A stretch of DNA of 57,730 nucleotides, taken from NCBI GenBank assembly GCA_009777535.1, contig WRLP01000017.1:1-57730 (forward strand), read 5' to 3'. The position numbers and the translations under genes are program-made. Positions 1 through 57,730 of this stretch are shown here, piece after piece; within the stretch, counting starts at the first letter, position 1, and each line of letters starts with the position of its first letter. The notes under the pieces were generated by a model. The model was given only the letters and a program-made list of their open reading frames with translations, did not search any database and was not told the origin of the DNA. Origin of the DNA: Treponema sp. (lineage in GTDB: Bacteria; Spirochaetota; Spirochaetia; Treponematales; Breznakiellaceae).

Positions 1-3000
1 ATGCCCTGCTTCTGGAACTCGAAGACTTCGAAATAACTGTAAATTACAGTGATGGTACGAGTACGACTGTGGGCATAGGCGATTGTACCATCAGCGGCTT
101 TGATCCCGATGTCGAGGGTGAGCAGGAGATAACCGTAAGTTTTGGCGGTAAAAGCGTAAGTTTTGCGGTATACGTTTACTCCGCAGATAATTTTATTCCC
201 GTAGAAGGAATCAGCCTGAACAAAACTGCGGTAACAATAGAAGCCGGCGGTTCTGAAACTCTTGCTGCGGTTTTTGACCCCGAAGACGCTACAGAGAAGC
301 GTGTACGATGGGAGAGCGATAATCCCGCTCTTGCCGCTGTGAACGTTTATGGTGTTATCAATGTACCGGAAGACGCAGAAGAAGGCACAGCTACCATAAC
401 CGTAACAACTATCGACGGCGACTTTACAGCAGAGTGTGTTGTTACCGTAACAACAGACGGCGAACCCGTACAGAACCTTGAAAACCTGACAGTCGGCCTG
501 ACAGCCGGAGATGGCAAGGTAACACTTGCAGCGCAAGCGGCGGCGGCAGGTTTCGCTTTCTATTACAATAAGAGCGCCGCCTCTGTTACAGCACCGGCTT
601 ACGGAGATGCGATTACAACAATCCCCGACGCCGCCGAATATAATGCGGCAACAGATATTCCCGGCACAAACGGCACGGCGATTTATGTGCAAGTTTACAA
701 GGTAGAAACAACGGGTAATACCATTGTCGGCTTTGGGCAGGCAAACAGAATACCTACTGCAACACCAGACAATATAGCGCCGATACCTGGTAACAGCGGC
801 ACAATAACAACCGCAAGTGTTACGGACAATTCGCTGATCATCAATTGGACGAAGGCCACAGATGATGTATCCGCTACTTCTGCATTAAGATACTTTGTCT
901 ATCAAAAAACAAGCGCCTTTACCATGGTAAGCGGACTGCCCACAGACGGCACATTGTTGAATACAAGCGGCACACTGGATATTGCGACATTCAATGTCAG
1001 CAGCCTTTTGCCGGGCACAACCTATTTCTTTATCGTTGTGGTTGAGGACGAGGCAGGCAACAAGGCGGCGTACACGGCAAAAAGTGAGACAACTGCGGCG
1101 GCGCCGGTGCTGGAAAATCTGACAGTAAGCCTGACAGCCGGAGATGGCAAGGTAACACTTGCAGCGCAAACAGCGGCGACGGGTTTTGCTTTCTATTACA
1201 ATAAGAGCGCCGCTTCTGTTACCGCTCCGGCTTATGGCGCTGCGATAGCAACAATCACAGGGGCCACGGCTTATACCGCCGCAACGGACATAAGCGGAGC
1301 GAACGGCACGGCGATTTATGTACAGGTGTACAAGGTTGAAACAACGGGTAATACCATTGTCGGCTTTGGGCAGGCAAACAGGACGCCGGAAGCTGCCCCC
1401 GACACCACGCCACCTACACCCGGTAACAGCGGCACGATAACAACCGCAAGTGTTACAACAAACTCGCTGACCCTCAATTGGGCAAAGGCAACGGACGATA
1501 TAACGGCGCCTGCAAGCTTGTTGTATTTCGTCTACCAAAAAGACAGTGCTTTTACAATGAGCGGCGGCCTGCCTACAGACGGTACACTGCTTAACCCCAG
1601 CGGCACAGCCGATATTGCGACATTCAACGTCAGCGCCCTTTCGGCGGGCACAACATATTACTTCATCGTTGTAGTCGAAGATGAGGCGGGCAACAGGGCG
1701 GCGTATACGGCCAAAAGCGAGACAACAAATTCGGCGCTAACCTACGAAATCAGCGCTACAACCTTGACATCATTCGGCTCGCTTGCGGAGGGCTACACAC
1801 AGCCATCGGCGCAAACGGTAACTGTCACCAATACGGGCACAGACACTGTAACGCTGAATCAGCCGACGGCTGCGGACTATGACATCGGTACGCTGTCAAC
1901 CACCAGCCTGGCTGCCGGTGCGACGGCGACCTTCACCGTTCAGCCGAAAGCGGGTTTGGCGGAAGGAAATTACAATGAAACCATCAACATTACCGGCTCG
2001 AACGACGCTGAAACATCGGTTGATGCGGAGTTTACGGTATCGGCGGCGAAATCGTTGACCGTTGGAACGCAGATCGGAACAGTGAACGCAGGCACTGGCG
2101 GAGACGTAAATTTTGAAGTAACTACTGTGAGCATAGCGGCAGGAAGCTACCCTGCAAGTCTTGGTGGAGAGCCCGCCGGCGTGAGCGTGAAGAGCGATGT
2201 GGTGGTCGGGAGCGACGGCAAAGGGACGCTGACCCTGACGGTAAGCGATACCGTTGCCGGTGGCAACTATCCGCTAACAGTCTCCATAGACGGAGCTGCC
2301 CCGGCGGCCTTCGGCCTTGTAATTACCGATGTTGCCGTAACAGGCATTACGCTTACGCCCAACCCGCTGACAGTGGTACAGGGCGGAACCGCCAAGTTTA
2401 CGGTTGCGATAACTCCCTCTGACGCCACCGACAAGAGCGTAACATGGGAAACGGCAAGTACGAACATAACCATTGCCTCTGACGGCACTATAACAGGAGT
2501 AACCGCGATAACCGGCATTATTGTTACCGCCCGCTCGGTGTCGAATCCTACGGTAACAGGCAGCGCTTATGTAAATGTAGTATCCGTTGCCGACCAGTTT
2601 GAGAAAGACGGCATCTATTACAGTCTTATATCGAGCAGCAATGTGAGGGTAACCAATAAACAATACGGCGGCTCTGGGGATAACCGTAATACATACAGTG
2701 GCGCGGTTGTGGTGCCTGCAACGGTTGAATACGGAGGCATAACCTACAACGTAACAGAGGTGCACTGGGAAGCGTTTATGGAAACATACGGAACCAATGC
2801 GCTTACCTCTGTAACCCTGCCCAACAGCATTACCCAAATAGGCAACTATGCCTTTGCAAACTGCGGCGCCCTTACAACGCTTAACCTGCCGGAAGGGCTA
2901 TTATCCATAGGCGCATATGCTTTTTCCAGCTGCACAGACCTTGCATCGCTGCACCTGCCTGCAAGCCTGAACAGTATAAACTCCGCGAACCCGGTATTTG

Positions 3001-3431
3001 TTGCCTGCGAAAATCTGAGCATCACCGTTGCCTCGGGAAGCACAGTATTTAGCGTTGATGCAAGCGGCGTACTCTACGAAGCCACTGGCGGCAATCCGCA
3101 ATACTACCTTCGCTGGATACCCGAGAAGCTGACCGGTGCCTATACAATACCCGCCGGAGTGGTATCAATCGGAACACAGGCGACAGCCCGAAGCCAACTT
3201 ACGGAGATACGCATACCCGCAAGCGTTACAGCGATTAGTGGTAACAACTTCCAAGAATGCGCCAACCTTACGGATATATGGCTTAACTGGACTGTGCCGC
3301 CAACAGGCATAACGCCGTCATTCAGCGGTACTACGATAGGTAACATCACGCTGTATGTGCCTGCAGGAACGCTGGGTAACTACGCCGCGCACTCGCTGTG
3401 GCAAAACTTTACTACGGTGGAACAGCCGTAG
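1..3431 (+). CDS. Large Ig/FN3/BspA-type surface protein, 5' end outside window
   Basis: The frame is open from base 3, so the true start lies upstream; a GTG at 69 is only the first possible start seen. The visible part is about 1,140 residues. In order: a bacterial Ig-like module (Big_2 type, motif GISLNKTAVTIEAGG), two near-identical 211-residue blocks each holding two fibronectin-III-like domains (from about 480 and 1113), a choice-of-anchor-like segment, another Big_2 domain, and a C-terminal BspA-type leucine-rich region (LTSVTLPNSITQIGNYAF). Such proteins are secreted or surface-bound and probably act in adhesion or polymer binding; that role is inferred from domain type. No membrane anchor or sortase signal is visible at the C terminus. 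A GC-rich hairpin follows the stop. Confidence 0.85.
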   Translation, partial: ALLLELEDFEITVNYSDGTSTTVGIGDCTISGFDPDVEGEQEITVSFGGKSVSFAVYVYSADNFIPVEGISLNKTAVTIEAGGSETLAAVFDPEDATEKRVRWESDNPALAAVNVYGVINVPEDAEEGTATITVTTIDGDFTAECVVTVTTDGEPVQNLENLTVGLTAGDGKVTLAAQAAAAGFAFYYNKSAASVTAPAYGDAITTIPDAAEYNAATDIPGTNGTAIYVQVYKVETTGNTIVGFGQANRIPTATPDNIAPIPGNSGTITTASVTDNSLIINWTKATDDVSATSALRYFVYQKTSAFTMVSGLPTDGTLLNTSGTLDIATFNVSSLLPGTTYFFIVVVEDEAGNKAAYTAKSETTAAAPVLENLTVSLTAGDGKVTLAAQTAATGFAFYYNKSAASVTAPAYGAAIATITGATAYTAATDISGANGTAIYVQVYKVETTGNTIVGFGQANRTPEAAPDTTPPTPGNSGTITTASVTTNSLTLNWAKATDDITAPASLLYFVYQKDSAFTMSGGLPTDGTLLNPSGTADIATFNVSALSAGTTYYFIVVVEDEAGNRAAYTAKSETTNSALTYEISATTLTSFGSLAEGYTQPSAQTVTVTNTGTDTVTLNQPTAADYDIGTLSTTSLAAGATATFTVQPKAGLAEGNYNETINITGSNDAETSVDAEFTVSAAKSLTVGTQIGTVNAGTGGDVNFEVTTVSIAAGSYPASLGGEPAGVSVKSDVVVGSDGKGTLTLTVSDTVAGGNYPLTVSIDGAAPAAFGLVITDVAVTGITLTPNPLTVVQGGTAKFTVAITPSDATDKSVTWETASTNITIASDGTITGVTAITGIIVTARSVSNPTVTGSAYVNVVSVADQFEKDGIYYSLISSSNVRVTNKQYGGSGDNRNTYSGAVVVPATVEYGGITYNVTEVHWEAFMETYGTNALTSVTLPNSITQIGNYAFANCGALTTLNLPEGLLSIGAYAFSSCTDLASLHLPASLNSINSANPVFVACENLSITVASGSTVFSVDASGVLYEATGGNPQYYLRWIPEKLTGAYTIPAGVVSIGTQATARSQLTEIRIPASVTAISGNNFQECANLTDIWLNWTVPPTGITPSFSGTTIGNITLYVPAGTLGNYAAHSLWQNFTTVEQP
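480..1732 (+). repeat. Intragenic tandem duplication, period 633 bp
   Basis: Two copies of a 633-bp (211-codon) unit start near 480 and 1113. Both begin with the same block (cctgacagccggagatggc), and long stretches agree at DNA level. The period is a multiple of three, so recombination between copies would change the number of FN3 pairs without breaking the frame. Confidence 0.85.
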
Positions 3432-3447
3432 CAGGGAGCAAAGGTAG

Positions 3448-3480
3448 GGGCGCTGGCTTTGAGGGCGGCGCCCTTGCTTT
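3448..3480 (+). terminator. Possible rho-independent terminator after the surface protein
   Basis: GGGCGC at 3448-3453 pairs with GCGCCC at 3468-3473 around a 14-base loop and is followed by TTGCTTTT. The T-tract is interrupted, so strength is uncertain. Confidence 0.5.
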
Positions 3481-3557
3481 TGAGCAGGGAGCAAATAGCA
3501 GGGAGCAATGAGCAGGGAGCAATTAGCAATGAGCAGGGAGCAAAGAGCAGGGAGCAC
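3480..3557. repeat. Degenerate heptanucleotide repeat array, left of ATPase gene
   Basis: About eleven units of a 7-bp repeat of the form (g/t)AGCA(a/g)(g/t/a), such as gagcagg, gagcaat and tagcaat. A matching array lies on the other side of the neighbouring ATPase gene. In some frames it reads as a fake heptad peptide (CSLLIAN-like), which is not a real protein. Confidence 0.8.
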
Positions 3558-3560
3558 CTC

Positions 3561-3604
3561 TATAGACCAAACTCTTGACTAATCACAACTTTGGTCTATA
3601 TAAT
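3561..3604 (+). promoter_or_regulatory. Promoter of the AAA ATPase with an overlapping perfect inverted repeat
   Basis: A -35 box TTGACT (3575-3580) and a perfect -10 box TATAAT (3599-3604) are 18 bp apart. An 11-bp perfect inverted repeat, TATAGACCAAA (3561-3571) and TTTGGTCTATA (3590-3600), encloses the -35 and reaches into the -10. That is the layout of a repressor operator. The start codon at 3612 is only 7 nt past the -10, so the transcript is probably leaderless. Confidence 0.7.
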
Positions 3605-3611
3605 GGGGTAT

Positions 3612-4817
3612 ATGGAACGGATAGAACGAAAGGACTATATAGAGACCCTCATCTCATTAAAAGATAAAAACCTGATAAAAGTCCTAACCGGCGTACGAAG
3701 AAGCGGAAAATCGACCGTCCTTGAGATGTTTTGCGATTATTTACGGGAAAATAATGTTGGTGAAGACAACATAGTTTTTTTGAACATGGAAGCCATGGAG
3801 AACAGCAAGTGGCTGCATGATTACGAAGGTCTCTATTACCATATAATTAGCCAATTAAACATATCTTTGCCCTGCTATGTATTCCTGGACGAAGTGCAGC
3901 AGATAAAAAATTTTGAACGGCTTATAGACGCTCTTTATGTAAAACATAACATTGATGTATACATAACCGGTTCAAATGCCTGGCTTCTTTCAAGCGAATT
4001 GGGGACCTTGCTTACCGGCCGCTACATTACCATTCATATACAGCCATTTTCCTTTAAGGAATTCCTCAAGACGCAAATAGATATATCCCGTACCGATTTA
4101 CTATTTACCAGGTATATGGACAATGGCGGATTACCTGGACTTTTTGGTTTGCCGGAAAGCTCTGTCAGGGATTATATTCAGGAAGTTATCAACAATATTA
4201 TTCAAAAAGATGTGCTTGTGCGAAATAAATGGCAGAATGAAGAGCATTTTTATAAAACCACTGTCTTTCTCTTTGATTCCATTGGATCAATAATTTCCCC
4301 AAAGAAAATTACCAATACACTTAAAACAATCAATAAACTGTCTATTTCGCATAACACAGTTGATAACTATATAAACGCTTTGGTAGAATCTTTTTTATTC
4401 TACAAGGTTAAGCGTTATGATTTAAAAGGCAAAGGGTTTTTGCAAACCCAGGAAAAATACTATGTGGTTGATTTAGGGTTCAAAAAACATTTTCTCGGTC
4501 AAAAAAGCCATCCGGACTTGGGACATGATCTGGAAAATATAGTTTATCTTGAATTGCTTAGACGCGGCTGCCAGGTAAATATAGGTAAAGCTGATAATTC
4601 AGAAATTGATTTTGTCGTAAAAAAAACAAATGGTGAACAGGAATATATTCAGGTAGCCTGGACTACAAAAGAGCAAAGTACCTTTGAAAGGGAAATACGC
4701 CCATTTGAATTGGTTAAAGATTTTTATCGAAGAACATTAATTACCACTGATGTTGAACCTGCGATTACTCATAAGGGCATTCAAAAGGTCAATATTATAG
4801 ATTGGTTATTAGGGTGA
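3612..4817 (+). CDS. AAA ATPase of the DUF4143 family
   Basis: A 401-residue ATPase. The N-terminal half is an AAA_14-type P-loop domain with Walker A GVRRSGKST near residue 28, Walker B YVFLDEVQQ near residue 90 and a sensor-like ITGSNA. The C-terminal half is a DUF4143 domain of the kind with a PD-(D/E)XK-like core (ENIVYLELLRRG, then EIDFVVKK and IQVAW). Family members are common in gut bacteria, often in many copies; their cellular role is not established. The TTG at 3591 lies inside the promoter, so ATG 3612 (MERIERKDY) is preferred; ATG 3603 overlaps the -10. The gene stands alone between two heptanucleotide arrays and has its own promoter and terminator. Confidence 0.85.
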   Translation: MERIERKDYIETLISLKDKNLIKVLTGVRRSGKSTVLEMFCDYLRENNVGEDNIVFLNMEAMENSKWLHDYEGLYYHIISQLNISLPCYVFLDEVQQIKNFERLIDALYVKHNIDVYITGSNAWLLSSELGTLLTGRYITIHIQPFSFKEFLKTQIDISRTDLLFTRYMDNGGLPGLFGLPESSVRDYIQEVINNIIQKDVLVRNKWQNEEHFYKTTVFLFDSIGSIISPKKITNTLKTINKLSISHNTVDNYINALVESFLFYKVKRYDLKGKGFLQTQEKYYVVDLGFKKHFLGQKSHPDLGHDLENIVYLELLRRGCQVNIGKADNSEIDFVVKKTNGEQEYIQVAWTTKEQSTFEREIRPFELVKDFYRRTLITTDVEPAITHKGIQKVNIIDWLLG

Positions 4818-4823
4818 CAGACA

Positions 4824-4889
4824 ATTAGCAGGTAGCAATGAGCAAAGAGCAATTAGCAAATAGCAAGGAGCAATTAGCAAATAGCAAAG
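4824..4889. repeat. Degenerate heptanucleotide repeat array, right of ATPase gene
   Basis: About nine units of the same 7-bp family as the array at 3480-3557 (agcaatt, agcaaat, agcaagg), in the same orientation. Together they bracket the ATPase gene. Confidence 0.8.
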
Positions 4890-4898
4890 GGAGAAAAG

Positions 4899-4923
4899 AG
4901 GCGTTCTGAGGGGCGCCTTTTTT
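4899..4923 (+). terminator. Rho-independent terminator of the ATPase gene
   Basis: AGGCGTTC (4899-4906) pairs with GGGCGCCT (4911-4918), with two G-T wobbles and a TGAG loop, followed by six Ts. This is a canonical plus-strand terminator. Confidence 0.8.
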
Positions 4924-4967
4924 ATACAATTACCGCACTAATGAGTTTGTTCAGGCTTATTCTGTTA

Positions 4968-5930
4968 TCACGCAGGCGAAGGTAATTTTTCTGCGGCAAA
5001 TATTGCGAGAATGTAGCGATCCATCAGTATGTCTCCCAGAGCGGCTGCCGGGGAGCGCAGCAGAATGTCGTAATCTGCGGTAAGTGCAAGGCATGCATCT
5101 GCGGCTGCAATGTTGTAGCGGCGCCCTGCTGCCGCATAATCGTCCCTGGCTTTTGGGGACGAAAGGCCGATTTTTTTTAATTCGTAAAAATTTGTTTCAC
5201 CTTTTTCCAGCAGCGCAAGATAATCGCCCAGCTTTCGGAAGCTGCGGGCAAGACCGGCAAGAATGTTATCGGCTCTTTCGTTTGCGGCAAGCATGGCATG
5301 CAGCGATTCCAGCGCTTTGGAAAGGTTCCCGGCGGCAATGTGTGAAAATAATGTAAAAACAGATTCTTCCCTGTTATGGGAAAGCCATTTTTCTATGTCC
5401 ACCGCCGTTACCGGTTTGTCTTTTGGCAGAAAACAGATGAGCCTTGAACATTCCCGCCCCAGGGCTTCGGTGTTGTTTTCAACCATTTCCAGAATTGTAT
5501 CTATGCCGCTTAAATCAATGTTAAAACCTTTCTGTTTAAAAAAAGTACGCAGCCACTCCTTCTTTTCCCGCTCGAAAAGCTCATAAAAAACCTGCCTGTT
5601 TTCTTTTGGAACTGCATCGTCAAAACCGGATGCAAGTTTTATCTCGTCGGAGAGCAGAACCACAGCGGTTCCTTCTTCCGCTTTTTTTATGCAGGAAACA
5701 AGACGCTCGATCTCCTTTTCATTTTTAATTTGTTCTGCATTTTTTACTATAACGAGCCTGGAATCGGCAAAAAGGCTGTCGTTAAATATTGTATCAATAA
5801 TTGCGCCTGCGGGGGTTTCCCCGGCGTAAAAAACAGTTTCTTCCGCATTAACCAGTTTTTTCCTGACGGCGTCGAGGGCTTCCTGCTTTTTTCCAAGCTC
5901 CGGGCCGAGAAATATATAAGCGCAGGCCAT
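4968..5930 (-). CDS. holA: DNA polymerase III subunit delta
   Basis: A 320-residue HolA, the clamp-loader subunit that opens the beta sliding clamp. The N-terminal P-loop-like fold is seen as YIFLGPELGKKQEALDAV, and the typical FADSRLVIVKNAEQIK segment follows. The middle holds the ENNTEALGRECSRL helix and the C terminus the collar domain (LAGLARSFRKLGDYL). It starts inside the lexA stop (TAATG, 1-nt overlap), so it is translationally coupled as last gene of the hprK-to-holA operon. Length matches the family. Confidence 0.92.
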   Translation of the reverse strand: MACAYIFLGPELGKKQEALDAVRKKLVNAEETVFYAGETPAGAIIDTIFNDSLFADSRLVIVKNAEQIKNEKEIERLVSCIKKAEEGTAVVLLSDEIKLASGFDDAVPKENRQVFYELFEREKKEWLRTFFKQKGFNIDLSGIDTILEMVENNTEALGRECSRLICFLPKDKPVTAVDIEKWLSHNREESVFTLFSHIAAGNLSKALESLHAMLAANERADNILAGLARSFRKLGDYLALLEKGETNFYELKKIGLSSPKARDDYAAAGRRYNIAAADACLALTADYDILLRSPAAALGDILMDRYILAIFAAEKLPSPA

Positions 5931-6538
5931 TATCTGTATGTGCGGATTACATGGGCCAGGCGCCCGAGAATTTTTACATCCTGGCAGTAAATGGGTTTAT
6001 GCGCCGGATTTTCCGCCTGGAGTTTTATCCTTGTGCTCTCTTTAAAAAAACGCTTCAGGGTTGCCGCTTCGTCAATTACTGCCACCACAATTTCCCCGTT
6101 GCGGACAACGTTCTGTTTTTCAATAATTGCCGTGTCGCCTTCCAGAATTCCGGCATCTATCATGGAATCGCCCCTTACATTCAGGGCAAAGTATTTCTTG
6201 CTTTTTTTCAGCATTGAACGATGCATTGTTATATAACCGTCGAAATTTTCTTCGGCAAGAATGGGCATTCCGGCGGCTACGGTTCCCAGGATTGGTATTT
6301 CTATATGCACGGCTGTATCATCATTGCCGCCGCGGGTTAATTCCATGGTACGGGGCCTTTTATCAGTCTGTTTAAGGAAACCCTTCCGTTTTAGGGCTGT
6401 TATGTGATCATGCGCGCCTTTGACAGACATGGAAAAATATTCCGCAATGTCCCGAATGGCGGGAGAATATGAGTTTCTTTTGATGTATCCGGTGATGAAG
6501 GAAAGAATTTCTTTTTGGCGTTCCGTCAAATCTTTCAT
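5930..6538 (-). CDS. lexA: LexA repressor
   Basis: A 202-residue SOS repressor. The N-terminal winged helix (residues 1-65, TERQKEILSFI and SPAIRDIAEYFSMS) is followed by the S24 self-cleavage domain. The scissile Ala-Gly is at 89-90 (GTVAAGMP), the catalytic Ser is S125 (RGDSMIDAG) and the Lys is K162 (ATLKRFF), so it should be cleavable. It overlaps the upstream response regulator by 4 nt (ATGA) and holA by 1 nt. No separate promoter is visible, so lexA appears to be read from an operon with PTS and two-component genes, which is unusual for an autoregulated repressor. Confidence 0.93.
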   Translation of the reverse strand: MKDLTERQKEILSFITGYIKRNSYSPAIRDIAEYFSMSVKGAHDHITALKRKGFLKQTDKRPRTMELTRGGNDDTAVHIEIPILGTVAAGMPILAEENFDGYITMHRSMLKKSKKYFALNVRGDSMIDAGILEGDTAIIEKQNVVRNGEIVVAVIDEAATLKRFFKESTRIKLQAENPAHKPIYCQDVKILGRLAHVIRTYR

Positions 6539-7914
6539 CTCTCTTCCTTTACATTTGCCGCTGTAATATTGTGTTTCCTGAGTTTACCGTGAAGGTTACT
6601 GGGATATATTCCGATAGCCTCCGCAGTCCTGGATATTATACCATTGTTTTTGGAAAGATGGAACTCCAAATAATACTTTTCAAAGCCATCTCTGGCTTCG
6701 TTGTATCCCTTGTCTAAAATCCTTTCCGGCAGGGTTTTTGTTCCGCCCCATTGCGGTTTTTCATTTTTTTTATCAAGAAGCCCCTTCAGCGCATCGCTTG
6801 AAAGGCTGTTTCCCGTGTGCATTACGGCGATTCTTTCCGCAAGGTTTTTAAGCTCCCTTACATTCCCCGGCCACCCATAGGCAGTCAGAAATTCCATCGC
6901 CCCCGGCTCGGGTTCCGGCTCTATGCCCTGCATTTTCAGGAAATGAAACAGCAGAAGCGGGATATCTTCCGGCCTTTCACGCAGGGGCGGGACATGAATG
7001 GGGATAACATTCAGTCTAAAAAAGAGATCCCGCCTGAACCGGCTCTCTGCGCATGCCTTTTCCAGATTTTGATTGGTAGCGGCGACAATGCGTACATCAG
7101 TTTCGATGGTCTTTTCTCCTCCGATGCGCTCTATTTTCTGCTCCTGAATGACCCGCAGCACTTTTGCCTGGGCGGAAAGGCTCATGTCGCCGATTTCATC
7201 AAGAAACAGGGTCCCGCCGTGGGCTATTTCAAAACGCCCCCTGCGGCTGGAAACCGCATCTGTAAAAGCTCCCTTCTCGTGGCCGAAAAGCTCGCTTTCT
7301 ATAAGGTTTTCCGGTATTGCCGCGCAATTCACTTCCACAAAGGGGCCCTCGGCCCGTGATGATCCAAGGTGTATCGCTTTAGCGATTACTTCCTTTCCCG
7401 CGCCGTTTTCACCAGTTATCAGAATCCGCGCGTCGCTGTTTGCCGCCTGTTTTACCAGTCCCCTGATATTGCTGATGGCGGCGCTTTCCCCGATTATTTC
7501 TTCACGAACCAGATAATTGCTTCTTTTTAGATTGCGGTTTTCTTCACGAAGTTTTTTCAGGGCAAGGGCATTGCGGCACATTGTAAGAACCTTGTCCAGC
7601 GACAACGGCTTTTCCAGAAAATCAAACGCGCCGTTCTTAATCGCCCTTACAGCCATGTCAACATTTGCATGACCGGAGATCATCACAATTTCCGCCGACG
7701 GCCAGTCCCTGCGGATTCGTTCCAGTGCTTCCATGCCTCCCAGCCTGGGCAGCAGCACATCGAGAAAAATCAGATCTATGGTTTCCTGGCTTAATACGTC
7801 CAGACCGGCCACTGCGTCTTCAGCGGTAAAAACAGTGTATTTTTCATCTTCAAGAATTGATGCAAGAGTCAGCCTGATGCCAGGTTCGTCGTCGATGATT
7901 AGAATCGCCGCCAT
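6535..7914 (-). CDS. Sigma-54-type response regulator, NtrX/NtrC family
   Basis: 459 residues in three domains. The receiver has acidic residues D8 and D9, phosphoacceptor D52 (IFLDVLLP) and switch K102. The AAA+ domain has Walker A GENGAGKE near 172, Walker B GTLFLDEIGDMS and the arginine-finger region FRRDLFFRLNV. A Fis-type helix-turn-helix closes the protein. The sigma-54 contact loop reads GAFTDA instead of GAFTGA, which may alter or remove sigma-54 contact. It lies directly after its sensor kinase gene (2-nt gap) and overlaps lexA by 4 nt. The NtrX assignment rests on pairing with an NtrY-like kinase. Confidence 0.88.
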   Translation of the reverse strand: MAAILIIDDEPGIRLTLASILEDEKYTVFTAEDAVAGLDVLSQETIDLIFLDVLLPRLGGMEALERIRRDWPSAEIVMISGHANVDMAVRAIKNGAFDFLEKPLSLDKVLTMCRNALALKKLREENRNLKRSNYLVREEIIGESAAISNIRGLVKQAANSDARILITGENGAGKEVIAKAIHLGSSRAEGPFVEVNCAAIPENLIESELFGHEKGAFTDAVSSRRGRFEIAHGGTLFLDEIGDMSLSAQAKVLRVIQEQKIERIGGEKTIETDVRIVAATNQNLEKACAESRFRRDLFFRLNVIPIHVPPLRERPEDIPLLLFHFLKMQGIEPEPEPGAMEFLTAYGWPGNVRELKNLAERIAVMHTGNSLSSDALKGLLDKKNEKPQWGGTKTLPERILDKGYNEARDGFEKYYLEFHLSKNNGIISRTAEAIGIYPSNLHGKLRKHNITAANVKEER

Positions 7915-7916
7915 TG

Positions 7917-9701
7917 TCAGCCTTCTTGTTTATTCTCTGCCGGCAGATCAACAAAAAATGTTGTACCGGCGCCTTCCGCCGAATTTAACCAGATTGCACC
8001 GCCGTGGTCATTTACAATTCGTTCAACAATAGGCAGCCCAAGTCCTGTACCGGATTCTTTTGTTGTAAAGTAAGGAGTAAAAATCAGCGGTTCTTCCTGC
8101 TTGCTTATGCCCTTGCCGGAATCCCTGATACTTAGTCTACAGTAGCTGCTATCCCGCTTTTTGACAATATCCGCCCTGATTTCAATCAGGCCCCTGCCGT
8201 CAACGGCATCTATTGCGTTAATGATAAGGTTTGTCAGTATTTGCGAAAGCCGGTTCTTGTCAATCTTTACAGCGATGCCTGTATCTGTATGTTCTGCATC
8301 AAATTTTACTTTAGGATAGGAATTTTTTAACGGGCTGATAATTTCGTCGACGGTCTCTTTCATGTTTGTCCATGATTGAGTCGGTTCAATCGGCTTTGAA
8401 AGAGATCTGAATTCGGTCAGCAATGTTGAAAGCCCCTCTGTTTCCTGAATGATCGCAAGCATCGAGCTTTCCAGAATTTCATCGACACTTTCCCTATTCT
8501 TCTGCCAGCGGCGCAATACCCGCTCCGCCGAAAGCCTGATTGGAGTAAGGGGATTTTTTATTTCATGCGCCAATTGCTGGGCCATATTTTGCCATATCGA
8601 GATTTTTTCCGCCTTTATCAGGGCAATTCTGGATTTTTCCAGATCGCGTACCATTGCGTTGAACGAACGGATTAATAACCCCAGTTCATCGCTTCGCCGT
8701 GCCAAAATCTGAATAGAAAAATCTCCTTCGGCTACACGGCGGGTCGCCTCGGTAAGTTCAACTATTGGGTGAGTAACGCGGCGTGTGAATGAAATAGCGA
8801 TAATCACCGTCATAAGAAGAGATGGAAAGAAAAACACGCCATAGTAAAAAATAATTAATGGTTTCAGGTTGTCACGCAGCGTATCTATTGTTTCAAAATG
8901 GGCTGTCAGATTTTCGATGGCGTCTTTTCCCCAGTCAAAGTCGTCGCCCAGATTATAGCTGATTAGGCGCAGGGTGTTTCCTGCCGCAAATTGCACATAA
9001 CGAAGCGTTCCCATATCCCTGGGCATTTCTCTCGGCGCATGTCCTCTTTCAGCGGCGGGCGGCTGCAGAAGCCTGAACCGTTCTTCACCTGTAAAGGATA
9101 TGTCCCTCCAGCCGTTTCCGCCGGCCTGCGGCGAATCGGTTTCAAACAACTGAATTGCCACAATATCCGGCGGCAGGGTTCCCGGCGGCAGGCGGGAAAA
9201 ATTTGTCTGGTTTATTATGTTTTGAAACCGTTCAATGTGCAGCGAATAATTGTCCATCACAAAACTATTTGCTGCCACAGAAGCCGAGGCGGCATCTATG
9301 TTTTGCCAAAAACGGACAACCTCGTTTACGGCGGCAGTGGTCATTAATGTTACCGGAGCTGCGGAAAAAAAAACTATTACGATAAAGTACGCAAAAAGCC
9401 GTGCCTTGAATTTGCTCCCCGGGCGGCGGGCTATTATATCGGAGAAGAGTGTATAAACCGAAATACCCAAAAAGATAAATAATACCGCCGGAATGGTAAA
9501 GAAGACAATCAAGGTTAATTTATCCGGCACCTGGCCGTCTCGAAGAGTATCGTTAAAAAAATTGCGGGAGAACAGAACTGTTAGAACACATAACAGGACG
9601 TAGATAAGTATCAGCACCCTGACGTTGATAATTGAGTGTTCAGGGTGAGTTCTGGCAGTTTTCACCGCGGCTCCTTTACTCTTCTTCGAATTTGGATTCA
9701 A
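7917..9701 (-). CDS. NtrY-like membrane sensor histidine kinase
   Basis: A 594-residue membrane kinase. Hydrophobic segments lie near residues 27-45, 62-88, 103-125 and 281-305, with an extracytoplasmic sensing region between the last two. HAMP follows (about 306-360), then HisKA with H379 (LAHEIKNPLTP) and an HATPase domain with NLIINAIDA, DSGKGI and TKESGTGLGLPI boxes. Predicted to phosphorylate the regulator encoded just downstream. The topology and the proline after the H-box match NtrY-type kinases. It overlaps ptsH by 26 nt. The signal sensed cannot be read from sequence. Confidence 0.88.
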   Translation of the reverse strand: MNPNSKKSKGAAVKTARTHPEHSIINVRVLILIYVLLCVLTVLFSRNFFNDTLRDGQVPDKLTLIVFFTIPAVLFIFLGISVYTLFSDIIARRPGSKFKARLFAYFIVIVFFSAAPVTLMTTAAVNEVVRFWQNIDAASASVAANSFVMDNYSLHIERFQNIINQTNFSRLPPGTLPPDIVAIQLFETDSPQAGGNGWRDISFTGEERFRLLQPPAAERGHAPREMPRDMGTLRYVQFAAGNTLRLISYNLGDDFDWGKDAIENLTAHFETIDTLRDNLKPLIIFYYGVFFFPSLLMTVIIAISFTRRVTHPIVELTEATRRVAEGDFSIQILARRSDELGLLIRSFNAMVRDLEKSRIALIKAEKISIWQNMAQQLAHEIKNPLTPIRLSAERVLRRWQKNRESVDEILESSMLAIIQETEGLSTLLTEFRSLSKPIEPTQSWTNMKETVDEIISPLKNSYPKVKFDAEHTDTGIAVKIDKNRLSQILTNLIINAIDAVDGRGLIEIRADIVKKRDSSYCRLSIRDSGKGISKQEEPLIFTPYFTTKESGTGLGLPIVERIVNDHGGAIWLNSAEGAGTTFFVDLPAENKQEG

Positions 9702-9945
9702 AAAGCCTTACTAGAGAATCAATCACGGCTTCTTCGTCTTCACCATCGGCAATTATTTTTATTTCAGTTCCATAAGCCGCTCCCAGGGTGATAATACCCA
9801 TGATGGATTTGGCGTTTATCCGGTTATTGCCTTTTTGAAAATAAATATTTGATTTGAAATTTTTTGTTACCTGAACAATAATTGCGGCGGGGCGCGCGTG
9901 AATTCCGGCTCTGTTGGCGATTGTAATTATTTTTTCCGTCATCAC
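9676..9945 (-). CDS. ptsH: Phosphocarrier protein HPr
   Basis: A small HPr protein. The annotated frame opens with two ATGs; using the second (9942) puts the phosphorylatable residues at the canonical positions His15 (AGIHARPA) and Ser46 (AKSIMGI). Ser46 is the target of HprK, encoded 6 nt upstream. The Ser46 site and the paired kinase point to a regulatory role in carbon control; no EI or sugar permease is in the window. The 3' end overlaps the kinase gene by 26 nt. Confidence 0.93.
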   Translation of the reverse strand: MMTEKIITIANRAGIHARPAAIIVQVTKNFKSNIYFQKGNNRINAKSIMGIITLGAAYGTEIKIIADGEDEEAVIDSLVRLFESKFEEE

Positions 9946-9951
9946 CAGCCC

Positions 9952-10941
9952 TTAAATAATATCGTCATAGCCAAAGAATACAGAACGCACGGTATCACTT
10001 TCAATCCACTTCAGAATGTTTTTATTGAATTCTTTGGCGGCATTGTATCCCATCGATTTCAACCGTTCATTCATAGCGGCAGTCTCAATTATAATCGGAA
10101 TATTGCGCCCTGGCTTAACCGGTATTTCCAGTTTTGGAATGTTCACTTCCAGAATTTCCATTGTGTGTTCCTCGGAGCCAAGCCGATCATAGGATTTTTC
10201 AGGATCCCAGGTTTCAAGTTTTACCACCAGCTGAACTTCCTTGCGGTCACGGATAGCCCTGACTCCGAAAAGATGTGTAATATTGATAATACCCAGGCCG
10301 CGAATTTCCATGTGGTGCCCGATGATTTTGTTCGCTCCCGCTCCTACCAGGATATTGCCGTTTACGCAATGTATTTCGACAACATCATCCGCTACAAGCC
10401 GGTGCCCGCGCATAATCAGTTCAAGGGCTGTTTCGCTTTTACCAACGCCGGAATCGCCCAGCAGTAAAATTCCCAGGCCGTAAACTTCCACAAGTACCCC
10501 GTGAATGCTCTGTGATGGCGCAAAAATCTCGGAAAGTATCCGCATAAGCCGCGAAGAAAAATTGGCGGAACCCAAACTGGTCTGCAAAATGGGGCATTGG
10601 GCGGCTTCGCTGATTGCCAAAAATTCTTCGTTCGGACTTAAATTGTGGGTAAAGATGCAGCAGGGCATATTGTATTTGAACATTTCCCGTATGGTATGAG
10701 TTTCGCTTCTTTCATGAAGACGGCGCAGATAAGATGCCTCGCCCCGTCCGAAAAGCTGTATTCTCTGGTATGCAAAATCTTCAAAAAACCCCATTATCGC
10801 TCCCATGGGTCTGTTGATATCGGGAATACTTATTTCCCTTGTAAGTCCTTTTCTGCCGGCGATACAGCGAAGATTCAGTGAATTGTGTTCTTTAAGATCA
10901 AGGTCAATAAGATCCAATATTGTAAAAATTTTATCGGCCAT
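9952..10941 (-). CDS. hprK: HPr kinase/phosphorylase
   Basis: A 329-residue HprK, which phosphorylates and dephosphorylates Ser46 of HPr. The N-terminal DRTGG-like domain is followed by the catalytic domain with Walker A GDSGVGKSE (162-170), catalytic His147 (SIHGVL) and the family signature EIRGLGIINI. It is the first gene of a six-gene operon (hprK-ptsH-ntrY-ntrX-lexA-holA). There is no Shine-Dalgarno; the -10 box ends 6 nt before the ATG, so a leaderless transcript is likely. Confidence 0.95.
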   Translation of the reverse strand: MADKIFTILDLIDLDLKEHNSLNLRCIAGRKGLTREISIPDINRPMGAIMGFFEDFAYQRIQLFGRGEASYLRRLHERSETHTIREMFKYNMPCCIFTHNLSPNEEFLAISEAAQCPILQTSLGSANFSSRLMRILSEIFAPSQSIHGVLVEVYGLGILLLGDSGVGKSETALELIMRGHRLVADDVVEIHCVNGNILVGAGANKIIGHHMEIRGLGIINITHLFGVRAIRDRKEVQLVVKLETWDPEKSYDRLGSEEHTMEILEVNIPKLEIPVKPGRNIPIIIETAAMNERLKSMGYNAAKEFNKNILKWIESDTVRSVFFGYDDII

Positions 10942-10947
10942 GGGTTT

Positions 10948-10976
10948 ATTTTATAAGAAAAGCAAAGTGTGAGCAA
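10948..10976 (-). promoter_or_regulatory. hprK operon promoter
   Basis: On the minus strand, TTGCTC (10976-10971), a 17-bp spacer and TAAAAT (10953-10948). The ATG follows after 6 nt without a Shine-Dalgarno. The -35 box abuts that of the divergent serC promoter. Confidence 0.65.
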
Positions 10977-11005
10977 TTGCTAATGCATACTCATTTTGAT
11001 AAAAT
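10977..11005 (+). promoter_or_regulatory. serC-serA promoter
   Basis: TTGCTA (10977-10982), a 17-bp spacer and TAAAAT (11000-11005), then a normal leader with Shine-Dalgarno AGAGGGG. The -35 box is immediately adjacent to the hprK -35 on the other strand, so a protein bound here would affect both operons. Confidence 0.65.
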
Positions 11006-11022
11006 ATAAAAGAGGGGATAGT

Positions 11023-12129
11023 ATGCGCGTTTATAATTTTTCACCCGGCCCGTCAGTGCTGCCATTACCGGTTCTGGAGAGGGCTGCCGCAGAAATGACT
11101 GACACCAACGGTACAGGCCAATCGGTAATGGAAATGTCTCACCGTTCAAAAGACTTTAAGCCCATTATCGAGAAAACCGAAGCGCTGTTAAGGGAACTTA
11201 TGGGAATCCCGGAAAATTACCGGGTGCTTTTTTTACAGGGCGGTGCGTATACGCAATTCTCGATGGTTCCGCTAAATCTGGCAGCCGGAGAAACTCCGGG
11301 AAAGGGAAAACAGGCTGTAATTATTGATACAGGTATCTGGGCGGACAAAGCCGCGAAAGAGGCTTCAAAATACGCTGCTGTGGATGTAAGGGCCAGTTCA
11401 AAAGACAGGGCTTACACTTATATCCCTAAAGCGCCGGCATCAAAACCGGAAGACGCGTATTATCACATAACGCTGAACAATACAATCGTGGGAACAAAGT
11501 GGACGGATATTCCTGACACTGGCAGTGTTCCCCTTGTTTCCGACATTTCGAGCTGTATTCTTTCGGAGCCGCTTGATGTTTCACGGTTCGGCATACTTTA
11601 TGCCGGCGCACAGAAAAACCTGGGGCCTGCCGGAACAACGATTGTCATTATCCGGGACGATCTGATTGGCCGCGCCCCTCAGTGGGTTCCGGTAATGCTG
11701 CGTTACGACACACATGCCGCCGAAGGTTCCATGTTCAATACACCGCCGTGTTACGGCATCTATATGATGGGGCTTGTACTTGAATGGCTAAAAAACCTTG
11801 GCGGCGTAGAAGCGATTGCGAAAATAAACCGGGAAAAAGCCGGCTTGTTTTATCAATATCTGGACAGCTCGAAACTGTTTTTTTCTCCTGTAGAAAAACC
11901 CTTCCGCAGCCTGATGAACATACCATTTATTATCAGAACGGAAGATCCGGAAAAAAAGAGCGAACTGGAAGAGCGTTTTATTAAAGAAGCGGCTGCGGCC
12001 GGTTTGGTAAACCTTGCAGGACACCGCCTGGTCGGCGGAATGAGGGCCAGTTTTTACAATGCAATGCCCGTCGAGGGAGTAAGGGCGCTGCTTCACTTTA
12101 TAAAAAATTTTGAAAATGGAAATGCCTGA
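11023..12129 (+). CDS. serC: Phosphoserine aminotransferase
   Basis: 368 residues from ATG 11023, chosen because AGAGGGG lies about 6 bases upstream and MRVYNFSPGPS is the family's usual start; an upstream TTG at 10996 has no ribosome site. It converts 3-phosphohydroxypyruvate and glutamate to phosphoserine with pyridoxal phosphate. The PLP lysine is K198 (YAGAQKNLGPAG), the substrate loop is SHRSKDF, and the C terminus has the GHRLVGGMRAS signature. First gene of a serC-serA operon. Confidence 0.95.
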   Translation: MRVYNFSPGPSVLPLPVLERAAAEMTDTNGTGQSVMEMSHRSKDFKPIIEKTEALLRELMGIPENYRVLFLQGGAYTQFSMVPLNLAAGETPGKGKQAVIIDTGIWADKAAKEASKYAAVDVRASSKDRAYTYIPKAPASKPEDAYYHITLNNTIVGTKWTDIPDTGSVPLVSDISSCILSEPLDVSRFGILYAGAQKNLGPAGTTIVIIRDDLIGRAPQWVPVMLRYDTHAAEGSMFNTPPCYGIYMMGLVLEWLKNLGGVEAIAKINREKAGLFYQYLDSSKLFFSPVEKPFRSLMNIPFIIRTEDPEKKSELEERFIKEAAAAGLVNLAGHRLVGGMRASFYNAMPVEGVRALLHFIKNFENGNA

Positions 12130-12130
12130 T

Positions 12131-13303
12131 ATGTTTCGAATTCAAGTATTGAACAAAATTTCTCATGCGGGGCTGGATCTCTTTCCCAGGGACAAGTACG
12201 AATTTGCCAGCGAGATTCCAAAACCGCACGCCATATTGGTGCGAAGCGCGGATATGAACAATATGGAAATTCCCGATTCCGTTATGGCCATTGCCCGTGC
12301 CGGCGCCGGTTTCAACAATATTCCGGTTCCCAGGTGCAGCGACAAGGGAATTGTCGTTTTTAATACTCCGGGCGGCAACGCCAACGCTGTAAAGGAACTG
12401 GCTCTTGCCGCGCTTCTTGTTTCATCCCGCGGAATTGTCGCCGGCATAAACTGGGCAGCTGCAATTGCGGACAGGGCCGGCGAGGTACCGGAGATTGTTG
12501 AGAAGGAAAAGTCCCGTTTTGAAGGGCCGGAGCTGCGCGGGAAAACCCTGGGTGTAGCCGGCCTGGGGGCCATTGGCGTGATGGTCGCAAATGACGCAGT
12601 TGCCTTGGGCATGAATGTTATCGGCTACGATCCGTATATTTCTGTGGATGCGGCATGGAACCTGTCCCGTGAAGTCGTCCGCTCAGATACTCTGGATTGG
12701 ATGCTGGCAAAAGCCGATTATGTCAGCCTGCACATTCCGCTGAGCGATACGACAAAGGGCATGTTAAACGCGGAAAAATTCCGCATTATGAAAAAAGGTT
12801 CACGAATTATTAATTTGTCACGGAACGCCCTTGTAAACGATAAGGATATTATCGAAGCCCTGTCGAAAGGGAAACTGGGCGCTTATGTTACGGACTTTCC
12901 AACGGCGGAACTGCTTGCATGCAAAAACGCAATCTGTTTCCCGCATCTTGGGGCGTCTACGCCCGAGGCGGAGGATAACTGCGCCGTTATGGCAATAAAG
13001 CAGCTGATGGATTACCTGGAAACCGGCATCATTCAAAATTCGGTGAATTTTCCCCGCTGTAAACTTGATCAGCGCGCCCCCTTCAGGCTGTTGGTTATAA
13101 ACCGCAATATTCCCAACATGGTGGGACAAATTACAACCATACTTGCAGGCTCAAATATCAATATTACCGATCTTATTAACCACCACCGTGATGAGTACGC
13201 CTATAATATAATTGATACCGAGCAAAGCATCCCGATTGATACACTGGAACAGATCATCAATGTAGACGGAATTATCCGTGTAAGGGCATTGGATAAAAGC
13301 TAA
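12131..13303 (+). CDS. serA: D-3-phosphoglycerate dehydrogenase
   Basis: 390 residues from ATG 12131, one base after the serC stop; ATGs at 12116 and 12122 are possible. It is the first step of serine synthesis. Visible are the NAD-binding GVAGLGAIGVMVA motif, the substrate and catalytic region around RNALVNDKDI and HLGASTPEAE, and a C-terminal ACT domain (LLVINRNIPNMVGQITTIL), which commonly binds serine for feedback control. About 390 residues with an ACT domain fits the short SerA class. Confidence 0.92.
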   Translation: MFRIQVLNKISHAGLDLFPRDKYEFASEIPKPHAILVRSADMNNMEIPDSVMAIARAGAGFNNIPVPRCSDKGIVVFNTPGGNANAVKELALAALLVSSRGIVAGINWAAAIADRAGEVPEIVEKEKSRFEGPELRGKTLGVAGLGAIGVMVANDAVALGMNVIGYDPYISVDAAWNLSREVVRSDTLDWMLAKADYVSLHIPLSDTTKGMLNAEKFRIMKKGSRIINLSRNALVNDKDIIEALSKGKLGAYVTDFPTAELLACKNAICFPHLGASTPEAEDNCAVMAIKQLMDYLETGIIQNSVNFPRCKLDQRAPFRLLVINRNIPNMVGQITTILAGSNINITDLINHHRDEYAYNIIDTEQSIPIDTLEQIINVDGIIRVRALDKS

Positions 13304-13308
13304 AATAA

Positions 13309-13338
13309 TTGGAAATTAAGTAAAAAAAACTGTATACT
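13309..13338 (+). promoter_or_regulatory. Promoter of the lytic transglycosylase gene
   Basis: TTGGAA (13309-13314), an 18-bp spacer and TATACT (13333-13338), about 20 bases before the start codon with AAGGA in between. Confidence 0.55.
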
Positions 13339-13358
13339 TTAGGTAAGGATTAAAAAAT

Positions 13359-14171
13359 ATGAATTTTCACAATGTAAAAATGGAGTTTGTTTTTCCCTTG
13401 TTTGCCGGAGTTTTGGGTTCGCTCATTCTCTGCATGTCACCAGCAGTTTCAAGCGCCAATGTTCTGGTCTATGGACAGCCTGAAAACATTGCAACGGCAG
13501 ATTTTACAGAGGAAACTGAACCGGAAGAGTATGACTGTCTCTTTACAGCGCCCGTAAAAAAAACGCCCGATCCGATTTTGGAACGGTATAGCGATCCCGA
13601 ATACCGGGAATGGGTAATTGATTATTTTACCGAGCTGTGCTCAAGCCGGGAAATAGCGGATACAATTCTTGCATACTCGGAGCATTTTGGTGTTCCGCCT
13701 GCGCTTGCCTTTGCATTAAGCTGGGAGGAAAGCCGTTTTAACCCGCGGGCGGTAAATCTTAAAAACCTGAATGAAAGCATCGATCGCGGGCTGTTTCAGC
13801 TAAATGACAGGTCTTTCCCCCATCTGGAAATCGGCACATTTTTTAACATCAATGATAATACACGTTATGGTATCGGTCATTTACGCCACTGTCTGGATAC
13901 GACCGGATTCGAAATTGCCGCTTTGGCAATGTACAATGCCGGAGAAGGCAGAATCAAAAACATTGGCACTCCGAAAGTTACACTGGATTATCTAAACCGG
14001 ATTCTTGAGAATCGCATTAAAATTGAAGACCACTTTAGCGATAGTTTTCTGAGAAAAGATGAAGTTATCCTGGTGGAAGAAGACGAAATTCAGGAACAGC
14101 CGCCTGCAAAGGTGCGGAATTACCTGGGGCGTACTTTTATTGCCGCTTCTCCGCTGTGGCCGTCGTTGTAG
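13359..14171 (+). CDS. SLT-family lytic transglycosylase, exported
   Basis: 270 residues. A hydrophobic stretch (about residues 7-30, ending SPAVSSAN) looks like a signal peptide. The catalytic region holds the SLT hallmarks ALSWEESRFNPRAVN (with the catalytic Glu), DRGLFQLND and AALAMYNAGEGRI. It should cleave peptidoglycan glycan strands in the periplasm. It has its own promoter. The last 52 bases overlap the convergent glycosidase gene, so each 3' end is coding on both strands. Confidence 0.88.
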   Translation: MNFHNVKMEFVFPLFAGVLGSLILCMSPAVSSANVLVYGQPENIATADFTEETEPEEYDCLFTAPVKKTPDPILERYSDPEYREWVIDYFTELCSSREIADTILAYSEHFGVPPALAFALSWEESRFNPRAVNLKNLNESIDRGLFQLNDRSFPHLEIGTFFNINDNTRYGIGHLRHCLDTTGFEIAALAMYNAGEGRIKNIGTPKVTLDYLNRILENRIKIEDHFSDSFLRKDEVILVEEDEIQEQPPAKVRNYLGRTFIAASPLWPSL

Positions 14172-16003
14172 ATTAATAGCCGCTGCTGCGTATATTCCCA
14201 GCGCGTAACGCCCCTGGCTTCTACCAGCGGCGGCTCCGGAAAAAATTCTACAGGCAGATAAATGATGCTCGGCGGTATTATTTTTCCTTCGGCACGGAAG
14301 CGGTAATGAAAATTTTTTCGTTTTCTGTCCCAGCTTATTGAAAGCGGCTCGCCGGCAGTAGCCATTGGGTATGGGCGCTTCCAGCCTGCTGCGGCCCGCT
14401 CCCTGCCCTCGGAAAAAATTGAAAGATCCTCGTCGTTCCAGCCGTCGCCGTATTCGCAGGTGTTATCTGCCGTATAGTTCCAGATTGTCGAGTGTAAAAG
14501 ATTTGCATCAATCGCGTCATAATACATGGACAGAGCCTGCTCATGCAAATGGTAATTTCCGGTGGCAAGGGCTTTACGTTTATTCATGTCAAAGACAAGC
14601 CCGAATTCTCCCAGCAGGCATGGTATATTTCCCATTTTTTCCATGGTGATCCTAATGCCTTTGGCAAGACATTCGGTGAAAAACGCTTTTACTTTTTTTC
14701 CACCTAAAATGATTTTTGATGTATCGGGATCAAGGGTAAACCACGAACGAAAACTTTTTGTAAAAAGTGAAAAACCGTCGTACCAGTGAAAGGCATTTAT
14801 CACATTGGGCGGATCTTCAATGTTCCATGCAGGGTGGGAATCTGCGCTGGAAATGTGAGGCATGCCCTCTATAAAAAACAGGCTGTGTTCATCAGCTTCT
14901 TTCATTGTATTTATAAACCGGATAATGAATGGTTTCAGGAAACCATCAACAAAACCCGCTCCGTGTTCTTTAATGCTGAAGTGCCCGCTCCTGAGCAGCC
15001 TGGGCGCTCCGCCCTCATCTGTCCATACGCCGGCCTGCTTCCACGGGCAGCAAAAACCTTCCCTAAAAAGTGAAAGCCCGTCAGGATTAAACAGCTCGTA
15101 ACCATTTACCCTTCGGCCAAGGGAAGCTGCGTTATACACAGGGACCCTTACAGTGTAACCCGATGCGGCACAGATGGCCTGCCACGGACTTGGTCTTGGC
15201 CCGAATGGAATTACCTGTTTTTCAGGCTGCTCAAGATTCCGGTGTCCGATAAAGCCGCAGTGCGGCTCGTTCATTGCCCCCCAGCCCGCTATGCTGCGGC
15301 AATTTTTCAGGCGGCGGTAAGCATGCCGGAACGCAGCCAGGTATCTGTTTTGAAGCCAGTCTTGTATATTTTCTCCGTCCATTGTCAAACCGGGCGCATA
15401 AGTTTTTCCGGCAAAGAACAGACTGAACATTGTTGCCGCAGCATAGCGGTTGTAGTTGGACGGCCACATCATTCTGGGGAATGGCTCCCCTTCAGGATAT
15501 TTTTTGCTTTTGTGAAATTCGCCATAGCGCTGCCTTGTAATAGCGGCGCCGCATCTGTCCAGCATAACAAGGTTCATGCCCAGTTTTTCCAGCGTCCAGG
15601 CCGGAGCGCCGTCGCCTCCGGTCCAGCGGCTCCACACATCCTGATGCGGATCAATAAAGACAGAAACCCCGCAATTTTCCGCCGTCAGAAGAATTTTCCG
15701 TAAATAAGCCAGATATGCCTCGTCGTAAATGCCCGGCCCTGCGTGTTCTATGGCTTCCCAGGTAATAACCAAGCGTAAGAAGGTCATCCCCGCCTGTTCA
15801 AGCCGCCGGAAATGGCTTTCCGCTTCTTCCAGTGGGAAGGGCCTTCCCACAAAAGAGGCCTCCGATGGGTTTTTAAGGGATTCGCTCTTTAAGCCCCAGC
15901 CAGGCGCACCGAACGGGTTTTTTGAACCGCCGCCCAGATTGACGCCCCTAAGAATTAAAGCCCTGTTTTCATCATCCAAAATAAGGTTGCCGCTGATTCG
16001 CAT
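14120..16003 (-). CDS. Glycoside hydrolase family 5, glycosylceramidase/steryl-glucosidase-like
   Basis: A 627-residue (beta/alpha)8 hydrolase. The acid/base Glu is E246 (GWGAMNEPHCG) and the nucleophile E466 (CLLGEFGLVFD). The opening LRGVNLGGGSKNPFG, the FIDPHQDVWSRWTGGDG strand and the large insertions resemble the GH5 branch of endoglycoceramidases and fungal steryl-beta-glucosidases rather than cellulases. No signal peptide is seen, which suggests an intracellular enzyme. It is monocistronic and convergent with the transglycosylase gene. The substrate is inferred from family resemblance; another beta-glucoside is possible. Confidence 0.82.
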   Translation of the reverse strand: MRISGNLILDDENRALILRGVNLGGGSKNPFGAPGWGLKSESLKNPSEASFVGRPFPLEEAESHFRRLEQAGMTFLRLVITWEAIEHAGPGIYDEAYLAYLRKILLTAENCGVSVFIDPHQDVWSRWTGGDGAPAWTLEKLGMNLVMLDRCGAAITRQRYGEFHKSKKYPEGEPFPRMMWPSNYNRYAAATMFSLFFAGKTYAPGLTMDGENIQDWLQNRYLAAFRHAYRRLKNCRSIAGWGAMNEPHCGFIGHRNLEQPEKQVIPFGPRPSPWQAICAASGYTVRVPVYNAASLGRRVNGYELFNPDGLSLFREGFCCPWKQAGVWTDEGGAPRLLRSGHFSIKEHGAGFVDGFLKPFIIRFINTMKEADEHSLFFIEGMPHISSADSHPAWNIEDPPNVINAFHWYDGFSLFTKSFRSWFTLDPDTSKIILGGKKVKAFFTECLAKGIRITMEKMGNIPCLLGEFGLVFDMNKRKALATGNYHLHEQALSMYYDAIDANLLHSTIWNYTADNTCEYGDGWNDEDLSIFSEGRERAAAGWKRPYPMATAGEPLSISWDRKRKNFHYRFRAEGKIIPPSIIYLPVEFFPEPPLVEARGVTRWEYTQQRLLIYNDGHSGEAAIKVRPR

Positions 16004-16039
16004 ATTGCCATCCTCCAGGCGGAATACATAAAATAACTA

Positions 16040-16068
16040 TTCAAAATACCGTTGAATTGTATTATACT
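16040..16068 (+). promoter_or_regulatory. Promoter of the HEAT-like protein gene
   Basis: TTCAAA (16040-16045), a 17-bp spacer and TATACT (16063-16068). The Shine-Dalgarno GGAAAGGAG follows before the ATG at 16107. Confidence 0.5.
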
Positions 16069-16106
16069 ATGTATAGCACAATTATTTCAGGAAAGGAGAA
16101 ACTGAC

Positions 16107-17279
16107 ATGAAGAATAAATTTGTTTTTTGTATATTATTTATCGCGGCTGCGGCTTTTTCTTATGCAGATGACGGGGAAATGTACTCGCAGATCTACGATA
16201 TGGCTTTAACAAATACCGATCAGCTGAATGTACTGGAGTTGATTAGAGAGCAGGAAATTGCAATGCCGGAAAACTTTTACGCCCGTGCGCTGCGCCGCCT
16301 GATTTCCGAGTATCCGAATGTCAGCGGGGCGACACAGCTCCATGCTGCGGATAATCAGGCAATGCATTTATCCGTAGCTTTGGCAAACCAAAGGCAATTG
16401 CTTGCCGCTCCGGATCTTTGGCTTGTAGTGGATCAATTCAGCGATGCTCTGGTGCGCGCCGAGGCAATGGCAGCTCTTGGCAGGATTCAGGCTTTTACAT
16501 ATATGGAGCAGATAATTGCTATCCTGAATGAGGCGAATCATGTGGTTGCATCCGATCTTTTGTACTACGAAAGAGTTGCTTATGGCGCAATCGTGGCGCT
16601 GGAAGGTTATGCCCACCCCTCATGCTACCTGCCGGTTTATTTCGCTTCTGTCGGCTGGTACCCTGACTGGGTAAAAGATCAGGCGCTAAAATCCCTGCCG
16701 ATTATAGCAGAGGATCCGTCGCCCTTTATGACTGAAATAATAAGGAGCCCGGGATATAGCTTCGAGATAAAACTTGATGCGCTCCAGCATATCGAAGATT
16801 ACGATCTTTCTGAAGATAAAAAAGCGGCCATTGCCGCCGTCGCCCTGAGCGAAGCGTGGAGAATTTCCACCAGCGATATAAGGCAGCAAAATACAATGCA
16901 CCGTTTGCGGATGCTCTCGATGAGGATGATCCGGGATTACGGCGCAGCCAACAATACTGTTTATCCCTCGCTGGAGCGCTGTTACAATCAGGGGCTTAAT
17001 TCAACTGAAAAAGAAGATGCGATCAACACCCTTGCAAAACTGGCGAACGATGATTCTGCCGGATTACTGAACAAATTTCTTATGGAGATGAATTCCAAGC
17101 TAAGGTACGGCACGCTGAATACAGAAGATAATCAAATGGTGCGGATTATAATTCCTGCCCTGGGCAGTACCAGGAACCGCAATGGCGTAGCCGCTCTGAA
17201 TGCTGTCATTGCTCTGGACTGGGTTCCCGCAGTAAAAACCCTCGCCCAAAACGCCCTAAGGCAAATCCGCGGGAACTAA
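16107..17279 (+). CDS. Exported HEAT-repeat-like protein
   Basis: 390 residues with a clear signal peptide (MKNKFVFCILFIAAAAFSYA, cleavage near residue 20). The rest is alpha-helical with repeated helix pairs of the HEAT/armadillo kind, such as VRAEAMAALGRIQAF, DQALKSLPIIAED and KEDAINTLAKLANDD. No catalytic motif is seen. Probably a periplasmic scaffold; the partner is unknown. It has a strong ribosome site and its own promoter. Confidence 0.75.
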   Translation: MKNKFVFCILFIAAAAFSYADDGEMYSQIYDMALTNTDQLNVLELIREQEIAMPENFYARALRRLISEYPNVSGATQLHAADNQAMHLSVALANQRQLLAAPDLWLVVDQFSDALVRAEAMAALGRIQAFTYMEQIIAILNEANHVVASDLLYYERVAYGAIVALEGYAHPSCYLPVYFASVGWYPDWVKDQALKSLPIIAEDPSPFMTEIIRSPGYSFEIKLDALQHIEDYDLSEDKKAAIAAVALSEAWRISTSDIRQQNTMHRLRMLSMRMIRDYGAANNTVYPSLERCYNQGLNSTEKEDAINTLAKLANDDSAGLLNKFLMEMNSKLRYGTLNTEDNQMVRIIIPALGSTRNRNGVAALNAVIALDWVPAVKTLAQNALRQIRGN

Positions 17280-17280
17280 A

Positions 17281-17303
17281 AAAAGCGCCCCGTTAAGGGG
17301 CGC
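17281..17303 (-). terminator. Hairpin with T-tract on the minus strand
   Basis: GCGCCCC (17285-17291), loop GTTAA, GGGGCGC (17297-17303). The plus side lacks Ts after the stem, but on the minus strand the stem is followed by TTTTTTT. It therefore best fits transcripts coming from the ptsN-like gene to the right, and may also protect the 3' end of the plus-strand gene. Confidence 0.6.
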
Positions 17304-17427
17304 AGATGAACAAAATCCAAACGTTCCGGCGCAGGAAAACTTAACTCTAACAGTAAATGTAGGACGCCTTTAGGCGTTCGTATGCGCCGCGGAAACTAGA
17401 AAAAGGAATTGTCCGAAAAGAATATTT

Positions 17428-17583
17428 AACCACTAACCACACTAACCAACACGAACCCGTTGTTTGGAATAGTTGGGTACGAATAACAAAGACAATTATA
17501 TTTCACAAATTACTGTGTTAAAGATGTAAGACGAATGGATTTCGAACGACAGGTTGGTGTCGTTCGTGTGGTTCGTGGTAAAA
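17428..17583. repeat. Imperfect inverted repeat in the 17.3-17.6 kb gap
   Basis: The 328-bp gap holds no gene. A run of ACCACtAACCACACtAAC type near 17430-17463 recurs in inverted orientation near 17549-17583 (ACCACgAACCACACgAAC on the minus strand), about 85 bp apart. It may be a small non-coding mobile or structural repeat. Nothing else is recognisable in the gap. Confidence 0.5.
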
Positions 17584-17607
17584 AATAAAAACCCGAAAGG
17601 TGCGCCC

Positions 17608-18054
17608 TCACTCTGACAGTACTTTTAGAACTTGCTCGGGTGTTTTTGCGTTCAGGATTTCCTGGCGCTTTTCGGCGCTCTTGAATAGAAGGCTGATTTC
17701 CGCCAGGAACTGCAAATGTGGCCCGGTTTTTTCAATCGGCGATAAGGTCATTATGAATATCCTGCAGGGCAGGCGATCCAAAGAATCAAAGTCCACTGCG
17801 TTTTCGGAAACCCCGATACAGGCAACAAGCTCGCGTATAGCGGAGCTTTTACCATGAGGAATTGCAATCCCATGCTTCATGCCTGTAGACATTTTCTGCT
17901 CTCTTTCTATGATTGCATTATATGCGGCTTCCCGATCCTGGATCTTTCCCGCATCAATCAATGTATTTAGCAATTCATTGATAATTTCTTCCTTGGTCGA
18001 ACCTTTCAGGTTAAGGTTTATGGTATTTGCCGCAAGCACTGTCTTCAAATTCAT
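17608..18054 (-). CDS. ptsN: PTS EIIA component, fructose/PtsN type
   Basis: 148 residues from ATG 18054; the longer frame to 18165 would run through the promoter. The EIIA-fru fold shows the phosphorylated His in KHGIAIPHGKS, preceded by IIEREQKMSTGM. It should take phosphate from HPr. With no permease nearby, a regulatory PtsN-type role is likely, fitting the HPr/HprK pair at 10 kb. The start is 6 nt past a strong -10 box with no Shine-Dalgarno, so it is probably leaderless. Confidence 0.85.
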   Translation of the reverse strand: MNLKTVLAANTINLNLKGSTKEEIINELLNTLIDAGKIQDREAAYNAIIEREQKMSTGMKHGIAIPHGKSSAIRELVACIGVSENAVDFDSLDRLPCRIFIMTLSPIEKTGPHLQFLAEISLLFKSAEKRQEILNAKTPEQVLKVLSE

Positions 18055-18060
18055 GATTAT

Positions 18061-18089
18061 ATTGTAGAATTTGTTACTCTGATTGTCAA
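18061..18089 (-). promoter_or_regulatory. Strong promoter of the ptsN-like gene
   Basis: On the minus strand, TTGACA (18089-18084), a 17-bp spacer and TACAAT (18066-18061). The ATG at 18054 starts 6 nt after the -10, about where transcription should begin. Confidence 0.75.
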
Positions 18090-18126
18090 GGTAATTTTCG
18101 GTTACATTTTTATTAGAGGCATCCTG

Positions 18127-20376
18127 ATGTGTGTGTCCTCCCTGCCCTTGTGTTTGCATCTGCATGAAAGTAGAATTATCTTTGTGTTATATACAGCAAA
18201 AAACATCGAGTTGCTCGCACCCGCCGGATCCCCCGAGGCATTGGACGCCGCTGTAGGGGAGGGAGCGGATGCGGTATATCTGGGTCTTAAAAATTTTAAT
18301 GCCCGGCTTAGAAGCGCAAATTTCTCGTACGGGCAGTTCGAGGCGGCCCGGCGTTCCCTGCACCGGATGGGAAAGAAAATATATGTTACGGTAAACACGG
18401 TTTTTGAACAGCGTGAAGCGGATCGAATGTATCAGCTTCTTAAATATCTTGCCGATGCCGGGCCGGATGCGATCATTGTGCAGGACTTTGGCGTTATTGC
18501 CATGGCGCGCTCAGAATTCCCCTCCCTGAAACTCCATGCCTCTACACAAATGAACATAGCCAGCGGCAGGGGGGCTAATGCACTATCCCGGCACGACGTT
18601 TCGCGCGTGGTGCTGGCAAGAGAACTGTGTCTTGAAGAACTGCAGGGCATAAGAGCCGAAACCAATCTGGAGCTTGAAGTTTTTGTGCATGGCGCGCTGT
18701 GTATCTGCGCTTCCGGCCTTTGCCTGTTTTCCAGTTATTTGGGGGGCAAATCCGCCAACAGGGGAATGTGTACTCAGGCTTGCCGAAGGCTCTACTCGCA
18801 GGCCGGAAGCGCGCAAACCGGTGGCGGCGAAAGCGGTTATTATTTCAGCCCTGGGGATTTACAGCTTTTGGAACGCCTGCCGGATTTAGCCGCCGCCGGA
18901 ATAAACGCTTTCAAAATCGAAGGCCGCATGAAAAGCGCCGAATATGTGGGCACTGTAGTTTCCGCCTACCGGCTGGTAATCGATGCCATCATCGAAGGCA
19001 ATGAAGAAAATATTAACCGGAGCATAAAGCAAGGGCAGAAAATTCTGATAAATGATTTTGCCCGGTCTAAAACACGGTTCTATTTCGATGGCATAAACGC
19101 CAGTCCGGCCGGCTGGCTAAATCCGGCACAGGACGGCGGCACCGGCATAAGCCTTGGGGCTATTCTTAAAGTAAAGGGCGAGGGCGGTAAATGCCGGGCT
19201 CTTGTTTCGCCGCCGCAGGGATTAATTCCCGCCGCAGGGGATTCAGTGCGGCTGCACCGCAGCGATGATTCGGAGAGGGTTTCGCATAAACTTAACTTTG
19301 CCGAGCCGGCCGGCGACACCTGCTGGATTTCCATTCCCGAAGGTTTCAGGCTTGGCGACAGGGTATATCTTATCCAAACCAAGGCCATGGTAAAAAGGTA
19401 CACGCCTGTAATTCAGCGCAGTTCATCTGGACGCGGACCGGGCAGGGACAAAGCGCCCTCGTCACGAATAAAAATGCCCAAAACTAAAAATAGAAACCGG
19501 GGTAAAAACAAAGAACCCTTTCCCGAAGGCCTTTATGTCGTTGTTTCCAATGCCAACGATCTTTACATAGTTCAGTCTTCCCGCCCTGCACGGGTGATGC
19601 TTTCATACACACGAAAAAACGCAGCCCCGCTTCTTTCCGGTAACAAGCCGCTGCCGTTTAAACCCGGCGAAATAATTCTTGTGCTGGACCCTTATTTCCC
19701 GCAGGGGCTGCCGGAGGGCGGCTCATCAAAAATGGCGGAGGAAATCGGGCGGCTTATCGAAAAGGGCTACAGGCAGTACGTGGTTAATAATCCGGGGCAT
19801 TTTTCCCTTTTCCGCGGGAAGAGCGATATTTTGCTGATTGCCGGGCCGTGGCTGTATACCTTTAACGCCTGGTCTCTGTCTTTTGTCGCTTCCCTGGGGG
19901 CGGACGGATTTATTTCCCCGCTTGAAAATAACCGGCAAAACCTTGAACGCACCCTGGAAACAGTTAACCAGCATGATCAACGGCTGCGTTCAAGGTTTTT
20001 TATTACTGTTTTTGGCCGGCCTTCCCTGTTCCGTATCAGAACTGATCTGGGGCAGATATACAAGTTTTCTTCGCTTGCAGATAACAGGGAAGAAATTTTT
20101 TCGCTTGTTACCGATTATGAAACATCGTTTGTTTACCCGGAAAAGCCTTTTTCCATAACCGATAAAATTCCGTTTCTGAAAGAATCAGGCTTCGCCCGTT
20201 TTATTGTCGATCTGTCCGGTGCGGCGCTGAAAAAATCATACTACCGTGATTTAATCCGCATGATAACAGACGGCAAGCCTCTGTCCAATGTAAGCCGATT
20301 TAACTGGAAAGACGGATTCTTTCAGCAGAAAGAACAGGAAGCAGGCGTAAAGCCTGCCTCCCATTATAAAGCTTAA
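18127..20376 (+). CDS. U32 family protein (RlhA/TrhP-type RNA hydroxylation)
   Basis: 749 residues. The opening IELLAPAGSPEALDAAVGEGADAVYLG, the HASTQMN and HGALCICASGLC motifs and the later FKIEGRMKSAEYV mark family U32. Members once called collagenases are now known in E. coli to hydroxylate 23S rRNA (RlhA) or tRNA uridine (TrhP) using an Fe-S cluster; the Cys set CICASGLC and MCTQAC fits. The long C-terminal half resembles the extended RlhA form. ATG 18127 has AGAGG 7 nt upstream; the homologous region begins near residue 24, so GTG 18184 is an alternative start. Confidence 0.82.
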   Translation: MCVSSLPLCLHLHESRIIFVLYTAKNIELLAPAGSPEALDAAVGEGADAVYLGLKNFNARLRSANFSYGQFEAARRSLHRMGKKIYVTVNTVFEQREADRMYQLLKYLADAGPDAIIVQDFGVIAMARSEFPSLKLHASTQMNIASGRGANALSRHDVSRVVLARELCLEELQGIRAETNLELEVFVHGALCICASGLCLFSSYLGGKSANRGMCTQACRRLYSQAGSAQTGGGESGYYFSPGDLQLLERLPDLAAAGINAFKIEGRMKSAEYVGTVVSAYRLVIDAIIEGNEENINRSIKQGQKILINDFARSKTRFYFDGINASPAGWLNPAQDGGTGISLGAILKVKGEGGKCRALVSPPQGLIPAAGDSVRLHRSDDSERVSHKLNFAEPAGDTCWISIPEGFRLGDRVYLIQTKAMVKRYTPVIQRSSSGRGPGRDKAPSSRIKMPKTKNRNRGKNKEPFPEGLYVVVSNANDLYIVQSSRPARVMLSYTRKNAAPLLSGNKPLPFKPGEIILVLDPYFPQGLPEGGSSKMAEEIGRLIEKGYRQYVVNNPGHFSLFRGKSDILLIAGPWLYTFNAWSLSFVASLGADGFISPLENNRQNLERTLETVNQHDQRLRSRFFITVFGRPSLFRIRTDLGQIYKFSSLADNREEIFSLVTDYETSFVYPEKPFSITDKIPFLKESGFARFIVDLSGAALKKSYYRDLIRMITDGKPLSNVSRFNWKDGFFQQKEQEAGVKPASHYKA

Positions 20377-20831
20377 AACACCGCAGCAGGTTCCAGTTCT
20401 TTTACTGCCGCTACAGAAGACATATGGTCTGCCATGTAATCATCTTCATCCGAAGAATCCATATCTGTCCCTGCAACAGCAGACCTGGTGCCATCGCTCT
20501 TTTTAAATTCAGGACGGAACTCCACATGCTCCGCAACAATGGTTACCCTGGAGTGCGGTTTGCCTTCCGAATCATTCCAGCGATCCTGTTTCAGCCGTCC
20601 TACAACGCGGACGCCCCGCCCTTTGTGTCCTTTGTTGTAACATGCTTCGGCAAGTTTCGCCCATGTTTCTACGTCAAAGAATGAAACTTCCTTTTCAAAG
20701 CCTGAATCCTGTTTGTAGAAACGGTTTGAAGCCAGGCTCATGGTACAGACTTGCGTACCCTTGGGCGTTGAGCGAAGCAGGGGATCCCGTACCAGATTCC
20801 CCTCGATAAGAATAGAGTTGAGGTTATTCAT
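20373..20831 (-). CDS. ssb: Single-stranded DNA-binding protein
   Basis: 152 residues from ATG 20831, placed by GGAGGAATT just upstream and the usual MNNLNSILIEGNLVRDP start. The OB-fold runs to about residue 110 (FFDVETWAKLAEAC, GRGVRVVGRLKQDRW). The acidic linker with DSSDEDDYM precedes the end, but the classical DDDIPF tail is replaced by AAVKELEPAAVF. Protein partners normally dock on that tail, so this ending is unusual. The 3' end overlaps the U32 gene by 4 nt, convergently. Confidence 0.9.
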   Translation of the reverse strand: MNNLNSILIEGNLVRDPLLRSTPKGTQVCTMSLASNRFYKQDSGFEKEVSFFDVETWAKLAEACYNKGHKGRGVRVVGRLKQDRWNDSEGKPHSRVTIVAEHVEFRPEFKKSDGTRSAVAGTDMDSSDEDDYMADHMSSVAAVKELEPAAVF

Positions 20832-20998
20832 AATTCCTCCTCCAAAAAAATTCCGGCAGCCAATGCCGCCAGCCATGAAAATCAATAATGAAATTCATAG
20901 ATACATATATATGGCGCGGAGATACTCCGGCGCATTAGTGGAGTGGAACTTTTAAAAAATTTTTATGTAAGTCTAAAATTCGGCAGCTGGTACAACTT

Positions 20999-22300
20999 TT
21001 ACAGTTTCCACGCGTCGCCTGTATCGCTTTGCATGATTGGGACGCCTCTTTCAATATCGAGCACCCTAAGCTGCAGCCGGCGCATATCGCCGGCTCCTGT
21101 TATACCAACAACGACAATCGTATTAGCTCCGTAGGCGTTACCGATACTCAGAAAATCATCGTCGCTGACGGAGCCGGACACCTGGAACCTGTGTTCGGCT
21201 TCAATCAATGCAGCATTATCTCTTTCGACAAGACCAATCCCTCTGTAAATAAAATTGGCAATTAGATTGTCGACAACCGCCTGCGTCATGGTGTTGTTTC
21301 CTGCATTATTAAAAATCCAGACTTTTGCGTTCCTGGGCAGGATTTTTTGGATTTCATCACTTGCAAAAGCGGCAACCCTTTCCGCCTGACTTCTTGTATT
21401 ACCATATTCACTGGCGATTGTTGCCTGATCCGCAAGAATTCTATTCAGGCGGGTAAGATCATTCAGGGCTTTTGGGTTTCCTGTTTCTGTAAATACCCTC
21501 TGCATCAGATTAAACGCGGCACGGGTATCACCGAGAGCTTCATGGAGGATCGAAGCATTCTGCGCTGCGGCAATATTTTTATATTCTGCGTAAATTATCA
21601 GATAGGATTCAAGTGCCAGCCGGTAACTGCCCTCTTTCGTCTGTGCAAGAGCATCTTTCATTATTGCCCGCAGCTCTTTATCCTTTGATTTTTCTGATGC
21701 CAATTTGCGGGTTTCGACAATGGTATACGGAGCAATATCCCTGCTTAGATATCTAAGCTGTTCATCAACTATCTTTCTTAAAAGCGTTGTTGTAGACTGG
21801 AGATTGTTCCTGTTCTCACCGGAACTGCTTGCCGAACTGCTTTTTAAAATCGGTCCTATAAGGCTTCCATCACGGGCTCGTGTTAAGTAATAGTTAAATT
21901 CCAGCTCAACTTCCCTGGTGTATAAGGTATATGTTTGTTCATTGCCGTCCCTGTCTTTCCTTTGGCGTTGCTCGGCGCTTTCTCTTGATTCAATTCGTGT
22001 TATCTGTCCGTTAAACAGGGCGTCAACATAACCCTCGATGTTTTCGTTGTTTCTTTGAAGCCGTACAATCACCGATGGATCTACCAGGGTAAAATGATTC
22101 AACGCCCTTATATTACTGGTTGCGGTGGATGTAGCATACTGGGCAGTCTGCTGGTAGTCGCTGCCGCCTGAAGCCCTGAATTGCATAACGGCAATACGTC
22201 TTATGCCGGAGGTATCCAGAGCCGGAGTTCTGGGTACCTGTATCCTGATTGTAGATGCACACCCTGCCAGAATCAAAGCTGTAAAAACGGGCAGTATCAT
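20999..22300 (-). CDS. Lipoprotein of unknown function
   Basis: 433 residues from ATG 22300, with lipobox ALILAGC near residue 14. The N-terminal domain (RRIAVMQFRASGG, FTLVDPSVIVRLQ) looks like a CsgG- or DUF6340-type fold; the middle is TPR-like (SYRLALESYLIIYAEYKN). The C-terminal part repeats the first fold (VVDNLIANFIYRGIGLVERDN, GANTIVVVGITG). The ATG gives a signal peptide without a positive charge. An in-frame ATA codon at 22321, 7 nt after GGGGG, would add INSIWKI and repair this. Probably an outer-envelope periplasmic protein. Confidence 0.75.
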   Translation of the reverse strand: MILPVFTALILAGCASTIRIQVPRTPALDTSGIRRIAVMQFRASGGSDYQQTAQYATSTATSNIRALNHFTLVDPSVIVRLQRNNENIEGYVDALFNGQITRIESRESAEQRQRKDRDGNEQTYTLYTREVELEFNYYLTRARDGSLIGPILKSSSASSSGENRNNLQSTTTLLRKIVDEQLRYLSRDIAPYTIVETRKLASEKSKDKELRAIMKDALAQTKEGSYRLALESYLIIYAEYKNIAAAQNASILHEALGDTRAAFNLMQRVFTETGNPKALNDLTRLNRILADQATIASEYGNTRSQAERVAAFASDEIQKILPRNAKVWIFNNAGNNTMTQAVVDNLIANFIYRGIGLVERDNAALIEAEHRFQVSGSVSDDDFLSIGNAYGANTIVVVGITGAGDMRRLQLRVLDIERGVPIMQSDTGDAWKL

Positions 22301-22364
22301 GATTTTCCAAATACTGTTTATCGTATTGCCCCCTTTTTCCCTTAATCGGGGTTGACTGATAATG

Positions 22365-22393
22365 ATTCTATAGAAGATACAATATCATATCAA
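22365..22393 (-). promoter_or_regulatory. Promoter of the lipoprotein gene
   Basis: On the minus strand, TTGATA (22393-22388), a 17-bp spacer and TAGAAT (22370-22365). Confidence 0.5.
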
Positions 22394-22431
22394 GGAAAAT
22401 GATGTGTTTGATAGATAAACAACAACCAGCT

Positions 22432-23058
22432 TTACAATAAGGCCAGCTGTACCATAAACCCGACGGTGACGGGCAGGGCAAGGTTGTCGTAGTCGTCCAG
22501 AGGAAGGGCTTCGACGATCATGGCTGTAACGGCTGCCGTAAAGGCCGCAGCTGCGTTATTGGATACCAGATATGCACAGGTAAAAACCGCAGTAAAACAA
22601 GCCAGGGAACCTTCAACGCTTTTTCCAAGAAGGAAGGACGGCCTCCATTTGCCGAGGAATTTCCCCACAAGGCTTGCAAAACCATCGCCAAAAGCCAGGG
22701 CATAGATTGCTATGGCAGCCGCCGGAGGTGAGAACAGAAGAATCGCCAGGATAGAACCCAATCCCAGGGTAACTGGTCCCATAACAAACCGACCGGCATC
22801 CCTGGATCGCGAAGCCATACTGGTAATCGAGGAAATAATGGGGACTGTAACGCCCAAAAGACGCAAATTTTCTACGTATATATAGCTCGATGTGCCCAGA
22901 ATAAGAAAAAAAACGGTAAACGGCCTGTTTACGGCCGCCAGCGAGGGCACGAGCGCTATTAGAAAGTGAATTGCTTTTCTGACCACCTCGGTTTTTAATT
23001 CCGGCAGGAGGCTTAGCCAATCCAACAATGTGTAGTATTTTACATTAACTTTTTCCAT
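22432..23058 (-). CDS. SEC59/VTE5-like CTP-dependent lipid kinase
   Basis: 208 residues, six or so membrane segments. The diagnostic motifs of the dolichol/phytol/diacylglycerol kinase family are present: EVVRKAIHFLIAL near residue 23, ALAFGDGFASLVGKFLGK and LLGKSVEGSLACF, then EALPLDDYDNLALP. It should phosphorylate a membrane alcohol using CTP; which lipid is unknown. The Shine-Dalgarno AAGGAG is well placed. A close paralog lies at 56451. Confidence 0.8.
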   Translation of the reverse strand: MEKVNVKYYTLLDWLSLLPELKTEVVRKAIHFLIALVPSLAAVNRPFTVFFLILGTSSYIYVENLRLLGVTVPIISSITSMASRSRDAGRFVMGPVTLGLGSILAILLFSPPAAAIAIYALAFGDGFASLVGKFLGKWRPSFLLGKSVEGSLACFTAVFTCAYLVSNNAAAAFTAAVTAMIVEALPLDDYDNLALPVTVGFMVQLALL

Positions 23059-23246
23059 ATTTATCTCCTTAGCAAAAACCGTGCCAAGTATTAATTAATA
23101 TTTTCCTTTTTCTATCTCTTTACAACATATAGACTTACATAATTCGAAAGAAATTGATGTTGACATTTTTGGTAAAATCGTCTAAAAAATAATACAATTA
23201 TCATTATATTATTACTATCTTACCACAATAGAAAAGGAGGTGCAAG

Positions 23247-23387
23247 ATGCCTTGTCAAAATGTTAAGAAATGTCCCTGTGTTTACACCAGCTGTGAAAAT
23301 TATGCCAAGTGTTGTGCTTGTGTTGCCAACCATAACCATGATAATCTGCCGGCTTGTCTGCGTAAGGCCGAGAAAGATAAAAAATAG
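23247..23387 (+). CDS. Small cysteine-rich protein, DUF6485-like
   Basis: A 46-residue ORF with a near-perfect Shine-Dalgarno (AAAGGAGG, 6 nt spacing). Six cysteines follow the pattern CPCVYTSCENYAKCCAC, then an HNHDNLPAC ending. The C-x-C-x4-C-x5-CC-x-C and LPxC spacing matches DUF6485-type small proteins, which look metal-binding. The role is unknown. It sits just before xdhA; a possible TTGGTA-18-TACAAT promoter lies at 23169-23198. Confidence 0.8.
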   Translation: MPCQNVKKCPCVYTSCENYAKCCACVANHNHDNLPACLRKAEKDKK

Positions 23388-23454
23388 AGGTTTTTTTTAA
23401 GTCTCTCTCTTATACTATGTTAATATAGAACTTTCATATCTATTTGGAGTTTTT

Positions 23455-25743
23455 ATGAGCATTGGGCAGAGTATACCAAGGGTTGATGCATGGGAGAAGG
23501 TCTCGGGCAAGGCAAAGTATACTGATGATCTTGTTGATCGTAATGCCCTTATTTGTAAAGTTCTTCACTCAACAATCGCCAACGGCCTGGTGCGAAAAAT
23601 GGACATCAGCGGGGCGGAGAGTATTCCAGGGGTGGTCAAGGTTATTACCTGCTTTGATGTACCGGATTTTCCGTATCCTACCGCAGGGCACCCCTGGTCA
23701 ACCGATCCGGCTCATTGGGACCCAATGGACAGGCGGCTGCTTAACAAGAGGGTCAGGTTTTACGGCGATGATATTGCGGCAGTTGTAGCGGTGGATGAAA
23801 TAAGTGCATCCAGGGCTCTGCGGGCAATCAAGGTTGAATACGAGGAATATCCTTTTGTTCTGTCGCCGGAAGAAGCGATGAAGGAAGGGGCACCCCTGCT
23901 CCATGAAGAAAGCCCGGGCAATATCTTAAAGAGTACAAAAATTGAAGATGGTGATTTTGAAGCTGCGATAAAAGAAGAAGGGCTGATTTGCTTCGAGGGT
24001 GTTTATGAAACCCCCATTGTTCAGCACTGCCATATAGAGAGCGTAACATCCTGGGCATATATGGAAAATGGCAGAATCGTGGTTACTTCTTCCACGCAGA
24101 TACCGCACATTGTCAGGCGCATTGTTGCCCAGGCGCTGGGTATTCCGTGGGGAGAAGTGCGGATAATCAAGCCATATATAGGCGGAGGCTTCGGCAATAA
24201 ACAGGACAGTCTCTATGAGCCGCTTAATGCCTTTGTGTGCAAACAGGTGGGCGGGCGTCTCGTGAAACTGGAGCTGACCAGGGAAGAAGTTTTTAGCTCT
24301 ACAAGGGTAAGGCACGCCGAAAAAATATATCTTAAAAGCTGGCTGCGGCCAAATGGCCGGCTGGTTGCACGCTCCTATACTGCCTATTCCAATCAGGGGG
24401 CTTATGGTTCGCACGGTCATGGAATCGCCGCCAAGGGGACAAATGTTTTCCGCCAGCTTTATAATGATGAAAAAGCCCGCAGGACAGAAATTTTCACAGT
24501 ATACACGAATACTGCGGCGGCGGGAGCCATGCGCGGTTATGGTACGCCGCAGGCTGTATTCGCCGTCGAGTCCCATATCGAAGATATCGCCCGCAGCATG
24601 AACATGGACCCGCTGGAATTCCGTTTTCTGAACATGATGCCGGTCGGTTATGTTGATCCCTTTACAAAAAATGTTAATCGTTTTGATTCGCTTCGCCAAT
24701 GTGTCGAAAAAGGGAGGGAATGGATTAAGTGGGATGAAAAAAGGGAACGTTATGCGAACCAGACAGGGCCGGTTCGCCGCGGCATCGGAATGTCCCTGTT
24801 GTGGTACAATACCGCTGTCTGGCCGATTTCCATAGAAGTTTCTTCCTGCCGCATGGTTTTGAATCAGGACGGCAGCATACAGATGCAATTAGGTGAAACT
24901 GAAATCGGCCAGGGAGCTGACACCGTTTTTGCCCAGATGGCTGGCGAAACACTCGGCATTCCCTGGGAAAAAATCCATGTGATAAGCGCCCAGGACACGG
25001 ACATTACTCCTTTTGGATTTGGGGCGTACGGGTCGCGGCAGACTTATGTGGGAGGGGCTTCGATTCACAAAGCTGCCCTTATGCTAAAAGAAAAGATTCT
25101 TCGATGCGCCGAAAGATATAACAAAATAGCCGCGGCCGATCTTGATTTGATTGACGGCAGTATCGTTCAAATCAGCAAAAATAATGAAAAACTCCACAGT
25201 CTTGCAGAGTTGGCGACCGATACGTTTTACCATAAAGAACACGCTGAGCATTTAACCGTCGAGGTTACCGCCCAGGTAAAGAGCAATGCACTGAGCCTGG
25301 GCTGCGCCTTTGCGGAAGTGGAAGTGGATATTCCCCTGGGAAAGATTACCCTTCTTAATTTGATCAACTGCCATGACTGCGGCAGGCTCATTAATCCCAA
25401 GACAGCCGAGGGGCAGGTTCATGGCGGCATGAGCATGGCTATCGGCTTTGGTATTTACGAAAAGATGTTATACGATCCGAAAACAGGAGAACTGCTTAAC
25501 GGCAATCTGCTCGACTACAAACTGCCCACAATTCTGGAGCACCCCCGCCTGGAAGGGCAGTTTGTGGAAAACCCCGAGCCGACAAGCCCTTACGGAACAA
25601 AGGGTCTGGGTGAACCGCCCACCGTTCCCGGTGCCCCGGCAATTCGCAACGCTGTGTTACACGCTACAGGCGTTTCGATAAACTCCATTCCGCTGAGCCC
25701 GCACCTGCTTTTTTCGGAATTCCAAAAAGCGGGGCTTATATAA
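23455..25743 (+). CDS. xdhA: Xanthine dehydrogenase, molybdenum-binding subunit
   Basis: 762 residues, close to the usual length of E. coli-type XdhA. Ald_Xan_dh domains run from GKAKYTDD onward; cofactor motifs include GGGFGNKQDS, GAMRGYGTPQ and GQGADT. The catalytic Glu lies in GTKGLGEPPTVPG near residue 720. It hydroxylates purines (hypoxanthine/xanthine) at the Mo-pterin site. The Shine-Dalgarno TTGGAG is 6-7 nt upstream. First gene of xdhABC. No Mo-cofactor maturation gene is in the window. Confidence 0.92.
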   Translation: MSIGQSIPRVDAWEKVSGKAKYTDDLVDRNALICKVLHSTIANGLVRKMDISGAESIPGVVKVITCFDVPDFPYPTAGHPWSTDPAHWDPMDRRLLNKRVRFYGDDIAAVVAVDEISASRALRAIKVEYEEYPFVLSPEEAMKEGAPLLHEESPGNILKSTKIEDGDFEAAIKEEGLICFEGVYETPIVQHCHIESVTSWAYMENGRIVVTSSTQIPHIVRRIVAQALGIPWGEVRIIKPYIGGGFGNKQDSLYEPLNAFVCKQVGGRLVKLELTREEVFSSTRVRHAEKIYLKSWLRPNGRLVARSYTAYSNQGAYGSHGHGIAAKGTNVFRQLYNDEKARRTEIFTVYTNTAAAGAMRGYGTPQAVFAVESHIEDIARSMNMDPLEFRFLNMMPVGYVDPFTKNVNRFDSLRQCVEKGREWIKWDEKRERYANQTGPVRRGIGMSLLWYNTAVWPISIEVSSCRMVLNQDGSIQMQLGETEIGQGADTVFAQMAGETLGIPWEKIHVISAQDTDITPFGFGAYGSRQTYVGGASIHKAALMLKEKILRCAERYNKIAAADLDLIDGSIVQISKNNEKLHSLAELATDTFYHKEHAEHLTVEVTAQVKSNALSLGCAFAEVEVDIPLGKITLLNLINCHDCGRLINPKTAEGQVHGGMSMAIGFGIYEKMLYDPKTGELLNGNLLDYKLPTILEHPRLEGQFVENPEPTSPYGTKGLGEPPTVPGAPAIRNAVLHATGVSINSIPLSPHLLFSEFQKAGLI

Positions 25744-25752
25744 GGAAAGGCC

Positions 25753-26634
25753 ATGTACGATATTGAAGAAATATACGAAGCTGAAAGCCCTGTCCACGCT
25801 GTCGCGCTTTTAAGAGAACACCCCCAAGCCAGGATAATAGCCGGGGGCAGCGACATATTAATCGGTATTCGCGAAGGTAAACTCGCCGGCTGTACATTGA
25901 TCAGTATCCATAAAATAGACGAACTGCGGGGCGTTGCCATCGATTCAAGCGGCGCTGTCCGCATCGGCAGCCTTACAAGTTTTTCCCACATTGCATCAGA
26001 CCCAATAATTCAGGAAAACATTCCCGTGCTGAGACAAGCGGTGGAAACCATCGGCGGGCCCCAGTTACGCAACATCGGCACTATCGGCGGGAATGTCTGC
26101 AACGGCGTAACTTCTGCGGACAGCGCCTCTACACTGCTGGCCTTCGATGCGGTGATGGAGTACCTGGGGCCAAGCGGGATACGGCTTGTGCCAATTAAAG
26201 AACATTACATAAGCGCGGGAAAAACCGCGCTTGCGCATGATGAAATTCTGCGGGCTATTTTAATTCCCAGGGAGAGTTATGAAAACTGTTTCGGCAATTA
26301 CATAAAATACGCCATGCGCAACGCCCTGGACATAGCCACCCTGGGCTGTTCGGCCAATGTGCGGCTTTCGCAAGATGGTAAAAGCATTGAGCGTCTGCGT
26401 CTTGCCTACGGCGTGGCAGGCCCCGTTCCAATGCGGTCGCCGGGCGCAGAACAGGCTGCGGCAGGAAAGCCGGCAAATGCTGAAACAGCCGCCGCTGCCG
26501 CGAAAGCCGCAATGAGCGATATTAATCCCAGAACAAGCTGGCGCGCCAGTAAGGAGTTCCGGCTGCACCTGGCACAGGAACTTGCAAAAAGAACCATTAC
26601 CGAATCGCTGAAACTTGCGGGGGTGTCGTTATGA
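25753..26634 (+). CDS. xdhB: Xanthine dehydrogenase, FAD-binding subunit
   Basis: 293 residues, the length of E. coli-type XdhB. FAD contacts are seen in AGGSDILIGIREG and in GGPQLRNIGTIGGNVCNG, the family signature. It passes electrons from the Fe-S subunit to NAD+. It follows xdhA after 9 bp and overlaps xdhC by 4 nt (ATGA). Confidence 0.92.
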   Translation: MYDIEEIYEAESPVHAVALLREHPQARIIAGGSDILIGIREGKLAGCTLISIHKIDELRGVAIDSSGAVRIGSLTSFSHIASDPIIQENIPVLRQAVETIGGPQLRNIGTIGGNVCNGVTSADSASTLLAFDAVMEYLGPSGIRLVPIKEHYISAGKTALAHDEILRAILIPRESYENCFGNYIKYAMRNALDIATLGCSANVRLSQDGKSIERLRLAYGVAGPVPMRSPGAEQAAAGKPANAETAAAAAKAAMSDINPRTSWRASKEFRLHLAQELAKRTITESLKLAGVSL

Positions 26635-27119
26635 GAAAACAACGTGTTCGCTGTAAAATAAACGGCAGGGATACCGAAACCATGGTAGATATCCGCGCCT
26701 CGCTGACAGATATGCTTCGCGGCGAGTACCGTCTTACCAGCGTAAAAAAAGGCTGCGAGGTCGGGGAGTGCGGCGCCTGCAATGTAATAATTAACGGAGA
26801 ATGTTATAACTCGTGCATTTACCTCGCAATTTGGGCTGATGGGAAGGAAATCATCACTACAGAAGGCCTGTTAAGCGCTGATGGGCAGTTGTCTGAAATC
26901 CAGCAGGCCTTTATCAACGAGGGCGCGGTTCAGTGCGGCTTCTGTACGCCCGGCTTCATCATCAGCGCCGCAGAAATTGTACGCTCTGGTAAAAATTACA
27001 GCGATGATGAGCTGCGCACCCTTCTTTCAGGACATTTGTGCAGATGCACAGGGTACGAGAATATTTTTAAGGCAGTAAGAAAGGTAAGCCTGTTGACTGC
27101 TAATAGAAGGAGAAAGTAA
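26631..27119 (+). CDS. xdhC: Xanthine dehydrogenase, 2Fe-2S subunit
   Basis: 162 residues with two [2Fe-2S] centres. The plant-type ferredoxin centre is GCEVGECGACNVI plus a later Cys; the second is QCGFCTPGF with HLCRCTGYENI. It wires the Mo site to FAD. Its start codon overlaps the xdhB stop, and the next ATG (DUF975 gene) follows its stop directly, so that gene may share the transcript. Confidence 0.92.
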   Translation: MRKQRVRCKINGRDTETMVDIRASLTDMLRGEYRLTSVKKGCEVGECGACNVIINGECYNSCIYLAIWADGKEIITTEGLLSADGQLSEIQQAFINEGAVQCGFCTPGFIISAAEIVRSGKNYSDDELRTLLSGHLCRCTGYENIFKAVRKVSLLTANRRRK

Positions 27120-27857
27120 ATGGACTATAGCACGATTCGATCAAACAGGGAATTACGGGCTCATGCAAGGCTGCAGCTGAAGGGTGCGTGGGCGAAAATG
27201 GCTTTTGCTTATTTTATTTTGTTTTTGATTTATATTCCCAATAATGTAATTTCTTCACTGGATTCACTCCACCGGTGGATACCGGAAATACCTTCGTTTT
27301 TGGGGATCAGCGTGGCAATGTCAATATTCAGTTTTTTGGCAGCCGGTCCGTTTGAATTGGGTTTTGCCGGTTATTTTATAAAGAGAATTCGCGGTGAAGA
27401 AATTTTTACCAGAAATATATTTGATGGCTTTAAACGGTTTTTTCCGGGTTTCCTGTTAATATTTTTGATTTTTATTTTTACTTTTTTATGGAGTTTATTA
27501 TTGATTATTCCCGGAATAATTAAGTATTACGGGTATTCAATGGCATTTTATATTATGTATGATAATCCTGATATTAAACCCCTGGAAGCGATAAAAAGAA
27601 GTAAAATTATGATGAAAGGGTATAAATGGAAATATTTTTTGCTTGAATTGAGTTTCATCGGATGGGGTTTGCTCACTGTCTTAACATTATTTATAGGTAC
27701 CTTATGGCTTAATCCTTATATTAGTCTTTCTAAAACAAATTTCTATGAAAATTTGAAAAAAAATCAGGAAAAGTTACATCAGGAAAAGATACCAGGAAAA
27801 TTATCCATGGATGAAAAATTATTTGAAGCATCAAAACCCCGGGTAATAATAGGGTAA
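27120..27857 (+). CDS. DUF975-type membrane protein
   Basis: 245 residues starting directly at the xdhC stop, with AGAAGGAG upstream. The N-terminal STIRSNRELRAHARLQLKGAW segment and the ARxQL-type start match DUF975 integral membrane proteins. About five hydrophobic helices are visible (ILFLIYIPNNVISS; LLIFLIFIFTFLWSLLLIIPGIIKYY and others). Function unknown. Base composition turns AT-rich here compared with xdhABC. Confidence 0.75.
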   Translation: MDYSTIRSNRELRAHARLQLKGAWAKMAFAYFILFLIYIPNNVISSLDSLHRWIPEIPSFLGISVAMSIFSFLAAGPFELGFAGYFIKRIRGEEIFTRNIFDGFKRFFPGFLLIFLIFIFTFLWSLLLIIPGIIKYYGYSMAFYIMYDNPDIKPLEAIKRSKIMMKGYKWKYFLLELSFIGWGLLTVLTLFIGTLWLNPYISLSKTNFYENLKKNQEKLHQEKIPGKLSMDEKLFEASKPRVIIG

Positions 27858-27864
27858 CGCTCAT

Positions 27865-27884
27865 CTTTTTTCTGTAGAAAAAAG
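27865..27884. terminator. AT-only hairpin after the DUF975 gene
   Basis: CTTTTTTC (27865-27872), loop TGTA, GAAAAAAG. A perfect 8-bp but weak stem between two convergent genes; there is no T-tract beyond it. Confidence 0.35.
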
Positions 27885-27964
27885 TTATTAATTAGTGAAG
27901 ACAGTTATTCCAAAAATTTGGCTAATATATTGGGTTTTGCTAATTAGTTTCCTCACTCCGTTCG

Positions 27965-28504
27965 TCAGTCAAAGACTTGAAGAATTTTGAACAGCGATTC
28001 GGCAATTTGCTTTTCTGAAATTTTTTGTTTGTTAAAAAGCCATTCCTCTAAAACACCAATAACGCCCGATGTAATGAACAAACACTCTATTAAGTCATGC
28101 TGGGATTTCTTTAATTTTGGGTTTTCCTGTATCATTTTTTTCTGGAAAATTTTTTTTAACTTGTACAAATTTCTACTTGAGCTTCCGGCGCCAATAAGGA
28201 GTAAAAAGGTTGGCCGGTTTTTTACAATATATTCCGTTATGGCGCTTATAAAACCCATTAAAGCAGCCTTGTCATTGGCTGCACATGATTTGTCAAGAAG
28301 CAGCTCTATTTCATGGTATAAGTCATTCTCTATTTGCTCATACAAATCATAAATATCCTTGTAATGTAAATAAAAGGTTCCTCTTCCAAGCTCGGCTAAT
28401 TCTGATATTTCAGCAACCGTGATTTTACTGAGGCTCTTTTTACCCAACAGCGTCAGGAAAGCATTGCGAATGGCCTTTTGTGTTTTTTGTATTCTTCTGT
28501 CCAT
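27965..28504 (-). CDS. TetR/AcrR family regulator
   Basis: 179 residues from ATG 28504, which has GGGG 5 nt upstream; the TTG at 28525 is less likely. The helix-turn-helix is residues 17-55 (KITVAEISELAELGRGTFYLHYKDI). The C-terminal ligand domain is divergent. It probably controls itself or the divergent lipoprotein gene: a 7-bp inverted repeat lies on its promoter. Confidence 0.85.
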   Translation of the reverse strand: MDRRIQKTQKAIRNAFLTLLGKKSLSKITVAEISELAELGRGTFYLHYKDIYDLYEQIENDLYHEIELLLDKSCAANDKAALMGFISAITEYIVKNRPTFLLLIGAGSSSRNLYKLKKIFQKKMIQENPKLKKSQHDLIECLFITSGVIGVLEEWLFNKQKISEKQIAESLFKILQVFD

Positions 28505-28558
28505 TTTTCCCCTGTTTTTGAACAATTTAACCGAAGGTGTCTGAATTTATACACTTGA

Positions 28559-28588
28559 TGTATAATTGATAATTGGATTGCATCAATT
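28559..28588 (-). promoter_or_regulatory. TetR gene promoter with candidate operator
   Basis: On the minus strand, TTGATG (28586-28581), a 16-bp spacer and TATACA (28564-28559). AATTGAT (28564-28570) and ATCAATT (28582-28588) form an inverted repeat over the spacer, suiting autorepression. The rest of the gap to 28800 holds a weak plus-strand TATAAT at 28594 and nothing else I can name. Confidence 0.45.
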
Positions 28589-28800
28589 TGAATTATAATG
28601 CACATATGTACAAAAGGCAACACATGTTTTGAAACAATATGAAAGCATTGGTTTTATTTATCCAACTTATTTCTGGGGGCTGCCAAAAAAGGTTATTGAA
28701 TTTAATAATAAATAAAAGGTGATAAACATCCCCTTTACCATTTCAATCAAAAACAGGTAAAATGGCTACAATGAACATAACAACCGCCAAGGAGTTATTT

Positions 28801-30120
28801 ATGAAAAAGACAATTAATCTTTTTGGGATTATTGCCGTTGTTGCAATAATCGGGTTTTCAACGGCTGCTTGCGACACCGGAACTACCGGCGGTAACGGCG
28901 GAAAACCCTCGCTTGATCCTGCCCTTATTGCAAAATGGTATTTATATCCGACTCAAGTTGATGATCCGGAGGCGGAGCCTATATTTGAGATTACCTCTTC
29001 CGGAAGACTCATCAGCGAAGCAAATACAAGCGGAGAAATCAACGTCACTACATCAAGAGGAGTAATCAGCGCAACTGTTACTTTGAACGGACAGACCGTT
29101 GAAGGTGGAACAGCCAATTACACCGTTACCGGGAATAAATTAATGCTTTCAAATCCAATGCTCAATGGTGTTCCCAGTGGCATATTTCTATCATTTGTCA
29201 GTGCTATTGAATCTGCCCACACACTTTCCCAGAGTATGGGTGGTCTACTTGATGCCGATGGCTATTTTCATAAGAGCAGCACTGGTACTGGTACTGGTAC
29301 CGGTACCGGTACTGGCGGCGGCAATGGCGATACTACACCAAAAACATTAGTCATTACCGGAATTGATGCGGACTTAATAGCTCAAAGTTTCCTCGGTGGA
29401 TTTATAGCCGTTTTTCCTGCCGGTACATCTGCATGGGACGTAATAGCTGATATTCAGGCTTTTTCTTCAGGAGGAGGAACGTTACAAAAAGTGGTGGCAG
29501 GACAGGATTTTGAAAATATTGACCCGCCGGTTCAAACAGGGCAAACATTTACTGTTACCGTACCTTTGTATGCACTTGATGAAACGCCATGGAAAGGTAA
29601 CGGAAATTTTGATATCTACCTGGCTGTTTCTGATGGAGTAAAAGGGTTTCTTTATCAGTTTGCAAATGTATCTGTTACATCCGGTACAACATCCATTTTA
29701 GCGACAAGTGCTGTTTTGGTAAACGAACAGGAACTGCCGAAAATCTCCGGTATTAGCGGAACAATTTCCTTAATCAATGTCCCCAGCGGTTATCAAAATT
29801 TGAGAATATGGGTTAATGTTAATGGCTATAAAACAAATGACGACAATTGGTGGAACGAAAGCCGTGGTGAAAATGGAGTAAACTACAATTTAGGAAATAC
29901 TGATCTCCCCTGGTCGATCTCAGTTGAGCGTCTTGTCTGGCTGAGAGGAGAAGGTGATTTTTTCCCGGCGAATTTATCTTTTCGTGTAACTGTTATGCCG
30001 CAGAGCAATTCTACGGGGGAATATCATGTGTTTATTAACCCGCAGATGTTTTTCAATAGCTTAGAAGAAGCCAACGGGATAAATCTTGGTATAGTTGACC
30101 TTGCCAGACCTCAACCGTGA
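28801..30120 (+). CDS. Lipoprotein with Gly-Thr linker
   Basis: 439 residues from ATG 28801 (AAGGAG 6 nt upstream; the ATG at 28762 has none). Signal peptide MKKTINLFGIIAVVAIIGF with lipobox STAAC. The N-terminal domain (LDPALIAKWYL, ITSSGRLI) resembles small beta-rich lipoprotein modules common in treponemes. A low-complexity (GT)n linker near residue 160 separates it from a beta-rich C-terminal region. No catalytic motif is seen; probably exposed in the envelope. Confidence 0.75.
   Translation: MKKTINLFGIIAVVAIIGFSTAACDTGTTGGNGGKPSLDPALIAKWYLYPTQVDDPEAEPIFEITSSGRLISEANTSGEINVTTSRGVISATVTLNGQTVEGGTANYTVTGNKLMLSNPMLNGVPSGIFLSFVSAIESAHTLSQSMGGLLDADGYFHKSSTGTGTGTGTGTGGGNGDTTPKTLVITGIDADLIAQSFLGGFIAVFPAGTSAWDVIADIQAFSSGGGTLQKVVAGQDFENIDPPVQTGQTFTVTVPLYALDETPWKGNGNFDIYLAVSDGVKGFLYQFANVSVTSGTTSILATSAVLVNEQELPKISGISGTISLINVPSGYQNLRIWVNVNGYKTNDDNWWNESRGENGVNYNLGNTDLPWSISVERLVWLRGEGDFFPANLSFRVTVMPQSNSTGEYHVFINPQMFFNSLEEANGINLGIVDLARPQP
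29280..29314 (+). repeat. Hexanucleotide tandem repeat, ACTGGT/ACCGGT
   Basis: About six copies of a 6-bp unit (actggt, accggt) encode the GTGTGT linker of the lipoprotein. Six is a multiple of three, so copy-number change would alter linker length only. Confidence 0.8.
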
Positions 30121-30179
30121 ACGCAAAGGGATTATTTTTGGAGATCGTTATAATGGGGGCTTAAAGCAGAGAGTAAAAC

Positions 30180-30650
30180 ATGAGGCGAAAAAACAGGGAA
30201 ATACAAAGTATAGAATCCATGATGGAAATCATTGAAAAATGTAAGCATTGCAGAATCGGGCTATCTGTGGATAATAATCCATATATTGTTCCGCTCAACT
30301 ATGGATATTCATATCAAAATAATAAGTTAACATTGTATTTTCACAGCGCTAAAGAAGGTAAGAAAATTGATATAATAAATATTAACAATAAAGCCTGTTT
30401 TGAAATTGATTGTGATACAAAACTAATTGAGGGTGAAATTGCCTGTAAATACGGCTATGAGTATAAAAGCATAATAGGGTTTGGTAAAATTATTATTCTG
30501 GAAACAGACAAAGAAAAAATTGAAGGATTAAATAAACTAATGGAACACCAAACCGGAAAAAATGTGAATTATACATTTACAGAAGATGAGCTAAAAAAAG
30601 TGCTTGTGTATAAAATGGAAGTAAATGAATTTACCGGCAAGGAAAGATAG
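30180..30650 (+). CDS. Nim-like pyridoxamine-phosphate-oxidase-fold flavoprotein
   Basis: 156 residues. The MRRKNREI start, CRIGLSVDNNPYIVPLNYGY and LYFHSAKEGKKIDII motifs match the NimA/pyridoxamine 5'-phosphate-oxidase-related family, which binds FMN or heme and includes 5-nitroimidazole reductases. The substrate here is unknown. It starts 59 bp after the lipoprotein and is convergent with the methylase gene, 2 bp apart. Confidence 0.8.
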   Translation: MRRKNREIQSIESMMEIIEKCKHCRIGLSVDNNPYIVPLNYGYSYQNNKLTLYFHSAKEGKKIDIININNKACFEIDCDTKLIEGEIACKYGYEYKSIIGFGKIIILETDKEKIEGLNKLMEHQTGKNVNYTFTEDELKKVLVYKMEVNEFTGKER

Positions 30651-30652
30651 GC

Positions 30653-32023
30653 TCATCTTTTAATTCTATAAGTTCCATTATGTTTTTCTATGTTAATATA
30701 ATCTAAATATTTTTCTTCATTAAATGCTTTATTTTTAATAAAATATCCTGTGTGAATTGGCAGTTGTTCCAAATCACTCCGCAGAATTTTATGTGTGCGA
30801 AAAATATTCATAAAAACCCAATTCATAAATCCGCTGTTGAGCAAGGCAGATAACTGTCGCCCTGAAATTGGAAAAGTTTTGTTTAATATAAGCATATTGG
30901 CGCTGTTAAGAATGTAATTCTGTTTTGTATCACAATAAAAAACCAGATTACCGGAAATAAAACGGTATATCAATTTTTCTTTCGCTTTATAAAGTTCAAG
31001 GGGTGCGACCTGCTGACAATCAGATAAATCCTCGGATATAAATAAAACCGGTTCTTTTAATCCAGTGGGGGTAATATCCTGCCCGCGATATATCGGAACA
31101 AAACCTGTTTTATGTACAGATTTGCATATTTTTTTGTTGTTTCCGGTAACAATTCCTAACCCCCATTTTGCGTTATTTACAAGTGTTACATGAGGCAGCG
31201 AATAAATATGCTCTATGACCCTGTTTGTTTCGCTGTTAGTAAAAAAATTGAAAATATGTTTTGGAATTTGATTAAAACTTTGTTGGTTTCGTTCTATTTT
31301 ACAGTTTTCTGTTTCACATATAATTTTTGTAATTGCACTAGACTTTATATTTTTCAAAATGATTGCTTGCGCCCGTGTCAAGAGTCTTTTAAATGGTTTC
31401 CCATAATCAATCAGCCTTTCTATCTGTAGATTTAGTGCGGCTTTTCTTGCATCTTCAAAAGTTGATATATTGAAAAATGCTTCAGGTAAAAGGAAACCAA
31501 GTTTCCCGCCGTTTTTTAAAATCTGCAGACAGGCAAAAAAGAATAACGAACTTGTATCCATGCTTTTTCCTGCTTGATAATCTACTGAAAATCCATCCTT
31601 TTTTTTCTTTGTCAGTTTTTTTCCCCAGGGTGGGTTTGTAAAAATATAGTCGTATTTTACAGTTATTTCTTTTGCCAGCAAAAGGAAATCACCGCAAACA
31701 ATGTTTTTATTTATAATACCTGTCTTTTCAAGAATACGTTTCTTTGTAATTTTAACTGCATTAATATCAGTGTCGAAACCATAAATATTTTCAGGCTTAA
31801 AGCCTTTTTCTATTGCCTGAACAATAAAATTTCCGCTGCCACAGCAGGGATCCAAAAAAGTTTTATTTTTGGTAATTTTAATGCTTTTTAACATATCAGC
31901 AATGATGTTAGCAGGTGTATAATATATTCCTTCTTTATTGCGTAATTGAGTAGAAAGCGATTTTTCGTATTCTTGCCAAATATTATCGTTAAATTTTCCG
32001 ATGATATTGGTTTTTTGTTTCAT
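30653..32023 (-). CDS. N6-adenine DNA methyltransferase, Eco57I/TaqI-like, solitary
   Basis: 456 residues. SAM-binding motif I is DPCCGSGNF (about residue 58), and the catalytic motif IV is NPPW (TNPPWGKKL), typical of N6-adenine methylases. The C-terminal half, with YRGQDI and LNSGFMNWVF, resembles TaqI-type target recognition domains. No restriction endonuclease is adjacent. No Shine-Dalgarno; the promoter's -10 box is 7 nt before the ATG, suggesting a leaderless mRNA. Confidence 0.85.
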   Translation of the reverse strand: MKQKTNIIGKFNDNIWQEYEKSLSTQLRNKEGIYYTPANIIADMLKSIKITKNKTFLDPCCGSGNFIVQAIEKGFKPENIYGFDTDINAVKITKKRILEKTGIINKNIVCGDFLLLAKEITVKYDYIFTNPPWGKKLTKKKKDGFSVDYQAGKSMDTSSLFFFACLQILKNGGKLGFLLPEAFFNISTFEDARKAALNLQIERLIDYGKPFKRLLTRAQAIILKNIKSSAITKIICETENCKIERNQQSFNQIPKHIFNFFTNSETNRVIEHIYSLPHVTLVNNAKWGLGIVTGNNKKICKSVHKTGFVPIYRGQDITPTGLKEPVLFISEDLSDCQQVAPLELYKAKEKLIYRFISGNLVFYCDTKQNYILNSANMLILNKTFPISGRQLSALLNSGFMNWVFMNIFRTHKILRSDLEQLPIHTGYFIKNKAFNEEKYLDYINIEKHNGTYRIKR

Positions 32024-32030
32024 TAAATTA

Positions 32031-32060
32031 ATTTTATAAAATATTATTTCTTTCTGTCAA
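32031..32060 (-). promoter_or_regulatory. Promoter of the methylase gene
   Basis: On the minus strand, a perfect TTGACA (32060-32055), an 18-bp spacer and TAAAAT (32036-32031). The ATG at 32023 follows after 7 nt. Confidence 0.7.
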
Positions 32061-32127
32061 TTGTAGACAAAAAAATATTTGTATGGTATTTGTAATGTAA
32101 CATTGTTAAACAAAAGGAGACAAATTT

Positions 32128-32859
32128 ATGAAAGCAAAAAAATCTTTTTTACTCCTGGTTTTGGCGGCAATATTTATATTCGGGTGTGATAAAGGCAATC
32201 AAAAAAATCAAAGTACAATTTCTGTATTGGGAACGGGTACAGTTTTGGCACAGCCGGATATAATTCAGGTTAGAATTACATTAAGCAATGTGGCCGTAAC
32301 AACCAAAGCAGCCCAAGACGAAGTAAGCAGAATGATCAGGCAGGCGCTGGCAATAATTAAAGATGCCGGTATTGAAGAAAAAAATATTACGACTGCTTCT
32401 TTAACATTCGGCTCGGAATATGAATATACAACCAGGCGTATTTTGATTGGGCAAAAAGCCGAACAAGGTATTACTTTTTCTGTTGATAATGCAGACGGAA
32501 ACAGCGAAAGATTTTCCGAAATAATTGACAAGCTCATAATGATTAATGGGATTGAGTTAAATTATATAAATTTCAACGTAAAAGACAATACAGACTATTT
32601 TATTAGATCCCGTGAACTTGCGTTCCAAAAGGCACAGGAAAAAGCCAAACAATATGCCGAACTTTCAAATCTTAAAATAGTCAGGGTTTTAAATATATCA
32701 GAAGAAATAGGGCAGCATATATCGCCAATGAGCAACAGATTTATGAACAATAGTATGGAGTATCAAATGGGTGCCGCCAGGGATGCTTCTTCAACAATAG
32801 TACCGATGGGTGAATTGGAAATAACAACAAGAATATTTGTGGAGTTTCTTTTAGAATGA
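32128..32859 (+). CDS. SIMPL (DUF541) domain lipoprotein
   Basis: 243 residues with Shine-Dalgarno AAAAGGAG. Signal peptide with lipobox IFIFGC (Cys20). The rest is a SIMPL domain: ISVLGTGTVLAQPD at the start, the ITTASLTFGSEYEY strand, and a C-terminal RELAFQKAQEKAKQYAELSNLK helix. Function of the family is poorly known (envelope and stress-related). Its stop codon directly adjoins the left repeat of the island. Confidence 0.85.
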   Translation: MKAKKSFLLLVLAAIFIFGCDKGNQKNQSTISVLGTGTVLAQPDIIQVRITLSNVAVTTKAAQDEVSRMIRQALAIIKDAGIEEKNITTASLTFGSEYEYTTRRILIGQKAEQGITFSVDNADGNSERFSEIIDKLIMINGIELNYINFNVKDNTDYFIRSRELAFQKAQEKAKQYAELSNLKIVRVLNISEEIGQHISPMSNRFMNNSMEYQMGAARDASSTIVPMGELEITTRIFVEFLLE

Positions 32860-32955
32860 AATCTTCCTCTTTATCCGCCTGACCAGCGCCTCCGGCATCG
32901 CGTTTACAATAAAAATGAACAGCCGGTTGATTAGGCCGCCGGGTGTAAACTGTGC
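32860..32955 (-). pseudogene. 3'-end relic of an SDR gene; left direct repeat of the island
   Basis: 96 bp matching 41458-41553 with 8 mismatches by my count, in the same orientation. On the minus strand it still reads AQFTPGGLINRLFIF and then VNAMPEALVRRIKRK, ending in a stop; it matches the last 35 or so residues of the SDR at 41437. Nothing upstream of it resembles the rest of that gene. Confidence 0.85.
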
Positions 32956-32984
32956 TCCATAAACTAATAATAATTTTTTTTACT

Positions 32985-33018
32985 CCATCATGCCGTGATT
33001 AAATAGCGTGGGTACACT
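32985..33018 (+). promoter_or_regulatory. CCATCATG motif, copy 1, upstream of the FlhA-like gene
   Basis: CCATCATGCCGTGATTAAA (32985-33003) is followed by GCGTGGGTACACT. TACACT (33013-33018) could be the -10. The same arrangement occurs at 33924 and 36820. The core TCAT-N3-GTGA is a short dyad, so it may be an operator. Confidence 0.45.
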
Positions 33019-33040
33019 GTTTTCATAAGGAGAAACTACA

Positions 33041-33820
33041 ATGGATTCAAAAAAATTGGCGTTCATTCCCTTGTCGGCGATAATAGCAGTTGTGATTCTA
33101 TTTTTTCCCCTTCCGGCAGTAATACTTGAAGGTCTTTTGGTATTAAACCTAGTTTTCGTTTCTCTTCTTCTCACAATAACACTTCATTTCAAAAAAACCG
33201 CGGATTTTCCTCTCTTTCCAACTGCACTTTTCGTATTATTGATCTTTAACTTGATACTCCACATTTCTATTACTCGGCATATTCTCATTAAGAGGGCAGT
33301 ATTTGACGGGCAGGTGATTTCGATGATTACTTCTTTTATCTCAGGTTCCAATGGATTAATAAACCTTGTCGTTAACGGTATAATATTTTTGGCCTTCCTT
33401 TTAGTAGTGGCAATAGCCGTAAAGGGAGCAGTCCGTATTTCAGAAGTGGCTGCCCGTTTTTCCTTGGACTCAATGCCGGCTAGACAAATGACCATTGATA
33501 CGGAATACAATTCCGGAACAATAACCGAAGAAGAATCCATAGTTCAGAAAACAACGCTTCAGCGGGAATTCGATTTTTTTGTTGCCCTTGACGGTGTCAG
33601 TAAATTTATTTCCGGCGGTTTTATAGTTGTTATTTTTATTACTTTAGTCAGCATTATTGGGGGGATTATCATCGGTACCAAACTTCACAATGAAGATATC
33701 ATCGCTAAGGCAAATATTTATGTTCCCTTGTCTATTACAGCCGGGTTTTTTGCACAGTTGCCTATTTTTCTGGAATCCATAGTTGTGTGGGTTATTGTTA
33801 GTCGTATTGGATCAAAATAA
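33041..33820 (+). CDS. Stand-alone FlhA/FHIPEP-family membrane domain
   Basis: 259 residues with Shine-Dalgarno AAGGAG. It matches the N-terminal membrane half of FlhA-type export gate proteins from end to end: two TM helices (7-50), the FPLFPTALFVLLIFNLILH segment, a TM near 107-128, the hallmark loop RISEVAARFSLDSMPARQM (132-150), then GGIIIG and AQLPIFLESIVVW. It stops exactly where FlhA enters its linker, so the roughly 350-residue cytosolic domain is absent. Conserved charges are kept at R132, R139, D143, D184 and K188. The two Gly-Asp motifs (Salmonella D208 and D249 by my recalled alignment) are G193 and A234. A working export gate is unlikely. Confidence 0.82.
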   Translation: MDSKKLAFIPLSAIIAVVILFFPLPAVILEGLLVLNLVFVSLLLTITLHFKKTADFPLFPTALFVLLIFNLILHISITRHILIKRAVFDGQVISMITSFISGSNGLINLVVNGIIFLAFLLVVAIAVKGAVRISEVAARFSLDSMPARQMTIDTEYNSGTITEEESIVQKTTLQREFDFFVALDGVSKFISGGFIVVIFITLVSIIGGIIIGTKLHNEDIIAKANIYVPLSITAGFFAQLPIFLESIVVWVIVSRIGSK

Positions 33821-33875
33821 TTTTACTTCGATTTCCTTCAAATTCAGTTATTTAAGTATAGTCTACATGGTTGCT

Positions 33876-34026
33876 CACAGAGTGATGGGTTAAAAATATT
33901 CAAAAACATTTTATCTTTTTTTTCCATCATGTAGTGGTTAACATGTGAGGAATAAAATATATTACGGAAATCGGAAAAAACTTGCTAAAAGCGATGCTTT
34001 CACCCATCAATTACACAGATAGACAG
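33876..34026 (+). pseudogene. Relic of the 5' end of a WYL-regulator gene
   Basis: This stretch is a diverged copy of 36770-36922, covering promoter region and first 21 codons of the WYL regulator. From 33964 the start ATG is now ACG, and the frame still reads NLLKAMLSPINYTDRQ where the intact gene reads NLPRAILSRIYYIDRQ. Homology stops at 34026. A second CCATCAT motif lies at 33924. The remaining part of the 33821-34115 gap holds only the promoter below. Confidence 0.75.
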
Positions 34027-34060
34027 TTGTGCGAAATTTTTGAAATTTTAAATATGATAC

Positions 34061-34089
34061 TTGACAAAATAATGATAGATTTGTATTAT
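34061..34089 (+). promoter_or_regulatory. Strong promoter of the zinc-ribbon/nuclease cassette
   Basis: Perfect TTGACA (34061-34066), a 17-bp spacer and TATTAT (34084-34089), 35 bp after the WYL relic ends. The ribosome site ATAGGAG precedes ATG 34116. Confidence 0.7.
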
Positions 34090-34115
34090 TTAACTGAAAT
34101 TGATAGGAGAATTTA

Positions 34116-34301
34116 ATGAACGATCTTAAATGTAAGTATTGTGGGCAAAAGTTTATGGGGGGTGTTTCATGTCAACGAAGTCCGATAAAAAAACACATTG
34201 CTTTTCAAAATAGTAAGAACTGTGTTTATTGTGGTCAAATATTCGTAGTAGGTGTTTCTTGCCAGCGAAGCCCAACGAAAAAACACAGATTGGAGGAGTA
34301 A
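34116..34301 (+). CDS. Tandem zinc-ribbon mini-protein
   Basis: 61 residues made of two 30-residue copies. Each has C-x2-C-x9-C-x7-H: C6, C9, C19, H27 and C36, C39, C49, H57, around the shared GVSCQRSP-x-KKH. Each copy could bind one Zn. A good Shine-Dalgarno and strong promoter support it being real. It may bind nucleic acid or a partner protein; this is inference. First gene of a cassette with a micro-ORF, a two-TM protein and a nuclease. Confidence 0.75.
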   Translation: MNDLKCKYCGQKFMGGVSCQRSPIKKHIAFQNSKNCVYCGQIFVVGVSCQRSPTKKHRLEE

Positions 34302-34360
34302 TTTATTTTAGGGATATAATTTTTTACATTCACAAAATAACAAATTTATATGGAGAATTT

Positions 34361-34429
34361 ATGAGTGACAAAGGCAAATTATTAGACATTGTTGATAACT
34401 TAAAAAAAGTATTAAGGGAAATGCAATGA
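34361..34429 (+). CDS. 22-residue ORF coupled to the two-TM protein gene
   Basis: ATG 34361 with TGGAG upstream encodes 22 residues (MSDKGKLLDIVDNLKKVL...) that form one amphipathic helix. Its TGA overlaps the next ATG in an ATGA, so ribosomes finishing it would restart on the membrane-protein gene. It may be a small protein partner or a coupling leader. Confidence 0.55.
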   Translation: MSDKGKLLDIVDNLKKVLREMQ

Positions 34430-35514
34430 AATCAAAAGATAAAATGAATAAATTAGTTGTAACGTCAATACTATCTTTAATAGCATTTTGTGCTATTTCG
34501 GTTTTATTAAATGTATTTTCATTGGAACAACTTCCCTCTAGTTTTTTAGGAGCAGTTTTAGGTGCATTAATTACAGTAATTGTTACTAATATGCTTTTAA
34601 AAAATCAATCGGAATCAGAATCAGAGGCACAAGAAAGAAAAGAAAAAAATGTAAAAGTATTTCAAGAAAAATTGCCAATATTTCAAGAATATATAGATAA
34701 ATTATGGGCAGTAAGTTCAGAGCATTTAGTTACATCAGACGAATATGAAAAATTGGTAGGAATGAATTATAGTAAATTGATATTGTTTTTGGGTAATAAA
34801 GAATCTATAAAAAAAATTAGCAAAAATCTTGTACAAATTGGCGAATTTGTTGATAAGAAGACATACGGTGAAGAATATAATATATTTAGGAATAGTATAA
34901 TTGATATTATAAATATACTCAGTGATGAAATAGATCTTGGCGGACAAATAGATGTAAAAACTGTACAAGAGTTGGATAAGAAAATATTTCCTGCTTTATT
35001 TAAAAGAAAAATAATTAATGCATTTAATAAATCACTAAATACAAAAGAAGGAATATTAAAAGATGGTGAATGGCAAGAATGGTCAGAGAATAAAAACAAT
35101 ACTTATGAATGTATGTCATTTCTATTTAAAGATTACCCTGGAATTAGTGTAAAGTTTTGTTTTGTAGAAAAAGCTATTCATGCGTTTTTAATTGTTCCCC
35201 ATGGATCAAAATATAATAAATTCTCTGATTTTAGAGGAAAAGGATCTATTTCACAAAGAATAGTACCAGAACCTGAAGGTTGGAAAAATCTTTTAGAACA
35301 GGATGATGACTATAAGGAAGAAATTGTTTCCTTTAATTTCATAGAAGGAAAAAATTTGGAAATAATAGCAAATAAAGATTATTATAAAATAATAGATGTG
35401 TTAGCAAAGCGAGGTGCGTCTTTTTTAGAAGAAACAAGGATTTTAACTTATGAGAATGGTGAAAAGAAAAATAAAACAATAATTGAGTTTTTAGAATATG
35501 TAAATGCTACATAA
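34426..35514 (+). CDS. Two-TM anchored protein of unknown function
   Basis: 362 residues. Two membrane helices (about 9-30 and 38-59) are followed by a charged coiled-coil region (NQSESESEAQERKEKNVKVF) and a cytosolic domain of about 280 residues. I do not recognise the domain; the QERKEKNVKVFQEKLPIFQEY segment recalls unnamed membrane-anchored proteins of gut bacteria. Its only start overlaps the micro-ORF. The very AT-rich codon use differs from housekeeping genes in the window. With the nuclease gene 40 bp downstream it could be the sensor of a two-component defence pair; this is a hypothesis. Confidence 0.75.
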   Translation: MKSKDKMNKLVVTSILSLIAFCAISVLLNVFSLEQLPSSFLGAVLGALITVIVTNMLLKNQSESESEAQERKEKNVKVFQEKLPIFQEYIDKLWAVSSEHLVTSDEYEKLVGMNYSKLILFLGNKESIKKISKNLVQIGEFVDKKTYGEEYNIFRNSIIDIINILSDEIDLGGQIDVKTVQELDKKIFPALFKRKIINAFNKSLNTKEGILKDGEWQEWSENKNNTYECMSFLFKDYPGISVKFCFVEKAIHAFLIVPHGSKYNKFSDFRGKGSISQRIVPEPEGWKNLLEQDDDYKEEIVSFNFIEGKNLEIIANKDYYKIIDVLAKRGASFLEETRILTYENGEKKNKTIIEFLEYVNAT

Positions 35515-35554
35515 ATATGGTTGCAGGTTATAAAGTTAATCAGCAAGGGATAAT

Positions 35555-36742
35555 ATGATAGAAAACGATAATATTAAGAATGTTTTATCTTTTATAAATA
35601 GTTTATCCCAAAAGTATGAAAACATTTACAAAGAAACAGGATCGGAATATAATATCTTTAAAATATCAGGTAAAATGAATAATGAAGTAATTATTTGTCA
35701 AATTATAGCCGATCTGCTAAATCCCATAGGAAAACATTATCATGGAACAGTTTTTTTGCAACAGTTTATAGATATTGTGCTTAAGGATACTGTATATAAT
35801 AGTCTGAATGTTAACCGTACTTGGGTACATCGCGAACACCTCACAGATGAAAACAGGAGAATTGACATAGTACTTAGAGATGATAAACTTTCTATCCCTA
35901 TCGAAGTAAAAATATATGCTGGCGATCAAGATGATCAAATATTGCATTATTACGAATTCATGAATGAAGAATATAATGATAAAAAAATACCAGTTTTATA
36001 TTTAACACTAGATGGGCACAAGCCAAGCTCTGACAGTGTTAGTGAAGATATTCATTATCATCGTATTTCTTTTAAAAAAGAGATAATTCCTTGGTTGTAT
36101 AAATGCATCGAAATTGTAACAGAAATATCCAGTATATTTGAAATATTAAGACAACTTGTCATTGCCTTAGAATATATTTGCGGAATGGAGAATAAACCTA
36201 TGGAAAGAGAAGTAATTGATTTTATTGTCAGCAGTCAACAAAATTACCAGTCTACTCAATATCTTAGAACATTTAAACCGTATGATTTGGTAAAAGAAGT
36301 ATTCTCGAATGATTTTATAAAGGAATTACAATCTGCTTTAGGGGACAAGCTGAAAATTTCCTATAAAGAAAAAGATTCAGATTATCCTGAGTCTTTACAT
36401 ATTACGTCAGATAATTTTTGGGTATATTTAAGCTATGACCACAATACAAATTTTAGCATATACAAGAAAAACGGAAAGAGCAATCTCACGGAAGAAATTG
36501 AGAAAATTTTGGGATTTAAGCCAAGCGGTAATCCAGAGTGGAAATCATGGGGTGGAGGTGATTGTATATGGCATTCTTCGAATTTTACTTTCAATTTTCT
36601 TAATAATGTAATTGATGATTGGTGTAAAAAAGATGGACTAATAATCCAGACCGATCCATTTGTTTTATATAGAATCTATACAAAATATCGGAATATAGTA
36701 GTTGATAAAATTAAAGAAATTGTAAATTTGATTTTGGATTAA
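35555..36742 (+). CDS. PD-(D/E)XK nuclease-family protein (PDDEXK_4-like)
   Basis: 395 residues. The catalytic core is near 100-120: RRIDIVLRDD supplies the Asp, and IPIEVKIYAGDQ supplies the E-x-K pair, followed by the DQILHYYEF helix. The N-terminal E-x-LL-x-P-x-G-xx-H region (ADLLNPIGKHYHG) is typical of PDDEXK_4 proteins. The C-terminal 200 residues are unknown. All active-site residues appear intact, so a DNA-cutting activity is plausible. Last gene of the cassette; the second copy of the WYL 5' repeat begins 27 bp later. Confidence 0.8.
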   Translation: MIENDNIKNVLSFINSLSQKYENIYKETGSEYNIFKISGKMNNEVIICQIIADLLNPIGKHYHGTVFLQQFIDIVLKDTVYNSLNVNRTWVHREHLTDENRRIDIVLRDDKLSIPIEVKIYAGDQDDQILHYYEFMNEEYNDKKIPVLYLTLDGHKPSSDSVSEDIHYHRISFKKEIIPWLYKCIEIVTEISSIFEILRQLVIALEYICGMENKPMEREVIDFIVSSQQNYQSTQYLRTFKPYDLVKEVFSNDFIKELQSALGDKLKISYKEKDSDYPESLHITSDNFWVYLSYDHNTNFSIYKKNGKSNLTEEIEKILGFKPSGNPEWKSWGGGDCIWHSSNFTFNFLNNVIDDWCKKDGLIIQTDPFVLYRIYTKYRNIVVDKIKEIVNLILD

Positions 36743-36819
36743 ATTATGATAACTATTTAAGCCATTTATCACAGACTGATAGATCAAAAATACCCAAAAA
36801 CCATCTTATTTTTTCTGCC

Positions 36820-36852
36820 CCATCATGCTATGACTAACCAACGAGGTATAGT
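36820..36852 (+). promoter_or_regulatory. CCATCATG motif, copy 3, at the WYL promoter
   Basis: CCATCATGCTATGACTAAC (36820-36838) is followed by GAGG and TATAGT (36847-36852), a likely -10. The dyad TCAT-GCT-ATGA occupies the -35 position, which has no consensus box. The WYL protein may bind here. ATG 36860 is 7 nt after the -10. Confidence 0.5.
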
Positions 36853-36859
36853 AAACAAT

Positions 36860-37855
36860 ATGGAAACAAGAAAAAACCTGCCAAGGGCGATACTTTCACG
36901 TATTTACTACATTGATAGACAGATAGCATCAGGTAAATACCCTAATGTCCATGATTTGGCCAAAGGGTATGAAGTAGGGACGGCTACCATTTATCGGGAT
37001 ATTGAGTATTTGAGGGATATGCTAAATGCTCCTATAGAATACGATGCGAAAAACCGGGGATGGTATTATAAAAAAAAATCTTTCAGGCTGCCTGCCAGGT
37101 TTGCCTCTGCTGACGACATGCTGGCTTTGGGCATGGCAAAAGCCCTCATTTCTCTATATAAAAATACACCGCTCTATGAATCTGCCAAACGTCTATTAGA
37201 TGATATTACGGCTCCCCTGTCATCTGACGAGGCAGAAGATATAAAGAAATCAGCGTGGTATGAAGATCGAATAATCGTACCTCCTGTTGCCTCCGCAAAG
37301 GTACAACCGGATACCTGGGAGCAAATAGTAGATGCCATGAAGGAAAACAGGGTAATAACCTTTGAATACAAAGGGCTTTGGGATGAAGATTATAAAACAC
37401 GTCTTGTCCGGCCTTTTCAGCTTGTCTTTGATAACGGAGTGTGGCATGTTTACGGGTATTCAGAAGAGCGTTCTGCGATTCGTTTTTTTTCACTATCTCG
37501 AATAAAAAATGTTACCCTGACCAATGAGCGTTTTGCCCTTCCAAAAGATTTTGATTACTGTAGAACCCATAACAGCAGTTTTTTTGGTGTTTTTGCCGGT
37601 CAGAAAAAATTAAAATTCCGCATTGCTTTTTATGATGAGTCTGCCTTGTGGGTTCGGGAACGACAATGGGCCGAGGATCAAAAAATTGATGAAAAAGACG
37701 ATGGAGTTGTCATTTGCTTTACAAGTACACAATATGCCAAAGTGCTGGAGTGGGTTTTATCCCGTGGCTGCACTGCACAACCACTTAAGCCGGATATTTT
37801 GGTTACTGACTGGCAGAAGCAAATCAAGGAAATGAAGAAGCTGGCAAAAATATGA
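36860..37855 (+). CDS. WYL-domain transcriptional regulator
   Basis: 331 residues from ATG 36860; the ATG at 36830 lies inside the promoter. An N-terminal helix-turn-helix (NVHDLAKGYEVGTATIYRDIEYL) is followed by a WYL domain (VITFEYKGLW, RPFQLVFDNGVWHVYGYSE) and a WCX-like C terminus. WYL regulators sense ligands and often control phage-defence loci. It heads a plus-strand run with the DnaQ-like, LRR and unknown genes. Its 5' end is duplicated at 33876. Confidence 0.87.
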   Translation: METRKNLPRAILSRIYYIDRQIASGKYPNVHDLAKGYEVGTATIYRDIEYLRDMLNAPIEYDAKNRGWYYKKKSFRLPARFASADDMLALGMAKALISLYKNTPLYESAKRLLDDITAPLSSDEAEDIKKSAWYEDRIIVPPVASAKVQPDTWEQIVDAMKENRVITFEYKGLWDEDYKTRLVRPFQLVFDNGVWHVYGYSEERSAIRFFSLSRIKNVTLTNERFALPKDFDYCRTHNSSFFGVFAGQKKLKFRIAFYDESALWVRERQWAEDQKIDEKDDGVVICFTSTQYAKVLEWVLSRGCTAQPLKPDILVTDWQKQIKEMKKLAKI

Positions 37856-37926
37856 AAGAGAAAATTGAAAACATGATTATTACACGAAAAAATTACATAA
37901 CTGAAAAATATTTTTGGAGATAAATC

Positions 37927-38610
37927 ATGAATTTTGTTGCCATTGATTTTGAAACTGCTAGCTATTCCCGAAAAAGTGCCTGTTCGGTAGGTATGGTAAA
38001 ATATCAAAACGGAAAAAAAGTTGACTCTTTTTATTCGCTCATAAGGCCGCCGACACTTTATATACGGCCTGATTTTACCGCTATACATGGCCTTACAGTA
38101 GAAGATGTGAAGGATGCTCCGACATTTGCGGAACTTTGGCATGATCATATCTGTCCTTTTTTTGGTGATTTGCCTGTTGCAGCTCATAATGCCAATTTTG
38201 ATGTGGGTGTACTTTTGGCAACTCTTGAATGGCACGGAATTAGAAGCCCCGACTTGCTGTATTTCTGCTCGCTCCAACTGGCCCGACGCGCCTGGCCGTC
38301 GTTAAGGTCACATGCTTTAAACAACCTCGCCAAAGAATTTAATATTGAATATAAGGCACATAATGCCCTTGATGACGCAGAAACTTGCGGCAAAATTATA
38401 TTAAAGGCAGTGGAAAGGTTTAAGAGTTCCACTCTGCAAGAATTACTTAAAGCGGCAAATAGTAAAATGATGATGATAAAAGGTGCAAATATAAGAAAAA
38501 CACTTTCGCATGATGAGATCAATCAATTGTTAGTTGCTATAGGTGCAGAGCCGATTGATGGTGATATTAGTATAGGCGAGAAAGATAATCAAGGCGAGAA
38601 TAGGAGATAG
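37927..38610 (+). CDS. DnaQ-like DEDDh 3'-5' exonuclease
   Basis: 227 residues with a good TTGGAG ribosome site. The exonuclease fold is complete: D7 and E9 (AIDFETAS), the HNANFDVGVL Asp, and HNALDDAETC with the His and last Asp of DEDDh. The C-terminal 50 residues form a tail not typical of Pol III epsilon. A repair or defence exonuclease is more likely than replicative proofreading. It is 2 nt before the LRR gene. Confidence 0.85.
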   Translation: MNFVAIDFETASYSRKSACSVGMVKYQNGKKVDSFYSLIRPPTLYIRPDFTAIHGLTVEDVKDAPTFAELWHDHICPFFGDLPVAAHNANFDVGVLLATLEWHGIRSPDLLYFCSLQLARRAWPSLRSHALNNLAKEFNIEYKAHNALDDAETCGKIILKAVERFKSSTLQELLKAANSKMMMIKGANIRKTLSHDEINQLLVAIGAEPIDGDISIGEKDNQGENRR

Positions 38611-38612
38611 TT

Positions 38613-40667
38613 ATGATAAAACGTCTATTTTATGCAGACGAAGAAGCCAATATTGAAGCGCGGCGAAGGATAAAACTTTGTGTCGAGAAGGGAAGAAAGA
38701 CCCTTGACCTTTCCGGCCTTAATTTTAAAATTTTTCCACCTGAAATAAAAAATTTGTTACATTTAAAAAAATTGATAATATCAACTCATAAACTCGAAGA
38801 AATGCCGGATTTTAGTAATTTTAAAAACCTTCAAAGTTTCTCATTGCGTGGTAATTTTTCTGAAATTCCAGATTTAGGGGAACTGAAAAACCTGAGATTT
38901 CTTTCATTAATAGGAAATTTTACCGTTATTCCTCTGTGGATTACTAATTTGGTTAAATTAAGAGATTTTAAAATCATAAGCAATGAGCTAAAAAATATCC
39001 CATCTGAAATAGGCACATTAAAAAATCTTTGTAATCTAACAATTAATTCTTCTGGCATTACTGAACTTCCAGAGGAAATTGCTGATTGTCCTCTTGTTTC
39101 ACTTGATTTATCATGTGGAAATCTTTTTACATTACCAGCATCGTTTGAACAATTAAAAAAATTACAAAAGTTTATTTATAATACCAAGAAAATAAAAAAA
39201 ATCCCAGACTTTATATTTAATTATAAGAACTTAACTTATTTAAGTATATTATGGGTCGATCCGCATTGTGCTTCAGAATTCATTGAACTTCCTGAAAATA
39301 TTAGAAACCTGGAAAACTTAAAGTATTTTAGCATAACCGGTAATTTTGGAGTAAGAGCAATACCTGATTCAATAAGCAATTGCCCTTTAGAAATTCTTCA
39401 TCTTAATGGATGTTTTGAAAATATACCGAAAACTTTTGGAAATCTATCAGGTCTTAAAGAATTATATATTAATTCAAATCAATTAAAATCGTTGCCGGAT
39501 TCATTCGGCAATTTGTCATCTCTTAAAAAACTTGATATCTTAACTGAAGAAAAACTAAATTTACCGGAATCGTTTGGTAATCTGGCTTCATTACGAGAGC
39601 TAAATCTTTATGCAGATAACCTGGAAAATATTCCCAATTCATTTGCCAAATTAAAAAACCTAAAAAAACTTAAATTGGATTCTTTTTCCCTAAAAGAGTT
39701 GCCTAAATTATTCGGTAATCTTGTGGAACTTGAGGAGGTAGATATTTTTTCCGGCTCGCTTACAAACCTTCCCGAAAGCCTGGGTTCTCTTAAAAATCTA
39801 AAAGCTCTTTTCCTTGATGTATATAATGTTAAGGAACTGCCAGCATCACTTAATAATCTTTCGTATGTAAAATATAAGTATATAGGTAATGGTTCGTTAT
39901 TATATGAGTTTAATCAAGATAAACGTTACCATATTTTTAAGCGCTCTCATAATAATATTTCAAAATTTGAGGAATTAAAGTATATGGGTAATAAATATCT
40001 CGACAAGTACCTGGAAAACTGCTCTTTGGAAGAACTGGAATCTTTATTACTATTAGCCCCCAGAAGTTTCTGTGCATCGGAAAAAGATAAAGATATTGTC
40101 TGTTCAATTATGAGCCAGCGTTATTGCATTTTAAGAGATAGCTTTAAGCCAACCAGAAAAAATATTCTTAAAGTTGTAGAGATGAGCGAAAAATTCATTA
40201 AAGCATGGAAAAAAGGTTTTGCAAGGGCAAAACTAATGCTTGATGCACTTTATGAAAAAGAAATAAACAAAAAAGGTTTTGACGATCTTTATTTTGTAAC
40301 AATAGATCTCTCTACAGATAATTTATACAAGAATCGCAAGACTGGTGAACTGGAATATAAGAATGATATAAATTCTATTTTAACGGATTATACTAATGAT
40401 GCTTTGTACATGAGTGTTCATTATAATCCGGCAACTCAGGATGACAGCAGTTTTTGGGATAACATCCATATTTCAAGAGAATTAAATTGGAATGATCAGC
40501 CTCCCATGCCGGATGCTTTTAAGGATCATTACATTAGTTATTCTATTCATGAACTCTACGACCACAATCACTGGGCCTTACAGGATATTGTCAAGATTAA
40601 CAATATATTTTTTGACGTGAAAATAAAATATACAGAAAACACAAAAGAATCGCAGAAAATAGAATGA
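38613..40667 (+). CDS. Leucine-rich-repeat protein with unknown C-terminal domain
   Basis: 684 residues with no signal peptide, so probably cytoplasmic. From about residue 25 to 440 there are some 15-17 LRRs of 20-24 residues with the pattern LPxSFGNLxxLKxLxL. The last 240 residues (from about ENCSLEELESLLLLAPRSF) are a separate domain I do not recognise, with Trp- and His-rich segments near ISRELNWNDQPP and HELYDHNHWAL. It lies 2 nt after the exonuclease gene and overlaps the next gene by 4 nt, so the three are coupled. A recognition role is inferred from the LRRs. Confidence 0.8.
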   Translation: MIKRLFYADEEANIEARRRIKLCVEKGRKTLDLSGLNFKIFPPEIKNLLHLKKLIISTHKLEEMPDFSNFKNLQSFSLRGNFSEIPDLGELKNLRFLSLIGNFTVIPLWITNLVKLRDFKIISNELKNIPSEIGTLKNLCNLTINSSGITELPEEIADCPLVSLDLSCGNLFTLPASFEQLKKLQKFIYNTKKIKKIPDFIFNYKNLTYLSILWVDPHCASEFIELPENIRNLENLKYFSITGNFGVRAIPDSISNCPLEILHLNGCFENIPKTFGNLSGLKELYINSNQLKSLPDSFGNLSSLKKLDILTEEKLNLPESFGNLASLRELNLYADNLENIPNSFAKLKNLKKLKLDSFSLKELPKLFGNLVELEEVDIFSGSLTNLPESLGSLKNLKALFLDVYNVKELPASLNNLSYVKYKYIGNGSLLYEFNQDKRYHIFKRSHNNISKFEELKYMGNKYLDKYLENCSLEELESLLLLAPRSFCASEKDKDIVCSIMSQRYCILRDSFKPTRKNILKVVEMSEKFIKAWKKGFARAKLMLDALYEKEINKKGFDDLYFVTIDLSTDNLYKNRKTGELEYKNDINSILTDYTNDALYMSVHYNPATQDDSSFWDNIHISRELNWNDQPPMPDAFKDHYISYSIHELYDHNHWALQDIVKINNIFFDVKIKYTENTKESQKIE

Positions 40668-41407
40668 AACAAAATACTGTAAAAGGCTATTCCTTGGAAA
40701 AATTAAGAAAATTACCAGTTATTGAATATAAAAATATTCTTAAAGATTTTACAATTGAAGAATTGGATTTATTATATGAAAATACTGTACCGCCAAGGAA
40801 ACTTTCCAAAATAGATAAAGATTTGATCCGCTTTAGATATTTATACTCACCTGATTTTTCGTATACAAAAAGAAATTGTGAAATTTTAATGCAGTTTAAC
40901 AATAAGCTAGAAGAAACTTTAATTAAATTAATAAAAACAATAAATGACATATTAGAATTATGTTATAAAAATAGTATATATAATAATATATATGGTCAAA
41001 TTCATCTAAAATTTATTACAAATAAAAATAGAACAAATTGTGATACGGGGATATATGCATTTATAAATAAATACATAGAAGAATATTTAAATCTTTATAT
41101 TCTTGTAACTCCAAATAACAAGGATTATGATTTATATTGTGAAGGTAATTACAGCAGAAAAAAAAAATATTTGTTAAATGTGAATATTCCATATTTAAAA
41201 CAATTAAAATTAGAAGAACAGTATATTTATTTTATGCCAGAAACGCTCCCTTCTCCATTACCTGATTATATAAAGAATACAATTATTTGCCGGGCATTTG
41301 TAGATTTTCTAAGATTAAAATGTTTTAGTTTTTGGGATTTGTTAAAAATTAACGTAATTGATTTTGATATCTTAATTAAAGAAAATGTTAAAGTATGGAA
41401 AAAATAA
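40664..41407 (+). CDS. Unknown protein coupled to the LRR gene
   Basis: 247 residues starting in an ATGA overlap with the LRR gene. Very rich in Lys, Asn, Ile and Tyr; no signal peptide, membrane segment or catalytic motif is recognisable. The N terminus (SLEKLRKLPVIEYKNILKDF, then TIEELDLLYEN) is helical. A partner of the LRR protein is the simplest guess from coupling. Confidence 0.65.
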   Translation: MKQNTVKGYSLEKLRKLPVIEYKNILKDFTIEELDLLYENTVPPRKLSKIDKDLIRFRYLYSPDFSYTKRNCEILMQFNNKLEETLIKLIKTINDILELCYKNSIYNNIYGQIHLKFITNKNRTNCDTGIYAFINKYIEEYLNLYILVTPNNKDYDLYCEGNYSRKKKYLLNVNIPYLKQLKLEEQYIYFMPETLPSPLPDYIKNTIICRAFVDFLRLKCFSFWDLLKINVIDFDILIKENVKVWKK

Positions 41408-41436
41408 CCCTTGGTTTAGTGCGAACTGGTATTTAT

Positions 41437-42258
41437 TCATGATAACAACTTGTTATCAATCTTCCTCTTTATCTGCCTGACCAGCGCTTCCGGCATCGCG
41501 TTTACAAGAAAAATGAACAGCCGGTTTATCAGGCCGCCTGGAATAAACTGTGCCTTGCGCTTAAACATTTTTTTTAATGCCAGCGCTGCCAGTCTTTCCG
41601 TGGTAATGATAATGCCCAGACGGATACCAAGTTTCATATAACGTTCAGGCAGATTATAAAGGCCGGTTGCCACTGCCCCAGGGCAGACCGTTGTAATGCT
41701 TACATTGCGGTCATATATTTCGCAGCGCATGGCTCTGGAAAAACAGCGCAAATAGCTTTTTGCGGCGCTATATAATGCGATGCCGGGCATCATCATCCAT
41801 GAAGCTATGGACGCCATGTTCAGAATATAGCCCTTTCTGTTTTCATGTATTATTTTATGCGCAAACAAACGGCACAGCATGGTGGGAGTAAATATGTGCA
41901 GGTTGACAGATTTCTCGATTAGTTCGCCCGAAGTATCAATAATATCCTTAAAAAAGAAAATACCGGCATTGTTAATCAGTATTTCTATTTTTATATTATT
42001 GGTTTGGCAATAGTCAAAAACATTTTGGGCGGAGTCCCTTTGGGCTAAATCCATGTAAAGGGGAATTGCCCTAACATGATAATTGTTAGTCAGCTCAGAA
42101 GCGGCTTCGTTTAGTTTTGCTTCCTCGTTGCTTACCAGCAAAAGAGGGTAGCCGTGCTGTGCCAGTTCCCTGCTTATCGCAAGGCCAATACCGGAGCTTG
42201 CGCCGGTAACAAGGGCAAAAGATTTTTCCTCACTTCCGGGCATTTTCTGGTGTATCAC
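41437..42258 (-). CDS. Short-chain dehydrogenase/reductase
   Basis: 273 residues from GTG 42258, which overlaps the preceding stop by 4 nt (GTGA); ATG 42243 is an alternative. Classical SDR motifs: TGASSGIG for NAD(P), NNAG, and the YSAAK catalytic pair after a Ser strand. The C-terminal PGGLINRLFIFLVNAMPE region is membrane-leaning. The substrate is unknown. Third gene of an epimerase-flavodoxin-SDR operon. Its 3' end is duplicated at 32860. Confidence 0.85.
   Translation of the reverse strand: MIHQKMPGSEEKSFALVTGASSGIGLAISRELAQHGYPLLLVSNEEAKLNEAASELTNNYHVRAIPLYMDLAQRDSAQNVFDYCQTNNIKIEILINNAGIFFFKDIIDTSGELIEKSVNLHIFTPTMLCRLFAHKIIHENRKGYILNMASIASWMMMPGIALYSAAKSYLRCFSRAMRCEIYDRNVSITTVCPGAVATGLYNLPERYMKLGIRLGIIITTERLAALALKKMFKRKAQFIPGGLINRLFIFLVNAMPEALVRQIKRKIDNKLLS
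41441..41457. repeat. Perfect palindrome at the right island border
   Basis: GATAACAA, C, TTGTTATC (41441-41457) abuts the right direct repeat, which starts at 41458. It codes for the last six residues and stop region of the SDR, a stretch absent from the left copy. Confidence 0.7.
41458..41553. repeat. Right direct repeat of the island, within the SDR 3' end
   Basis: 96 bp, 88 identical to 32860-32955 by my count, same orientation. Between the copies lie about 8.5 kb of AT-rich accessory genes. Confidence 0.85.
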
Positions 42259-43019
42259 CTTGTAAGATCAGAGATACTGATTTCAGGGTGCTGATATCGC
42301 GGGGTACCGGAGTTTACACGCCCGAAGTGAATTGCCCGCTGAGGACAAATGTTAATGCAGCCCTGGCAGTGTTCGCATTTATCGGAAAAGACAGGGCGCT
42401 TGTCTTTCATAACGATGGAGGAAACAGGGCATATTTGTCTGCATATTTCACAGCCATTGCAATCATCACTTACACGATAAAAACGGTAGAATATTTTTAC
42501 ACCAAGGGAAAAAAGTGTTGAAACCAGGGCAGAGAAGGGTCTAAATGCAATTACACTATTGGTTCTTTTTTCCGTAATGCAGCGGGCGGCTTCTTCTGTC
42601 GCCTCACGCTGCATGGGCAGGCGCTCTTTTTGTGTTTCAGCACTGGGTGAACCAAAAATGGCGATATAGTTTTCTACGGCCGGAATGCGGCCAAAGTAGA
42701 AAGAGCCTATGTCTTTCTTTTTTAACAGGCGGCTTAGTTCCGTCATTGTCCCGCCGGGGCTTGTGCCGAATGTAACAAAAGCTGAGAGATAGGGTGTTTT
42801 GATTGCTGCATTTTTTACAAAACGATGCACAACAAGCGGAAGCCCATAGGCATACGATGGAAAAAGCAGTACAACCGTATCTGCTTCAATAACAACACCG
42901 GTCTTTTCCGCCTCGGCCCCAATGTTTAATAGTTCGCACTCGCCGCCGACCAGCTCAGCTATTTTTTTTGCCGACCACAGTGTATTGCCTGTGCCGCTGA
43001 AATAATAAATCTTTGTCAA
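42255..43019 (-). CDS. EFR1-type flavodoxin-ferredoxin fusion
   Basis: 254 residues. A flavodoxin-like N terminus binds FMN (YFSGTGNTLWSAK), and two [4Fe-4S] motifs close the protein (CNGCEICRQICP and CEHCQGCINICP). It probably passes electrons between low-potential donors and the neighbouring dehydrogenases. The start is TTG 43019, 3 nt after the upstream stop; it overlaps the SDR gene by 4 nt. Confidence 0.87.
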   Translation of the reverse strand: MTKIYYFSGTGNTLWSAKKIAELVGGECELLNIGAEAEKTGVVIEADTVVLLFPSYAYGLPLVVHRFVKNAAIKTPYLSAFVTFGTSPGGTMTELSRLLKKKDIGSFYFGRIPAVENYIAIFGSPSAETQKERLPMQREATEEAARCITEKRTNSVIAFRPFSALVSTLFSLGVKIFYRFYRVSDDCNGCEICRQICPVSSIVMKDKRPVFSDKCEHCQGCINICPQRAIHFGRVNSGTPRYQHPEISISDLTR

Positions 43020-43022
43020 TTG

Positions 43023-44039
43023 TTACTCACCCTTCATGCTGATTATATTTTTTATTTTACCATCGACAGCATCCACAGACAGGCGGATAGATTCGCCTAT
43101 CGCCGCCCTAATATCATCATCTTCCACGCCAAGCGGAATGCACCCAAGCGATTTATCAATAAAGGTTTCGGCGCTTTGCAGGTCGGCGAATTTCGGCATG
43201 TATATGCCGCCTTCGGTTCCTTCTTCCCTTATTTTCTTTTCAATCGATTTTATTCCAAGGTTCAACATCCAGTTGGGTATGGTGATAATTTTCCTGCCGG
43301 GCATTCCCATGTTTTCGTGTACGATGGAAAGAAATTCCTTCCACGACATATTGTACCAGCCGATTGGCCAGCATTGCCCGCCCTTTGTTTTTTCCAGCGC
43401 ACCGGCTATTGCCTGGGCTACTTGTTTTTTTGTTACCATTGTTGTCCCGCCCTTGGGATAAAATGTAACGCCTTTCATGCCGCGCAATGTTTTTACGATT
43501 ATGGTCCACACAGGTTCCCTGCCCTGCTGCCCTCCGAAAATGTATGGAAGCTCCATTATTGCTACACTAAAATTGTTATCTGCAAAAGAAAGAGCCATTT
43601 TTTCCTGTTCTACGCGGCTGCGTATGTATGGGTGCCAGCGGTACAATTCCAATTTCGGCCATATCTTGTCAAAATAGGAAAAGTAGGACCCGCACACTAC
43701 CGAATGTTTAACGCCGCATTCTTTTGCGATGCGCAGCATTCTTTCCAGGGGCGCAACATTGTACTTGTTGAAAAAATCAAAAATCGGGGCGGGGCCGCCC
43801 ATTCTTTCATCAATGCCGGAAGCAAAAACAAAACCTTCACAGCCGTCCATGCACTTGCGTATTTCATCATCCGAAAGCGTAAGGTAACTTTTAAAATCCA
43901 ATGTCATCTGCGGCGGAAGCGCTGTGCCTTCGGGAACAGGCGGCAGGGCAATGGCGCTGACAGAATGTCCCCGGCGTATAAGTTCTTCGGCGGCTGCGCT
44001 GCCCAGCAGTCCCGTTCCGCCCACTAAAAATACTTTCAT
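43023..44039 (-). CDS. NAD-dependent epimerase/dehydratase family protein
   Basis: 338 residues, extended SDR type. The NAD motif GGTGLLG is at residues 7-13. The YxxxK active pair is replaced by Y-x3-R (PYIRSRVEQE), so classical epimerase chemistry is uncertain. Good ribosome site AAAAGGAG. First gene of the three-gene operon. Confidence 0.82.
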   Translation of the reverse strand: MKVFLVGGTGLLGSAAAEELIRRGHSVSAIALPPVPEGTALPPQMTLDFKSYLTLSDDEIRKCMDGCEGFVFASGIDERMGGPAPIFDFFNKYNVAPLERMLRIAKECGVKHSVVCGSYFSYFDKIWPKLELYRWHPYIRSRVEQEKMALSFADNNFSVAIMELPYIFGGQQGREPVWTIIVKTLRGMKGVTFYPKGGTTMVTKKQVAQAIAGALEKTKGGQCWPIGWYNMSWKEFLSIVHENMGMPGRKIITIPNWMLNLGIKSIEKKIREEGTEGGIYMPKFADLQSAETFIDKSLGCIPLGVEDDDIRAAIGESIRLSVDAVDGKIKNIISMKGE

Positions 44040-44071
44040 AAATAAACTCCTTTTATCCTGATGAGTACTTT

Positions 44072-44101
44072 ATTGTATGCTGTATAATCAATTTAATTCA
44101 A
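44072..44101 (-). promoter_or_regulatory. Promoter of the epimerase-flavodoxin-SDR operon
   Basis: On the minus strand, TTGAAT (44101-44096), an 18-bp spacer and TACAAT (44077-44072). Confidence 0.55.
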
Positions 44102-44124
44102 CGGGGCGGAACACGAGAACAGGT

Positions 44125-45831
44125 TCACATAATTTGTTCGTCTATGGGCCTGCCGCCGGGAACCATGGGAACAACCCGTTCATCTTTATCGATTATTGCC
44201 TCAATCAAGGCGGGCTTGCCCTTGGCAAGAACGTTAAGGCTGTTTTTTAACGCATCAAAAAACTCACTTTCGTTTTTGGCGCGAAAGCCTGGCACACCGT
44301 AAGCGGCGGCAAGTTTAATAAAATCGGGACAGACATTGTCTAGATCAGTTTGATAATAATGGGAATCATAAAAAAGATTTTGCCATTGCCGCAGCATCCC
44401 CAGAGTGCCATTGTTAAAAACAATGATCAAAACAGGCAGGCGGTATTTTACAAGAGTTGCCATTTCGGCGCTGTTCATCTTAAAGCAGCCGTCTCCGGTA
44501 AATAAAACGACAGGCTTTTCCTGTTCAGCCAATTTGGCTCCAATGGCAGCGCCCAGGCCGTAGCCCATGGTACCCATGCCGCCTGAGCTGAGAAAACTGC
44601 GGGGGCGGCTAAAAGGATAAAATTGCGCAGTCCATATCTGGTGCTGGCCTACATCTGTAACAACTATTGTCTGATTGCCCAATGCCCTGGCTGTTTCTTT
44701 AATGATAAAACGCGGATGCAGGGCTGTCTTGCGGTGATGATCTTTTGGAACAACTGCCTTCCATTCGCTGATCTCATCATTCCATTCGGTAGAAATTTTC
44801 CCGGGAAGTTTTTTAAGCAGACTGCCAAGTACGGTTTTCAGGTCTCCGGTTACGCAGGCATCAGATTTTAAGTTCTTGTTGATTTCTGCCGGATCAATGT
44901 CTATATGCAGAATTTTTGCGGAACGGGCAAAGCGTTCAACCTGGCTTGTTACGCGATCTGAAAACCTTGCCCCGACAGCTACCAGCAGATCAGTTTTTTG
45001 CACGGCCTTGTTCGAAGCGGCGCTGCCGTGCATTCCGATAAGACCGGTGCAAAGCCGGTGGTTTTCAGGAAACGCTCCCATGCCCATAAGGCTCAGGGCC
45101 ACCGGCGCATTCAAAAGCTCGGCGAGTTTTTTTAGCTCTGCCGCAGCGCCGGAATTAATTACACCGCCGCCGGCATAAAACATCGGGCGCTTTGCTTTTT
45201 CAAGAAGCGAGACAGCATTTGTTATGTCGGCCTCTGTGAAGGTTTGGCGCCGGCCCCTTTCGGCAAATCTTTCTGTACGGCAGTCATCTGCCGGAGTTTT
45301 CTCTTCCCCGTGCTGCCATTCGCATAACGCCGAACAGATGTCTTTGGGAATATCAATAAGAACCGGACCCGGCCTCCCCGATTTTGCAACGATAAACGCT
45401 TCCCTTACAACCTCGGCAAGTTCTTCAACATCCTTCACAATCCAGTTGTGCTTTACAATGGGCATGGTAATACCGGCAATATCAACTTCCTGAAAACTGT
45501 CCTTGCCCAGCAATGCGGTGCTTACATTTCCCGTAATTGCGACAATGGGGATAGAGTCGACAAAGGCAGTGGCAATGCCGGTTACCAGATTGGTCGACCC
45601 CGGGCCCGATGTCGCAAGGCAAACGCCGACCCTGCCGCTTGCCCTGGCATAACCGTCGGCTGCATGGGCGGCGTGCTGTTCGTGGCTTACAAGGACGTGG
45701 CGGATTTTTTTCTGTTGTCTGTAGAGTTCATCGTAAATATGGAGAACAGCTCCGCCCGGATAACCGAAAATAACTTCAACTCCCTGTTCAATCAGTAATT
45801 CAACCAGGATGCGGGCGCCGGTGTATTTCAC
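44125..45831 (-). CDS. ilvB: Acetolactate synthase, large subunit
   Basis: 568 residues. A ThDP enzyme that condenses pyruvate with pyruvate or 2-oxobutyrate, the first common step of valine and isoleucine synthesis. The catalytic Glu is in VSHEQHAAHAADGYAR; FAD/ThDP motifs include VTDVGQHQIW and the GDGCFKMNSAEMATL...NN Mg-ThDP motif. It overlaps cimA by 4 nt and is last in ilvN-leuA-cimA-ilvB. Confidence 0.95.
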   Translation of the reverse strand: MKYTGARILVELLIEQGVEVIFGYPGGAVLHIYDELYRQQKKIRHVLVSHEQHAAHAADGYARASGRVGVCLATSGPGSTNLVTGIATAFVDSIPIVAITGNVSTALLGKDSFQEVDIAGITMPIVKHNWIVKDVEELAEVVREAFIVAKSGRPGPVLIDIPKDICSALCEWQHGEEKTPADDCRTERFAERGRRQTFTEADITNAVSLLEKAKRPMFYAGGGVINSGAAAELKKLAELLNAPVALSLMGMGAFPENHRLCTGLIGMHGSAASNKAVQKTDLLVAVGARFSDRVTSQVERFARSAKILHIDIDPAEINKNLKSDACVTGDLKTVLGSLLKKLPGKISTEWNDEISEWKAVVPKDHHRKTALHPRFIIKETARALGNQTIVVTDVGQHQIWTAQFYPFSRPRSFLSSGGMGTMGYGLGAAIGAKLAEQEKPVVLFTGDGCFKMNSAEMATLVKYRLPVLIIVFNNGTLGMLRQWQNLFYDSHYYQTDLDNVCPDFIKLAAAYGVPGFRAKNESEFFDALKNSLNVLAKGKPALIEAIIDKDERVVPMVPGGRPIDEQIM

Positions 45832-47423
45832 GAATTTTCCTTCAGTTCAAGGTCGGCGATCAATTTGTATTCGATGGAATCTACCAGGGCGGCGCGGCTT
45901 GCATCGATAATGTCGGCGGAAACTCCCACGGTATTCCAGCTTCGCTTGCCATCGGTGGACTGTATCAAAACACGGACTCTTGCCGCCGTTGCCTCTTTTC
46001 CGTCAATAACGCGAACTTTGTAATCTTCCAGCCTTACTTTAGACAGCATTGGATAAAAACGCATCAGCGCACGGCGGAGAGCGCCGTCCAGAGCGTTAAC
46101 CGGCCCCTCGCCCTCGGCTGCCGCAATCTCGCACTTGTCCTCAACCAGAACTTTTACCCATGCGTGGGAACAGGCCAGTGTTTCACCTGTGGGGTGCTCG
46201 CTCATTACGCGGTATGCCGCTATGCGGAACAGGGGCTTGTAACGGCCCAGTTCCCGCCGAACCAAAAGTTCAAAGCTGGCGTCCGCTCCTTCAAAGGCCC
46301 AGCCCTCGGCTTCGAGACTTTTTAATTTTTCTGATAACGCAACCGTAACCGGATGCTCTTTTGTTATCGTCGATTCTATTATTTTTGCCCGCTCTGCAAT
46401 CGCCGAGCGTCCGCCGATTTCGCTTACCAGGAAATTACGTTCGTTGCCAACCGCCGCCGGATCGATGTGTTCAAATGATCGCCTTGCCTTTAGAATTCCG
46501 TCGGCGTGCATTCCCGCCTTGTGCGAAAATGCATGTGACCCCACATACGGCATGTCGTCACTTATCGAGACATTGGCAATTTCGGCGACTCGGCGGGTCA
46601 ATTCAGAAATGCGCGGCAGATTCCCTTCCGGCAGGCAGCTCAGTTTCATCTTTATTTCCAGGTTGGGGATGAGTGCCGCAAGCGCGGTATTGCCGCAGCG
46701 TTCCCCAAAGCCGACCAGCGTTCCCTGCGCATGAACACAGCCGGCCTGCAGAGCGCAGATTGTATTCGCTATGGCAAGGCCTGAATCGTTGTGAGCATGA
46801 ATCCCAAGGGGAAATCCGGGGACCAGTTTTTTAACATCCTTCACCCCTGCGGCAACAGCGCCGGGGAAAGCGCCGCCGTTGGTGTCGCATAACACAATCA
46901 GATCGGCGCCGGCATCCGCCGCAGTTTTTATAGTAGCCAGGGCATAATCGTGATTGTCGGCCAATCCATCGAAGAAATGTTCGGCATCGTAGAAAACCCT
47001 GCGCCCTTCGGCTTTCATATAAGCAATGGTTTCTGCAATCATGGAAAGATTTTCCTGAAGATCAACACGCAGTATTTCTTTAACATGCAGATCCCAGCTC
47101 TTGCCGAAGATTACTACCGTCTCGGTTTCCGCGCCCAGAAGCGAACGAAGCTGGCTGTCGGCGGACGGATTTACCCCCTTTTTCCTGGTCGAGCCAAAAG
47201 CGCAGAGTTTTGCATTTTTCAGTTTAAGCGACGGCGCAAGACGGAAAAATTCCAAATCTTTTGGATTGCTCCCCGGATTTCCGGCTTCTATCCATGCAAC
47301 GCCCAGTTCATCGAGCGCCTGTGCTATATCAAGTTTATCCTGAACCGAAAAAACAATGCCCTCGCCCTGTGCGCCGTCGCGCAAGGTGGTGTCCAGTATT
47401 TCAATATCAAATTTGCTTTTCAT
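45828..47423 (-). CDS. cimA: (R)-citramalate synthase
   Basis: 531 residues. The HMGL-like TIM barrel starts with LDTTLRDGAQGEGI; GIHAHNDSGLA and GNTALAALIPNLEIK are the metal- and acceptor-binding segments. The C-terminal LeuA regulatory domain follows. GAQGEGI instead of the GEQAPG of LeuA, and the AGNPGSNPKDLEFF segment, point to citramalate synthase, which makes 2-oxobutyrate from pyruvate and acetyl-CoA. That would supply isoleucine without threonine. It overlaps both neighbours by 4 nt. Confidence 0.9.
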   Translation of the reverse strand: MKSKFDIEILDTTLRDGAQGEGIVFSVQDKLDIAQALDELGVAWIEAGNPGSNPKDLEFFRLAPSLKLKNAKLCAFGSTRKKGVNPSADSQLRSLLGAETETVVIFGKSWDLHVKEILRVDLQENLSMIAETIAYMKAEGRRVFYDAEHFFDGLADNHDYALATIKTAADAGADLIVLCDTNGGAFPGAVAAGVKDVKKLVPGFPLGIHAHNDSGLAIANTICALQAGCVHAQGTLVGFGERCGNTALAALIPNLEIKMKLSCLPEGNLPRISELTRRVAEIANVSISDDMPYVGSHAFSHKAGMHADGILKARRSFEHIDPAAVGNERNFLVSEIGGRSAIAERAKIIESTITKEHPVTVALSEKLKSLEAEGWAFEGADASFELLVRRELGRYKPLFRIAAYRVMSEHPTGETLACSHAWVKVLVEDKCEIAAAEGEGPVNALDGALRRALMRFYPMLSKVRLEDYKVRVIDGKEATAARVRVLIQSTDGKRSWNTVGVSADIIDASRAALVDSIEYKLIADLELKENS

Positions 47424-48964
47424 TCTTTTTCACCCGCCAAATCCCATTCCATTGCATTAATGGCGGAAAGGTATGCCTTTATCGAGGCTTCTACTACATC
47501 GGTGGAAACTCCGCGTCCGTTCCAGCGCCGGCCGCCCATCGCAATCTTTACCATTGTTTTTCCCTGCGAAGCCGAACCCTCGGTTACGGCGGCGATTTCG
47601 TATAATTCAAGTTCGGGCTCCCTGCCCACGATATGGTTGATTGCCTTGAACAGGGAATCAATCGGGCCGTCGCCCATTGAGATATGTTTTATATATTTAC
47701 CGTCTTTATGCTGAAGGCGGATAACGCACGAAGCGCCAAGGGCGGAACCTGTGTTTACCGCCCAATGATCGAGCTTCCATGTTTCCGGGACTGAAACAGC
47801 GGTGTCCATAACCAGAGCTTCAATGTCGCGATCGCTGACAGTTTTCTTTTTACCGGTCAGGTCTTTGAATTCCTCAAAGATTTTATCAAAGGCCGCTTCA
47901 TCAACGCTAAGGCCTAAATCTTTCAGGCGTTCCTCAAAGGCATGGCGGCCTGAGTGTTTGCCGAGAACCATGCGGTTTTTTGGAATGCCCACCGACTCGG
48001 GTGTCATGATTTCGTAGGTTTCCCGTTTTGTTAAAACTCCATGCTGATGGATTCCCGCTTCGTGGGCAAATGCATTATCGCCGACTATGGCCTTGTTCGG
48101 CTGAATTTTTACCCCCGTAACCTGGCTTACCAGGCGGCTTATGGAGTAAAACTGGGTACTGTCTATTCTGGTATCAACCGAAAAATAATCCTGTCTTACC
48201 CGCAGACCCATGACCAGTTCTTCAAGCGATGCGTTTCCAGCACGTTCACCAATGCCATTAATCGTGCACTCAACCTGATCCGCTCCGTTGGCGACGGCAG
48301 CAATGCTGTTCGCCACGGCAAGCCCCAGGTCGTTGTGACAGTGAACAGAGAGTTTTGCTTTTTCGATTCCTGCCGTGTGCTCTTTTATATAGAGGATGCG
48401 CTCGCCAAATTCACCAGGCAGGGCATAACCCACGGTGTCGGGAAAATTTACGGTCAGCGCTCCTGCCTTAATTACAGCAGTGAATACTTTGCAGATAAAA
48501 CCCAAATCGCTGCGGAAGGCATCCTCTGCGGAAAATTCTACATCGTTACAGAACTTTTTTGCGTACTTTACAGAGGCAACCGCATTTTCCAGCACCTGCT
48601 CCTTTGTCATTTTTAATTTATGCTTCATGTGTATGGGGGATGTCGCAAGAAACAGATGAATCCTGGGGCTTGCCGCTTTGGCCAGCGATTCCCTTGCGGC
48701 GTCAATATCTTTTTCAAGGCAGCGGCACAAGCCGGCGACCGAGCTGTTTTTGATGATCCCGGCTACGGCCTTTACCGCTTCAAAATCGCCGGGGCTTGAA
48801 ACAGGAAAACCGGCTTCCATGACATCAACCCCGAGTTTTTCAAGTCTCTTTGCCACTTCAATTTTTTCGCCCAGGTTCATGCTGCACCCGGGAGCCTGCT
48901 CGCCGTCTCTTAGTGTTGTATCAAAAATTTGTATAATACGCTTTTTATCGCTGTTTTTCATCAT
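47420..48964 (-). CDS. leuA: 2-isopropylmalate synthase
   Basis: About 514 residues from ATG 48964; TTG 48970 and ATG 48961 are alternatives. Motifs: FDTTLRDGEQAPG, SVHCHNDLGLAVAN, GERAGNASLEE, and the C-terminal allosteric domain that senses leucine. It is the committed step of leucine synthesis. leuC, leuD and leuB are not in the window. It overlaps cimA by 4 nt. Confidence 0.94.
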   Translation of the reverse strand: MMKNSDKKRIIQIFDTTLRDGEQAPGCSMNLGEKIEVAKRLEKLGVDVMEAGFPVSSPGDFEAVKAVAGIIKNSSVAGLCRCLEKDIDAARESLAKAASPRIHLFLATSPIHMKHKLKMTKEQVLENAVASVKYAKKFCNDVEFSAEDAFRSDLGFICKVFTAVIKAGALTVNFPDTVGYALPGEFGERILYIKEHTAGIEKAKLSVHCHNDLGLAVANSIAAVANGADQVECTINGIGERAGNASLEELVMGLRVRQDYFSVDTRIDSTQFYSISRLVSQVTGVKIQPNKAIVGDNAFAHEAGIHQHGVLTKRETYEIMTPESVGIPKNRMVLGKHSGRHAFEERLKDLGLSVDEAAFDKIFEEFKDLTGKKKTVSDRDIEALVMDTAVSVPETWKLDHWAVNTGSALGASCVIRLQHKDGKYIKHISMGDGPIDSLFKAINHIVGREPELELYEIAAVTEGSASQGKTMVKIAMGGRRWNGRGVSTDVVEASIKAYLSAINAMEWDLAGEKE

Positions 48965-48980
48965 TCCCAACCGTTAGCTG

Positions 48981-49493
48981 CTATTTACTGACTGTGAGGG
49001 CACATTCACCGCGCTCAAGGGCTACAAGTCCCGTGCGGGCAAGTTCTAGAATACCGTAGGGACGCAAAAGCAGCAGCAGCCCGTTAAGTTTGTCTGTATT
49101 ACCGGTGGCTTCGACGGTAATGGTAGTCTGGGAAACATCAACAACACGAGCGCGGAAAATTCCGGCGATTTCCAGAACAGCGGGCCGTGCTTTTTCGTCC
49201 GCGCTTATTTTGACCAGCATTATTTCGCGGCGCAGGCATGATGCGGGATCTAGTTCCCGCACGGCAATTACATCTACAAGTTTGCCCAACTGCTTGACGA
49301 TTTGTTCAAGAATCCGTTCTTCGCCGGTTACTGCGATTGTCATTCTGGAAACGGAAGAATCCTCGGTCTCACCCACGGTTAAACTGTCAATGTTAAAGCC
49401 CCTGCGGCTGAAAAGCCCGGACACCCTGCTTAAGGTGCCCGCCCGGTTCTCCACCAGGGCAGAGACCACATGTTGTTTTAAGTCGCGCTGCAT
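48981..49493 (-). CDS. ilvN: Acetolactate synthase, small (regulatory) subunit
   Basis: 170 residues, the longer IlvN/IlvH form. An ACT domain (VVSALVENRAGTLSRVSGLFSRRGFNIDSL) gives valine feedback, then the ALS_ss_C domain (REIMLVKISADEKARPAVLEIAGIFRARVVDVS). It sits 10 nt after bacteriohemerythrin and 16 nt before leuA, so no leader for attenuation exists directly upstream. Confidence 0.93.
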   Translation of the reverse strand: MQRDLKQHVVSALVENRAGTLSRVSGLFSRRGFNIDSLTVGETEDSSVSRMTIAVTGEERILEQIVKQLGKLVDVIAVRELDPASCLRREIMLVKISADEKARPAVLEIAGIFRARVVDVSQTTITVEATGNTDKLNGLLLLLRPYGILELARTGLVALERGECALTVSK

Positions 49494-49503
49494 TTTAAAT
49501 CCG

Positions 49504-49920
49504 TTACAGCTTCAGTTTGTCCAGGTATGGAATATAATTTTTATCCATATTTGCAATATGCTTCAAAATCCAATCCATCAGAAATCTGATAAAACCGGTG
49601 GGATCAGGATTATCTTCAGTTTCGAATGCACGGACCTGTTCAAGCACGGTGGCAATAAAATCTTCATGCTGCTTTTTATGAAATTCAAGTTCAGGATATT
49701 CAATCATCTTTAAAATTTCTTCTTCTGTAGAAAAATGAGTTTTAATATAATGTACAGCACCCTGAATAGTTTTCAAAAAATAGACTTTTGCCATTATTCC
49801 GCCCATCAAACAACCTGCGTAGAATTCATTTGTCATTCTTACCAGCTCTTGGTGCTGTTCATCGATTGTTTTATTACCGACAGATAATTCATCACTCCAG
49901 GTAACCAGTTCGTTTGCCAT
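49504..49920 (-). CDS. Bacteriohemerythrin
   Basis: 138 residues. The diiron ligands are all visible: DEQHQELV, H-x3-H-x3-E in HYIKTHFSTEE, HKKQHEDF, and HIANMDKNY with the final His and Asp. It binds O2, probably for sensing or protection of oxygen-sensitive enzymes. It is 16 nt after the DUF4398-like gene and 10 nt before ilvN. Confidence 0.9.
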   Translation of the reverse strand: MANELVTWSDELSVGNKTIDEQHQELVRMTNEFYAGCLMGGIMAKVYFLKTIQGAVHYIKTHFSTEEEILKMIEYPELEFHKKQHEDFIATVLEQVRAFETEDNPDPTGFIRFLMDWILKHIANMDKNYIPYLDKLKL

Positions 49921-49936
49921 TTCACATTCCTTCTGT

Positions 49937-50524
49937 TTATTTTTTTCCGGAGATTTCTGTTGCCGCTGTTGTAAGCTTTTGGTTTATGTCGCTTAATCCT
50001 GCACGGGCGCTTCTGCCCCTTTCAAGGGCATCATGGTACCTGTCTCCTGCCAGCGCTACTTCCGCCTGATCCGCATTGAGCAGTGCGGTTCCAAACTCAC
50101 GATCTATTTCATCAAAATCCAGGGCCAGGCGTGCATCTTTACCGGACTGGATATTTTGCTCAGTTTGTCCGATTTCCGGCTTGAGTGCAGAAAGCAGGGA
50201 AATCGCTTCCTGTCTTGCCCGTTCTGCTCCGGTTCGCCCCTCTGCAATTGCCCGCTCTGCTGCCATGGTGGCTTCTTCGGCCAGCGTTCTGGCTGCATCG
50301 TATCGCTTTGAATCTGCTTCTGCCTGCATTCTTCTTAATGCATCTCTCGCCCTTGCCAGAGTATTCCCTGCATACATAACCGCATCGGCATCATTTTCTG
50401 CACGGGTTACGGCTTCGGTGGCCCTGTTCATTTCCTCGGTCGGAGGTGTTGCACAACTCATAAAGCCCGTTATCAGCGACCCTGCCAAAAGGATAAAGAC
50501 AATGTTCATAAATTTAACTTTCAT
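49937..50524 (-). CDS. DUF4398-like alpha-helical lipoprotein
   Basis: 195 residues. Signal peptide with lipobox FMSC (Cys24). The rest is one long Ala/Glu/Arg-rich helical region (EMNRATEAVTRAENDADAVM, RARDALRRMQAEADSKRYDAARTLAEEAT) typical of DUF4398 periplasmic proteins. The Shine-Dalgarno is GGGGG. It may head the transcript that runs on to hemerythrin and ilv/leu genes. Confidence 0.78.
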   Translation of the reverse strand: MKVKFMNIVFILLAGSLITGFMSCATPPTEEMNRATEAVTRAENDADAVMYAGNTLARARDALRRMQAEADSKRYDAARTLAEEATMAAERAIAEGRTGAERARQEAISLLSALKPEIGQTEQNIQSGKDARLALDFDEIDREFGTALLNADQAEVALAGDRYHDALERGRSARAGLSDINQKLTTAATEISGKK

Positions 50525-50578
50525 ATAAGTACCCCCACTCTAATGTATCATTGTTTGAGCAGTTTATCCAGAAGAATA

Positions 50579-50602
50579 CACCCCTAATTGCATGCGGGGG
50601 TG
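50579..50602. other. Hairpin between divergent genes
   Basis: CACCCC (50579-50584) pairs with GGGGTG (50597-50602). The first possible ATG of the next gene (50592) is in the loop. It is without a T-tract, so a terminator role is unlikely. Confidence 0.3.
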
Positions 50603-51083
50603 GTTGATTATTCTCAATTCTCCCCTTATTTTCTACTATATGGGAATAATCCGCCCGTTAAAACCGGGGCTTTTTATATTTGAGTGCATCAGGTTTTCAT
50701 TTCTGATCGCCGTTTTTGTGATTTTCCGTCCATCCGGGCTGCCGGCAATTTCCTGGGTGATATTTGCAGCGCCCAATGCCCTCTTTCCGCTGATGGCCCT
50801 GTTTATTTGGCTGGATATCGCCAAATATGCCTCTTATCTGCCCCTGTTTCTGGCAGGCAAATGCATCAGCTTATTTTTACTGCTGGGCTGGTCAATAGTC
50901 TTCAGGCGGATAATAATGGTTAAGGAGCTTTTAGGCGGATCGATAACATGGTTTGCACCGCGAATTCTGGAAGATATTTTATTATACGGTGATTTTCTGG
51001 CAGTTGCCGCTGCTTTCATTATAATTAAAAATATGCAGGGAAAGGTAATTTCGAATTTAGAAACGGCAGAAAACGGAGGTTAA
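50592..51083 (+). CDS. Small hydrophobic membrane protein
   Basis: 163 residues with four to five hydrophobic segments (FLIAVFVIFRPSG, LPLFLAGKCISLFLLLGW and others). The start is uncertain: ATG 50592, TTG 50604 (after GGGGGTGG) or ATG 50640. The ORF ends 3 nt before the MinD-like gene, so the two are co-transcribed. Function unknown; the pairing suggests a membrane partner of that ATPase. Confidence 0.6.
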   Translation: MRGWLIILNSPLIFYYMGIIRPLKPGLFIFECIRFSFLIAVFVIFRPSGLPAISWVIFAAPNALFPLMALFIWLDIAKYASYLPLFLAGKCISLFLLLGWSIVFRRIIMVKELLGGSITWFAPRILEDILLYGDFLAVAAAFIIIKNMQGKVISNLETAENGG

Positions 51084-51086
51084 TTT

Positions 51087-52232
51087 ATGCGGATAATTCC
51101 GGTAGCCAGCGGAAAGGGCGGGGTTGGAAAATCTTTGGTTGCCGCCAATCTGGGGGTGGCGTTTGCCCAGGCAGGCCAGAGGGTTGTGCTAGCCGATTTG
51201 GATTTGGGCGCTTCGAACCTGCACCTTGTGCTTGGCTATAACGCTCCGCAATCAGGTATCGGGACATTTCTAAACAATACCAAATCAAATTTTGCTGATA
51301 TTATTGTTGATACTGATGTAAGGGGTCTGCGTTTTATTCCGGGAGATAACGAGATTCCAGGGACAGCCAATCTGAAAGTCTATCAGCTTAAATCTCTTGT
51401 AAAGCAGCTTCTTGCACTCGGCAATGAAACTGATATCCTCCTTCTGGATCTTGGGGCGGGGTCGCATCAATCAATTCTGGATTTTTTTCTGCTGTCGGGG
51501 CAGGGGATTGTTGTATCGGCTCCGGTTGTTACAGCGGTGCTCAATGCTTATGTGTTCCTTAAAAACGCCGTATTCCGCCTTATGTTTAATTCCTGCAGAA
51601 AAGGCTCCGAGGCTCGTTTATATCTTGAAAAAATCCGTAAAGACGGCTCCGGACGGCAGAAGCTTTACATTCCCAAAATACTGCCTGAATTAAAAAAGAT
51701 AGACAAGGAATCTTACGAAAAGTTCTACGACCACCTGGCGAAACTTCACCCACGGCTTATTATGAACATGGTTGATGAACCAAAAGATGCAGATGTTGCC
51801 GTTAAAATCCGCCGGTCATGCGAAGAGTATCTTGATCTTAAAATAGAACACATGGGCATAATCTACCGCGATGCGGTACAGGATACCGCTCTTTCTTCCA
51901 GACTGCCAATTATTCTTTACAAGCCCCAGGCGATTCTTTCCCAGGCAATTTACCGCATTGCCGACAAGATTATGCAAGGCGCCGAAGATACTTACACTCT
52001 GGATGCAAAACAGATTGAGAATAGTTTTCAGGAAGCGGGTCTGGAAGCGGAAATTGATTTTGATAATAAAATGGAATATGTTGAAGACCTTCTGCATACC
52101 GGCGCGCTTAACCAGGGAGATCTTGTCGAAACTATAAAATCCCAGCAAATTGAAATTAATAAACTGAGGAAAGAAAACAGCTTTATCAAGATGAAGCTGA
52201 CCAAGGCCATTCATCAGGGGTATAAGGCTTAA
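51087..52232 (+). CDS. MinD/FlhG-family ATPase with C-terminal extension
   Basis: 381 residues. The deviant Walker A is KGGVGKS (10-16), followed by ADLDLGASNLH and ILLLDLGAG. These features fit the FlhG/YlxH and MinD branch, which positions flagella or division sites. The C-terminal 90 residues extend beyond MinD and end in a coiled coil (IKSQQIEINKLRKENSFIKMKL). The ribosome site GGAGG is well placed. No flagellar gene is next to it, so the exact role is open. Confidence 0.85.
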   Translation: MRIIPVASGKGGVGKSLVAANLGVAFAQAGQRVVLADLDLGASNLHLVLGYNAPQSGIGTFLNNTKSNFADIIVDTDVRGLRFIPGDNEIPGTANLKVYQLKSLVKQLLALGNETDILLLDLGAGSHQSILDFFLLSGQGIVVSAPVVTAVLNAYVFLKNAVFRLMFNSCRKGSEARLYLEKIRKDGSGRQKLYIPKILPELKKIDKESYEKFYDHLAKLHPRLIMNMVDEPKDADVAVKIRRSCEEYLDLKIEHMGIIYRDAVQDTALSSRLPIILYKPQAILSQAIYRIADKIMQGAEDTYTLDAKQIENSFQEAGLEAEIDFDNKMEYVEDLLHTGALNQGDLVETIKSQQIEINKLRKENSFIKMKLTKAIHQGYKA

Positions 52233-52273
52233 GCATAATAGAAAAAAATTCTGAATTGTATTAAAATGATTCT

Positions 52274-53305
52274 ATGTTGTTGAGTATTCAATTTCCTTTA
52301 TGGCTTAAGCCGGAAATAATTCCCGGTCTTCCTGTCCGCTGGTACGGGCTGATGTACATTTTTGCATTTGGCACCGCCTTTTTAGTATACCGCCGGCAGG
52401 TGCGGGAAAGAAATTTTCCCATGACTGATGATGAACTTTCGGGGCTGTTTTTCTGGGGGATTCTTTCGCTGCTTTTGGGTGCGCGTCTTTTCTCCACCCT
52501 TATTTACGAAACCAGTGACATCTATATAACACAGCCCTGGCTTATATTTTGGCCTTTCCGGGACGGGAGATTTACCGGCCTTCAGGGAATGAGTTATCAC
52601 GGCGGTGCTTTTGCCGGTCTTTTGGCAGTTGTAATTTACGCGAAGGTAAAGAAATTCAGTTTTCGTGAAATTGGTGATATGTATGCAGCCAGCATCCCGC
52701 TGGGCTTTACCTTCGGGCGCATCGGAAACTTTATAAATGCTGAACTGTACGGCAGGGTAACAACCAGCCCGCTGGGCATGATCTTTCCCAATGCAGCCAG
52801 GCTTCCGGCCAGCGAAAGCTGGGTACGCGAAGTTGCGGAAAAAACCAACATCGAAATAACCGGCGCGTTTGTTAATCTGCCGCGCCATCCCTCCCAGCTT
52901 TACGAAGCCCTTTTTGAGGGGGTGGTTCTTTGGGCAATTATATGGTTTTTCCGCAACCGCAAACCTTTCAAGGGATTTCTGGTCGGCCTGTATTTCCTTG
53001 GTTATGGCCTTTTCAGGTTCTTTATCGAATACTTCCGCGAACCGGACGCCGATCTTGGTTACCGTATTGAGTTCGTTAAAAACGATCTTTCGCCTGCCTT
53101 CAGCCACCCCCCTTTCAGTTTTTCCACCGGACAGATACTTTGCTTTTGGATGATTTTATTCGGCCTTGTCTGGCTCATTATTGCATCACGGCTGCCGGGC
53201 AGGAAGCCAGTTTACGTTTTCGCCGATGATGCAAGAGTGTTAAGCAAGGCCGAAAAAGCGGTGCAGCGGAACAAACGGCGGAAGCTGCGGAAAAAGCTGA
53301 AATAG
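52274..53305 (+). CDS. lgt: Prolipoprotein diacylglyceryl transferase
   Basis: 343 residues, membrane enzyme that lipidates the Cys of prolipoproteins. The Lgt signature GRIGNFINAELYG is present, with MSYHGGAFAGL holding the conserved His. Seven or so TM helices. The C terminus has a basic tail (AVQRNKRRKLRKKLK) longer than usual. No Shine-Dalgarno; TAAAAT (52262-52267) ends 6 nt before the ATG, though the -35 is weak. Confidence 0.93.
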   Translation: MLLSIQFPLWLKPEIIPGLPVRWYGLMYIFAFGTAFLVYRRQVRERNFPMTDDELSGLFFWGILSLLLGARLFSTLIYETSDIYITQPWLIFWPFRDGRFTGLQGMSYHGGAFAGLLAVVIYAKVKKFSFREIGDMYAASIPLGFTFGRIGNFINAELYGRVTTSPLGMIFPNAARLPASESWVREVAEKTNIEITGAFVNLPRHPSQLYEALFEGVVLWAIIWFFRNRKPFKGFLVGLYFLGYGLFRFFIEYFREPDADLGYRIEFVKNDLSPAFSHPPFSFSTGQILCFWMILFGLVWLIIASRLPGRKPVYVFADDARVLSKAEKAVQRNKRRKLRKKLK

Positions 53306-53308
53306 GGC

Positions 53309-53343
53309 TTGACGTTTTCTAACTAGTTTAATAAACTGGTTAG
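53309..53343 (+). promoter_or_regulatory. Promoter/operator of the Phd-VapC operon
   Basis: TTGACG (53309-53314), a 17-bp spacer and TAAACT (53332-53337). CTAACTAGTTTA (53319-53330) and TAAACTGGTTAG (53332-53343) form a 12-bp inverted repeat with one mismatch. It covers spacer and -10 and suits autorepression by the antitoxin. Confidence 0.7.
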
Positions 53344-53356
53344 TAGAGGTAAGGTC

Positions 53357-53608
53357 ATGACAAATCAGCAAATAGGAACATTCGAAGCCAAAACGCACTT
53401 TTCCCAAATTATTGAAAAAGTTGAAAGCGGCGCAGATTTCATTATTACCAGGCGGGGAAAGCCCGTAGCAAAGATCATCCCTTTCAAACAGGAAAAGGAG
53501 ATGACTTTTAAAGAAGCAATAGAGAAATTCAAAGAATTTCGAAAACTTTACCGCGGCGAGCCTGGATCATTTAATATACGCGAAGCAATTGAGGATGGAA
53601 GAAAATAA
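53357..53608 (+). CDS. Phd/YefM-type antitoxin
   Basis: 83 residues. The Phd/YefM fold is seen as TFEAKTHFSQIIEKVESG and FIITRRGKPVAKIIPF; the acidic C terminus should bind and block the PIN toxin. Shine-Dalgarno AGAGG. The stop overlaps the toxin start by 1 nt (TAATG). Confidence 0.88.
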   Translation: MTNQQIGTFEAKTHFSQIIEKVESGADFIITRRGKPVAKIIPFKQEKEMTFKEAIEKFKEFRKLYRGEPGSFNIREAIEDGRK

Positions 53609-54021
53609 TGATTTACGTATTCGATTCGTCATTCGTTGGCTCATTAATAATTCCGGATGAAAAAAAATTGCGGATTGATAAAATGTATTCCAGTATTAAA
53701 AATGAAGATGAAAGACATTCGCCTGATCTGATTTGGTATGAGGTTGCAAATATTTTTAAAAATCTGATTAGGCGTAAACGTTACAGTTATGAAGAAATAT
53801 TAACTTTTTTTCCGCTCATGGCTGCACTCCGTTTAATTTCCGATAATGAAACCGGTGTTAAGTACACTGAAAAACTGCTGCGCCTGTGCAATGATTATAA
53901 CCTTAGTTCCTACGATGCGGCTTATCTGGAATTGGCCGGGCGTAAAAAGGCCGTTCTCTGTACGCTGGATGAAAACTTATTGGCTGCGGCCAAAAAACAC
54001 GGCGTTGCTGTTATAAAATGA
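53608..54021 (+). CDS. VapC-like PIN-domain toxin
   Basis: 137 residues. PIN-domain acidic residues: D6 (YVFDSSFVG), the Glu of WYEVANIF, the Asp of LSSYDAAYLELA and that of CTLDENLLAAA. It should be an RNase held by the upstream antitoxin. It is coupled at both ends: TAATG with the antitoxin and ATGA with the release-factor gene. Confidence 0.88.
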   Translation: MIYVFDSSFVGSLIIPDEKKLRIDKMYSSIKNEDERHSPDLIWYEVANIFKNLIRRKRYSYEEILTFFPLMAALRLISDNETGVKYTEKLLRLCNDYNLSSYDAAYLELAGRKKAVLCTLDENLLAAAKKHGVAVIK

Positions 54022-54428
54022 ATACCGTTCTTCTGCACCAGTCGATCCGGGCTGCTTCGAAGCCAAGTTTTTCCCGTTCAGGCGGCCCCGGCGGGCAGAA
54101 TGTCAATAAAGTCAACACAAAGGTAACGCTCCGTTTATGCTTCGAAGATTTAGCCGGCCTTTCAGAGACTGAACTCGCCAGGGCCAGGCTGGTTCTTGCA
54201 AACCGCATAACGGGCGGGGACGAAATTGTAATCGCCTCGGATGAAGAACGCTCCCAAAAAACAAACCTGGAGCGGGCGTATTTTCGCTTGGAGGCTTTAA
54301 TCACCTCCGCTGCCAGGCTCCCCAAGCGCCGCCGCCCGACCAAGCCAAGCAAGGCCGCCAAAGAAAAACGCCTGCAAACCAAGAAACTCAATTCTCTGAA
54401 AAAAGCGAATCGGCGCGGGGTTTTTTAA
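54018..54428 (+). CDS. arfB: ArfB/YaeJ-like peptidyl-tRNA hydrolase
   Basis: 136 residues. The GGQ motif sits in SRSGGPGGQNVNKVNTKV near residue 22-30. Codon-recognition domains of RF1/RF2 are absent, and the tail is strongly basic (KRRRPTKPSKAAKEKRLQTKK), as in ArfB, which enters the empty mRNA channel of stalled ribosomes. No own ribosome site; the start overlaps the vapC stop. Confidence 0.9.
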   Translation: MNTVLLHQSIRAASKPSFSRSGGPGGQNVNKVNTKVTLRLCFEDLAGLSETELARARLVLANRITGGDEIVIASDEERSQKTNLERAYFRLEALITSAARLPKRRRPTKPSKAAKEKRLQTKKLNSLKKANRRGVF

Positions 54429-54459
54429 CCACTTTGGCAATAGGGGGAGTGTGTACCTA

Positions 54460-54768
54460 TCACACCACAGCTTTCACAAACTGCCTGTAAGACGATATTT
54501 TAACTTTTGTTTTGGCGTATTTTTCTTCTACCTTGCGGTTATCGCAGCTTGCCTGCATATTGAGCCAGTATTGAGCGCTCGTGTCAAAAAACTGCCCGAG
54601 CCGCCAGGCAACATCTGCGGATACAGCAGTTGAGCCATGTATTATCTGCGACATAAGTGAAGTTGATACGCCAATCTCCATGGCAAGCCTGTATGCGCTG
54701 ATCCCCATGGGCTCAAGGTACTCTTCTTTCAGAATGTCTCCAACACTTATCAATATTCTTTTGGTCAT
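54460..54768 (-). CDS. higA: HigA-family antitoxin
   Basis: 102 residues. A Cro/C1 helix-turn-helix (GISAYRLAMEIGVSTSLMSQIIHG) with the HigA-type start (ILISVGDILKEEYLEPMG) and the DTSAQYWLNMQ ending. It neutralises the toxin encoded just upstream and should repress the operon. Confidence 0.9.
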   Translation of the reverse strand: MTKRILISVGDILKEEYLEPMGISAYRLAMEIGVSTSLMSQIIHGSTAVSADVAWRLGQFFDTSAQYWLNMQASCDNRKVEEKYAKTKVKISSYRQFVKAVV

Positions 54769-54784
54769 GTTTCACCTTCCATCT

Positions 54785-55066
54785 TTAATGATAGTCTACT
54801 AACTCAATCTCATAGGTACGACCGTCATGCCATTCAAAACAAATTCTATATTTGTCATTCACTCGTATTGACCACTGGCCAGCTCTGTCGCCTTTCAGTT
54901 TTTCCAGGTGATTGGAAGGTGGTGTTGCAAGCTCACGGATTTCTGTTGCAGCTTCGACCATTGTCAGTTTTATAACGGCTTTTCGCATGATTTTGGGCGG
55001 AAAGCCTCTTGAAACAATACCCTCGAAGATTCGCCTGGTGAATTCATCCTTGAACCGGTTCATCAT
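54785..55066 (-). CDS. higB: HigB/RelE-family toxin
   Basis: 93 residues. The RelE/HigB mRNA-interferase fold shows as LATPPSNHLEKLKGDRAGQWSIRV and YRICFEWHDGRTYEIELVDYH. Toxin before antitoxin is the usual higBA order. The start is one of two tandem ATGs. Confidence 0.9.
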   Translation of the reverse strand: MMNRFKDEFTRRIFEGIVSRGFPPKIMRKAVIKLTMVEAATEIRELATPPSNHLEKLKGDRAGQWSIRVNDKYRICFEWHDGRTYEIELVDYH

Positions 55067-55090
55067 GCCTTCTTTTTCGTTGCTTACATA

Positions 55091-55119
55091 ATATTACGTT
55101 ATTAACGGAATAATGTCAA
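55091..55119 (-). promoter_or_regulatory. higBA promoter/operator
   Basis: On the minus strand, perfect TTGACA (55119-55114), a 17-bp spacer and TAATAT (55096-55091). TTACGTTA, T, TAACGGAA (55094-55110) is a near-perfect palindrome within the spacer, a likely HigA site. Confidence 0.65.
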
Positions 55120-55283
55120 GTAAAAAACTTGCGGTAATGAAATCTTTGCCCGGTTATTCCATTAGTTTTCAAAAGTCGGCACCTTTTACATTGACACGAT
55201 CATATTACAATAGTAGAATTTCAGGTGCTGGGCGGCAGTGTCACCCGGTGGAGTCACTGTGGCAGATTGTTTTTTGGGCGATT

Positions 55284-55361
55284 GGAAGGCGGAACGAAGT
55301 TCCGCCAATATAATCAGCTTCCTTGCCAACGAAGAGACCCCGCTTGCGGGGGCTCTTCCTT
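55284..55361. repeat. 78-bp insertion in unit 1
   Basis: It separates GGGCGATT from AACTCAG, which are joined in the other copies. The ends are GGAAG and CTTCC. Inside are hairpins GGCGGAAC-GAA-GTTCCGCC (55288-55306) and CCCCGC-TT-GCGGGG (55338-55351). Confidence 0.65.
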
Positions 55362-55423
55362 AACTCAGTGGGAGAGTACTACCAGGCGGCCTTACGGCCG
55401 CGCACTGATAGGAAGGATTATAT

Positions 55424-55485
55424 GCCCAGCACCTAAGCAATTTGCTGGAGATGTTTGTTTTTTGTAGAATGCTTAGGTGCTGGGC
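55424..55485. repeat. Variable hairpin of unit 1
   Basis: GCCCAGCACCTAAGCA (55424-55439) and its exact complement (55470-55485) form a 16-bp stem around a 30-base T-rich loop. Confidence 0.9.
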
Positions 55486-55607
55486 GGCAGTGTCACCCGG
55501 TGGAGTCACTGTATTTATTTGCTAAGGCCGGTTAGTGGGCGATTAACTCAGCGGCGAGAGTACTACCAGGCGGCCTTACGGCCGCGCACTGATAGGAAGG
55601 ATTATAT

Positions 55608-55678
55608 GCCTGACTACTAAAAATACAGATTGTTTGCTTGTAAAACATTAGTTTTATTTGTATTTTAAGTAGTCAGGC
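55608..55678. repeat. Variable hairpin of unit 2
   Basis: GCCTGACTACTAAAAATACA (55608-55627) and 55659-55678 form a 20-bp stem with one mismatch around a 31-base loop. It occupies the same place as the unit 1 hairpin but has a different sequence. Confidence 0.9.
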
Positions 55679-55720
55679 AGCAGTATCACCCGGTGGAGTC
55701 ACTGTGGCAGATTGTTTTTT

Positions 55721-55792
55721 GGGCGATTAACTCAGTGGGAGAGTGCCACCTTCACACGGTGGAAGTCACTAGTTCAAATCTAGTATCGCCCA
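55721..55792 (+). tRNA. tRNA-Val (anticodon CAC)
   Basis: A complete 72-nt cloverleaf: acceptor GGGCGAT with ATCGCCC, D-stem ACTC with GAGT, anticodon stem CCACC with GGTGG and loop TTCACAC (anticodon CAC, codon GTG), T-stem ACTAG with CTAGT and loop TTCAAAT. The discriminator is A; CCA is not encoded. TTTTTT lies directly upstream. Confidence 0.95.
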
Positions 55793-55807
55793 AAAAAACG
55801 GCTTTTG

Positions 55808-55858
55808 TGGGTTCAAATCCAGTATCGTCCAAAAAACAGCTTTGTTTTTGTCTTTTAT
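55808..55858 (+). repeat. Second copy of the tRNA-Val 3' end
   Basis: GTTCAAATCCAGTATCGTCC (55811-55830) plus AAAAAA repeats the T-loop-to-3'-end of the tRNA with three changes, about 40 bp downstream. AAAAACA-GCTT-TGTTTTT next to it is a weak hairpin that may end the tRNA transcript. Confidence 0.7.
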
Positions 55859-55870
55859 ATGTGATATAAT
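55842..55870 (+). promoter_or_regulatory. Promoter of the HExxH protein gene
   Basis: TTGTTT (55842-55847), a 17-bp spacer and a perfect TATAAT (55865-55870). Confidence 0.6.
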
Positions 55871-55902
55871 CTAATAGACGCTTTAACGGGAGACAGTAAG
55901 CT

Positions 55903-56448
55903 ATGCGTATTGAAGCTGGGTATTCTGCTTATTACAATCATGCGCCTCAGCAGGTCAGCTTTCCCGAAAGAACCGGGGTTTATACAGGAACACCGCATGT
56001 AACTCTTGGTGCTCCGGCTCTGGCTCCGGGTGTTGTTGTTGATATTTCTCCGGAGGCTTGGGAGGCTTACCGGTCAAATAAGACAAATGAGGCAGGCGGT
56101 GTAAAGGGTATTGCTGAAGCAATGGGTCTGCAGGAGTGTCAGACCTGCAAATCCCGCAAATATCAGGACAGTTCCAGTGATTCGTCGGTAAGTTTTCAGT
56201 CGCCAACCCATATCGATCCTTCCCAGGCTGCCGGTGCTGTTGCTGCACATGAAGCTGAGCATGTTGCACATGAACAGGTAAAAGCAGAGCGGGATGACAG
56301 AAAGGTCATCAGCCAAACTGTAACCCTTCAATCTTCAATTTGCCCGGAGTGCGGGCGTGTTTATATTTCCGGCGGTGTTACCCGGACTGTTACCGCAAAA
56401 GATAATAAAGCGGAAATACCGGAAGAAGGACGGGATTCTAACCTTTAA
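55903..56448 (+). CDS. HExxH-containing protein with Cys-pair motifs
   Basis: 181 residues. ECQTCKSRKYQD and SSICPECGRVYISGG each hold a C-x2-C pair, and AAHEAEHVAHEQ holds an HExxH sequence, the zinc site of many metalloproteases. The combination resembles small uncharacterised proteins of Firmicutes and spirochetes related to SprA-type putative metalloproteases. No signal peptide. GGGAGA lies 10 nt upstream of the ATG. The next gene follows after 2 nt. Confidence 0.75.
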   Translation: MRIEAGYSAYYNHAPQQVSFPERTGVYTGTPHVTLGAPALAPGVVVDISPEAWEAYRSNKTNEAGGVKGIAEAMGLQECQTCKSRKYQDSSSDSSVSFQSPTHIDPSQAAGAVAAHEAEHVAHEQVKAERDDRKVISQTVTLQSSICPECGRVYISGGVTRTVTAKDNKAEIPEEGRDSNL

Positions 56449-56450
56449 TA

Positions 56451-57053
56451 ATGTTGATGTACTCCAGCGAAATTAAAGCTGAAATTATCCGTAAATCAAT
56501 TCATTGTTTAATTGCACTTGTACCATTTATGGCTTCTGTAAACCGGAAATTTACCCTGATTTTCCTGATAGCTGGAATACTGGTCTATACTTTTATGGAG
56601 CTGCTTCGGCTCAAAAGCATCAGGGTACCTCTGATATCCGCCCTGACAGCCCTGGCTGCACGGTCTCAAAATGCCCTTCGCTTTGAGATGGGACCGGTCA
56701 CCCTTGGTTTGGGAGCATTGCTTTCACTGCTGTTCTATTCTTCAAGGGATAATTTTCAGGCTGCTTCCATTGCAATATTTGCCCTGGCTTTTGGCGATGG
56801 ATTCGCCGGGCTGGCAGGAAAAGCTATTGGCAGATTACGCCCGCGATTTCTGTTTGGAAAAAGTGTAGAAGGAACATTGGTATGCTTTATCGTTGTCTTG
56901 ATTACTTCTTCTCTGGTTTCAAAAAATATTTATATTTCTGTCATTGCGGCGATTATTGCAGCTCTGGTTGAAGCATTGCCGCTCGGGGACTTCGATAATC
57001 TTGTCCTGCCCCTGGCAGTAGGTTTTGCAGTTCAATGGATGCTGGGCGCTTAA
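56451..57053 (+). CDS. SEC59/VTE5-like CTP-dependent lipid kinase, second copy
   Basis: 200 residues, paralogous to the protein at 22432: IRKSIHCLIALVPF, MGPVTLGLG, ALAFGDGFAGLAGKAIG, FLFGKSVEGTLVCF and EALPLGDFDNLVLP match segment by segment. Five or six membrane helices. No clear ribosome site; the start lies 2 nt after the previous stop, suggesting coupling. It overlaps the convergent last gene by 4 nt. Confidence 0.8.
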   Translation: MLMYSSEIKAEIIRKSIHCLIALVPFMASVNRKFTLIFLIAGILVYTFMELLRLKSIRVPLISALTALAARSQNALRFEMGPVTLGLGALLSLLFYSSRDNFQAASIAIFALAFGDGFAGLAGKAIGRLRPRFLFGKSVEGTLVCFIVVLITSSLVSKNIYISVIAAIIAALVEALPLGDFDNLVLPLAVGFAVQWMLGA

Positions 57054-57730
57054 AGCCAAAGATAAAATTTGTGAAGATACTTACAGATGAACCAGGCGCC
57101 CACGGAAAGCAAAAGAATACCCGGTAGACCGGCCCACGAATCTGCATTAAGCAATAAACTTCTTCCGATAAGGGCTAAAAATGCTCCAATCCCGATATAG
57201 AAATATTCTCTGGAGCCCCGCAAATAAGCTGCAATCAGGAAACTTGTTACAGTGATTAACAGCATACCTCCGTTAAGTATCCGAAAAACAACAATGTTTC
57301 CCGTAATCGAATTAAAATTTGATTCCCAGGCAAATGTATCTATTGGGGTTCCCATGGCAATAAAAAGAGAGGTTATGGCAACAATGAAGATAATATTTCG
57401 CTGTTTTTGGCTTTCAAGGCCGGCAGCATAGATACTGGCTCCAAAAAGAGAAAAAAGCCCAAAACATCTGCCAAAGAGGAGAATTCTGGAAGTGAATAAA
57501 AGGTAAAATGATGGTATTGCATAGATCTGCTGTAAAGGCAGGATGAGTCGTAATGATTCAAAGGCAAGTGAAATTATAAATAATACGATAAAAAATATTT
57601 CCTGAGACTGGGTTTTTTCAAAAAAATAGTAAATAAGGCACAAACCAGCAAGAGAAAATACCGTTAACATGGCAATGGATACATTAAATGCGTAAAAACT
57701 GGGTTGGAAAAACCGGCTGGAAATAGACTG
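57050..57730 (-). CDS. Polytopic membrane protein, 5' end outside window
   Basis: The minus frame is open to the window edge; the ATG at 57670 is only the first in view, and upstream codons (RFFQPSFYAFNVSIA) read as coding. At least 227 residues with six or seven hydrophobic helices (IFFIVLFIISLAFESLRL, IGIGAFLALIGRSLLL). I do not recognise the family. Confidence 0.65.
   Translation of the reverse strand, partial: QSISSRFFQPSFYAFNVSIAMLTVFSLAGLCLIYYFFEKTQSQEIFFIVLFIISLAFESLRLILPLQQIYAIPSFYLLFTSRILLFGRCFGLFSLFGASIYAAGLESQKQRNIIFIVAITSLFIAMGTPIDTFAWESNFNSITGNIVVFRILNGGMLLITVTSFLIAAYLRGSREYFYIGIGAFLALIGRSLLLNADSWAGLPGILLLSVGAWFICKYLHKFYLWL

Follow-up and report, generated by a model that had tools for sequence, protein, structure and literature searches.

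Probable tRNA-Val relics with a palindromic element of mobile type around an intact tRNA-Val gene in Treponema

In the window, by which the whole analysed stretch of 57,730 nucleotides from a Treponema sp. contig (WRLP01000017.1, assembly GCA_009777535.1) is meant, an intact tRNA-Val(CAC) gene called by ARAGORN is preceded by copies of the same tRNA that are broken by structured inserts. This locus raises the question of what the inserted sequence is, by which route it came to lie in tRNA genes and whether the broken copies have any function. The reading that we consider clearly probable is that the array consists of tRNA-Val relics with a mobile palindrome of the type of Rickettsia palindromic elements (RPEs), the working gene being nested in a dead one.

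The broken tRNA-Val array

Ahead of the intact gene stand two near-complete units, U1 and U2, and the right half of another, U0 (Table 1), as a first-pass annotation made from the sequence alone had described (two units of about 180 bp and one right half), with coordinates and layout that hold. Its placement of a structured insert in the anticodon loop is likewise borne out, the inserts of U1 and U2 lying between tRNA nt 31 and about nt 33, and the CTACC/GGTGG pairing can form as it proposed, although the adjacent CACC could pair with GGTGG equally well. What needs correction is the statement that the T-arm and 3' acceptor strand are missing, as both are present at 55810-55832, displaced downstream by the nested intact tRNA. 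Since this segment carries nt 53-74, U2 and the segment together make up one complete outer tRNA with two cuts: the insert splits its anticodon loop, and a leader-tRNA-trailer module splits its T-stem. Overlooked at that stage was also the second insert of U1, at tRNA position 6/7. A single sigma-70-like promoter precedes the whole array, and from there to the intact tRNA a promoter scan listed no further candidate on the + strand; TTGACA-type promoters that look alike by eye are located upstream of units in G018, G007, G009 and G051. U0 to U2 would be co-transcribed as a leader of the working tRNA.

Table 1. Features of the tRNA-Val array in the window and cassette loci elsewhere in the same genome
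Feature	Position	Strand	Remark
Sigma-70-like promoter TTGACA-17-TAGAAT, upstream of the whole array	55191..55219	+	11/12 consensus matches
U0, truncated unit: right arm of hairpin 2, P2b, tRNA ~33-52	55224..55259	+	
U1: tRNA-Val nt 1-6, acceptor 5' strand	55276..55281	+	
U1: second palindromic insert, tRNA position 6/7, 78 nt	55282..55359	-	probably two-hairpin element family, antisense
U1: tRNA-Val nt ~7-31, 3' end is the 5' anticodon-stem strand CTACC	55360..55383	+	
U1 element: hairpin 1 (55386-55401), P2a CACTG (55403-55407), linker AGGAAGGATTA, enlarged hairpin 2 (55424-55485), P2b CAGTG (55488-55492)	55384..55492	+	
U1: tRNA ~33-52, TCACCCGGTGGAGTCACTG	55493..55511	+	
Val2-type leader, same sequence as the leader of the intact second tRNA-Val on contig C19	55512..55536	+	
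U2: tRNA nt 1-31	55537..55567	+	31/31 identical to tRNA-Val2 of contig C19
U2 element, anticodon loop: hairpin 1, P2a CACTG (55587-55591), linker, enlarged hairpin 2 (55607-55679), P2b CAGTA (55681-55685)	55568..55685	+	
U2: tRNA ~33-52	55686..55704	+	
Leader of the nested intact tRNA, complementary to its own trailer	55705..55720	+	inverted repeat I7
Intact tRNA-Val(CAC), nested in the T-stem of the outer broken tRNA	55720..55793	+	ARAGORN
Trailer of the intact tRNA	55794..55809	+	
Outer broken tRNA: T-arm and 3' acceptor strand, nt 53-74, displaced downstream	55810..55832	+	
Cassette loci, own genome (G000), outside the window	L193, L199, L202, L204, L209, L212, L127, L167, L170, L176		

U1 and U2 have a constant block of 55 nt in common with 100% identity, and the U2 strand folds better than its shuffles (z -4.7). 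Their anticodon-loop inserts measure 109-118 nt as compared to about 70-76 nt in the units of relatives. In both, hairpin 2 is replaced by a longer palindrome, and the arms, CCCAGCACYTAA and GCCTGACTACTTAA, are met again at other places of the genome as arms of further palindromes (L165, L167) in a palindrome-in-palindrome arrangement. Owing to this hairpin 2, unlike that of relatives' units, the score of the two window copies is no higher than about 25 bits against R2, the covariance model that was built for the insert core from 20 copies over 68 positions. The insert at position 6/7 of U1 has a homologue in G015, where a tRNA-Val copy is interrupted at the identical position; this homologue matches the linkers of the element family with an E value of 1e-6; the window insert is weak when taken alone (8.7 bits against R2, linker match E 0.25), and because the direct R2 match failed, its membership in the family is graded as probable only.

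The end of another contig of the same genome, C19, overlaps window 55441-55567 by exactly 127 bp and runs on into an intact second tRNA-Val (tRNA-Val2), the uninterrupted counterpart of U2. Since this overlap is a k-mer-sized assembly branch and the DNA upstream is single-copy, the order U1 to U2 represents one of two assembled continuations, and the array and the C19 state may be separate loci or variants within the population. This overlap could also be taken to mean that the array is an assembly artefact of a metagenome bin, an explanation that we regard as hardly credible, because units with different sequences occur in the independent bins G001, G006, G007, G009, G018, G035 and G036, and nests are found in several other genera and families.

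A covariance-model search for other copies and a count of units in relatives had been proposed in the first-pass annotation. In 40 genomes of the genus, nine further complete units of the same layout were found in seven congeners, every one ahead of tRNA-Val, with one unit each in G001, G006, G007, G009, G018 and G036 and three in tandem in G035, which places the layout well beyond chance. In a pattern scan of named genomes, three of these were located in the Treponema bins Nl494_bin32, Coa324_bin45 and Emb289P3bin37, whose sample codes we take to denote termite-gut samples. That units occur in 8/40 genus genomes and always at tRNA-Val, that D and anticodon stems are kept in 11 units, that the insert covaries and that a promoter stands ahead of the array would all suit functional RNAs, that is, tRNA-like decoys or regulators transcribed before tRNA-Val with the insert as a regulatory domain. 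However, most congeners lack units and their number varies from 1 to 3, the insert is also present at unrelated sites in both orientations relative to genes, a preference for G-U pairs is absent, and a decoy tRNA is neither needed nor pointed to by anything found, making such a function unlikely in our judgement. As for the relic reading that we prefer, a decoding function of U1 and U2 as they stand is likely not plausible; the pairing of the outer anticodon and D stems in nearly all units counts against this reading and could reflect function.

The two-hairpin element and the pairing of its arms

The covariance model of the full unit also matched by its positions ~33-100 alone, distant from tRNA-Val. 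The element concerned is ~64-79 nt long and consists of hairpin 1, a short stem P2, an AGGAA-N-GATTTA-like linker and hairpin 2. R2 matches were obtained in 25/40 congeners, with 24 copies in the genome of the window besides those of U1 and U2, and at E <= 1e-4 in 42/178 genomes of the order Treponematales. The insert is not specific to tRNA, since it occupies many non-tRNA sites: copies are found in intergenic DNA, in tandem, in the loop of larger palindromes (C15: CTCAAAATCGGCA...TGCCGATTTTGAG), adjoining the 5' end of tRNA-Met, directly 5' of start codons, 3' of genes ending in GFRLV and, in G012, in a truncated 5S rRNA copy adjoining an intact 5S, with both orientations relative to genes represented. 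In G132, the element lies in frame in the isoleucyl-tRNA synthetase (IleRS), whose closest PDB homologue is gapped across the insert, and an open reading frame also runs through it in three DUF3782-type paralogues and in LuxR-type, PGM-type and MORN proteins. An Rfam search for a known RNA family returned useful scores for the tRNA and rRNAs only.

Within a larger repeat of the window's genome, empty and filled sites are observed at the same point, between CAT and CGGCG, and the insertion site in the broken 5S copy has the same target letters. Target duplication is absent at the empty and filled sites, and its two ends do not form an inverted repeat, which sets the element apart from MITEs as defined by terminal inverted repeats and target-site duplication. 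Copies at tRNA-Met that end in the tRNA's own GGCGGCA had suggested that P2b is copied from the target; as a rule this was rejected, since the empty/filled pairs put P2b inside the element. A Y1 transposase (PF01797) is present in 17/40 congeners, and no such gene was found in the window's genome or in G020, which are both rich in copies (assemblies about 92% complete); hence a Y1/RAYT transposase was rejected as the mover. That no transposase could be linked to the element counts against its mobility.

Two kinds of site deserve separate mention. In G020 (L114-L120), about ten copies lie directly 3' of genes ending in GFRLV, where hairpin 1 can supply the stop codon; a GFRLV terminus is typical of the variable-region proteins that belong to diversity-generating retroelements, and a link between these copies and the retrohoming hairpin is possible. 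At L123 (G007:C112) and L183 (G018:C154), antisense copies are located directly 5' of the start codon with a Shine-Dalgarno-like GGAGG in hairpin 1, and an effect on translation is possible there.

The pairing of the arms was examined in 77 distinct copies, in which 88.7% of pair cells hold standard pairs and 281 cells are changed on both sides as compared to 88 +/- 9 after shuffling (0/500); this alignment was fitted to the covariance model, and the unfitted 20-copy alignment agrees with it (68 vs 25 +/- 4 shuffled). Among the departures from standard pairing, G-T (32) and A-C (36) are equally depleted, each against about 130 in shuffled alignments. In a strand that acts as RNA, G-U is expected to be commoner than A-C, and a bias of the covariance model, if any, would favour G-U. 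The equal rarity of the two thus suggests that complementarity of the arms is kept at the DNA level rather than by an RNA fold, and the strand-specific pairing with G-U tolerance that marks structured-RNA families was not found in the 77 copies. Template switching between arms is a known process by which arms are kept complementary, as described in PMC8794818 and PMC7202029, and may act on the arms of this element. This equal depletion warns that strong covariation alone does not prove a functional RNA. Of the first-pass suggestion of a tRNA-targeting mobile RNA, the mobile structured insert survives, whereas tRNA targeting conflicts with the many non-tRNA sites and the RNA nature with the equal depletion of G-T and A-C.

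Nested tRNA genes and palindromic cassettes

In 13 genomes, which belong to three families, an intact tRNA-Val gene has pieces of the same tRNA on either side, according to a survey of 67 tRNA-Val(CAC) loci and 21 more, a few of them counted twice. The break points are mostly complementary, at about 51-53 in the genus of the window and at 26/28 in genomes of family f5 and a single one of f4. A single outer tRNA of G119 is cut at 26/28, 41/42 and 54/55, and 2/3 gaps hold a complete tRNA-Val; tandem duplication alone cannot produce a triple-cut outer tRNA with two intact tRNAs, whereas insertion can. No nest was found in single-contig genomes elsewhere in the order (e.g. G064, G065, G081, G163, G171 and G175), and unequal recombination between tRNA copies could account for part of the nesting. 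Outer tRNA-Val copies of f5 (L103, L107, L110, L112) contain extra palindromic inserts, of about 70 nt at 41/42 and GCGCCTGGGTACAGGCG-like in the T-loop. The 69-70 nt inserts at position 41/42 were considered as R2 elements and rejected; without an R2 match at these loci, they represent a different insert.

These pieces also bear on the first-pass idea that the array grows by copying the tRNA 5' half. Multiplication of units is real, with three tandem 5' units and one 3' piece in G035 and two and a half 5' units and one 3' piece in the window. As the sole process, such slippage is very improbable, because in many genomes the outer 5' and 3' parts are complementary and add up to a whole tRNA, the matching 3' halves downstream could not arise from copies of 5' halves and G119 contradicts it; as a secondary process, it may contribute.

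Palindromic structures accompany other tRNA genes of the same genome as well. In eleven of them, 18-21 nt of the gene's own 3' end, from about C56 of the T-loop to nt 73/74, are repeated exactly at 140-315 nt downstream. This repeat closes a palindromic cassette, and the left arm of the cassette repeats 7-14 nt of the T-arm 3' strand of the same tRNA in inverted orientation; several cassette bodies have AACTTTTTTGCGGCCTG ... GGAAGGC in common. At L199 (G000:C7:40739-42412), an exact copy of nt 1-31 of tRNA-Ala(GGC) at -159, as in tRNA-Val, is followed by a second promoter-like sequence and then the intact tRNA-Ala(GGC). The 3'-end copies, together with the recurrence of nest breaks at fixed tRNA positions, would agree with site-specific integration, in which tRNA loops or 3' ends serve as attachment sites for small cassettes that depend on an integrase and supply a substitute tRNA or 3' end. 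However, the cassettes are too short for an integrase gene, a non-systematic look near the array identified no integrase, attachment sites do not normally include an inverted arm derived from the respective tRNA and the insert in the anticodon loop has no direct repeat, leaving integration as a rather doubtful source of the nest. A broader proposal, which we put forward tentatively and do not favour over its negation, is that tRNA genes of Treponematales are themselves mobile palindromic modules, in which resident tRNA genes receive copies of a leader-tRNA-trailer hairpin in their loops and become self-renewing Russian-doll loci by the same hairpin-copying process as that of the two-hairpin elements and the tRNA-3'-end cassettes.

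Proposed course of events and comparison with known systems

According to the relic reading, the insert would be a copy of a dispersed, non-autonomous two-hairpin palindromic DNA element of Treponematales with RPE-type behaviour, whose mobility, in the form of a DNA hairpin, we infer from its distribution. A spare tRNA-Val would have received it in the anticodon loop, between nt 31 and 33-34, and a second tRNA-Val copy was probably hit at the nt 6/7 junction. Such broken copies would have been tolerated because an intact tRNA-Val remained, and would then have multiplied in tandem to give 1 to 3 units. In a separate event, the leader-tRNA-trailer module, a long palindrome, would have inserted into the T-stem of a broken tRNA, giving a working gene nested in a dead one. 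Rickettsia and Wolbachia are the best-known hosts of palindromic elements that insert in frame into protein genes and also into RNA genes. Their mobility becomes testable in a second, unrelated lineage that offers adjacent empty and filled sites, essential genes with in-frame copies and dozens of assembled genomes, and the nested tRNA genes would mean that essential RNA genes can be displaced inward repeatedly without loss, with a record of palindrome entry into loops.

With group I introns, the insert has its place in a tRNA anticodon loop in common, but it is far too short and gave no Rfam intron match at E up to 5, and such an intron was rejected; the outer tRNA could not mature normally by removal of the anticodon-loop insert alone, because another tRNA sits in its T-stem. 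Integrative elements that target tRNA genes by tyrosine integrases similarly prefer tRNA genes and leave tRNA pieces at their ends, but here the intact gene is nested inside the outer one instead of being restored at one end. Common ground with the GTAG- and CGTC-tagged REPs consists of 8-9 bp stems and 4-5 nt loops (hairpin 2 fits), a palindrome at the DNA level and a sometimes intragenic location; CGTC-tagged families without a dedicated transposase have been reported in Spirochaetes (PMC3733652). A REP is, however, a single hairpin of 20-40 bp, whereas the present element is longer with two hairpins joined by P2, and the CGTC tag (CGTCA in P2b) occurs in only about 10/77 copies.

The first-pass annotation knew of no described element with this layout. 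For nested tRNA genes this still applies, as no published description was found in open-licence papers, which also held nothing relevant on palindromes in termite treponemes. For the insert it does not, since RPEs, reported in tmRNA and M1 RNA (RNase P RNA) genes (PMC2229807), are close analogues. RPEs are also known in frame inside protein genes (PMC10969869), including the isoleucyl-tRNA synthetase gene of R. japonica (PMC3767692). Like RPE and the Wolbachia WPE, the element is a small, non-autonomous dispersed palindrome found between genes, in frame in conserved protein genes and in RNA genes (tRNA-Val copies and the broken 5S), a likeness that concerns its kind and its sites. It differs in belonging to another phylum, in having two hairpins and an internal stem within 64-79 nt as compared to one palindrome of ~105-150 bp, and in occupying broken tRNA and 5S copies. 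The insert is best filed as a new family within a known kind of element, in the unusual setting of nested tRNA genes.
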